Shown in pieces: positions 1 through 38,508 of a stretch of DNA of 38,508 nt. The position numbers were made by a program, and so were the translations under genes. The DNA lies in the NCBI GenBank assembly GCA_039961735.1, contig JABRVX010000067.1, forward strand, positions 1 to 38,508, read 5' to 3'. The notes under the pieces are model-generated. The model was not told the DNA's origin and did no database searches. It worked only from the letters and a program-made list of their open reading frames with translations. Numbering within the stretch: the stretch's first letter is position 1; every line of letters begins with the position of its first letter. This stretch comes from Fimbriimonadia bacterium. Lineage in GTDB: Bacteria > Armatimonadota > Fimbriimonadia > Fimbriimonadales > JABRVX01.

Positions 1-332
1 CACGGGCGAGACGCCCGTGCCACGGCAGGCACTGCCCCGGCGATGGTTTCGATGTTCTTGGGGCTTGCGTGGCGTCGTGGCATCGCCGTCCCGGCGATGG
101 GCTCCACCACGGGCGAGACGCCCGTGCCACGAGGGCTACTGTCGTGGCATCGCCGTCCCGGCGATGGTCTACACCACGGGCGAGACGCCCGTGCCACGGC
201 AGGCACTGCCCCGGCATCGCCGTCCCGGCGATGGTCTCCACCACGGGCGGGACGCCCGGGCCACGAGGGCTACTGTCCCGGCATCGCCGTCCCGGCGATG
301 GTCTCCACCACGGGCGAGACGCCCGTGCCACG
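1..332. repeat. Tandem palindromic repeat array, 67-base period
   Basis: Four full units begin at 81, 148, 215 and 282, exactly 67 bases apart, and the tail of a fifth lies at 1-24. Each unit has about 51 conserved bases made of two inverted repeats (CATCGCCG/CGGCGATG and CACGGGCG/CGCCCGTG), then about 16 bases that alternate between two variants. A further copy lies at 21685-21735. All frames are open through the array, which produces spurious arginine- and histidine-rich ORFs. The array sits just beyond the 3' end of galT and may continue outside the window. Its function is unknown; it looks like an intergenic repeat family. Confidence 0.9.
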
Positions 333-356
333 GCGGGACGCCCGAGCAGGGGCGCG

Positions 357-1340
357 CTAGGAGACGGGACCCGGATCGGCGGAGCGGAGCTCGGCCGCCT
401 TCTCCTCCGCCATCGTGTCGTTGATGAACGCTCCCGCACCCGACTCGGACCCCGCCAAGAACTTCAGCTTGTCCGGCGTCCGGTAGGGTGGATAGAACTC
501 CACGTGCATGGTGTAGTGGCCGTGGTCGCCGCCGTCCGTGGGTTGCTGGTGAAATACCATCATGTACGGCAGCGAGAAGCCCCACAGCTTGTCGTAGCGC
601 CGCGCCATGTCCAGCAGAGCCGCTGCGAGGTCCCGCCTATCCGAACGCGACAGCTCCGGCAACCCACCTCGGTGCTCCACCGGAGCAATATACGTCTCGT
701 ACGGGTACCGCGCGAAAAAGGGTATGAAGGCCTGCCAGATGCCGGTGCGCGCCACGAGCCTCCGTCCGTCCTCTTCCTCCATTCGGACCACATCCGACAT
801 GAGGCGCCTGCCCGTGCGGTCGAAGTGCTCGCGCGAGGCATCTAGCTCGGTCCGTATCTTGGGCGGGATGCAGGGGTAGGCGTATATCTGCCCGTGAGGA
901 TGGCTCAGGGTTACTCCGATCTCCTTGCCCTTGTTCTCGAAGACGAACACGTAGTGCACCTCTGGCCTCGCACCCAGCTCTTCCGTGCGGTCCGCCCACA
1001 CATCCACCAGCCTCGTCACACGCCTCAGATCGAGATCCGCGAAGGTGGCGTTGTGGTCCGAGGTGTAGCACACCACCTCGCACACGCCTACTGCGGGCCG
1101 CACCGGGCACAAATCGTTACCCTCCACGCTGGGCTCGGGTGGGGTGCGCTGCAGCGAGGGAAACTTGTTCTCGAAGACCACGATGTCGTAGTCTTCGCGC
1201 TCGATCTCAGTGGGGAAGCCGCCCGGCTTGGTGGGGCAGAGGGGGCAATAGTCGTCCGGGGGGAAGAAGGTGCGGTCTTGACGGTGGGTCGCGGTGATGA
1301 CCCACTCCCGCAAGAACGGATGCCATCGTAACTCGCTCAA
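357..1340 (-). CDS. galT: Galactose-1-phosphate uridylyltransferase
   Basis: GalT exchanges UMP between UDP-glucose and galactose 1-phosphate in the cytosolic Leloir pathway. The sequence shows the family N-terminus (SELRWHPFLREWVI), a zinc-site CPLC pair near residue 32, and the active-site HPH triad in SHPHGQ near residue 147; the second His is the uridylylated nucleophile in the family. A second family-like HxH segment (HYTMHVEFYPP) lies near the C-terminus. The length of about 327 residues is normal. I chose TTG at 1340 because GAGGAG lies about 9 bases upstream and the product then starts at the family position; GTG at 1346 is the alternative. A longer reading to 1526 has no homology-like N-terminus. 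The gene is divergent from the HlyD gene, and no galK or galE is in the window. Confidence 0.93.
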   Translation of the reverse strand: MSELRWHPFLREWVITATHRQDRTFFPPDDYCPLCPTKPGGFPTEIEREDYDIVVFENKFPSLQRTPPEPSVEGNDLCPVRPAVGVCEVVCYTSDHNATFADLDLRRVTRLVDVWADRTEELGARPEVHYVFVFENKGKEIGVTLSHPHGQIYAYPCIPPKIRTELDASREHFDRTGRRLMSDVVRMEEEDGRRLVARTGIWQAFIPFFARYPYETYIAPVEHRGGLPELSRSDRRDLAAALLDMARRYDKLWGFSLPYMMVFHQQPTDGGDHGHYTMHVEFYPPYRTPDKLKFLAGSESGAGAFINDTMAEEKAAELRSADPGPVS

Positions 1341-1361
1341 CCGCACGCTCCTCCTCGACCT

Positions 1362-1386
1362 TTCGAATGTTTCGAGTGTACTCGAA
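1362..1386. promoter_or_regulatory. Candidate operator upstream of galT
   Basis: TTCGAGT-GT-ACTCGAA (1371-1386) is a palindrome with 7-bp arms. It is preceded by the palindrome TTCGAA at 1362-1367. On the minus strand it contains TACACT (1383-1378), a possible -10 hexamer about 40 bases before the galT start. A dimeric repressor site overlapping the promoter would fit, but no regulator gene is adjacent and no -35 box is clear. Confidence 0.35.
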
Positions 1387-1567
1387 TGCCCAGACGCGTC
1401 CTGCGGCTGAAGCCCTCTCCGTAGGACACCCACCAACCGGGCCTGGCTCGAACACCAGGGCGGCTGGTGCGTATATACTGCTACTAGCACCGGCAAAGTC
1501 GGCGCCCCGCGATGGGCCGATCGCACGGGCTGTATGCCGGCGTCTGCTTGTCTGCGGAGATGGTCGC

Positions 1568-3289
1568 ATGAAGAGAACGTTCCTGATCCTCGCCACCGTC
1601 ATCGGTGGTCTTGCCCTGCTCTGGTGGTTCATGGTCGGCAATCGCGCGAAGGAGCCCGACGTCATCTACCGCACCGAGAAGGCCACGCGAAACACCGTCA
1701 CACTCAGCTTCAACGCGAGCGGCGTGCTCCAGCCGGAGACCACGGTGGACGTCAAAAGCAAGGCGGGGGGCGTCGTCACGCACCTCGCGGTCGAAGAAGG
1801 CTCCATCGTTCGGGCGGGTGACCTGATCGCCGAGATAGACCCCCGAGACACGCAAGCACTCTACGAGCAGGCGGTTGCCGACCTTTCCTCGAGCACCGCT
1901 CGCAGGCAGCAGAGCGTGCTTCAGTATGGCATTCAGACGGTCCAGGCCCAGACCTCCGTGCGATCCGCCGAGGCGGCTCTGGAGGCTGCGCGTATCCGGC
2001 TCAGCAACCTGGAAGAACGGGCCAGAATTCAGCCATCTCTCACGTCCGCCAGCATCCAGCTGGCGCGGGCCGATTACGAAGTGGCGGTAGAGGCGTTGGG
2101 ACAGCTTCGCTCTGTCACCATCCCCCAGACTCGCGCGCAGGTCAAAGGTGACCACGACCGAGCCAAAGCCGACCTGGACTCCGCTAGAGCCAATCTCGAG
2201 CGGCAGGAGAGCCTCTTGGCCAAAGGGTATGCCAGTCAGCTCGCTGTAGAGCAGGCACGGAGCGCCCACGAGGCTGCGGCTGCGAGCTACGCGACGGCAA
2301 AGGAGCGGCTCTCGCGCCTCGAGCAAGACATTGCCGCTCAGCTAAAGACAGCCGAAGCCAGGGTCGCACAGGCCAAGGCCGCTTTGGAGCGTGCCGAGGT
2401 CTCCGAGGCCGACGTGCGGATCGCCCAACGGGAACGGGACGACGCGCGCCAGGCCGTGAGGCAGGCAGAGGAGGCGCTTCGGCAAGCCAGAGCTTCCACC
2501 CGGCAGGTGGACATAAGCAGGGCCGAGATCGCCGCGGCTGCCGCCGCCATCAAGCGCAGCGAGGTGTCTCGGGACAACGCGAAGGTTCAGCTCGACAGCA
2601 CCACGGTCCTGGCTCCGCGCGCAGGGGTAGTCATCAAGAAGTACTTGGAAGAAGGCACGATCATCCCTCCCGGCACGAGCGTGTTTAGCGAGGGTACTTC
2701 GATCGTCCAAATCGCCGATGTGTCCCGCATGTACGTCGAGGTGCTCGTGGACGAGGCGGACGTGGGCCGAGTGAGCGTCGGACAGACAGTGCGGGTGACG
2801 CTCGAATCCGCTCCACGCTCCCCCGTCCAGGGGAGGGTAACGCGGGTAAACCCGGGCGCAGAGACCGCATCCGGGGTCACCCAGGTCAAGGTGCGCGTAG
2901 CCATTACCCCGAGGGCCGAGGTGAGGCTGATGCCCGGCCTGAACGCGAGCTGTGAGTTCATCCTACGAGAAACCAAGAACGTGCTCTCCATCCCCATCCA
3001 AGCCCTGCAACACGAAGGTGAGAAGACGTACGTGGAGGTGATGAATGCCAAGGGAGAGCCCGTGCGACGCGACGTGAAGGCAGGCCTGATGGGTAACACG
3101 ATGGTCGAGATCACAGACGGCCTGAACGAAGGCGAAGAGGTCGTCACCAGCAAGATCGACATGAAGGCGATTCGCGAGCAAGAAGAGAAGATGCGCTCCA
3201 CACCACAAAGCCCGTTCAGCGGCGGCTCGCGCACTGGCATGGGCCCTGGCAGTGGCGCGGGAATGATCGGTGGAGGCAGACCGAGATGA
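1568..3289 (+). CDS. HlyD/MacA-type periplasmic adaptor protein
   Basis: This is the membrane-fusion subunit of an ABC-type efflux or secretion system. The start ATG at 1568 has GGAG about 8 bases upstream. Residues 5-23 form an N-terminal membrane anchor (FLILATVIGGLALLWWF). A biotinyl-lipoyl half follows (VDVKSKAGGVVTHLAVEEGSIVRAGDLIAEID), then an unusually long alanine/glutamate/arginine-rich coiled coil (about residues 95-340). Next come the second lipoyl half (STTVLAPRAGVVIKKYLEEG), a beta-barrel domain, and a C-terminal membrane-proximal domain. The last ~25 residues are glycine-rich. At 573 residues it is longer than usual MacA proteins (about 370), mostly because of the coiled coil. 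It overlaps the downstream permease by ATGA, so the two are co-translated. Confidence 0.9.
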   Translation: MKRTFLILATVIGGLALLWWFMVGNRAKEPDVIYRTEKATRNTVTLSFNASGVLQPETTVDVKSKAGGVVTHLAVEEGSIVRAGDLIAEIDPRDTQALYEQAVADLSSSTARRQQSVLQYGIQTVQAQTSVRSAEAALEAARIRLSNLEERARIQPSLTSASIQLARADYEVAVEALGQLRSVTIPQTRAQVKGDHDRAKADLDSARANLERQESLLAKGYASQLAVEQARSAHEAAAASYATAKERLSRLEQDIAAQLKTAEARVAQAKAALERAEVSEADVRIAQRERDDARQAVRQAEEALRQARASTRQVDISRAEIAAAAAAIKRSEVSRDNAKVQLDSTTVLAPRAGVVIKKYLEEGTIIPPGTSVFSEGTSIVQIADVSRMYVEVLVDEADVGRVSVGQTVRVTLESAPRSPVQGRVTRVNPGAETASGVTQVKVRVAITPRAEVRLMPGLNASCEFILRETKNVLSIPIQALQHEGEKTYVEVMNAKGEPVRRDVKAGLMGNTMVEITDGLNEGEEVVTSKIDMKAIREQEEKMRSTPQSPFSGGSRTGMGPGSGAGMIGGGRPR

Positions 3290-4494
3290 GCGTCACCGAG
3301 AGTCTTCGCACGGCGCTCGGAGCTATTGCTACCAACCGCCTACGCTCGGTCCTAACCATGCTCGGCGTGATCATCGGCGTGGGATCGGTGATAACCATGA
3401 TAGGCATTGCCGAAGGGAGCAAGCGTCAGGCGATGGAGCAGCTGGATGCGCTCGGGCGAAACCTGATCCTAGTGTTCCCTCAGCGGTCGTTCGGTGGCGT
3501 TGCGCAGGCCTCCGACGAGGCGCAGTCCTTGCGCCAGTCGGACGTTGAGCTGATTCGCCGTGCGGTACCCACCGCCGCGAACGTGTCGGGCGAAGTGCGT
3601 CTGCGGGCGCAAGTGAAGTATGGAAACCGAAACGAGCGCACGATGGTCACCGGAGGCGAGCCGGAGATCCAATACATTCGCAACATCAAGCTGAAGGAAG
3701 GACGCTTCTTCACTGCGGCGGAGAACGAGGCAGCCGACAAGGTGTGCGTACTCGGATATGACATCTACGACCGCCTGTTCGAAGGGGGGTCGGCTCTGGG
3801 CGCGACGATACGCCTGAACAACCAAGACTTTCAGGTGATCGGCGTCGCTGCGTTCAAAGGCGGCCAAGGATTCATGAACCCTGACGATGCTGTATTCGTG
3901 CCTATTCGGACCTCGCTGGGGCGCCTGCAGCGACGTGACACGCTGAGTGGTATCGCAGTGCGTGCCGTGGACTCCTCCACCATGGCATACACCTTGCAGC
4001 AGGTGCAATCCACGCTGGCCCGTGTTCGGCGAAGCGCGAGCGGCGAGGAGTTGTTCCGCGCATTCAATCAGGGCGAACTGATCGAGACGGCGGAGGGGCA
4101 GGCACGAGTTTTCGGACTTCTGCTTGCGGGGATCGCAGGCGTATCGCTGGTCGTGGGTGGCATCGGCATTATGAACATCATGCTAGTAAGCGTGAAAGAG
4201 CGGACCCGCGAGGTAGGCCTGCGCAAGGCGGTGGGTGCCACTCAGGATGCCATCCTAAGCCAGTTCTTGCTGGAGAGCATCGTACTCTGCCTACTCGGCG
4301 GTCTTATCGGCATCGCCGTGGGCGTGGGCGGTGTAAAGCTGATTGCTGGCTTCATCGGCGTTCCACCGGTAGTAGTGGCATCGGGCGTGGTGCTTGCGTT
4401 CGGGTTCGCGGCCCTGGTAGGGATCGTCTTCGGGCTGTATCCTGCGTACCTGGCGAGTAAGTTGCAGCCCATCGAGGCGTTGCGAGAGGAGTAG
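3286..4494 (+). CDS. MacB/FtsX-type ABC transporter permease
   Basis: This is an inner-membrane permease of the MacB type. It has an N-terminal helix (SVLTMLGVIIGVGSVITMIG, residues 21-40), a large periplasmic core domain (about 60-260), and three C-terminal helices. Family signatures include GIGIMNIMLVSVKERTREVG followed by LRKAVGAT, and a final LQPIEALR. It has no ATP-binding domain, so it resembles the stand-alone permeases rather than full MacB. Its start overlaps the stop of the HlyD gene (ATGA). Its ATPase partner is not downstream, where a terminator-like hairpin follows, nor upstream, where galT diverges; it must be encoded elsewhere. The substrate cannot be told. Confidence 0.92.
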   Translation: MSVTESLRTALGAIATNRLRSVLTMLGVIIGVGSVITMIGIAEGSKRQAMEQLDALGRNLILVFPQRSFGGVAQASDEAQSLRQSDVELIRRAVPTAANVSGEVRLRAQVKYGNRNERTMVTGGEPEIQYIRNIKLKEGRFFTAAENEAADKVCVLGYDIYDRLFEGGSALGATIRLNNQDFQVIGVAAFKGGQGFMNPDDAVFVPIRTSLGRLQRRDTLSGIAVRAVDSSTMAYTLQQVQSTLARVRRSASGEELFRAFNQGELIETAEGQARVFGLLLAGIAGVSLVVGGIGIMNIMLVSVKERTREVGLRKAVGATQDAILSQFLLESIVLCLLGGLIGIAVGVGGVKLIAGFIGVPPVVVASGVVLAFGFAALVGIVFGLYPAYLASKLQPIEALREE

Positions 4495-4527
4495 CCGCCA
4501 GGTGTGGCAGTAGGCGCGGCCCAAAAA

Positions 4528-4568
4528 GGAGACTGCGGGGTAGCGGAACCCCCGCAGTCCTCTCCTTT
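4528..4568 (+). terminator. Terminator-like hairpin after the permease gene
   Basis: GACTGCGGGG (4531-4540) pairs perfectly with CCCCGCAGTC (4550-4559) around a 9-base loop. The stem is flanked by an A-run before (4523-4527) and TCCTTT after, typical of a bidirectional intrinsic terminator with a short T tract. Confidence 0.6.
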
Positions 4569-4857
4569 GCGAGTGGAGCATCAGTTGTGCGAGAACGCCT
4601 TGGCGGTGGACCTCCCGTTCGACACATCAGTCGTACGCGCCTTGGGAACTGGAGCCTATGTCTTGCCCGGGTTCACTCCACCCCACAACGGCCTGCGGCG
4701 ACAGCCGCCGAGAGTAATACTACCAGTAGTGTGACAGGCACGCAACCTTCTGTGGGTAGCTATGGGGCCTGCATGCGGAGATTCATAGAAACTTCACTCG
4801 CACCTACTGCGCGCCTAACCCTCTCGCATGGGTCGGACACCCACGAAAAGCCACAAC
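4569..4857. other. Gene-free intergenic spacer
   Basis: About 290 bases lie between the two convergent terminator-like hairpins. I see no ribosome-binding site with a plausible frame, no tRNA and no repeat shared with the rest of the window. Short open frames here are GC-driven and lack protein-like composition. Confidence 0.5.
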
Positions 4858-4880
4858 GCCCCCGTCCAAAGGACGGAGGC
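4858..4880 (-). terminator. Terminator-like hairpin after the PEP-CTERM gene
   Basis: GCCcCCGTCC-AAA-GGACGGaGGC forms a 9-bp stem with one mismatch and a 3-base loop. On the minus strand it is followed by a T-rich stretch ending in CTTTT. It lies about 30 bases beyond the stop of the minus-strand gene at 4912. Confidence 0.55.
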
Positions 4881-4911
4881 GCGCAGCGGAAGCGTGGTGC
4901 TTGCGGTCGGT

Positions 4912-5643
4912 TTACTTGCGGCGACGGCGAGCCATCAGGCCCACGACACCCACGGCCAGCGCCGCGATCGTGCCGGGCTCGGGAATCAGGTTCCCGTTGA
5001 TGGTCACCATGTCGAACCGCCAGGTCCCGTTAGGACCGTAGGTGCTAGTCGGTGTGGAAGGAAGGTACCCGCCCGTTCCCGGTGCGAACACTGCAACCAC
5101 CTTGAAGCCGAAGAGAGGATTGTTGTTGGCGCCGGCGACCGAGGTCAGGTCAACGGTGCGAACGTTGTACCACTTGTCACCGCCCAGGTCGGCCTCGAAG
5201 AGCCCACCGAAAGTCCAGGTGGAGCCACCGTCGAGTGTGTACTCGAGCTGCGCGAAGCGCGAGGACGTGTTGCTGTGACGAAGGTCGAAGTTCACCACGA
5301 TGTCCTGATAGCCGAGCGTCGAGCCGAAGAACGCCACGCCACGCAAGCCGTTCTCCGTACCCTGTGCAGCATAGGTCGTGGTCTGGTAGCCGGAGTTGTC
5401 CGACGCCGCCGGGTCGCTCGAACCGACGCCCGAGTTGAAACCAGGGTTGGTCACGCCGCCGAGCAGCGAGATCGACGCCGAGCCGGTGAGGTTGATGTTA
5501 GGAACGGTGGTACCCGTGCCGGTGTTGCCGTCCGGCGGGACCGAGTTGAAGTTCCACTGAACGATGGGGGCAGCGTTCGCAGCGACTGCCACAGCTACGA
5601 TGCCACCCACGAGAGACAATCGGAAGGCCTTCTTCACGTGCAT
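4912..5643 (-). CDS. PEP-CTERM sorting domain surface protein
   Basis: This is an exported protein of about 243 residues. It has a signal peptide (KKAFRLSLVGG then a hydrophobic stretch ending AANA), a Gly/Ser/Thr-rich beta-sheet body, and a C-terminal PEP-CTERM signal: IPEPGT, a hydrophobic helix, then RRRR at the extreme end. In this family the tail is recognised and cleaved by an exosortase at the membrane; none is in the window. The body (FDLRHSNTSSRFAQLEYTLD) resembles jelly-roll domains of other PEP-CTERM proteins, but no catalytic motif is visible. Start choice is uncertain. AAGGAG sits only one base before the ATG at 5643, whereas GTG at 5637 lies 7 bases after it and would give VKKAF, so the GTG may be the real start. 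A hairpin terminator follows the stop. Confidence 0.88.
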   Translation of the reverse strand: MHVKKAFRLSLVGGIVAVAVAANAAPIVQWNFNSVPPDGNTGTGTTVPNINLTGSASISLLGGVTNPGFNSGVGSSDPAASDNSGYQTTTYAAQGTENGLRGVAFFGSTLGYQDIVVNFDLRHSNTSSRFAQLEYTLDGGSTWTFGGLFEADLGGDKWYNVRTVDLTSVAGANNNPLFGFKVVAVFAPGTGGYLPSTPTSTYGPNGTWRFDMVTINGNLIPEPGTIAALAVGVVGLMARRRRK

Positions 5644-5735
5644 TCTCCTTTGTCCGAAATCCAAACGAGATTTCCAGGGGGCGGCAAAACAGAGCAGATT
5701 GGATCTTGTCGGTCGCTGTGAGCGCACGGCCTTGC

Positions 5736-5768
5736 GCTTCAGCCGGAACTGTACCGGCCTGGTGAAGC
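5736..5768. promoter_or_regulatory. Two-tier hairpin in the PEP-CTERM leader
   Basis: GCTTCA (5736-5741) pairs with TGAAGC (5763-5768), and inside it CCGG (5743-5746) pairs with CCGG (5754-5757), giving a stacked hairpin with asymmetric internal loop. It lies about 95 bases upstream of the PEP-CTERM start on the minus strand, in the region shared with the divergent gene at 5973. No known riboswitch core is recognised. It could be an RNA element or an operator. Confidence 0.35.
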
Positions 5769-5972
5769 CAGGGTCCAGGTACGGGAACCCTCGATGGGGC
5801 CTCCAGAAAGACATTAGCGAAAACCTCATAATCCGCTTGCGTAGTGCTCATCGAGCTTCGCAGGCGCAGCGCACTGCGACCTCGAAGGCCTAACTGTGTC
5901 GCAAAGGCGGGAAAGGGTCTGTGCGTGGTGAAATCCAGGACTCTAGGCCGCGAACGACGGCTGGAGGCGACG

Positions 5973-8786
5973 ATGAACCTGATTGCCCTCATCCTACTTG
6001 CCCAAACAGCGACCCAGAACCCGGTCAGCGCCGAATGGACGCAGAGCGAGCTGCGCGCCCTGGGCCTCGCCCTTCACGCCATCAACATGACGCGGGCCGA
6101 CCTCGGCTACGACAAACGGCCTTTCAATGACCGATGGCGACTGCCGTGCGTGGACGCCGTGCTGGACGACCCGCTCGCCGCCCCGCGCTACGTCGAGACC
6201 ATGCGCGCCGCCCTCGAAAGCCCCGCACCCCGCCCATCGGACCTCGCATGGCCCCTCCACAAACTGGACGAGACGCCTCCACCCGGGCCCGAGCGGCTCG
6301 ACTTCGATCGGGAGCTGATGCAGGTCCCCGCGCCGCTGCGGACCGCCATCCACCCGCTGCTTCGTGCCGTAGCCGAGGCAGACGCCGAGCTAAAGGCCGC
6401 CACCGCGCGTCTGAGCGCGGCCGAGCGACAAGAGCTGCTCCGCGGCCTGCCCCATCTCGCCCTCGAGGAAGACGTGCCCGACGCGCGTTTCGACTTCGTG
6501 CCCGAAGGCCCCAGAACCGAACCCGAGCGCGTCTGGCTGCTTCTCGAACAGCTCGATGTACGTCGTCTCTGCCGTGCAGCAGACGCCCTACACGCCGTGA
6601 GCAGCCCTGCCCTAACTGAACCGCTTCTCGCCCTAGCCCGCGGACCACTAAAGGACTGGAAGCAGACTTTGGTCATCCAACTCCCCATCGGCAAGCTGGT
6701 GGTCGCGGGCACGGGTCACGATAGGCACGACCACGGCCCGAACGTGGTAGCACTGATAGACCTCGGCGGGGACGATACCTACGTAGGACGCATCGGTGGG
6801 GGCTTGGGCCGACCGGCGTTCTCACTGGACCTCGCGGGCAACGACCGCTACATGCTATCCGATCTCTCTGGCGGCGCGGGCTTCCTGGGCGTCGGACTGT
6901 TAGTGGACCTCGCGGGCGACGAAGTGTATGAAGGCGCACACCTCTCCTTGGGTGCCGGGCTGGCGGGCTGCGGAGTGCTGCTGGATCGAGGCGGCAACGA
7001 CACCTACCGGGGCCGCGCACTCACTCAGGGCTTCGCCATGTTCGGACTCGGCTGGCTCGATGACGGGTCCGGCAGCGATCTGTACGATGCGTGGTTCTTC
7101 GCGCAGGGTGCCTCTGCTACCATGGGTGTGGGAGTGATGGCTGACCGCAATGGCAACGATGTGTATCGCGCCGGTGGGTGGATCATGAATGCACCGCTGC
7201 TCGAAGCGCAAAAGGTGCACTACAGCTTTGCCCAAGGGTTCTCCACCGGCTTCCGGGAAGACACCGGCGGGCGCTCCGGAGGCTTCGGCATGTTATACGA
7301 CGCGGCCGGTGACGACACCTATAGCGGGGAGAGCTACTGCCAAGCCGCTAGTTACTGGTTCGCGTTCGGTGCGCTGCTAGACGTCAGCGGGCATGACAGC
7401 TACGATAGCTACTACTACTCTCAGTGCTCGCCCATGCACCTATGCATCGCGACGCTGATGGATCTCGCCGGCGACGACTCCTACTCGTGCAAGCTGGGTG
7501 CCATGCACGCCATCGGGCACGACTACGCGGTCGCCGTGATGCTCGACAGAAGCGGAAACGACGTGTGTGCGGGTGGTGATAGTCGCCCCGCACTGGGCAA
7601 CGCGAACGGCGTGGGCATCTACCTGGACGCTGCCGGCAACGACCGGTACCACGGCCCGCCCGGTAACGCCAACGAGGCACGAGGCTCGGGCAGCGTAGGT
7701 GTGTTCGTGGATATGGCAGGCCAGGACCGCTACTACGAGAGCTTCGGCGACGGCAAGCTCGAAAGGCGTGGCTCTTGGGCGATCGCGCTGGACTTCGCCG
7801 ATCCCCTCGAAGGTCAGACAGCTCTCTTCGACATACCCGATGAGCAGCTCGACCGCTCCTTGCAGCCTCTCGCACCAAAACGGACGAAGGCCGCAACGCA
7901 GAGGCCTCCGGCACCGCCGTGGGTCCCTAACATCCCGGAGGATCCCGACCTCGAGCCCGTATACCGTGATGCCATGACCTGGGAAGTAGGTACCGCGCGC
8001 GACAAAGTGCGCGCGGCCCGACAGCGACTGATCGAAATCGGGATGCCCGCCTGCCGATACATGGTGGACAGGCACATCGGCGACTCGAACCGCCTCGCGG
8101 ACCGTGCCTTCGAAGAGGTGTTCGGTGCACTGGGTGAGCCCGCACAGCAGCTGCTGGCCGCCCGACTGGACGATCCGCATCCCGAGGTGACGCGCAACGC
8201 GCTTCGCATCCTCACCACGCTGAAGTCGCGGCTTCTTGGGCCCCACCTGCCGGCACTTCTGGAGCAGGAGGCGTATCGCAAGTCGGCTATCCGCGCAGCG
8301 GGCGCTCTGGCTGTCACCGAGGCGGTTCCGCAGCTCCGTGCCCTGCTCTCAGACGAAGACGAAACGGTCGCTCTTGAAGCTGCCATCGCACTGGGGCAGA
8401 TCGCCGACCCCAGTGCAGCCGACGACCTGGTGTTCGTCCTGTCCTCCCCCTCCATGCCTTTGCGTGAGGCTGCCGCGACCGCCCTTGCCAGGCTCGGCCC
8501 CGCCTCCTTGCCCGCGGTCATAGCAACTCTGGACAGCGAGAACCCCGCCGCTGCTCGCCTCGCCCTCTCCGTCCTGCGCCGAACCAGATACGCCGATGCC
8601 GACCGTCATGTGAGCCGCCTGATGGACCACGCGGATTGGGGAGTGCGCCTGGAGTGCGTGGACACCCTGTTCGCACTCGAAAAGGGCGCCTGGGCTCTGA
8701 CCCACGAGGGCCGTGAGAGCCACCCGCTGGTTCTGGCTCGCCTCCGCACGCTGGATCGCGACCGTCCGAAGGAGCCGCAACCGTGA
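5973..8786 (+). CDS. Secreted DxxGxDxY-repeat and HEAT-repeat protein
   Basis: This is a large protein of 937 residues that I cannot assign to a named family. The start ATG has GGAGG 5 bases upstream and a short hydrophobic N-terminus (MNLIALILLAQTAT) that looks like a signal peptide. About residues 25-250 are helical and charged. About residues 260-590 hold twelve copies of a short motif, D-x-x-G-x-D-x-Y (for example DLGGDDTY, DLAGNDRY, DRGGNDTY, DAAGDDTY, DLAGDDSY). They are spaced roughly 25-35 residues apart and separated by small, glycine-rich segments, as expected for a solenoid of stacked beta turns with possible metal-binding Asp ladders. About residues 660-930 are HEAT-like helical repeats. 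The final TGA overlaps the GTG of the MscS gene. Function unknown; a surface or periplasmic scaffold is plausible. Confidence 0.85.
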   Translation: MNLIALILLAQTATQNPVSAEWTQSELRALGLALHAINMTRADLGYDKRPFNDRWRLPCVDAVLDDPLAAPRYVETMRAALESPAPRPSDLAWPLHKLDETPPPGPERLDFDRELMQVPAPLRTAIHPLLRAVAEADAELKAATARLSAAERQELLRGLPHLALEEDVPDARFDFVPEGPRTEPERVWLLLEQLDVRRLCRAADALHAVSSPALTEPLLALARGPLKDWKQTLVIQLPIGKLVVAGTGHDRHDHGPNVVALIDLGGDDTYVGRIGGGLGRPAFSLDLAGNDRYMLSDLSGGAGFLGVGLLVDLAGDEVYEGAHLSLGAGLAGCGVLLDRGGNDTYRGRALTQGFAMFGLGWLDDGSGSDLYDAWFFAQGASATMGVGVMADRNGNDVYRAGGWIMNAPLLEAQKVHYSFAQGFSTGFREDTGGRSGGFGMLYDAAGDDTYSGESYCQAASYWFAFGALLDVSGHDSYDSYYYSQCSPMHLCIATLMDLAGDDSYSCKLGAMHAIGHDYAVAVMLDRSGNDVCAGGDSRPALGNANGVGIYLDAAGNDRYHGPPGNANEARGSGSVGVFVDMAGQDRYYESFGDGKLERRGSWAIALDFADPLEGQTALFDIPDEQLDRSLQPLAPKRTKAATQRPPAPPWVPNIPEDPDLEPVYRDAMTWEVGTARDKVRAARQRLIEIGMPACRYMVDRHIGDSNRLADRAFEEVFGALGEPAQQLLAARLDDPHPEVTRNALRILTTLKSRLLGPHLPALLEQEAYRKSAIRAAGALAVTEAVPQLRALLSDEDETVALEAAIALGQIADPSAADDLVFVLSSPSMPLREAAATALARLGPASLPAVIATLDSENPAAARLALSVLRRTRYADADRHVSRLMDHADWGVRLECVDTLFALEKGAWALTHEGRESHPLVLARLRTLDRDRPKEPQP

Positions 8787-9763
8787 CACACGCCGAGGTC
8801 GTTTCTGCTGCCCTGCAATCCGGAGTGGTCTTGCTGGTGTGGATGGCGGTCGCGGTCGTCATTTGGCTGCTCCTCGGATGGACCGCGGCACGACTTCCGG
8901 AGCAGTCTTCGACTCGCCAAGCGCTTCTTCGGCTGCGGATGCCCGCGGTCGCGAGTTGTTTGATAGCAGGGCTCCTCTTCGCCTCTGGTTACTGGCCGCT
9001 GTCGGAAATCGTGCGAACTCGCGTTAGGCTGGCCGCACTGGTCTGCGCCACCTTCGTCGGTGCCATTGCAGCCGCGCGCATCACCTCGAAGGCACTCGAG
9101 TGGTATCTGCAAGTACTCCGAACCGAGCAGCAAGCCACGGCACTGCTGCTCATCCGCAGGCTAGCCTTGACGGCTATCTGGGTCGTGGCGGGCCTGATCG
9201 CCTTGGACCTCCTCGGATATCGCGTCGGGCCCCTGATTGCTTCCCTCGGCATCGCAGGTATCGCGGTCGCCGTCAGCATGCAGGACATGCTTTCGGGCCT
9301 GTTCGCCGGCCTTTACCTGGCACTCGCCCGCCCCTTCGTCCTGAACGAGTACATCCGCGTGGACGGCGGCGCCGAAGGGTTCGTCGAGCAGATAGGGCTC
9401 CGCAACACCATTCTGCGCTCCCGCTTCGGCGAACAACGTATCATCCTTCCCAACGTCAATCTAATCCGTTCCGTGGTTACGGCACTCCCTAGTACTGTGC
9501 ACGAGGTGACGATTCGTGCTAGGGCCGCTGCGACCACGGACGTCGCTACGCTCCAACAAGCCTGCCTAGCCGCTGCCCAATCTACTGCAGGCGCCGACCC
9601 TACCTCTCGGCCGGTCTTCCGCGTGGTAGACCTACCTGCCGGCACTCTGGAGTTCACCCTCACCGCCCGCTTCTGCGAACCTGAGGACGTTTCTCTGCTC
9701 GAACACCGTCTCCGCTGCTCGTTACATACCACCCTCAGGGCCCACTCCATCACGCTGGCTTGA
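8783..9763 (+). CDS. MscS-family mechanosensitive ion channel
   Basis: This inner-membrane channel opens under membrane tension and releases solutes in hypo-osmotic shock. The 326-residue product has four or five N-terminal membrane helices. A pore-lining helix and beta-domain junction then carry the family pattern GIAGIAVAVSMQDMLSGLFAG (about residues 156-176) and ARPFVLNEYIRVDG. The beta domain that follows (VEQIGLRNTILRSRFGEQRIILPN) also fits, as does a C-terminal alpha/beta region. GTG at 8783 overlaps the upstream TGA (GTGA), and AAGGAG lies 8 bases before it, so it is translationally coupled to the DxxGxDxY/HEAT gene. That pairing suggests an envelope-linked role for both. Two terminator-like hairpins follow. 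Confidence 0.93.
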   Translation: MTHAEVVSAALQSGVVLLVWMAVAVVIWLLLGWTAARLPEQSSTRQALLRLRMPAVASCLIAGLLFASGYWPLSEIVRTRVRLAALVCATFVGAIAAARITSKALEWYLQVLRTEQQATALLLIRRLALTAIWVVAGLIALDLLGYRVGPLIASLGIAGIAVAVSMQDMLSGLFAGLYLALARPFVLNEYIRVDGGAEGFVEQIGLRNTILRSRFGEQRIILPNVNLIRSVVTALPSTVHEVTIRARAAATTDVATLQQACLAAAQSTAGADPTSRPVFRVVDLPAGTLEFTLTARFCEPEDVSLLEHRLRCSLHTTLRAHSITLA

Positions 9764-9764
9764 C

Positions 9765-9814
9765 GGTAACCTCGTGTTACCACCTACCGTGCCTCTACCG
9801 CGTGCGGCAGAGGC
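9765..9814. terminator. Hairpins between convergent genes
   Basis: GGTAAC (9765-9770) pairs with GTTACC (9776-9781) right after the MscS stop. GCCTCTaCCGC-gt-GCGGcAGAGGC (9791-9814) forms a second, long stem. They lie between convergent genes and could stop transcription from both sides, although a T tract is lacking. Confidence 0.45.
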
Positions 9815-9854
9815 GTCTCGACGATTTCGCCCCATCTGGGAAGTGCCGAGTGTC

Positions 9855-11993
9855 TCACTCTACGACGAAAAGGAGATCCTCTTTTTGCCGCTCCGGTGGC
9901 ATGCAAGTGGACTCGCTGCACAGCTGATACTTTGCCACCACACGCCCAGCGTACTCGCCTGGTGCAACGCCCTCCGGCGGCACGACATGCAAGGGGATCT
10001 CGACCGATCCATGGTAGAAGGGTGCGTCACCGCTCTCGAAAATCGGATCCGGCATGCGTGCGTTCCACTGCCATCCGCTCGGCAGGTCCTCCAGTTGTAC
10101 GGTCAACCACCCAGCCGGAGCAGGCTCCCCTGCCGCATACACCCTCCAACCCATTGGCAGGGTTAGCACTACAGGCACACGCGCTAGACGATCTACTACT
10201 ACCACCCGCTGAGGCACGGTCAACTGCACTCTCGGAATCTGCGGTACCAGGCTCTGGCTCGCTCTCAGCAAGGTCGTACCGAACGATGGCGCGTCCCGCA
10301 ACATCGCACCGAAAGAGCGCACCGTGTGATGTGCATACACTCTCCACCGTGTCTCACCCGTCGCGTCTGCCAGCCGTGTTAGTGCGAGTGCAGCCACGGC
10401 ATTCCCACTCGGCTCGGCATTGTCCTCCGCCGTCTTCAGTCGTGCTACGTGCTCGCCCGTGTCCGAGTAGTCGAAGAAGCCACCTTGCTCGTCGTCCCAA
10501 AATCGCTCCACCATCCGCTGTGCAATCCACTTACACTGCGCCAGATACTCGTCGTTCTCGCAGGCAGCAGAGAACGACAAGAGCGCCTGCAAGAGAAACG
10601 CATAATCTGCAAGGAAGCCCTCCCCGCTGACACGTCCTTCCCTCCAAGATCGGTGCAGCACTCCCTCTCGAACCATCTCACTCAGAACGAACTCCACTGA
10701 TTTTTCAGCAGCATTCAGCGCCTCCGGATATTCGAACACCTCCGCCGCACGGCACAGCCCCTCGATCATGAGTGCGTTCCAGCCCGATAGCACCTTGTCA
10801 TCAGTAGCAGGCCGTGGGCGGGCGGCGCGGTACGCAAAAAGTGCCTCCAGCGAATCACGCATTGCGCCTACGGGCAATCCCTCGTCCACCAAGCTGAGTA
10901 CCGAGCGACCGTGCTCGAAGTTGCCCCGTTCGGTGACCCCGTAGGCTTGCATGAAACCCTCGGCCTCACCACCCAACACCGAGCGGATCTCGTCGGCAGA
11001 AAACACGTAGAACTTGCCCTCCTCCCCCTCGCTATCCGCATCGAGACTGGAGAAGAACCCCCCGTTCACGTGCCGCAGCTCGCGCAGCACGAAGCCCACG
11101 ATGCCCAGTGCCGCCTCGCGATAGTCGGGGTCCGGCTGGAGCGTGTACGCATCCGAGTACACTTCCAGGAGCTGCGCCTGGTCGTACAGCATCTTCTCGA
11201 AATGCGGCACCAGCCACTGCCGGTCGGTGGAATAGCGGAAGAAACCACCACCAACGTGATCGTGTATGCCTCCCCGGGCCATCGCCTTGAGCGTCCCGTG
11301 CAGCATGCTCGCTGCCCGCACGTCCCCTCCTCGGGCCGCGTCGCACAGCATGCGCAGAACCGGTGCCATAGGGAACTTGGGCTGAAGGGAGAACCCGCCG
11401 CGCTCCTCGTCGAAGCGTCCGGCCAAAGAGCGAATTGCCTGATCCGTGGCGTCCGAGGGCACGAGAACGCTTCCCCTGCTGCCCGCATGCGTGCGTAGTG
11501 CCGCGGACACCTGCATCGCCTGAGCAATCAACTGAGCGCGTGCACTCCTCCAACCTCGGGATAGCTGCGCCAGCAGGTGGAGAAACGCCTCCTCCGAGAA
11601 GTACCTTCCTGCCGCCAGGATCGGGTCCAGATTCGGCGTCAGGAACGCCGATAGCGGCCAGCCTCCCCCACCCGTCATGAGCTGCGCCGCGAGCATGTAT
11701 TGCGCGTCTATGTCCGGCCGCTCTTCGCGGTCCACCTTGATCGAGACGAAATCCTTGGCCAACGCTGCCGCCACCGACTCCTTCTCGAACACCTCGCGCT
11801 CCATTACGTGGCACCAGTGGCATGCGGCATAGCCCACCGAGAGGAAGATCAGTTTGTCCTCCGCTCGAGCTTTGGCCAGTGCCTCCGGACCCCAAGGATG
11901 CCAGTCCACAGGGTTGTATGCGTGCTGCAGCAGATAGGGGCTGGTGGAGTCGATCAGCCGGTTCGGCCGCCTTGCACCCGCGGGCATGTTCAT
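9855..11993 (-). CDS. Thioredoxin-like DUF255 (SSP411/YyaL) protein with DsbD-like C-terminus
   Basis: The 712-residue product has the N-terminal DUF255 thioredoxin fold ([21 protein letters not shown], then ACHWCHVM with Cys58 and Cys61). A cellobiose-epimerase-like six-hairpin domain follows (about residues 180-560, including [15 protein letters not shown] and [13 protein letters not shown]). These are the hallmarks of the spermatogenesis-associated protein 20 family, whose molecular role is poorly known. The last ~110 residues are not typical. They carry a beta-sandwich pattern ending in [15 protein letters not shown], which resembles the two-Cys CxxxxCxPP site of the DsbD N-terminal periplasmic domain. 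No signal peptide is seen, so the compartment is unclear. ATG at 11993 has GGAGGAG 5 bases upstream. It lies 31 bases after the glycosyltransferase gene, probably in one operon. Confidence 0.88.
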
Positions 11994-12024
11994 GGTTTCT
12001 CCTCCGAGAACGATCCGATCAACT

Positions 12025-12732
12025 TCAGCGGACGAACCTGAACTTTATCAGCGTCCAGATGGCGATCACCCCGTCCCACCACCGGATCTTCTTGCCCGCA
12101 GACTTGCTTCTGGGCACGTACCTTATCGGCTTCTCCGCAATTCGATACCCCGCCCGCAGGGCTTTTGCCGTAACTTCCGGGCAGAACTCGAAGCGCCGGC
12201 TCGTCAGCTTCATATTGAGTAGAACGTCGGTTCGAAACGCCTTGTAGCAAGTGGCCTCATCGGAGAGCCGGTGGCCGTAGAGAATAGTGACCATGCTTGC
12301 GAGGATTCGGTTGATCACCCGATTTGCGAAGGCCATCCCCGGCGGAAAGCCGTGGTGAAATCGGTTTCCGTATACCACCGCCTCCCGACCCTCGAGAATG
12401 TCGCCGACCAAAGCCGGAATGTCCTCCGGGTCGTACTCGAGGTCTGCGTCCTGAATGATAACGGCCTTCCCGCGTGCATGGGGAAGTGCGGCACGGATTG
12501 CGACGCCTTTCCCCTCGTTTCGAGCCAGGCGGATCACCCGAACGCGATCACTCGCGAGCTGTTCGGCCTCCCCGCTCGTTCCGTCGGTCGAACCATCGTC
12601 AACCAACAGGATCTCCTTCTCGAAGGGCGCCGCTTCGACGCGCCGTATCACCTCGCGAATCGTCGCGGCTTCGTTGTATACGGGGATGATAACGGTGACC
12701 AGGTCACCGGCGTCGCTGATCCCGGTCTTCAA
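12025..12732 (-). CDS. Family 2 glycosyltransferase (dolichol-phosphate mannosyltransferase-like)
   Basis: This GT-A enzyme likely moves a sugar from a nucleotide sugar to a polyprenyl phosphate. The 235-residue product has [14 protein letters not shown] at the start, the nucleotide-binding [11 protein letters not shown] (about residues 42-52), the [11 protein letters not shown] metal-binding DxD segment (about 93-103), and a family C-terminal [19 protein letters not shown]. There are no obvious membrane helices, as in the soluble DPM1 type. The only usable start is TTG at 12732, because an in-frame TGA lies two codons before it. There is no Shine-Dalgarno, but CATAAT sits 8 bases upstream, so transcription may start at or next to the codon. 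It is followed closely by the DUF255 gene. Confidence 0.88.
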
Positions 12733-12828
12733 GGCGGCTCATTATGGCACGCACCCTACCCTTAGTTTGCCCCGGATCGACCAGCATCGGATGCACACGC
12801 TGCAGTCGGGCCCCGAGGGTGGAAAGTC

Positions 12829-13079
12829 TGTGGAGAACGGGGGGGAGTCGATGTGAAGTTTGGTGAGGCTAAGTGTCCGGTGTGAAAAACCTCGCTTTTT
12901 TCCACACCCGAATTCCACTTTTCCACACTATCCCTAACACTTCGCTCACAGAACAGCGTCCAACCTCTGGCCCGAGTACCTTGCGCAAATCGCTGCGGAT
13001 TCCCCACCATCCCTGCACGAATACCCTCCCTTTCATCATAAAAGAATCTGAATCCTGAAGCTGTTTCATAATGAATTAG
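12829..13079. other. Candidate replication origin (DnaA-box cluster)
   Basis: The 367-base gap between the divergent glycosyltransferase and recF has no protein-like frame. It holds three exact matches to the DnaA-box consensus TTWTNCACA: TTTTTCACA (12889-12881, minus), TTTTCCACA (12898-12906) and TTTTCCACA (12919-12927). A one-mismatch copy, TTCTCCACA, lies at 12837-12829 (minus). An A/T-rich stretch follows (13030-13080) that could be the unwinding element. recF is next to it and parAB lies about 11 kb away, as near many origins. dnaA and dnaN are not in the window, so this is a suggestion only. Confidence 0.4.
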
Positions 13080-13099
13080 GAGGGTGTGAGAAGAACGTC

Positions 13100-14185
13100 G
13101 TGCGCCTTATCGAGATAACCTTGGAGAGCTTTCGGAGCTATGCTTCCATTCGTTTCTGTCCTTCGACCAGCGTCACGATTCTGTACGGCGAAAACGGGGT
13201 AGGCAAAACCAACCTTTTGGAAGCCGTTCACTTCCTTTCTACAGCTCGGGGGTTTCGTAGTGGCCGGGACGGAGAGATAATCCGCTGGGATGCTCCATTC
13301 TGCCGTGTTGAGGGCCAAGTTCAGCGAAACGACGGATACCGAACCATCTCCATCCGATTCGAACCGGGCTCCCGTAAACGCGCGGCTATCGACGGCGCAT
13401 CGGTTGCACGAGTAGCCGAAGCCATTGGCTGCCTGCACGTCGTAGACTTCAGCTCACGGGATCTCTCGATCATCCGAGGGGAACCGTCACGAAGGCGTGA
13501 CTTCATGGACGTGGAGCTGGCTCAGCAGAGCTCCAGCTACGGGATGGACCTCGCTCGCTACAAACGCTCTCTGGCGCACAGAAATGCGCTCCTGGCCGAG
13601 ATGGCAAGCGGTTCGGCATCTGCAGACCTGGCGGTGTGGGATGAGCAGCTGGCTCGCTTCGGAGAGCCCATCGTGCGGGCCAGGCAGGAGTGGCTCGAGG
13701 CCGTTGCGCCCATTGCGAGCGAAACGCACTCGTATCTATCCGGTAACGGAGAAAGCCTAGCCTGTAGCTATCGTCCGGACACACCGCCGGGGAAGCTGCT
13801 GGAGGCCCTCGCGAACTCTCGCAGGCAGGACCTTTCGCGTGGAACCACTTCGCGCGGTCCCCATCGGGACGACGTCGAGATCCTGGTTTCCGGTCGAGGC
13901 GCCAGACAGTTCGCTTCTCAAGGCCAGCAGCGGACGGCGGCACTCGCACTAAAAGTGGCCCAAGCGCAGGTAGCCGAGCGGAGAATGGGTGAAGCCCCAG
14001 TGCTGCTTCTGGACGACGTGCTCTCCGACCTCGATGAGGCTAGGCGGAACCGTTTACTCGAATACTGCCTAAGCGGATCCCAGATGATCATGACCTGTAC
14101 AGATACCCACCATCTCGCCGCTTCTCTTATCGCAAATGCGAAACTGGTGCAGGTCTCGAACTCCCGACTTGTCGAAGAGGAATAG
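13100..14185 (+). CDS. recF: DNA replication/repair protein RecF
   Basis: RecF is an SMC-like ATPase that binds gapped DNA and helps RecO/RecR load RecA. The 361-residue product begins MRLIEITLESFRSY, has Walker A GENGVGKTN (residues 30-38), and a C-terminal ABC signature region followed by Walker B VLLLDDVLSDLD (about residues 300-312). This is normal length. GTG at 13100 is the only start giving the family N-terminus; the best Shine-Dalgarno (AGGAGGG) is far upstream and a weak GAGAAG is closer. It is the first gene of a tight operon with the DUF721 gene (3-base gap) and comEC. The upstream gap is the candidate origin. Confidence 0.95.
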   Translation: MRLIEITLESFRSYASIRFCPSTSVTILYGENGVGKTNLLEAVHFLSTARGFRSGRDGEIIRWDAPFCRVEGQVQRNDGYRTISIRFEPGSRKRAAIDGASVARVAEAIGCLHVVDFSSRDLSIIRGEPSRRRDFMDVELAQQSSSYGMDLARYKRSLAHRNALLAEMASGSASADLAVWDEQLARFGEPIVRARQEWLEAVAPIASETHSYLSGNGESLACSYRPDTPPGKLLEALANSRRQDLSRGTTSRGPHRDDVEILVSGRGARQFASQGQQRTAALALKVAQAQVAERRMGEAPVLLLDDVLSDLDEARRNRLLEYCLSGSQMIMTCTDTHHLAASLIANAKLVQVSNSRLVEEE

Positions 14186-14188
14186 GCG

Positions 14189-14692
14189 ATGCGGCCTCTG
14201 AACGACGCACTTCCGCAGGCAATACGCGGGATGGGCCTGGAGCGTCAGGTGCGTGCCCGCGCAGTAGTTGCCAAGTGGCGAACCGCAGTGGGAGAGGTAC
14301 TGGCACGTGTTTCAGAGGCCACCTTCCTTCGCTCCGGCATCCTTTGGGTTACGGTTACGGACAGCGTTTGGCAGCAAGAACTGAACATGCGCAAAGAGCT
14401 GATCATCGCTCGACTTAATGAAGCTCTTGGCGCGGAACTTGTACAAGACATCCGGTTCCGGCCAGGTGCTGTAAGCGCACCGGCACCCAGAGGGGAACCG
14501 GTGGAGGAGCCGTGGAGACCGTTCGCACGATCGGCTGCGCAGAGAGAGTGGCAAGAGACGGTCGAGAACCTTCGCAACTGCGTAATCGAGAGACAGCGGG
14601 CGATGGAAGAACGGGGCAGTCCCATCTGCCCGCACTGCCGCAGACGGTTCGAAGGGGATCCAGGCCCCTGCCCGATCTGTCGCGTGAAGTAG
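14189..14692 (+). CDS. DciA-like DUF721 protein with zinc ribbon
   Basis: The DUF721 family includes DciA, which loads the replicative helicase DnaB in bacteria lacking DnaC/DnaI. The 167-residue product has the domain at about residues 1-92 (helical start, then LWVTVTDSVWQQELNMRKE), the usual KH-like core. A proline/arginine-rich linker and a C-terminal zinc ribbon follow, with Cys147, Cys150, Cys161 and Cys164 (CPHC...CPIC). The zinc ribbon is an extension not present in the shortest DciA proteins. It starts 3 bases after recF and ends 1 base before comEC, with GAGGAA at the recF stop as ribosome-binding site. The pairing with recF is common and fits a replication role, but the function is inferred from family alone. 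Confidence 0.85.
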   Translation: MRPLNDALPQAIRGMGLERQVRARAVVAKWRTAVGEVLARVSEATFLRSGILWVTVTDSVWQQELNMRKELIIARLNEALGAELVQDIRFRPGAVSAPAPRGEPVEEPWRPFARSAAQREWQETVENLRNCVIERQRAMEERGSPICPHCRRRFEGDPGPCPICRVK

Positions 14693-14693
14693 G

Positions 14694-16145
14694 ATGTTCG
14701 GCCTGCTGCGCGGCAGACCGTTGCTCCAAGCTATCCTAGCGATCCTCATCGGTGCGGCTGCGTATCCTGGCCTTGGCTGGTGTGTGGTGGCCACTGCAGG
14801 GGCATTGGCAGTGGTGGCGTTGTGTACCCGTAGGACCTGGCTTGCACAACTCTGCGTGTGCGCCGTCGCCGGCGGGCTTTATGCGGGAACGAGAGCAGTG
14901 GGAGCCGATAGGCTTATCCCATTGGAAGGTAGCGAAGCGAAGGCCGAGGTGGTCGCGCGTGTTCTCACCATACCCGCGACCCGGACACGATTCACATCCC
15001 TAATCGTGTCCGTAGAGGAAGGCCCGCTGCCTCAGGGGACTCGTGTGCTTGTAAGTACCGGTCCGGGCTTCTTCGCGCTTCCGGGCGAGATGCTGCGTCT
15101 CGAAGGCCGGATCAAGCCCGCAGATGGCCGCTACTGGCGAAGGCAGGGGGTGGCCGCGTGGATGAGCGCGGCCCGCGACTCCATCCAACGCGTTGCGCCA
15201 ACCAACCGCCCCGTGGCGGCTGCGATTGCGAGCCTTCGCTGGTCTGCCGAGCGCAGTTACCTTCGCCAGATGTCGCCCGAGTCGGCCGCAATGACCATCG
15301 GCATAGTGTTCGGTGACGATGGCCGCGTGTCGCAGGAGACGCGCGAGGCGATGAAGCGGGCGGGCACGTATCACCTTCTGGCGGCTTCGGGGCTGAACGT
15401 AGCGGTGGTCGGAGGCCTTCTACTCGGCATCTTCAACCGTCTGCGCGTTCCTAGGCGAGGGGCGATCCTCTCTGCCATGCTCGGCATCGCGGCCTACACT
15501 TTTGCCGCAGGGGGCACGCCGCCTACGGTGCGCGCTGCAGTAGCACTATGTGTGTATCTTGCCGGGGCGGCACTTCGGCGACAGCCCGATGCCTTGACCG
15601 CGCTAGCAGTTGGCGCAGCGTACTCCTTCGTGGTGGACCCGGGTGTGCTGCGAGACCCAGGGTTTCAGCTCTCGTACTTGGTCGCCGGCGCTTTGATCGT
15701 CTGGTGTCCGCCCGGTTTCCGATGGCTGAATGCGACGCTTCCTGGCAGGCGAGAGAGGCTGCTGAGACAGACCTTGCTCTGGGTGATTGCGGGAGCGATG
15801 GCTTCCGTGGTGGCTTCGCTCGCGGCAACGCCGCTGCTTGCGTTCTACTTCCAATCGGTGCCACTGCTCGGGCCAGCGACGAACATGGTATGCGTGCCGC
15901 TCGCAGCACCCATCTTGTGGGGAGGTCTCCTGGGGCCTGCCGGCGCGTTCATTCCGGGCTGGGAGGCACTGTGGCTACGGGGGCTCGCCGCTCCCTGCGC
16001 CGACTGGCTGACGCAAATCGGCTCGACCGTGGGTGGCCTGAGTTGGTCGGCGACAGCGGTACCGGAGTTCTCGGAGCGAATGCTATGGCTCTTCTTCTTG
16101 GTCTTTTTCGGCGTGGCGCGCGAGTGGCGGTGCGACGTACGGTAG
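14694..16145 (+). CDS. comEC: ComEC/Rec2-type competence channel protein
   Basis: ComEC forms the inner-membrane channel that carries single-stranded DNA into the cell during natural transformation. The 483-residue product starts with two or three membrane helices and an OB-like DUF4131 domain (about residues 75-160). The competence domain follows with MKRAGTYHLLAASGLNVAVVGG (a family hallmark), GTPPTVRAAV and DPGFQLSYLVAGAL, plus many more helices. The C-terminal metallo-beta-lactamase domain found in full-length ComEC (about 750 residues) is absent, and the frame stops cleanly. The nuclease part is therefore missing or separate. It starts one base after the DUF721 stop. A long inverted repeat follows. 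Confidence 0.88.
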   Translation: MFGLLRGRPLLQAILAILIGAAAYPGLGWCVVATAGALAVVALCTRRTWLAQLCVCAVAGGLYAGTRAVGADRLIPLEGSEAKAEVVARVLTIPATRTRFTSLIVSVEEGPLPQGTRVLVSTGPGFFALPGEMLRLEGRIKPADGRYWRRQGVAAWMSAARDSIQRVAPTNRPVAAAIASLRWSAERSYLRQMSPESAAMTIGIVFGDDGRVSQETREAMKRAGTYHLLAASGLNVAVVGGLLLGIFNRLRVPRRGAILSAMLGIAAYTFAAGGTPPTVRAAVALCVYLAGAALRRQPDALTALAVGAAYSFVVDPGVLRDPGFQLSYLVAGALIVWCPPGFRWLNATLPGRRERLLRQTLLWVIAGAMASVVASLAATPLLAFYFQSVPLLGPATNMVCVPLAAPILWGGLLGPAGAFIPGWEALWLRGLAAPCADWLTQIGSTVGGLSWSATAVPEFSERMLWLFFLVFFGVAREWRCDVR

Positions 16146-16168
16146 TCGCGACTAGTGTGAAAGGGCCT

Positions 16169-16216
16169 GGCGGTGACGGATTTCCACTGTTGCACAGCGT
16201 GCCGTCCGTCACCGCC
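16169..16216. terminator. 12-bp inverted repeat between convergent genes
   Basis: GGCGGTGACGGA (16169-16180) and TCCGTCACCGCC (16205-16216) are perfect inverted repeats around a 24-base loop. They lie between the ends of comEC (+) and the Crp-family gene (-). A bidirectional terminator without T tract is likely; a protein-binding site is possible. Confidence 0.5.
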
Positions 16217-16241
16217 GATATACTACTGACCTCTTCCTGTA

Positions 16242-16940
16242 TCAGCGACGGCCAGGTGAGTCGCCTACGGCCTTCAGCGTCTCCGGCTTCTTGATGAACA
16301 TGGCGCGGCCGGTCGTGGTGACCAGTCCATCCTTCTTGAACTTGTTCAGCACGAGCGTCGTGGTTTCCCGAGTAGTCCCGACGATGCTGGCAAGCTCTTG
16401 ATGCGTGAGCCGTAGTCCGATGCCCTTGCCACCCTTAGCATCCGCTTCGCCGTACTTCTCGGCAAGCCAAAGAAGGGCACGAGCGAGCCTAGCAGGAACG
16501 TCACGGAAGATGACGTCCTCGATCCGGTAGTCCGTGTCTACCTTTCGGTTCCAAAGGGCCGCAATGAACTTCATGCAAAGCCCGGTGGATCCGTGAAGCA
16601 TAGCGCGCGCCTTGGCTGCGGGAATCTCGAGAAGCTCGGTCTCGAGCATAGCTTCGGCATAGTGGGTGCGAGGAGCCTCGTCGAAGAGAGGCGATTCACC
16701 GAATAGGTGGCCGCGCTCGCACATGGCGAGAGTGAGTTCACGGCCCTTCTGCACAGCACGCACGAGCCGGATAAGCCCGTTCTTGACCACGTAGATGGAC
16801 TCGCTGGGCTCTCCGGGTTGGTAAACCAAGGTACGGCGCTCAATGTGATACGAGCGTCCAGCAGCTTCCAGCTGCTTTCGCTCGTCAATCTCCAGCGTAT
16901 CCCAGAACGCCGGCACCGCACCGCGTAGTCTTGACATCAT
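16242..16940 (-). CDS. Crp/Fnr-family transcription regulator
   Basis: This is a dimeric DNA-binding regulator of about 232 residues. Residues ~28-118 form the cyclic-nucleotide-binding beta roll, with GHLFGESPLFDEAPRTHYAEA at the phosphate-binding cassette. That segment keeps FGE, but the usual Arg-Ser/Thr-Ala is altered to RTHYA, so nucleotide binding is uncertain. No N-terminal cysteine cluster is seen, so it is not Fnr. Residues ~180-205 are the winged helix (LTHQELASIVGTTRETTTLVL), whose recognition helix carries R-E-T. ATG at 16940 has GGAG 10 bases upstream; an adjacent ATG at 16937 and a longer reading to 17000 are alternatives. It is convergent with comEC and divergent from rnpB. The target genes are unknown. 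Confidence 0.9.
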   Translation of the reverse strand: MMSRLRGAVPAFWDTLEIDERKQLEAAGRSYHIERRTLVYQPGEPSESIYVVKNGLIRLVRAVQKGRELTLAMCERGHLFGESPLFDEAPRTHYAEAMLETELLEIPAAKARAMLHGSTGLCMKFIAALWNRKVDTDYRIEDVIFRDVPARLARALLWLAEKYGEADAKGGKGIGLRLTHQELASIVGTTRETTTLVLNKFKKDGLVTTTGRAMFIKKPETLKAVGDSPGRR

Positions 16941-17206
16941 TTTGCTGCATCTCCGTATGTTAGCTCGTTTGTTCTCGCCTGCGTCTCGGCAAGCCATCAA
17001 CTCGAAGTGGGAGGCTCATTCGAAGCATTTCCGTGTCCTTCCTTCGGAAAGTAGGCCGGGTCAGCAATTAGCGAGCCTCGCAACAGGGATGGTACCCTGC
17101 AACTCCTCAGTTCTGCAAAGAATCGCGGGTACCTTCTTAACGATTCCGATTCGAATGCCGTAAGCTGAATCCTTTAGGAAACCGAAACGCTTCACCATCC
17201 GTCGTC

Positions 17207-17212
17207 TACAAT
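17207..17212 (+). promoter_or_regulatory. rnpB -10 element
   Basis: TACAAT lies 7 bases upstream of the first paired base of RNase P RNA (17220), the spacing expected from a -10 hexamer to its transcription start. No good -35 box is visible 16-18 bases further upstream. Confidence 0.55.
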
Positions 17213-17219
17213 GCGCTCA

Positions 17220-17560
17220 GGGAGTTGGCCGGGCGGCGGCTCCGACCTTCGGTCGGGGAGGAAAGTCCGGGCTCCGCAGGGCACGGCGCCGGGTAACACC
17301 CGGGCGAGGCGACTCGACGGAAAGTGCCACAGAAACATACCGTCCCGACGATGTCGGGATAAGGGTGAAATGGTGAGGTAAGAGCTCACCGGGTCCTTGG
17401 AAACGAGGGCGCCGGGCAAACCCCGCCGGGAGCAAGACCGAATAGGGAGGGGACGAGGTGGCCCGCTGACCCTCCGGGTAGGTTGCTGGAGGCCGTCGGC
17501 AACGACGGTCCTAGATAGATCGCCGCACAAACACAGAACCCGGCTTACAGGCCAACTCCC
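17220..17560 (+). ncRNA. rnpB: RNase P RNA, bacterial class A
   Basis: This is the catalytic RNA that removes 5' leaders from tRNA precursors. Conserved landmarks appear in order: GAGGAAAGTCCGGGCTCC (CRI), the GCCGGGTAACACCCGGG stem, CAGAAACATACCG, GATAAGGGTGAAA, a GGTAAGAGCTCACC stem-loop, CGGGCAAACC, GGGAGCAAGACCGAATAGGG, CCGGGTAGGTTGCT, CCTAGATAGAT and ACAGAACCCGGCTTA. The terminal P1 helix is perfect over 11 bp: GGGAGTTGGCC (17220-17230) with GGCCAACTCCC (17550-17560), which fixes both ends. The total of 341 bases is normal. The protein subunit gene rnpA is not in the window. Confidence 0.97.
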
Positions 17561-17763
17561 ACGCGCGCGCCTCGCGAGACGTACTGCTGGCGCCCCGCCG
17601 GGTTAGGTATCGCCACCACCCATCAGTGCTCTCGTCGAAGGCAGCCCAGAGAACAGTATCCGCGGTTGCCTGAAGGTGGAAAAGTTGCCTAACCTGCACA
17701 CACCGGCCCCAGATACCCCAGTATCTCATGTCCTACGTCTTGACTGCGATCCTGACTGTAGAC

Positions 17764-18675
17764 CTAACCGAATGCCAATGTTCCCTGCTCTGCACGTGCA
17801 GGCTCGAAACCGATGAGGACCGGACACCAGCAAGATAGCCGCTCTGACATTATTTGTGCGGCCTCGGGATTGTTGTCCACGAGAAGGAACCTTCGGCCGT
17901 GACGTGCTGCAGCTTCGCCCGTCGTCCCGCTTCCTGCGAAGAAGTCCAAGACACAATCGCCCCGTCTCGAGTGCACCTTTATGATACGCTCCAAAATCCC
18001 TAGGGGCTTCTGGTTGGGATAGCCCGTCTGTTCCTTCCCTCCCGGCGGCACGATCGTGTGCCACCAGACATCCGTTGGGGTCTTTCCGCGTGCCGCCTTT
18101 TCCGATCCTACCAGTCCAGGAGCCATATACGGGATTCGGTCCATCGCCTCAAAATCGAAGACATAGTTCTCTGGGTCCTTGACGTACCACAGGATGTTGT
18201 CATGCTTGGCAGGCCAGCGCCTCTTGCTCCTCGCGCCGTAGTCGTACGCCCAGATGATCTCGTTCATGAACGACCCCCGGCCGAATACCTCGTCAAGGAG
18301 CACCTTGCAGTAGTGAACCTCCCGGTAGTCTATGTGGAGGAAGAACGACCCCGTTGCAGTAAGGACACGCCGGCACTCACGCATCCGTGGCTCGAGGAAC
18401 CCTAGGTAGTCATCGAACTTGTCGGTATACGCTCGTGTTGCCCTTACCTCAGTGCGATACCGCCTGCCCCCGAACCCCTTCCGGTCGCCGCTCAGGTCGT
18501 CCCGTGTGACGGTCATTGTTAGCTTACGCTGTGTTATGCCAGTGTTGAACGGAGGGTCGATGTAGACCAGCTGGATCGAGCAGTCCGGGACTAGCCTTAG
18601 AGTCTCGAGGCTCTCGCCAAGCACGATCGTGTTGGCGCGGACATCTATCGAGCTAGTAGTTCGCGGCTCGTCCAT
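17764..18675 (-). CDS. Beta-class DNA (adenine or N4-cytosine) methyltransferase
   Basis: This SAM-dependent DNA methylase has 303 residues. The catalytic motif IV, DPPFNTG, is at residues 40-46 (after LVYI), and the SAM-binding motif I, DFFAGSGTTGEAA, is near residue 245. This motif order is that of the beta class, which includes CcrM and HinfI methylases. The target-recognition region lies between them (about 90-220). ATG at 18675 has GGAG 6 bases upstream; earlier in-frame starts at 18699 and 18771 look less likely. No restriction endonuclease gene is adjacent, so it may be an orphan methylase used for regulation or left over from a restriction system. It lies between rnpB and apt. Its DPPF rather than DPPY gives no reliable base preference. 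Confidence 0.9.
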   Translation of the reverse strand: MDEPRTTSSIDVRANTIVLGESLETLRLVPDCSIQLVYIDPPFNTGITQRKLTMTVTRDDLSGDRKGFGGRRYRTEVRATRAYTDKFDDYLGFLEPRMRECRRVLTATGSFFLHIDYREVHYCKVLLDEVFGRGSFMNEIIWAYDYGARSKRRWPAKHDNILWYVKDPENYVFDFEAMDRIPYMAPGLVGSEKAARGKTPTDVWWHTIVPPGGKEQTGYPNQKPLGILERIIKVHSRRGDCVLDFFAGSGTTGEAAARHGRRFLLVDNNPEAAQIMSERLSCWCPVLIGFEPARAEQGTLAFG

Positions 18676-18812
18676 CTTTCGCTCCAGACTACGAAACATC
18701 CGGCACCCACCGACTAGCACGTTGCCGTAGCGCCGAGCGCACCGGATTCTACCTCGAGGACCAGGAACCACCCAGGCCCGGTGTGCCCTTCTGGGCTCGA
18801 GCCGCTAGCCCC

Positions 18813-19340
18813 TTAGTACTCGATAAGCGACGCCACCTCGTAGCCCACCAGGTTCTGTCGGCCGCGGAGGTCCGTCAGCTCCACCAAAAACAGGAACCCA
18901 GCCACCACGCCGCCCAGGCGCTCCACGAGCCGCGCGGAAGCCGCTGCCGTGCCCCCCGTCGCCAGCAGGTCGTCAATCACCACCACACGTTGCCCCGGCG
19001 ACACGGCGTCGGTGTGGATCTCCACGGTGTTCGTTCCGTACTCGAGCGCGTACTCCTCGGCGATAGTATGGTACGGTAGTTTACCAAGTTTCCTCACGGT
19101 CACGAAGGGCAGCCCGAGTTCCAGCGCAATGGGGACGCCGAGTAGGAACCCTCGCGACTCGATGCCCAACACCACATTCGCGCGGAGTGCCTCTGCCCGC
19201 TCGGAAAGCTCTACCACCACCTGGCGCAAGGCCTGCGGGTTCTGAAAGACGGGAGTGATGTCGCGAAAAAGAATGCCGGGCTTGGGGAAGTCCGGAATGT
19301 CGCGGATCAGGTTTCTGGCAAGCAATTCGTCCAACTGCAT
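18813..19340 (-). CDS. apt: Adenine phosphoribosyltransferase
   Basis: This enzyme salvages adenine to AMP with PRPP. The 175-residue product has the family N-terminus (LIRDIPDFPKPGILFRDITP), the ESRGFLLGVPIA segment, and the PRPP-binding loop VVVIDDLLATGGTAAA (residues 120-135), all as expected. The length is typical of bacterial Apt. ATG at 19340 has AAGGGAG directly against it, while TTG two codons later (19334) is 6-7 bases away; as with the PEP-CTERM gene, the downstream codon may be the real start. Upstream frames without stops reach far further but are not protein-like. It is divergent from the secreted gene at 19471. Confidence 0.95.
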   Translation of the reverse strand: MQLDELLARNLIRDIPDFPKPGILFRDITPVFQNPQALRQVVVELSERAEALRANVVLGIESRGFLLGVPIALELGLPFVTVRKLGKLPYHTIAEEYALEYGTNTVEIHTDAVSPGQRVVVIDDLLATGGTAAASARLVERLGGVVAGFLFLVELTDLRGRQNLVGYEVASLIEY

Positions 19341-19470
19341 CTCCCTTTGGCCCGGTGTGTGGTGTCTCCAAAGTAAGTGTGGCGAAAGCCAGCTCATTTC
19401 CGCAACCGGAAGGCGCTTCGAGGTGAAACCGGAGACCCGTCGGCCCGAGTCATTGTCTGGGAGGGTGCGA

Positions 19471-20574
19471 ATGAACATATCGTGCATCGTGCAGGCGCTT
19501 CTCGCCGCGATGGCGGCCGGAGCACAGCAAACGGAGCCGCTCTTCGAGTGCGGCTTCGATACAGAGGAAGAGGTTGCCGCCTGGCGCACCTTCCGTGAAA
19601 CGGACAAGCTGCGGTGGCTCTCTCGCGCCGAGAACGAGCATGACGTGAAGGGCGGCGATGGCGCCGTGTGCATGTCCTTCACGCCTGGCCAAGGCACGTT
19701 TCCGGCCATCTTTCGGGATCTCGAGCTGATCGAGCCGGTTGGCGCCGTTGACCTGTGGGTTAAAGTGGATCGGACTACGCAGGTGATGGTCTCGCTGGTG
19801 GAGCGGGCCGAGGGCGAGAACGGCACCCCGCGCCGTGGCGAGGCGTTCAGCGTGCAGTTCCATGCGGACGGCGGCAAGTGGACTAGGGCCACCATCCCCG
19901 TATCCGATTTCTCGCGCGACCCGAGCTCGCCCGTCGGGGACTCTCGCCTTGATCCGGCCAAGTTGGGAGGCATCGCGATCTTGGACGGCCTCGCCGTGTT
20001 TGCTCCCACCGGCGAGACCACTACGAAGTTCCTGGGCGATCACACCGGCCCTCAGCGCATCGTTCTCGACGAATTTCGGGTGTTAGGAGCCGGTGACACG
20101 ACGGAATTGCCGCGCCCTGCCGGAACCGTAGATAGTTTCGACCGCAACTATCTGTCGTGGGTGCCGATGGTGGGCGTGGAAATCGAGCGCTCGCCGATGC
20201 AGGGCTCGACGAGCGGCTACGGCCTCACCGCTCGCTACACGCGGGCAGCAGGCATCCTCCCTGCCGTGGCTCGGCCCATACAGCAACCGCTGACTGGATC
20301 CGAGCTCGGCTTTCGGGTGCGGGCGAGCGGACCGATTCGGCTGCAGATCGGTTTGGAGGACCATGACGGCGCTAGGTGGCAGCGAAGAATAGAGGTTCAA
20401 GGAACGAAGGGCGAGACCGTGTGGCTTGCCCTGAGCGGCTTCAAGCCCTCAGAAGACAGCAAGTTGCGTGACCGCGCGGCAACATTCGAACGGCTGAAGC
20501 TGATCACCATCCTGGACGCAACCACGGATGCCGGCCCCGCCTGGTTCCAGGTGGGAGACTTGGTAGTCCGCTAG
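19471..20574 (+). CDS. Secreted protein with two carbohydrate-binding-like domains
   Basis: The 367-residue product is not assigned to a named family. ATG at 19471 has GGGAGGG 5 bases upstream. The first ~19 residues look like a signal peptide (ISCIVQALLAAMAAGAQQ). Residues ~22-205 and ~215-365 are two beta-rich halves with a similar layout: an aromatic/acidic start, alternating hydrophobic strands, then a LDEFRVLG or FQVGDLVVR end strand. This is the pattern of CBM11/CIA30-like or galactose-binding-like jelly rolls. No catalytic residues are evident. An extracellular or periplasmic sugar-binding role is possible. The gene is followed by the ltaE promoter region. Confidence 0.75.
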   Translation: MNISCIVQALLAAMAAGAQQTEPLFECGFDTEEEVAAWRTFRETDKLRWLSRAENEHDVKGGDGAVCMSFTPGQGTFPAIFRDLELIEPVGAVDLWVKVDRTTQVMVSLVERAEGENGTPRRGEAFSVQFHADGGKWTRATIPVSDFSRDPSSPVGDSRLDPAKLGGIAILDGLAVFAPTGETTTKFLGDHTGPQRIVLDEFRVLGAGDTTELPRPAGTVDSFDRNYLSWVPMVGVEIERSPMQGSTSGYGLTARYTRAAGILPAVARPIQQPLTGSELGFRVRASGPIRLQIGLEDHDGARWQRRIEVQGTKGETVWLALSGFKPSEDSKLRDRAATFERLKLITILDATTDAGPAWFQVGDLVVR

Positions 20575-20590
20575 CACGTAGGTCAGGCAC

Positions 20591-20620
20591 TTGGCGTACT
20601 CGCCCTGCGGCGAGTATGCT
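20591..20620 (+). promoter_or_regulatory. Promoter of the threonine aldolase gene
   Basis: TTGGCG (20591-20596), an 18-base spacer and TATGCT (20615-20620) form a sigma-70-like promoter. The ATG begins at 20630, 10 bases after the -10, and no Shine-Dalgarno is present, so transcription may start almost at the start codon. An 8-bp inverted repeat (TACTCGCC, 20597-20604; GGCGAGTA, 20609-20616) fills the spacer and touches the -10. Confidence 0.5.
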
Positions 20621-20629
20621 TTGGCCGAG

Positions 20630-21649
20630 ATGAGCAACTACGTAGACCTACGCAGCGACACCGTCACCCGACCCACGCCGGAGATGCGCCAGGCGATGTT
20701 CGACGCCGAAGTGGGCGACGACGTGTTCTCCGACGACCCAACCGTCAACCGCCTACAAGAGATGGCCGCACGGATGATGGGCAAAGAGGCAGGCCTGTTC
20801 GTTCCCACCGGCTCCATGGGCAACCAGGTGGCCGTGCGCACGCATACCAAGCCGGGGGACGCCATCATCCTGGACGAAGACTGCCACATCCTGCACTACG
20901 AGGTGGGCGCGCCTGCCGTGCTCTCGCAGGTGATCACCGAAACGGTGCCCAGCGTGCGGGGCATCATGGACATCGAGGCCGTGGCGGCACGCTTTCGCCA
21001 GCAGACCACCCACACTCCCGGCACCACTTTGCTTTGCCTGGAGAACACCCACAACCGGGCGGGGGGCACCATCACGCCGCTCTCGCACATGCAGGAGCTT
21101 TCGCGCCTGGCGCGCGAGCACGGGGCGGGCGTGCACCTGGACGGCGCGCGGATCTTCAACGCGTCGGTAGCAACCGGGGTGCCTGCAAGCGAGTACGCGG
21201 CGTGCGCCGATTCGGTCATGTTCTGCTTCTCCAAGGGCCTCTCGTGCCCGGTGGGATCCATGCTCGTGGGCTCTCGGGAGTTCATCGCGCGGGCGCACCG
21301 ATGGCGGAAGATGTTCGGCGGGGGGATGCGTCAAGCGGGCGTACTGGCCGCGTGCGGCATCGTGGCGTTGGAAACCATGATCGACCGGCTGGCAGAGGAC
21401 CACCGCAGGGCCCGGCTACTAGCAGAGGCGCTGGTCGAGGTCTCCGGCCTAACGGTGGACATGGAGGCAGTGCAGACCAATATGGTGTTCGCGGTGACCG
21501 AGCGGCCCGCTGCCGAGGTGCAGGAGCGCATGCGAGAGAGAGGCATCCTACTGCTCCCGGTAGGCGCGCATCGGATAAGGATGGTGCTGCACAAAGACGT
21601 GGACGACCGGGGGCTCGAACGCGCTATCGCCGCCTTCCGGGCCGGCTGA
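20630..21649 (+). CDS. ltaE: Low-specificity L-threonine aldolase
   Basis: This PLP enzyme splits L-threonine or L-allo-threonine into glycine and acetaldehyde. The 339-residue product has the family start YVDLRSDTVTRPTPEMR, the GDDVFSDDPTVNRLQE segment, LENTHN, HLDGARIFN (the Asp and His of the PLP site), and FCFSKGLSCPVGS with the Schiff-base Lys at residue 202. The length is normal. ATG at 20630 is preferred over 20591 because it gives the family N-terminus. A compact promoter with an inverted repeat directly precedes it. A glycine-forming enzyme is compatible with glyQS in the window, but they are not linked as an operon. Confidence 0.95.
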   Translation: MSNYVDLRSDTVTRPTPEMRQAMFDAEVGDDVFSDDPTVNRLQEMAARMMGKEAGLFVPTGSMGNQVAVRTHTKPGDAIILDEDCHILHYEVGAPAVLSQVITETVPSVRGIMDIEAVAARFRQQTTHTPGTTLLCLENTHNRAGGTITPLSHMQELSRLAREHGAGVHLDGARIFNASVATGVPASEYAACADSVMFCFSKGLSCPVGSMLVGSREFIARAHRWRKMFGGGMRQAGVLAACGIVALETMIDRLAEDHRRARLLAEALVEVSGLTVDMEAVQTNMVFAVTERPAAEVQERMRERGILLLPVGAHRIRMVLHKDVDDRGLERAIAAFRAG

Positions 21650-21684
21650 TTAGGCACTCGCGTGGCATCGTGGCGGCATCGTGG

Positions 21685-21735
21685 CATCGCCGTCTCGGCG
21701 ATGGTCTCCACCACGGGCGGGACGCCCGTGCCACG
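21685..21735. repeat. Single copy of the palindromic repeat unit
   Basis: One 51-base unit of the same family as the array at 1-332, with CATCGCCG/CGGCGATG and CACGGGCG/CGCCCGTG inverted pairs and a few substitutions. A degenerate start (CGTGGCATCGTGG, GGCATCGTGG) precedes it. It lies in the gap between ltaE and the flgM leader. Confidence 0.85.
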
Positions 21736-21822
21736 TGAGTGGCATCGTCTCCAAGCCCTGGCCCGCGTCCGCCACTTACACCCGCCGGGCGAAGATTCTT
21801 CCTATTTTTTCTGCCGGAACCC

Positions 21823-21850
21823 TAAAGAACCCCGCCGAGGCTGCCGAATA
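21823..21850 (+). promoter_or_regulatory. Sigma-28-like promoter upstream of the flgM leader
   Basis: TAAA (21823-21826), 16 bases, then GCCGAATA (21843-21850) resembles the sigma-28/SigD promoter (TAAA, 14-16 bases, GCCGATAT). Transcription would begin near 21857, about 20 bases before the riboswitch. A sigma-28 promoter on the gene of its own anti-sigma factor is known in flagellar systems. Confidence 0.45.
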
Positions 21851-21875
21851 TGCGATTAGAGACCGTTGGCTTCTT

Positions 21876-21952
21876 GACAGTCAAAAGGCAAACCCGTAGC
21901 GATGCGGGGACGCAAAGCCAAGGATCCCACGTGGACAGCCTGGCTGCCTGTC
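21876..21952 (+). promoter_or_regulatory. c-di-GMP-I (GEMM) riboswitch
   Basis: The leader of flgM carries the conserved c-di-GMP-I core: GGCAAACC, a stem, then GGGACGCAAAGCC, and AGCCTGGCTGCC. The closing P1 helix is GACAG (21876-21880) with CTGTC (21948-21952). The first internal stem is CCCGTA (21893-21898) with TGCGGG (21903-21908), capped by GCGA, a GNRA tetraloop as in the family. No intrinsic terminator follows; the flgM ribosome-binding site (GAGGAGGG, 21976-21983) is 24 bases downstream, so translational control is the likely mode. The ligand-off structure cannot be read by eye. Confidence 0.9.
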
Positions 21953-21989
21953 TGGGACTTCGCTGACGAACCCACGAGGAGGGTCACGA

Positions 21990-22277
21990 ATGAAGATCTC
22001 AGGCATCGAATACGAAAAGGTTATGCGCCTCGTTCAGGACCACCTGGACGCCGCAAATTCTCCCACTTCCGCCACCGACACGCCCGATACTGCCGTGGAC
22101 CCGGAGGACGCGAAGCTGATCGAAGAGATGGTTCGCCGGGTGGAAGAGCTTCCCGACGTTCGCGAGGACGTGGTCGAGGACATCCGCGCGCGCATCGCGG
22201 ACGGTACCTATAAGATCAACTCCGCCGCGGTTGCCGATCTGATGCTCCGCCGCTCCCGAGCCGACCGCCTGAAGTAG
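21990..22277 (+). CDS. flgM: Anti-sigma-28 factor FlgM
   Basis: FlgM binds and holds the flagellar sigma factor until the hook is finished, then is exported. The 95-residue product starts MKISGIEYEKVMRL. It has a low-complexity Ser/Thr/Asp/Pro middle and the family C-terminal helices: AKLIEEMVRRVEELPDVRED, VEDIRARIADGTYKINSAAVADLMLRR, with the usual GTYKI-A-A pattern. ATG at 21990 has GAGGAGGG 6 bases upstream. No other flagellar gene is in the window, so it is an orphan here, though a flagellar regulon elsewhere is implied. It is led by a sigma-28-like promoter and a c-di-GMP-I riboswitch. Confidence 0.88.
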   Translation: MKISGIEYEKVMRLVQDHLDAANSPTSATDTPDTAVDPEDAKLIEEMVRRVEELPDVREDVVEDIRARIADGTYKINSAAVADLMLRRSRADRLK

Positions 22278-22301
22278 CGATGTATCTCGAACGGAGTTTT
22301 T

Positions 22302-22378
22302 GACTGCGCGAGCCAGGTCGCGCTTTGGCCACAGGGACCAACCCGTCGGCGCGAAAGCGGGAACAGGCTCGCGCAGTC
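22302..22378. other. Structured inverted-repeat element after flgM
   Basis: GACTGCGCGAGCC (22302-22314) pairs perfectly with GGCTCGCGCAGTC (22366-22378). Inside, CGCTTT (22320-22325) can pair with AAAGCG (near 22353), and GGG with CCC at the tip. This makes a long, interrupted hairpin of about 77 bases just after the flgM stop. It could be a terminator, a small RNA or a repeat element; no related copy is visible elsewhere in the window. Confidence 0.4.
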
Positions 22379-22441
22379 CCTTCGCGCTCCTCCCGCCCCG
22401 CTATCTCTCCATCCGCCCTCGACGATGGGGCACTGGTATCC

Positions 22442-22546
22442 GTCATGCTGAGCCTGTCGAAGCATGCAGCCGCATGTCGCGTCTTGTCACCTTCACATGC
22501 CACGCCCGCGGGTCCCGGACACATGCTTCGACAGGCTCAGCATGAC
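22442..22546. repeat. Inverted pair of a 25-bp repeat
   Basis: Two perfect copies of a 25-base repeat (core CTTCGACAGGCTCAGC) lie in opposite directions at 22442-22466 and 22522-22546, so the 105-base segment could fold with 25-bp arms. Each copy has its own small CATGCT/AGCATG inverted ends. Two more copies lie at 30177 and 30254. Between flgM and the next gene no real ORF is seen. Confidence 0.9.
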
Positions 22547-22678
22547 GAGCGGGCGCGCCGTCCCTTGTCACTGACGCAGCCTGGCCCTCGGATGTAGGGC
22601 CACTGTCGCCAAGGAGCCTGTTCGTGCCGGCGAGCGCTGGTCCAGCACCTTTACAAGCGGTATTAGGCGACCCTCCAG

Positions 22679-23913
22679 ATGGAGTGCGACCGATTCCGCG
22701 ATGACGTCGAGGCCCTCCTGCACGGAGCGGTACGCATCAGCACGGTATTCGACGACGTGGACCTCCTGTACGGCGCCTGTGCACCCGACGCCGTGACCTT
22801 CTTCGGCGGCGAGTCGACCGGAGTGAACGGCGTGGATATCGTAGCGTGGGAGTGGAAGCTCGGCAGCCAGGTCGTCTCCGACCAGCCGTCCTTCAGCGCT
22901 AGCTTCTTCACCGCCGGCTCTGTTACGGCAACCCTCACCGTGCGAGACGCGAACGGACAGATACTTTCGGGATCCAAGACCCTGTACTTCGGCTCGCCTT
23001 TCATCCATGTGAAGGACATGGACCGCGGCAGCATGGCCGTCACCTTCCGGACGCACACTTCGCCACTCATCGCCAACTACACATGGAACTTCGGCGAGGG
23101 TAGCCAATCCGTCTCCGGCCCAAACCTCAGCCAGGTCTCCCACCAGTTCCCGGCCCTCGGGAAATACACCGTCCGCACCGTCCAGGGCAACGACCTTACG
23201 AAGACCTACGAGCTGAACTTCGACCCGACTCCCACCGACGTGTACGGAACCATCGAGCACAGTCAGGTGTGGGGTCCCGCCGGCAGCCCTACCGCATCCG
23301 GGGCATCGTCACGATCCCGCAGGGCGTTCGGGTCACGTTGCTGCCCGGCACCGTGGTGCAAGGCTGGACCCACAGCTCCAACAAGGGGCGGCTGGATGTA
23401 TATGGAGAGCTGGTTTCGGAGGGCAAGTTCGCTGCCTCCAAGCGTGTGTACTTCACCTCCTCTCGCGATCTGTCGCCGCCCACGCTGGGAGGGAGCGACG
23501 AAGGGCAGACTGGCGACTGGCAAGGCCTCCGCTTCTACGCTGGCTCGTTCGCCACGCTTACGGGCGCCACGGTTCGCTACGCTACTACGGGAGTGGGCGG
23601 CTCGCCTGCCGTAGTATCCGGCGTCCGCTTCGAGAAGAACGGCACAGGCGTCTCAATGTCTAGCCGCCAGTCCCCCGTGGTGGTGGAATGCCAGTTCTTT
23701 GGCTCCACCAGCTATGCGGCATACCTCTCGTCCTGCAACGGCCGCCTGAACTTCCGCGGCCTCTCGGGCACAGGCAACAGGTGGAACGGCGTGTATCTTT
23801 CCTATCGCACGCAGCAAGGCCCACGCGATGAGGACCTGGACGGCGACGGCGTGGTCGGCCTGCCCGACCTCAGCATCGCGCTGCTGAACTTCACCCGCGT
23901 CGGCGACCCGTAA
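22679..23913 (+). pseudogene. Frameshifted PKD/beta-helix/dockerin-type secreted protein
   Basis: Two frames encode parts of one protein. The first (22679 to about 23287) has PKD-like repeats (IVAWEWKLGS, FTAGSVTATLTVRD, YTWNFGEGSQ, FPALGKYTVRTV). The second (about 23287-23913) has a right-handed beta-helix-like region (IRGIVTIPQGVRVTLLPGT, TGDWQGLRF, VVVECQFFGSTSY). It ends in a dockerin-like calcium motif (DEDLDGDGVVGLPDLS-ALLNF). Reading -1 at the CCC near 23287-23289 joins them as GSPYRIRG, a natural sequence, so one base seems to be lost. The N-terminus lacks a signal peptide, ribosome-binding site and family start, and an in-frame TAG lies five codons upstream, so the 5' end is probably also missing. 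A sequencing error would be the alternative for the frameshift. Not functional as read. Confidence 0.75.
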
Positions 23914-23963
23914 TAGGGACCCTTCGGGAGGTATCGCAGTCCTGCCCGCAGAATAGGCGGGGC

Positions 23964-24725
23964 GTGGCAACCTGGGGTGTCGTGAATCAGAAGGGCGGCG
24001 TCGGCAAGACCACCACCGTGGTCAACCTGGCAGCCGCTCTGGCTATGCAGGGCGCGCGCGTGCTGGTGGTGGACGCAGACCCTCAAGGCAATGCCACGAC
24101 CGGACTCGGCGTCTCAAAGAACGGCTTGCACCTGAGCCTCTACCACGTGCTCGCCGAGGGCAGACCTGCCGCAGAGGCGGTGGTGGAGACGTGCGTGGAG
24201 GGCTGCCGGCTCCTCCCGGCCACCTTGGACCTCGCCGGCGCCGAGCTCGCCTTGATGGGCCAGGTAGCGCGCGAAGGCGCCCTGCGACGTGCCATCGAGC
24301 CGCTGGTGGATAGCACGGACTGGCTACTGCTGGACAGCCCGCCTTCGCTCGGCTTGCTCACTCTTAACACTCTGGTCGCAAGCGACCGCCTGTTGGTGCC
24401 GATGCAGTGCGAGTTCTATGCGCTGGAGGGTCTCGCGCAGCTCTTGCGAACTATCGAGGTCGTCCGTGCGCATCTGAACCCCGGGCTAGAGGTGGGCAAG
24501 GTGCTGTTGACAATGTACGATTCGCGCACGAAGCTGGCCACCGAGGTGGCGAAGGAGATCCGCAGCTTTTTCGGCGAGGTGGTGTCGCCCACCACGGTGC
24601 CGCGCAACGTACGCCTGAGTGAGGCGCCCAGCTTCGGTGTCCCTGGGGTGGTACGCTCGCCGGATGCGCCGGGCAGCAAGGCCTATATGAAGTTGGCGAA
24701 GGAGATGATGCAAGATGTTCGGTAA
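23964..24725 (+). CDS. parA: Chromosome-partitioning ATPase ParA/Soj
   Basis: ParA is a DNA-binding ATPase that moves ParB-parS complexes and so the origin region. The 253-residue product has the deviant Walker A KGGVGKTTT (residues 10-18), VLVVDADPQGNATTGLG, the Walker B-like DSPPSLGLLTLNTL, and MQCEFYALEGL. The chromosomal Soj family is this size, and there is no N-terminal helix-turn-helix as in plasmid ParA. GTG at 23964 gives the family start (ATWGVVNQKGG); the Shine-Dalgarno is weak. It overlaps parB by 11 bases. The gene is intact although the frameshifted gene lies just upstream. Confidence 0.95.
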   Translation: MATWGVVNQKGGVGKTTTVVNLAAALAMQGARVLVVDADPQGNATTGLGVSKNGLHLSLYHVLAEGRPAAEAVVETCVEGCRLLPATLDLAGAELALMGQVAREGALRRAIEPLVDSTDWLLLDSPPSLGLLTLNTLVASDRLLVPMQCEFYALEGLAQLLRTIEVVRAHLNPGLEVGKVLLTMYDSRTKLATEVAKEIRSFFGEVVSPTTVPRNVRLSEAPSFGVPGVVRSPDAPGSKAYMKLAKEMMQDVR

Positions 24726-25569
24726 TCGCTTGGGCAAGGGTCTATCGGAGTTGGTCTCGGAGGCCGCGGGGCGAGATGCGGTGCATGAGCTTCCCGTGGA
24801 GCAGGTCAGTCCCAACCCGCTGCAGCCGCGTCGGTCGTTCGACGAGGCGATGCTGGGGGAGCTTGCCGACACCATCCGGGAGCAGGGCATTCTGCAGCCG
24901 TTGGTGGTTCGCCAGGTCGGGCACGATCGCTACGAGCTAATCGCGGGCGAGCGGAGGCTGCGCGCGGCAAAGATGGCCGGCCTCGCGCGGGTTCCAGTGG
25001 TAATCCGAGCTGCTGACGACCGCCAGATGCTGGAGCTAGCGTTGGTGGAGAACCTGCAGCGCGAAGATGTAAACCCCGCCGATGCGGCGCTGGCCTACCG
25101 AAAGCTATCCACCGACTTCGGCCTGACCCAAGAGCAGATTGCGGCTCGCGTGGGCAAGTCGCGCGGCGTCATTGCCAACACCTTGCGCCTCCTTAGTCTT
25201 CCCGCCCCGATGTTCGAGAGTGTGCGCCGCGGCGAGATCACGGAGGGGCACGCACGGGCGATTCTGGCCTTGGATGACGAGGGCTTGCAGCGTGAGCTGC
25301 ACCGTCAGATCGTGGACGAGGGTCTCTCGGTGAGGGAGGCGGAGCGCCGCTCGAGATTCTTCCGTCGTCCGCCCGACGTCGCGGTCGTCGAACCGGTAAG
25401 TGTGCCCCCTGAGGACCCGAACTGGCTGCGCATCGAAGAGTCGCTGAGCGAGCGCATCGGTGCTCGGGTGCAGATTGTGCGTGTCGGCAGCGGGGGTCGG
25501 ATCCAGATCCCCTTCTATGACCAGGAGGATCTGTCACGGATTCTGGAGGTATTCGGCATCCTAGGTTAG
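24715..25569 (+). CDS. parB: Chromosome-partitioning protein ParB
   Basis: ParB binds parS sites, spreads along DNA as a CTP-dependent clamp and loads SMC. The 284-residue product has the ParA-interacting N-terminus GNRLGKGLSEL, then the ParB/Srx CTPase fold with QVSPNPLQPRRSF and the catalytic box GERRLRAAKMAGL (about residues 78-90). ALVENLQREDVNPADAA follows, and the helix-turn-helix lies around 130-160 (LTQEQIAARVGKSRGVIANTLRLL). The C-terminal dimer region is about residues 235-284. ATG at 24715 has GGAG 10 bases upstream and overlaps the end of parA. A 16-bp perfect palindrome follows 11 bases after the stop. It is convergent with the peptide transporter operon. Confidence 0.95.
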   Translation: MFGNRLGKGLSELVSEAAGRDAVHELPVEQVSPNPLQPRRSFDEAMLGELADTIREQGILQPLVVRQVGHDRYELIAGERRLRAAKMAGLARVPVVIRAADDRQMLELALVENLQREDVNPADAALAYRKLSTDFGLTQEQIAARVGKSRGVIANTLRLLSLPAPMFESVRRGEITEGHARAILALDDEGLQRELHRQIVDEGLSVREAERRSRFFRRPPDVAVVEPVSVPPEDPNWLRIEESLSERIGARVQIVRVGSGGRIQIPFYDQEDLSRILEVFGILG

Positions 25570-25580
25570 GCTGCAGCTCG

Positions 25581-25596
25581 TGTCACACGTGTGACA
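25581..25596. promoter_or_regulatory. Candidate divergent parS site
   Basis: TGTCACACGTGTGACA is a perfect 16-bp palindrome, 11 bases after the parB stop. It matches the bacterial parS consensus (TGTTTCACGTGAAACA) at 12 of 16 positions, keeping TGT, the central CACGTG and ACA; the changes are symmetric (TT/AA to CA/TG). No canonical parS is seen in the window. Its position between convergent genes also allows a simple terminator hairpin, though no T tract follows. Confidence 0.4.
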
Positions 25597-25606
25597 AGCG
25601 ACAGCG

Positions 25607-26416
25607 CTACCGCGCAGACCGCGGGTCCCACTTCGCCTTCAGCTGGTCCCCGAGAAGGTTCAGACTGATCACCGTAAGGCTGAGCGTGGCACATGGGATG
25701 AACACCAGTAGCCAGTCCGTCCGCATGTACTCCCGGCCCGTGCTGATCAGCGAACCCCAACTCGGGTGAGGTGGTGGAATACCAATACCGAGGAAACTGA
25801 GGGCGGACTCGGCGAGTACCACCGAGGCCAGGTCCACAGTAGCGGCAGCCAGAACGACGCCGGCGAGATGCGGGATTAGGTGCCTCACGACCGTGTGCCA
25901 AGTGGTTGCCCCCGCCGCCCGCGCCGCCCGAACGAAGAGGCTCTGCCGAAGCGAGAGGGTCTGTCCGCGAACCAACCGAGCCATCGCTGGCCAACCCACG
26001 GCGGTCAGGGCAGCTATCACCGGAACTGGCCCCGGCCCCGCGATCCCCACGATGAGGATTGCGAGCAGGATGTCCGGGAATGCAAATAGGCCATCGGTGA
26101 GGCGCATCAGGGCCGCATCCACCCGGCCACCGCGCAGTGCAGCGGCGATGCCCACACTGGACCCGATAACCACCGTCGCGGCGACCACCGCAAGGCCAAC
26201 TCCCATGGAGACACGGGCGCCATGAACCAGCCGACTTGCCACGTCGCGCCCAAGGTGATCGGTCCCTAGCCAGTGACGGCTGCTGGGCGCCTCGCGACGT
26301 GCTGCAGGGTTCTGCTCGTACGGGTTGTGCGGGACGAGTAGCGGCGCAGCGACAGCCGCCACCAGAACCAGCGCTAAGTAAGTGCAGCACAACGCGATGA
26401 GGATGCGCCCCGACAC
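25607..26416 (-). CDS. Peptide ABC transporter permease (DppC/OppC type)
   Basis: This inner-membrane permease subunit belongs to a dipeptide/oligopeptide importer. It has 269 residues with about six helices. The family N-terminal region NPYEQNPAARREAPSSRHWLGTDHLGRDV precedes the membrane core. The EAA loop that contacts the ATPases is RAARAAGATTWHTVVRHLIPH, and the family end LLGDQLKAKWDPR is present. GTG at 26416 has AGGAGGAG 6 bases upstream and shares one base with the stop of the DppB-type gene, so the operon is tightly coupled. The ATPase subunits (DppD/DppF) are not in the window; upstream on the same strand only the permease and binding protein are present. Confidence 0.93.
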   Translation of the reverse strand: MSGRILIALCCTYLALVLVAAVAAPLLVPHNPYEQNPAARREAPSSRHWLGTDHLGRDVASRLVHGARVSMGVGLAVVAATVVIGSSVGIAAALRGGRVDAALMRLTDGLFAFPDILLAILIVGIAGPGPVPVIAALTAVGWPAMARLVRGQTLSLRQSLFVRAARAAGATTWHTVVRHLIPHLAGVVLAAATVDLASVVLAESALSFLGIGIPPPHPSWGSLISTGREYMRTDWLLVFIPCATLSLTVISLNLLGDQLKAKWDPRSAR

Positions 26417-27378
26417 TACGCGCTCCTCCTGCGAATGTCCGCACGCACCCTAGGATCAACGCGAGCCTGGACGATGTCAACGAGGAGGTTCACGAGCACG
26501 AACGCGGCAGCGAACAGCACGGTGGTCGCTTGGATCATGGGATAGTCGCGCTGCTGGATGGCTTGAATAGCTCGGTAACCAAGGCCGGGGATGGCAAACG
26601 CCGTTTCCACGATGAACGAGCCCGTCAGCAGGTATCCGAAGCTCGTGCCGATGACGATCAGTGTGGGAGTGAGGGCGTTCGGCAGCGCATGACGGAACAC
26701 GACACCCCAGCGAGACACACCCTTGGCCCGAGCAGTCCGGATGAAGTCGCCGGAGAGCGAGTCGATCATTGCAGTCCGCGTCAGGCGCATGACCGCCGCC
26801 ATAGGACGCACGGCAAGCACGAGAACCGGAAGCACCAGGTAGGGCAGAAGGCCGCGAGACGGGTCCCCCCAGCCGGCAACCTCGGCCCACTCCAGATGTA
26901 GTGCGAAAACCAGAACGAGAAGCGGCGCCAAGACGAAATTCGGCACACCCAGCCCGGCAACTGCCATCACCACCACCAGACGATCTATTCGCCGCCCAGC
27001 GTTAACTGCCGCAACTATGCCCAACGCAATGCCGGCGGTGGCGGCTATGCACATCGCCAGACACGCAAGCAACGCTGTCGGCCCGTACGTCTGGAGGATG
27101 ATGTCCCGCACCGGCCTCGGATCGAAGAAGGAACGACCGAAGTCGAGCCTCACCGCACCCCAGACGAAGGAGGCAAAGCGAACGTAAGCCGGACGGTCCA
27201 GCCCGTACTCGTGGCGAAGCCTCGCGACCGCTTCGGGAGTGGCATGCTCGCCAGCCATCACCTGGATAGGATCGCTAGGGGCAAGCTCCGCCGCGACGAA
27301 GGTGAGGGCCGAGACGAACACTAGCGTCGGGACAGCCATCAGGAGCCGCTTCCAGATGAACCGCCACTCGGACTTCAC
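26416..27378 (-). CDS. Peptide ABC transporter permease (DppB/OppB type)
   Basis: This is the partner permease, with 320 residues and six helices. Family features include an N-terminal helix (IWKRLLMAVPTLVFVSALTF), then LAPSDPIQVMAGEHATPEAVARLRHEYGLDRP. LTGSFIVETAFAIPGLG comes near the end, and the EAA loop is RTARAKGVSRWGVVFRHALPN. GTG at 27378 overlaps the stop of the binding-protein gene (GTGA), with a weak ribosome-binding site, so its translation is likely coupled. A longer reading to 27492 has no family-like N-terminus. It is the second gene of the operon. Confidence 0.93.
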   Translation of the reverse strand: MKSEWRFIWKRLLMAVPTLVFVSALTFVAAELAPSDPIQVMAGEHATPEAVARLRHEYGLDRPAYVRFASFVWGAVRLDFGRSFFDPRPVRDIILQTYGPTALLACLAMCIAATAGIALGIVAAVNAGRRIDRLVVVMAVAGLGVPNFVLAPLLVLVFALHLEWAEVAGWGDPSRGLLPYLVLPVLVLAVRPMAAVMRLTRTAMIDSLSGDFIRTARAKGVSRWGVVFRHALPNALTPTLIVIGTSFGYLLTGSFIVETAFAIPGLGYRAIQAIQQRDYPMIQATTVLFAAAFVLVNLLVDIVQARVDPRVRADIRRRSA

Positions 27379-28991
27379 TTGCGACTGACCTTCGTGTGAA
27401 CGTGCGGAAGGTGCCCGAGCAACGAGTCCTGAATGCCCGTGACGCCAGGACGGATCAGTTCGGGGTCGCGCTGGAAGTAGATGGGCACCCAAGGAGCGTC
27501 ATGTAGCGCGATCCGCTGGGCCTGCCGATATAGCTCCACGCGACGCTGTGGATCCTGCTCCACGTCGGCCAGGGCGCACAATCGGTCGAACTCCTTGTTG
27601 GAGTACCCCACCTTGTTTTCTCCGCCATCGGTCGTCAGCATAACCGACAGGAAGTCCTGCGGGTCCAGGTAGTCTGCCATCCACCGCATATGGAACAGCC
27701 CGAGGGACTTGTTGTTGTAAGCCTCGAGGTAAGAGCCCCACTCGAGCGGACGGAGCTGCACCTCGACACCGAGGTTCTGCGCCAATTGCCTCTGGATCAC
27801 CTCGGCGACCAGACGCACGTCCGGACGGCCCTCGCGGAAGCTGAACTGCAGCTTTGGGAAGCCCTTGCCGCCAGGAAAGCCAGCTTCTGCGAGCAAGGCG
27901 CGGGCCTTGACAGGGTCGAACGGGTATATGCGCACGTCAGGGTCATGGCCTGGAACCTTGGGCGGGACGATGCAGTCGGCTCGTGGCACCTTGCCCTCCA
28001 GCGCGCTCTCTATGATCGCGCCTTTGTCTAACGCCATGGCGAACGCCTGGCGCACGCGAAGGTCGGCAAACACGGGCGCACCTAAAGGGTTCATGCCCAG
28101 GTAGTACACGGACGGCCGGTCGAAGTGGTGAATGTGCTTGCTCAGTTCGGGGTCCTTTTCTGCGGCCACCAGCTGCGCCTTGTCTAGCTGGAGCAGGTCC
28201 AGGCGTCCCCGCTTGTACAAATCGTATCTCGTGGTCGCCTCAATAACGATGGGCCGCTCAATGCGATCCAGCTTCGGCCGGCCGCCATGGTAGTCGTCGA
28301 AGGCGGTCAGCACAGCGATGGAGTCCGGGTTGTACTCGGTCAGCTTGAACGGACCCGTTCCGACCACTGCCCGAATGTCGGTCATTGGTCCCCCGCCGGC
28401 CTCCTCGATCGCTCGCCGGTTCACTGCGTAGGCATTAGGGTACGTTAGCTTAGCAAGGAAATATGCTTTCGGCTGGTCGATCCTTATCTCGAGCACATAA
28501 GGCTCAGGAGCCTTCACACCCTCTAGCCGGTCCGACTTGCCTTCCCAACGCTCCCGCGCGCCCACGATGTCGAACAGGTAATTGATTGCGGTCCCCGACT
28601 TCATCTCGCGGCTGACGGCGCGATCGAAGCTGTACACGAAGTCCTCGGCGGTCAACTCGTCGCCGTTGTGGAACTTGACGCCCTTCTTGATGGTGAAGCG
28701 GTACAGCCGACCTCCTTCCAGCACCTCCCACCTCTCTGCGAGGTTCGGAACCACTTCGTTCTCCGGTGACCACTTCACGAGGCCCTCGAATACCTGAAGG
28801 AGTAGGTCGATTGTGTCGCCGTCCTGCACCTGCGCCGGATCCAGATGGGTCGGCCTGGTCACGAGCGGGTATCGAAAGACGTTGTCGTCGCCCGCGGCTT
28901 GCTTACCACACCCCGCACACAAGATTGCCAAGGCACACAGCACTCCGAGCCAAGCCAATACGCTACGCACAAACGAAGTCTTACGCGTCAT
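27375..28991 (-). CDS. Peptide ABC transporter substrate-binding lipoprotein (DppA/OppA type)
   Basis: This family 5 solute-binding protein catches peptides or other substrates outside the membrane and passes them to the permeases. It has 538 residues. The N-terminus is a lipoprotein signal: basic start, hydrophobic helix and lipobox LCAGC, with the modified Cys near residue 28. Family patterns include HLDPAQVQDGDT, KGVKFHNGDELTAEDFVYSFDRAV, VVGTGPFKLTEY, KLDRIERPIV, RQAFAMALDKGAIIESAL, and the PFDPVKARALLAEAGFPGG region. ATG at 28991 and GTG at 29000 are both possible with GAGGAG upstream. It opens the binding protein-permease-permease operon and is divergent from the secreted gene at 29160. 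Confidence 0.93.
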   Translation of the reverse strand: MTRKTSFVRSVLAWLGVLCALAILCAGCGKQAAGDDNVFRYPLVTRPTHLDPAQVQDGDTIDLLLQVFEGLVKWSPENEVVPNLAERWEVLEGGRLYRFTIKKGVKFHNGDELTAEDFVYSFDRAVSREMKSGTAINYLFDIVGARERWEGKSDRLEGVKAPEPYVLEIRIDQPKAYFLAKLTYPNAYAVNRRAIEEAGGGPMTDIRAVVGTGPFKLTEYNPDSIAVLTAFDDYHGGRPKLDRIERPIVIEATTRYDLYKRGRLDLLQLDKAQLVAAEKDPELSKHIHHFDRPSVYYLGMNPLGAPVFADLRVRQAFAMALDKGAIIESALEGKVPRADCIVPPKVPGHDPDVRIYPFDPVKARALLAEAGFPGGKGFPKLQFSFREGRPDVRLVAEVIQRQLAQNLGVEVQLRPLEWGSYLEAYNNKSLGLFHMRWMADYLDPQDFLSVMLTTDGGENKVGYSNKEFDRLCALADVEQDPQRRVELYRQAQRIALHDAPWVPIYFQRDPELIRPGVTGIQDSLLGHLPHVHTKVSRK

Positions 28992-29128
28992 GATCGGCAC
29001 ACACTCCTCGTTCCTTTCGACCCCAATCGTCCGCCGGCCATCGCAGCACCCATACGCCGCGTCAGAGGCGAGTCCTTCGGACGGTGCGAACCGAGCTATC
29101 GCCTCGCGATGGATGAGCGGTGCGGGCT

Positions 29129-29134
29129 ACAATA
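29129..29134 (+). promoter_or_regulatory. -10-like element before the secreted hypothetical gene
   Basis: TACAAT lies 26 bases before the GTG at 29160, identical to the rnpB -10. The GGGAGG ribosome-binding site follows at 29148-29153. No clear -35 hexamer is visible. Confidence 0.35.
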
Positions 29135-29159
29135 CCTCGTGTCGAAGGGAGGCTTCGAG

Positions 29160-30119
29160 GTGACTTGCTTATCTCTTCTCTTGGTGTGGCTCACGACAGC
29201 AACGGGATTCCAGGACGGCGACGCAGTTCTGCTCCGGAGCAAGTATGTGGCGGGCGAGAAGCGCGCCTACACCATGACGGCCATCTCCAGCGGCGAGGTC
29301 AGGGGGGCCGGGTTCGTCATGGGGATGCCGTTCAAGGCGACCGAAACGACCAAGTACACGCTGACCGTCCTAGAGGAGGCGCCGGAGGGCACAGCGGACG
29401 TGCGTCTCGCGGACGAAAGCTCGGTGACGCGGTACGCCGAGATGTTCGATCAGGAGCCCTGGGAAGAAAAGGGCGAGCTGAACTGGGTCGTCATAACCAT
29501 CTCCCCAACCAACGAGATTCTCAAAGTGTGGGATCAGTCCAAGCCGAAGAAGGATCCCAAGCAAACAGACAGTAGCAAGGACGAGCAGGAGGTGGACAGC
29601 AAGGGTCTCGCCAAGACGTTGACTTCCCGTCTCGCCGGACAGACGCGGTTCCATGGCCTCGTCGAACTGGGGCCGAAGCTTCCCTGGTATCCGGTCAAGG
29701 TAGGAGACACTTGGCAGGACACTCTGACGGTGTTGCGAGGGGAAGACGTGACTCGCGACCCGTCCAGACGTGCTTCACGAACATCGCGTCTGGATATCAC
29801 CTATCGCTATGAAGGCCTGCAGGAGCGTGATGGAAAGAAGGTCCACTTCATCACTGCTACCTACTCCGCCGACCTCGACATAAAGAGCGACGCAACGCGC
29901 TCCATCCCAAGACAGATACAGAGTCTGAATCCGATCAAATCAGCAACTGTGAAGGTCAGTGGCAAGATAGAGTATCAGCTAGACCCTTCGAATGGCAAGA
30001 TGCTGCGCGCGGACTGGCTGTCCGAGTCCGACGTCGAGCTCGTAGCATCGCCTGGGTTCGAGATGCTGGATTACTCGTTGAAAGGCAAACTGGTTGCCTC
30101 CGTGGAACCGACGAAGTAG
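29160..30119 (+). CDS. Secreted hypothetical protein
   Basis: I do not recognise a named family with confidence; the pattern is like DUF6263-type secreted proteins. The 319-residue product begins with a short signal peptide (TCLSLLLVWLTTATGFQ). The body is beta-rich and starts with LLRSKYVAGEKRAYTMT. A charged, lysine-rich segment lies near residues 135-165 (SKPKKDPKQTDSSKDEQEVDS), and a strand-rich second half follows (LPWYPVKVGDTWQDTL, KVSGKIEYQLDPSNGKMLRADW). GTG at 29160 has GGGAGG 6 bases upstream; upstream in-frame starts extend into non-coding-like sequence. It is divergent from the peptide transporter operon. Confidence 0.75.
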   Translation: MTCLSLLLVWLTTATGFQDGDAVLLRSKYVAGEKRAYTMTAISSGEVRGAGFVMGMPFKATETTKYTLTVLEEAPEGTADVRLADESSVTRYAEMFDQEPWEEKGELNWVVITISPTNEILKVWDQSKPKKDPKQTDSSKDEQEVDSKGLAKTLTSRLAGQTRFHGLVELGPKLPWYPVKVGDTWQDTLTVLRGEDVTRDPSRRASRTSRLDITYRYEGLQERDGKKVHFITATYSADLDIKSDATRSIPRQIQSLNPIKSATVKVSGKIEYQLDPSNGKMLRADWLSESDVELVASPGFEMLDYSLKGKLVASVEPTK

Positions 30120-30176
30120 CACACCTAGGAAAGCATTGACATATGGGAGCGGAACAGACCGTGCAATGCACTAGGG

Positions 30177-30278
30177 CATGCTTCGACAGGCTCAGCATGA
30201 CGTGTTGGAGGCGTGTGGGGCCACGGCATTTTGTCTCGGCGCGGTGTAGGTTGCATGCTTCGACAGGCTCAGCATGAC
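30177..30278. repeat. Direct pair of the 25-bp repeat
   Basis: Two identical copies of the 25-base repeat (core CTTCGACAGGCTCAGC) lie in the same direction at 30177-30201 and 30254-30278, 77 bases apart. They match those at 22442 and 22522. They lie between the ends of two convergent genes and may act as hairpins (CATGCT/AGCATG). Confidence 0.9.
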
Positions 30279-30292
30279 AGCTACACTAGCAC

Positions 30293-32419
30293 CTACGCAC
30301 CCTCGATGACCACCTTCGAGAAGTCGGCTAGCTCGAAGTAGAGAGACGCTAGGGCGGAGAGTAGACGAAGGCGGTTATCGCGTCGTGTTACGTCCTCCGC
30401 CATTACCATCACACTATCGAAAAACGCGCCGATGGGTGAAGCAAGGTGTGAATGCAGCAGGTGGTAGAGCGCGTCATAGTCCCGTTGCTCCACGAGCCGG
30501 ATCGCCTCCGGCGTAGTTTGGATCGCCGCGTCAAACAGAGCTGCCTCTGCCTCGTGCTCGAACAGGGTGTTGTCCACGGACTGCAAGCGGCTCATCACAC
30601 CCGAGATGGGTGGTACGGTGCCGGCCTCGATGCCTTTGCCCGTTGCAGCACGTGCGATATTCCCTGGGCGCGTGGCCGTGCGTACATAGTCCACGAAGCC
30701 AGGTCGGACAGCCCGCTCCGCGATGAGTGCCGCGCGTGCTGCAACCTTCGACGGGTCTTCCCATCCTGAACCTAACACGGCTGCGAGGAGGTCGTGCCGT
30801 AGGTTACTATAGATAAGCTCGTACCTACCTATTGCCAGCTCGGCCAGAGATGTTAGCACCTCGGACATCGAGAACTCGTGGCCCTGCTCCGCATACGCCG
30901 CCACTGCCCACGCCGTCATGAGTCGTAGGTCGGGGAAAGGCTGTTTCTGCGGCCACGCCAGCCCGTTCATGATTAGCAGGTGCGTAGCACGCCGCAGTCC
31001 GAAGGGATCGCTGGAGCCACTGGGTGCCATACCTAGACCGAGGTATCCGCACAGGGTATCTATCCTATCAGCCGCCATAAGCACCCTAGCCAGACGCGTA
31101 CCTGCATTTATGGGTGGTTGCTCGGTGCCATAATGATGCCGAATCGCCTCGCACACCACACTGGGCTCTCCGTCACGCTGCGCATATTCCGCGCCAACGG
31201 TGCCCTGCAGCGCAGGCAGTTCCATCACTAGGCCCGAAGCTAAGTCTGCCTTGGCCAGGGATGCTGCGCGAGACGCCCACTCGCTCTCCTGTTCGGACAG
31301 GCATAGCTGCTCGGCGATCTGGCGACACAACACTACCAACCGTGTCGTCTTGTCAGCCAGCGAGCCCAGCTTTTCCTGAAACACGATGCGATCCAGTTTG
31401 GCGGCGAAGCGCGGAAGGATAGGGCTCTCTTTCGTGTCCTCCTCGAAGAAGAAACGCGCATCGTTGAAGCGGGCGGCGAGCACCCACTGATTGCCACGCA
31501 CCACCGTTTGCTCATCGCCGCTGTTCCTGATGCTCACGAAGTTAGGAGCCAGTTTGCCATGCTCATCGCGTAGGGGCAGGAACTTCTCGTGCTTCTTCAT
31601 CGCCACGATGAGCACGCTCTCCGGTAGCTCCAGGAAGGCCTCGTCGAAGGCGCCCAGGCTCGGCATTGGCCACTCCGTTAGGTACACATTCTCGTCGAGG
31701 ATGGCGTCGTCGGCCTCGACGGTGCCCCGGTTCGCCGGCCACAGATCGCGCGCCCCGGCGATGATCTTCTCGCGGCGCAGCGCCGGATCGAACTCCACGA
31801 ATGCACCGCGCAGCTTCGTAGCATAGTCTTCGAAGCCGTTCACCTCGAACTCGCCTGGCGCCAGGATTCGGTGCCCGCGCGTTCTGTTACCACTAACAAC
31901 GCCCTCGAGGTCGAAAGGCACCACTTCGCCATCCAGCAGCGCGAGCAGCCACCGAATGGGGCGCGCGAAACGCATCCGCCCTTCGCCCCAGCGCATCGTT
32001 TTGTCGAAGCTGATTGCGCGAATGGCATCGGGGAGAATGTCAGCCAGCACCTCTCGCGCAGGAAGGCCCGGCACGTGCTTGGTGACATATACGTACTCTC
32101 CCTCGACACGGACTTCGCTCAGCGCCACCCCTTGGCTTCGGCAGAAACCTTCCAGCGCCTTCGTGGGTTGCCCCTCCGCGTCGTATGCTGCCGACACCTT
32201 TGGGCCACGCTGCTCCTTCACGCTGTCCGGCTGACGTTCAGCGACCCCGACAATCACCAAGACCAGGCGTCTAGGGGTGCCGAAGGCAGATGCCTCTTCG
32301 TGCGCCAAGCGCGCTTCCTCCAGTCGCGCAAGCACCCCATCGCGAAGCTGCGTGAATGCACGCTCGACCTGGCTGGCCGGCAGCTCCTCGCATCCTACTT
32401 CCAGTAGTAGCTCAGGCAC
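30293..32419 (-). CDS. glyS: Glycine-tRNA ligase beta subunit
   Basis: GlyS recognises the tRNA and supports the alpha subunit in charging tRNA-Gly. The 708-residue product shows the family start ([22 protein letters not shown]), [63 protein letters not shown], and a C-terminal region ([27 protein letters not shown]-like) that is the DALR anticodon-binding type. The length is typical of the heterotetrameric enzyme. GTG at 32419 overlaps the end of glyQ by 8 bases, so translation is coupled. Confidence 0.96.
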
Positions 32420-33323
32420 TAGCGGCCTCCTTCTGCGTAGCAGCCTCCCGCTTCGACAGGTACTTCAGGCAGCAGGCTCTCACTCGTGCGCGCACACGAT
32501 TGATGAACACCGCTCGCTCCGTCACGCTGATGCTGCCTCTTGCATCGAGCAGGTTGAAGACGTGGGAGCAGCGCAGAGCTAGGTCGAATGCAGGTGCTAC
32601 CATTGGGCCTGCCGGCGACTCCGTCTCGATGATACGTTTGCTTTCCGCCTCGTACATGTCGAACAGGCGGAACAGCATGTCCGTGTCCGCGTAGTCGAAG
32701 TTATAGTAGTTATGTTCCAGTTCCGAGTCGAAGTCCACGTCACGGTAGGTAACAGGATTGCCGTGTGGATCGTGGGTCCAGATAAGGTCCCATACGCTGT
32801 TCTTCTGTTGCAGCATCATACACAGCCGTTCCGGCCCATAGGTGATCTCTGCGCACACCGGACGGCACTCGATTCCACCCATCTGTTGGAAGTAGGTGAA
32901 CTGCGTGATCTCGGTGCCGTCTATCCACACCTCCCACCCCACGCCGCTCGCGCCCAGAGTGGGAGCCTCCCAGTCGTCCTCCACGAATCGAATGTCATGC
33001 ATGGCAGGCTCGATTCCCAAGGCGCGTAGGCTCTCGAGGTATCTGTCCACGATGTCTTCGGGCGAAGGCTTCATGATCACCTGATACTGGTAGTAGTGCT
33101 GAAGCCGCATAGGATTCCGTGCATAGCGCCCGTCCGCTGGACGGCGCGAGGGTTGCACGTAGGCCACGTTCCAAGGGTCTGGCCCGAGGCAGCGCAAGGT
33201 AGTGGCGGGGGCCATCGTGCCGGCGCCCACCTCCAGATCGTAGGGTTGGACGATCAAGCAGCCCTGGCTTCCCCAGAACTGCTCGAGACGCAACAGAAGG
33301 TCCTGAAAGGTAAGGGCATCCAC
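32412..33323 (-). CDS. glyQ: Glycine-tRNA ligase alpha subunit
   Basis: GlyQ holds the class II catalytic core that forms glycyl-adenylate. The product (about 303 residues) has [89 protein letters not shown] and [16 protein letters not shown], all family hallmarks. Start GTG at 33323 gives a normal N-terminus. No Shine-Dalgarno is visible, but TATCCT lies 7 bases upstream, so a leaderless message is possible. Overlaps glyS; divergent from the IscA-type gene. Confidence 0.95.
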
Positions 33324-33459
33324 GGGGCGTAGGATACCCGCGTGAGGAAAGGCCGGTCTAAGAGCCACGCGCACGAGTTGCCCATGGCACCCTTTTGGAT
33401 GACCTCTGACCGACGGAGCGGGAACCCTTGCTGCCGTGGGGGTGTAGAATGCCGAAGGG

Positions 33460-33822
33460 ATGAGCAACGAACAGCATGTCGAGGCCGGGGCTCCCATCGA
33501 GCTTACGGACGCTGCCGCCGAGCGGGTTCGGGCCCTGTTGGCGCGCGAAGCAAACCCTGCCGCGCGTCTGCGTGTCGGTGTGAAAGGCGGGGGCTGCTCC
33601 GGACTGGAGTACGTGCTCAAGCTGGACGCCAACGTCCGGCCGAACGACATCCAGCTCGAGGTCCGTGGGGTTCCGCTCCTGATAGACGCGAAGAGCCTGC
33701 CTTATATCAAGGGTAGCGTGCTGGATTACACCGGCCAGCTGATCGGCGGAGGGTTCCGAGTAAACAACCCCAACGCCTCTCGAACCTGTGGCTGCGGAAC
33801 CTCGTTCACCCCTGCAGACTGA
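33460..33822 (+). CDS. HesB/IscA/ErpA-type iron-sulfur cluster assembly protein
   Basis: This A-type carrier binds or delivers Fe-S clusters. The 120-residue product has the family core with Cys46 in [11 protein letters not shown], and Cys110 and Cys112 in [10 protein letters not shown], the three conserved cysteines. The segment [34 protein letters not shown] is typical. ATG at 33460 follows TAGAAT by 9 bases with a GAAGGG directly against it, so it may be leaderless or nearly so. It stands alone, without other isc or suf genes, and is convergent with the MFS gene. Confidence 0.95.
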
Positions 33823-33826
33823 GGGC

Positions 33827-35023
33827 CTAACGCAGGTGCCGCACCGATCGGGCGAAGAACACCGATGGAAGCGCCACCACCAGGCAGATGATCGCGCCCA
33901 CGAGGAAAGACTCCGACACCCCTATACGTGCTGCAATCTCGCCGAACAGAAGCGTCCCTATGGGCCCCAGCCCGGACAGCGCCCAGAAATGCACGCCCAC
34001 CACACGGCCACGCAGGTGCTCGGCAGCGTTTGCCTGAAGCAGCGTGTTGGTTCCATTCAGCATCGTCGTGCCGCAGTAGCCGGTTACCACCAGGCACAAG
34101 CCCGCGACCAGAGACGCGTGCAAGCTGGAGCCGTCTGCAATAGCGATGCCCACCAGCCCGAGTGCCAGCAGTCCGAGGGAGAAGCCCGTCATTGCCAACG
34201 CCGGGACGCGCCCTCGGCCGCGGTAACGCGATAGCATTGCGAGCGTCCCCAGCCCCGAAACCGCGCCAACACCGATCGCGGAGTAGAGGTAGCCGAGTCC
34301 TTGCTTCCCCGTTCCGAGCACGTCGGCGGCATACGCGGGCAGCTGAACGATGTAGAACAGGCCGAACACGCTGATCACGATTTCCAGCAGGATCAGCGTG
34401 CGGAATGCCGGGGTGCGAGCCACCGTCCGGATGCCTTCCGTCATGCGCTGGAACGCAGGCTGCGTATCCTCGACCCTCGCTTCGCTGCGAGGGCGTACGG
34501 CGAGCAAACCGGACAGCATCGCTGCATAGCTGAGCCCGTTGACGAGGAAGCACACGCCCGGGCCCACAGAAGCCAGTAGAATGCCGCCGATAGAGGGTCC
34601 TACGAGGCGCGCGACGTTGAATGTGGCCCCCGTGAGCGGGATGGCGTTCGCGATGTCCTCCGTGTCCACCAGCTCGCTGATCAGGCTTTGGCGCGCGGGC
34701 ACGTCGAAGCTCCAGATGATGCCGTTCAGCAGGCCGAGAAGCAGGATGTGCCAGACCTCTACGTAGCCGAACAGGGTCACCGCAGCCAGCGTAAGCGCGG
34801 TGAGGGCGAGCGAGGTTTGCGTCACGATCACCACGCGACGCTTGTCGAACGAGTCGGCCACCGCCCCGGTGAACGGTCCCATAAAGAACACGGGAGCCTG
34901 GCCGGCGAAACTGACCAGTGCCAGAGTCGCGGGGTCGCGCGTCAAGTGATACACCAGCCAGCCTTGGGCAACGGTCTGTATCCAGTTGCCCGTGAAGGAA
35001 ACGAACGCGCCCGTCCAGTACAC
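33827..35023 (-). CDS. Major facilitator superfamily transporter (EntS/MFS_3-like)
   Basis: This is a 12-helix inner-membrane exporter of the major facilitator superfamily. The 398-residue reading has GNWIQTVAQGWLVYHLT, the cytoplasmic loop GAVADSFDKRRVVI (family G-x-x-x-D-R/K-x-x-R), SFDVPARQSLISELV, GPSIGGILLA, and a C-terminal half with GVGAVSGLGTLAMLSRYRGRGRVP. These are typical of the enterobactin-exporter-like group; the substrate is unknown. GTG at 35023 is the only ordinary start, but it cuts into the first helix. Homology-like sequence (LSALRHRNFR) continues in frame up to an in-frame TAG. An ATC at 35086, 11 bases after AGGAGG, is the only start-like codon with a ribosome-binding site. 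The true start may be noncanonical. Confidence 0.85.
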   Translation of the reverse strand: MYWTGAFVSFTGNWIQTVAQGWLVYHLTRDPATLALVSFAGQAPVFFMGPFTGAVADSFDKRRVVIVTQTSLALTALTLAAVTLFGYVEVWHILLLGLLNGIIWSFDVPARQSLISELVDTEDIANAIPLTGATFNVARLVGPSIGGILLASVGPGVCFLVNGLSYAAMLSGLLAVRPRSEARVEDTQPAFQRMTEGIRTVARTPAFRTLILLEIVISVFGLFYIVQLPAYAADVLGTGKQGLGYLYSAIGVGAVSGLGTLAMLSRYRGRGRVPALAMTGFSLGLLALGLVGIAIADGSSLHASLVAGLCLVVTGYCGTTMLNGTNTLLQANAAEHLRGRVVGVHFWALSGLGPIGTLLFGEIAARIGVSESFLVGAIICLVVALPSVFFARSVRHLR

Positions 35024-35135
35024 GCGAAAGTTGCGATGTCGGAGGGCGCTCAGTTGGTCCGGTACGGCTAGTCTGGGGAAAGAGATGGTTTCAGAATCCT
35101 CCTATTCGCACCATACAGTATGGCGTGTTCGCACC

Positions 35136-36836
35136 TCATCGTTCGATCCCGAGCAGGGCTAACGTAGCGTTTTCGAGCGTAGCCGAGCCCTCGCGGGTAG
35201 CCAACAGCCCCCGAACCGCCACCACGTCGCCCACCAGCCACGGCAAGTCCGGCTTTGCAGACTCACTGACAACGACCTCACCGCCTCCGATCGGGTCTCG
35301 CAAGGTCAGCGGGTCCGTCCCGACAACGCGTAAGCCGAGGAGGCACACGCTCGCGCCTTCTGCCAGGCGGCCCAACATACCGGTTCTGCGCGTGAGGTCC
35401 GAGGGCGCGCCGACGATGCCATGCGCGGGAACCGATGCCCCGGCGAAGACCGAGACGCCACCGGTCTCGAGCACGGGCCAGCTGAGTGACGAGACCCGCA
35501 CCGTGTACCGACCTGGCGGGACCTCGAGGAAGGCATAGAAGCCCGTGCCGTCCGTCGAAGTGGCAACCTCGCGGCCCTCGGCGTTCACCAGGCTCACGGT
35601 AGCTCCGTCGAGGGGGTTCAACTGCGGGTCTAGCACCGTCCCGTGGACGATTCCCCATTCGGGTGAGTGCTTCCAAGGCAGGCTGGGTGGTGCCGGCACA
35701 TTGCTCACCGTTTCCCCCAGCATCCGATATACCGCGTCGTCGTAGGTTCGAATGCCATCACCCAGGTCGCAGGTGCTGGCATAGGAGAAGAGGCAGAAGC
35801 CGAACGGCACAACCTCGGCAGACATTCGGATCTGCTCCATCGTGTCGGCAGGCGTGTTCAGGTACGCCCCTAGGCCGGCGACGATTGCCGACTGGAACTG
35901 CTGCGCCTTCGCCCACTGCAGCCACATCGGTAAGTACTGCGGCAGTCGCTGGTGGTTCGCGTACCACATCGGCATGCCGATGTCCAGCGAGCCCTCCTGC
36001 AGCCACGTCCGCCAGTCGGAGAACACTTCGCGATAGGCTCGCGTCTTCTCCCACGGTCGGCTCTCGGCGGGGGCCTGACCCCAAGGGACGAGCGCCGCGC
36101 TGACCTCGATATCCCAGCGCAGGGCGGTCGCTGTCGCGTACACTTTCCTCACCAGTGCGGTCACTTGGTCTCGTCGCCACTGTTGCCAATCTCGGTCGTC
36201 CGGCTCGGGCGTTCCCGTCCGACCGTACCGCCGGTTGAAGCGCGCTACACTCTCAGCGTTATAGCCCCAGTCCGAACCGGTGTAACGGATGAAGTCCATG
36301 TGGATGCCCGCGACCGGGTACTTACGCGCCACCTCCATGTATGTACGCCAAAGGTAGTCGGCGGCCTTCGGATGGCCGAAGTCCAGGGCACGCCCTACCT
36401 CCGATGCCGTCTCGCCGGACCGGTTCCGCGTGAGCCACTCCGGCTTGCGCAGCACCACGTGCTCGGGGAATGGTGGGTCGTGCGATGCAGGCCACAGAGG
36501 GTGAGCGTTCATCCAGGCGTGGACCTCGATCGGATGCGGAAGGCCCTGGCACTTGTGCAAGATATCGGCCAAGGCGTCGTACCCGGGCTCCTTGTCGTGG
36601 GCGGGCGGATCGTATTGGCTGTGATGATAGGCCGCGGCGCGGGCGCGCATCTGCACGAACAGGGCGTTCAGCTTGGCAGTGGATGCCCTCTGCACCAGCA
36701 CATCCACCTCATCGGGGTTCCGGAAGCCCGCGTGGAAGGCATCCACCCACATCGCGCGGTACGATTGGCAGTGGCTCATGACAGTCAGGAGTGAAAGGAC
36801 CATCCCGGCGACGAGGACTCCAGATCCCAGCCTCAT
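35136..36836 (-). CDS. Secreted GHL10-family glycoside hydrolase with carboxypeptidase-regulatory-like domain
   Basis: The 566-residue product has a signal peptide (VLVAGMVLSLLTVMSHC) and a GHL10/DUF187 TIM barrel. This spans about residues 24-380, with YRAMWVDAFHAGFRN, LNALFVQMRARAAAYHHS, VEVHAWMNAHPLW, FGHPKAADYL and GIHMDFIRYTG among the usual strands. The family is linked to carbohydrate hydrolysis. Residues ~390-455 form a carboxypeptidase-regulatory-like beta sandwich (GIVHGTVLDPQLNPLDGATVSL...GRYTVRV). The last ~100 residues are another beta-rich, OB-like region. ATG at 36836 is chosen; the ribosome-binding site is weak. It is divergent from dxs. Confidence 0.85.
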   Translation of the reverse strand: MRLGSGVLVAGMVLSLLTVMSHCQSYRAMWVDAFHAGFRNPDEVDVLVQRASTAKLNALFVQMRARAAAYHHSQYDPPAHDKEPGYDALADILHKCQGLPHPIEVHAWMNAHPLWPASHDPPFPEHVVLRKPEWLTRNRSGETASEVGRALDFGHPKAADYLWRTYMEVARKYPVAGIHMDFIRYTGSDWGYNAESVARFNRRYGRTGTPEPDDRDWQQWRRDQVTALVRKVYATATALRWDIEVSAALVPWGQAPAESRPWEKTRAYREVFSDWRTWLQEGSLDIGMPMWYANHQRLPQYLPMWLQWAKAQQFQSAIVAGLGAYLNTPADTMEQIRMSAEVVPFGFCLFSYASTCDLGDGIRTYDDAVYRMLGETVSNVPAPPSLPWKHSPEWGIVHGTVLDPQLNPLDGATVSLVNAEGREVATSTDGTGFYAFLEVPPGRYTVRVSSLSWPVLETGGVSVFAGASVPAHGIVGAPSDLTRRTGMLGRLAEGASVCLLGLRVVGTDPLTLRDPIGGGEVVVSESAKPDLPWLVGDVVAVRGLLATREGSATLENATLALLGIER

Positions 36837-36867
36837 AGCAGCATCCTACCTGAACCCGCGGTTCTCG

Positions 36868-36896
36868 TTGACTTGGGCTTGGGTGGGAGGTACACT
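36868..36896 (+). promoter_or_regulatory. Sigma-70-type promoter of dxs
   Basis: TTGACT (36868-36873), a 17-base spacer and TACACT (36891-36896) match the vegetative consensus well. Transcription would start near 36903, about 24 bases before the dxs GTG. Confidence 0.7.
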
Positions 36897-36926
36897 GCGC
36901 CGGTGGCAAGGACGCGAGGTGAGCGT

Positions 36927-38508
36927 GTGAGCCGTCTCCTAGACGGAATTCGGGCCCCGTCCGACCTTAAGGCGCTGTCGCGCGATCAGTTGCGGCAAGT
37001 CGCGTCCGAGATTCGGCAGGCCCTCATCGAAAATATCTCTAGGACAGGAGGACACTTCTCCAGCAACCTGGGGACGGTAGAGCTTTCGGTTGCCCTCTAC
37101 GCCACCTACGACTTTCCGCCCGACAAGTTCATTTGGGACACCGGCCATCAGGCGTACCCCCATAAGATGCTGACCGGCAGGCTGGATCGGTTCCATACCC
37201 TCCGCCAGTACAAGGGTCTCAGCGGCTTCCTCCGGCGCTCCGAAAGCCCCTACGACCTGTTCGGAGCCGGCCACGCTGGCACGTCGATCTCCGCCGCGCT
37301 CGGCTTCGCCGTCGCGCGCGACAAGGCAAAGACTAAGGAGCGGGTGATCGCCGTCACGGGCGATGCGGCACTGACTTCCGGCCTGGCGTTCGAGGCGCTG
37401 AACAACGCCGCGCAGCTCCACACCGATATCACGGTAGTACTGAACGACAACAAGATGAGCATCGCCGAGAACGTCGGCGCCCTCTCCACCCACCTCGCCA
37501 GGCTGCGCGCCCGACCGTGGTTCCAGAGGCTGGAGGGCCAGGCAAGGGCAGCGGTGGAGAAGCTGCCGCAGCCGATTGCCCGCGCTGCGGAGGGCTTGCA
37601 GCACGCCGTGACGCACTACGTCGCGCCCGAGGACACCGGCGCCATCTTCGAGGAGATGGGCTTCAAGTACATCGGTCCGATTGACGGACACAATCTGGAC
37701 ATCTTGCTGGACATCTTCGCGGATGCAAAGGAACTGACCGGACCGGTGCTGATCCACGCGCTGACCGTGAAGGGCAAGGGCTACAACTTCGCCGAGGACG
37801 ATGCGCGCAAGTGGCATGGAGTCACGCCGTTCACCATCGTGGACGGCAAGATCGAGCCAGGCTCGAGCGGGGAGTCCTTCACATCGGTGTTCGGTCAAGA
37901 GATGGTGCGGCACGCCCGAGCCGACGAGAAGATCGTGGCCATCACCGCGGCCATGCCAGACGGCACCGGCCTGACCCCCTTCAGCAAAGAGTTCCCAGAC
38001 CGCTTCTATGACGTGGGTATCGCCGAACAACATGCGGTCTGCTGGGCCGCGGGCCTCGCCGCAGGTGGCCTGAAGCCTGTGTGCGCCATCTACTCGACCT
38101 TCCTGCAGCGCGCCTTCGACCAGCTCGCACACGATGTATGCATCCAGAACCTGCCTGTCCGGTTAATGCTGGATCGAGGCGGGCTGGTGGGAGCTGACGG
38201 AGCCACCCATCATGGTGCCCTCGACCTCTCTTACCTATCGTTGCTCCCCAACATGGTGGTGATGGCGCCGCGCGACATCCCCGAATTCCGAACCATGATC
38301 GAGTACGCGCTGGGCTACGAAGAGCACCCCATAGCAATTCGCTATCCGCGCGGCGGCTCTCCGGCCTGCGGGCTCCCTGCCGAACACGAGCCAATCCGAC
38401 ACGGCAAGGGCGAGCTTCTTCGAGAGGGAAAAGACGTCGCGCTCATCGCCATCGGCACCATGGTGGGAACGGCGTGGGAGGCCGCGGAGAGCCTGGAGCG
38501 GTCCGGCC
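36927..38508 (+). CDS. dxs: 1-Deoxy-D-xylulose-5-phosphate synthase (3' end outside window)
   Basis: Dxs joins pyruvate and glyceraldehyde 3-phosphate with thiamine diphosphate, the first step of the MEP isoprenoid pathway. The visible 527 codons start LLDGIRAPSDLKALS. They include GGHFSSNLGTVELSVALY, WDTGHQAYPHKMLTGR and FGAGHAGTSISAALG. The thiamine motif GDAALTSGLAFEALNNA has Ala instead of Gly in GDG, a variant found in several lineages. IGPIDGHNLD, FYDVGIAEQHAV and MLDRGGLVGADGATHHG complete the set. GTG at 36927 has GAGGTGA 5 bases upstream. The frame is open to the window end, so about 100 residues are missing. A strong promoter precedes it. Confidence 0.95.
   Translation, partial: MSRLLDGIRAPSDLKALSRDQLRQVASEIRQALIENISRTGGHFSSNLGTVELSVALYATYDFPPDKFIWDTGHQAYPHKMLTGRLDRFHTLRQYKGLSGFLRRSESPYDLFGAGHAGTSISAALGFAVARDKAKTKERVIAVTGDAALTSGLAFEALNNAAQLHTDITVVLNDNKMSIAENVGALSTHLARLRARPWFQRLEGQARAAVEKLPQPIARAAEGLQHAVTHYVAPEDTGAIFEEMGFKYIGPIDGHNLDILLDIFADAKELTGPVLIHALTVKGKGYNFAEDDARKWHGVTPFTIVDGKIEPGSSGESFTSVFGQEMVRHARADEKIVAITAAMPDGTGLTPFSKEFPDRFYDVGIAEQHAVCWAAGLAAGGLKPVCAIYSTFLQRAFDQLAHDVCIQNLPVRLMLDRGGLVGADGATHHGALDLSYLSLLPNMVVMAPRDIPEFRTMIEYALGYEEHPIAIRYPRGGSPACGLPAEHEPIRHGKGELLREGKDVALIAIGTMVGTAWEAAESLERSG

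Follow-up and report, generated by a model that had tools for sequence, protein, structure and literature searches.

In a bacterium of the order Fimbriimonadales (Armatimonadota), the gene for the anti-sigma-28 factor FlgM is preceded by a predicted sigma-28 (FliA)-type promoter and a c-di-GMP-I riboswitch aptamer, and we consider it probable, as a whole reading, that c-di-GMP closes stem P1 of the aptamer in this FliA-dependent leader, so that FlgM rises and FliA is silenced. The stretch of DNA analysed (the window) is 38,508 nt long and makes up the whole of one contig (C67) of a 3.24-Mb genome. Computed support was obtained for the aptamer, for FlgM, for the promoter motif and its sharing with flagellin genes, for conservation of the arrangement, for P1 covariation and for an alternative pairing above that of shuffled sequences; ligand binding, the direction of the switch, its translational level and its effect on motility are what we infer. 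An earlier note on the window had described the order promoter, aptamer, flgM, and all of these elements were recovered at the same coordinates. The features are as follows, from 5' to 3'.

21821..21851, plus strand: predicted sigma-28 (FliA)-type promoter, CCTAAAGA (21821-21828), 14 nt, GCCGAATAT (21843-21851); 15/17 motif match
21870..21876, plus strand: CUUCUUG, a candidate alternative anti-Shine-Dalgarno segment (RNAfold of 21870-22002; weak, prediction only)
21876..21880, plus strand: 5' strand of stem P1, GACAG, pairing with 21948-21952; P1 covaries in family f2 of the relatives
21877..21951, plus strand: c-di-GMP-I riboswitch aptamer (RF01051), 59.5 bits, the sole match in the genome, with GG in the GGCA core
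21946..21962, plus strand: 3' strand of P1 and the next bases, GCCUGUCUGGGACUUCG, paired with 21987-22004 in the minimum free energy (MFE) fold; predicted start mask when P1 is open
21977..21983, plus strand: Shine-Dalgarno (SD) sequence AGGAGGG, read from the sequence, 24 nt after P1
21987..22004, plus strand: start-codon region, CGAAUGAAGAUCUCAGGC, predicted to pair with the 3' strand of P1 when no ligand is bound
21990..22277, plus strand: flgM, anti-sigma-28 factor (PF04316 and TIGR03824)

The flgM reading frame starts with ATG at 21990 and encodes 95 aa. The product matches Pfam FlgM (PF04316, 51.6 bits, cut-off 25) and the NCBIfam equivalog TIGR03824 (44.8 bits, cut-off 40.75); FlgM is the only Pfam family found at E 0.001, and a genome-wide scan gave a single FlgM gene. 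FliA is encoded on contig C5 (TIGR02479, 246 bits, cut-off 189.6) and the flagellar export protein FlhA on contig C20, thus FlgM has a likely target, which it is predicted to bind and inhibit. Flagellin genes are found on contigs C3, C33 and C57, and six proteins of the genome carry GGDEF domains. The flgM gene does lie away from these other flagellar genes, as the earlier note had it: among its neighbours are genes for a beta-eliminating lyase, ParA/ParB, DciA, a competence protein and glycyl-tRNA synthetase, and since FlgM gave the only flagellar family match among the window proteins scanned, it stands alone. Nor was a flagellar cluster detected among the scanned genes flanking FliA (PPDK, MazG and an ABC transporter).

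Several other elements were observed. Two inverted repeats lie 3' of flgM. One of them, at 22302-22378 and about 25 nt past the stop codon, has 28-nt arms that are 86% complementary around a 21-nt loop, and is a possible transcript end. The other, at 22441-22547, has perfect 26-nt arms, CGTCATGCTGAGCCTGTCGAAGCATG, separated by 55 nt, and has the appearance of a dispersed repeat. A bacterial class A RNase P RNA lies at 17221-17563 of the window (304 bits). On contig C64 of the same genome (locus L062, 964-2319, minus strand) a 451-aa reading frame combines a sigma-70-family factor (regions 2, 3 and 4) with a C-terminal GGDEF domain, the signature of which reads RADEF and is probably degenerate; it adjoins a pilC/gspF-like gene and might possibly be a c-di-GMP-linked sigma factor.

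The covariance-model search that the earlier note had called for gave 59.5 bits for RF01051 (E 2.5e-9) against a gathering score of 35. The match spans the full model (positions 1-87), the core is intact, and no second match was found in the 3.24-Mb genome, which bears out the claim of a complete c-di-GMP-I aptamer upstream of flgM. The details given for it also stood: P1 is formed by GACAG (21876-21880) and CTGTC (21948-21952), the GCGA-capped stem is present and corresponds to P2, and the ribosome-binding site follows P1 after 24 bases. The distance from the aptamer to the ATG is 38 nt. In 82/82 flgM leaders from this and related genomes the GG of the GGCA core, the region of G20 as located by motif, is kept, and in none of the 82 is there an A in place of G20, the mark of the 3',3'-cGAMP (GEMM-Ib) variant; the GG is what we take to be the G20 state. 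Because G is kept at this core position, c-di-GMP is favoured over cGAMP and is the predicted ligand of the aptamer.

The promoter consists of TAAA (21823-21826), 16 bases and GCCGAATA (21843-21850), and matches 15/17 positions of the phylum motif CCTAAAGA-N14-GCCGATAAT. When the 130 nt upstream of each aptamer were scanned with the pattern CCTAAAGA-N13-16-GCCGATAAT, a score of at least 13/17 was reached in 74/82 flgM leaders against 0.4% of shuffled upstream regions, a partly circular comparison as the motif words were picked after viewing the relatives. An independent check is given by the published flagellar promoter consensus (-35 TAAA, -10 GCCGATAA), which the motif matches (PMC8325347), and by flagellin genes of relatives, 10 of 31 of which have upstream regions scoring at least 13/17 (0.6% of shuffles), several of them at 16-17/17. 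The window genome's own flagellin promoters are weak (best 12/17), which speaks against the proposed reading. No sigma-70-type promoter was found within 21600-22450. The sigma-28-like character that had been proposed for this promoter is therefore well placed, and we class it as probably FliA-type with a predicted start site. Of the two outcomes that the earlier note had named as refuting, a lack of a significant covariance-model match and a transcription start past the aptamer, neither was borne out by computation. A strict genome search with TAAAG-N14-17-GCCGAWA returned zero matches because the -10 element of the window reads GCCGAATA, and a looser pattern was rejected as a definition of the regulon, with 17 matches against 9 for the reversed pattern.

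The proposed mechanism is as follows. c-di-GMP is a "stop swimming" signal in bacteria, high levels of which usually go with less swimming. The FliA-dependent transcript would carry the aptamer in its leader, followed by the FlgM coding region. At high c-di-GMP the aptamer would be bound and P1 closed, which would withdraw a P1 strand from a competing helix over the ribosome-binding site and the start codon; with the start unmasked, FlgM would be translated, and FliA and the late flagellar genes would be turned off. At low c-di-GMP the leader would mask the start and FliA would be unrestrained. Since the promoter itself appears to be FliA-type, the FlgM brake would be made solely while FliA is active, and the circuit would be a negative feedback gated by c-di-GMP.

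Folding of the window leader is consistent with such a start mask. In the MFE structure of the free RNA (RNAfold), 21946-21962 is paired with 21987-22004, and the expected pairs between the P1 3' strand and the initiation region number 11.5 against 3.9 (sd 3.95) in shuffles, a value reached by 3/40 shuffles. When P1 was forced, positions -13 to +13 had a mean unpaired probability of 0.50-0.54, up from 0.36, for three of the four transcript lengths, in a calculation that leaves out aptamer tertiary contacts and co-transcriptional folding; no opening of this region was seen in the shortest transcript tested (to 22002). It is the start-codon region alone that opens, the accessibility of the SD sequence being 0.37-0.43 in the free RNA and 0.34-0.42 with P1 forced. 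In the short transcript 21870-22002, CUUCUUG (21870-21876) can also pair with the SD region CGAGGAG. No intrinsic terminator-like site was found in the window leader; this and the 38 nt between aptamer and ATG favour control at the level of translation.

The alternative pairing was found again in related families. Pairing of the P1 3' strand with the initiation region exceeded that in dinucleotide shuffles in f2 (8.5 vs 1.6 pairs), f10-f14 (7.4 vs 2.2), f19 (9.5 vs 2.3) and pooled f4/f5. In f2, where the helix CUGUCUCC/GGAGGCAG masks the SD sequence, forcing P1 raised SD accessibility from 0.12 to 0.55. P1 itself covaries in f2, with 8 cells changed on both sides (0/500 shuffles); covariation in the masking helix is modest because its SD side barely varies. 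In a partner-swap test, which asked whether the leaders' own partners fit better than swapped ones, the p-values were 0.0014 for f2, below 0.0002 for f10-f26 (0/5000 permutations) and 0.0006 for f3 via the P1 5' strand, all of them rough because related leaders were counted separately after an 80% identity filter. We infer that c-di-GMP switches FlgM on in the window's own lineage, for which the same test (pooled f1/f4/f5) was not significant (p=0.35).

A different platform appears to be used in f31, f32 and f35. Pairing with the SD sequence was rejected for f31-f35 (0.66 vs 1.53 pairs, swap p=0.99), which fits a terminator reading. In most f31/f32/f35 leaders a stretch that runs into a U-tract, for example GUUUGCCUUUUU, can pair with the aptamer core AAAAGGCAAAC; its complementarity is perfect or near-perfect, it lies 19-34 nt past the aptamer (62 in one leader), and in whole-leader RNAfold structures the resulting stem closes around the aptamer. 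The U-tract leaders with this core complement are L113-L116, L119-L121, L123-L124, L126, L129, L131, L136, L138, L144 and L152. The platform in these families thus appears to be a terminator with the aptamer core as its 5' arm, in which ligand binding would release the core and allow read-through, again an ON switch.

RF01051 matches were obtained in 47/61 Fimbriimonadales genomes, one per genome, and each of the 47 aptamers is immediately followed by an FlgM gene. In 9/47 of these genomes FlgM is too diverged to be detected by Pfam; the nine proteins were recovered by a phylum HMM built from the remaining Armatimonadota FlgMs (E 4e-11 to 1e-16, shuffled decoys at least 0.07). These diverged FlgMs belong to genus g6 of family f2 (G005, G008, G023, G026, G030, G032, G034, G040 and G042) and were found solely via the upstream riboswitch and the phylum HMM. 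Six Fimbriimonadales genomes have FlgM without a listed aptamer, and three of the six show sub-threshold candidates. In one of the few members of the order without a c-di-GMP-I match (G049) an AdoCbl-II riboswitch lies near flgM (L021, 446-521, minus strand). FlgM and aptamer are both absent in five genomes without FlhA (G012, G022, G025, G041 and G043), a co-loss that speaks for the proposed reading, although the assemblies of G022 and G025 are less complete. Flagellar export genes occur in most aptamer carriers. FlgM and the aptamer are kept in G037, a member of the order with a 5.2-Mb genome in one contig and no FlhA; the FliA regulon there may be non-flagellar, and flagella may not be the target in every case.

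Further out in the phylum, 40 leaders from ten more families have an FlgM reading frame after the aptamer in 40/40 cases. Sampled FlgM loci of families f36, f42, f43 and f45 gave no aptamer, and some genomes hold FlgM and aptamer unlinked, thus the trait is widespread but not universal. At seven FlgM loci of other phyla, a small sample, no aptamer was detected. Since the order promoter, aptamer, flgM recurs in relatives, it is more than a chance arrangement, and on the strength of the RF01051, Pfam and NCBIfam matches and of this recurrence we reject chance and annotation error. The earlier note had singled out this exact wiring as deserving attention: it is present as described, but it is conserved within the order and over much of the phylum and is not a one-off. 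That the aptamer has been kept next to flgM in 15 families speaks for selection. We are evenly balanced over a wider reading, namely that a largely phylum-wide and ancient c-di-GMP brake sets the motile-to-sessile decision at the anti-sigma mRNA, and that lineages have swapped the expression platform and kept the sign (FlgM ON). The platforms in that reading would be a P1 3' strand that masks the SD sequence or start codon, a P1 5' strand that masks the SD sequence, and a terminator built from the aptamer core.

The main rival to the proposed mechanism is one of opposite sign, in which c-di-GMP would lower FlgM (OFF) and a high level would free FliA, for example for non-flagellar targets. An OFF switch has a precedent in Cd1, the class I riboswitch of the Clostridioides difficile flgB operon (PMC5386303), type IV pili of other phyla can be under the control of FliA/WhiG-type sigma factors (PMC8325347), and the SD sequence in the window is no more accessible with P1 closed. 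We nevertheless regard the OFF sign as unlikely, since the helix that competes with P1 masks the initiation region in f2, f3 and f10-f26, in agreement with the swap tests, and the terminator-like stem of f31/f32/f35 again predicts ON. Flagellar export genes in most carriers point the same way, given that high c-di-GMP usually means less swimming.

Slightly less likely still is that the window aptamer acts through transcription termination or mRNA stability and not translation. This idea draws its substance from f31/f32/f35, where a U-tract segment able to pair with the aptamer core lies 19-62 nt past the aptamer, but the window leader is without a terminator-like site and has just 38 nt from aptamer to ATG; in the window such control may take the form of Rho-dependent termination or RNase action. 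GEMM-I-type folds bind both c-di-GMP and 3',3'-cGAMP, and the structure of a class I GEMM with a G20A change was solved with cGAMP (PMC6274999). That cGAMP is the ligand of a GEMM-Ib variant here is nevertheless very improbable in view of the G20 state in every flgM leader and of the six GGDEF domains encoded in the genome. We give the least credence to a decayed relic without regulatory role in the window genome: several relatives do fall below the cut-off, but the window aptamer is 24 bits over the gathering score with its core intact, and aptamers have been retained beside flgM in 15 families.

In the classical FlgM-FliA checkpoint, FlgM is controlled by export through the hook-basal body. 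The system described here shares with it the FlgM and FliA homologues, the sigma-28-type flgM promoter and the negative feedback, and is predicted to add a c-di-GMP input at the flgM mRNA. Each of the parts (aptamer class, FlgM, FliA promoter) is of a known kind. The leader resembles other c-di-GMP-I (GEMM-I, RF01051) riboswitches in aptamer sequence, core and stem layout and in having a motility gene downstream, and differs in that the gene it would control encodes an anti-sigma factor and that a sigma-28-type promoter stands in front. It is also like Cd1, a class I c-di-GMP riboswitch that cuts flagellar output at high c-di-GMP, as is predicted here; Cd1, however, is transcribed from a sigma-A promoter and acts by transcription termination ahead of the early flagellar operon (PMC5386303), whereas the target here is the inhibitor gene flgM and the switch is predicted to be ON and mostly translational. 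In the RsiG-(c-di-GMP)-WhiG switch of Actinobacteria, it is the anti-sigma protein itself to which c-di-GMP binds (PMC8325347). Here the sensor would be the leader RNA, and the anti-sigma factor matches FlgM models and is not classed as RsiG, so that the two are separate systems of convergent logic. In the open-licence literature we found no report of a c-di-GMP riboswitch on flgM or of any riboswitch in Armatimonadota; the original GEMM surveys may mention one.

If the proposed mechanism is true, c-di-GMP would control flagella in these bacteria through production of a sigma-factor inhibitor and not through a block on flagellar genes or on the motor. The mechanism would stand beside the protein switch RsiG-WhiG as its RNA counterpart, making two independent inventions in which c-di-GMP arms the anti-sigma factor of a FliA-type sigma factor. 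The feedback layout predicts fast flagellar shutdown solely in cells already making late flagellar genes, and the natural leaders, with varied platforms and one predicted sign, would be a good system in which to study how riboswitch mechanisms change under a kept logic.
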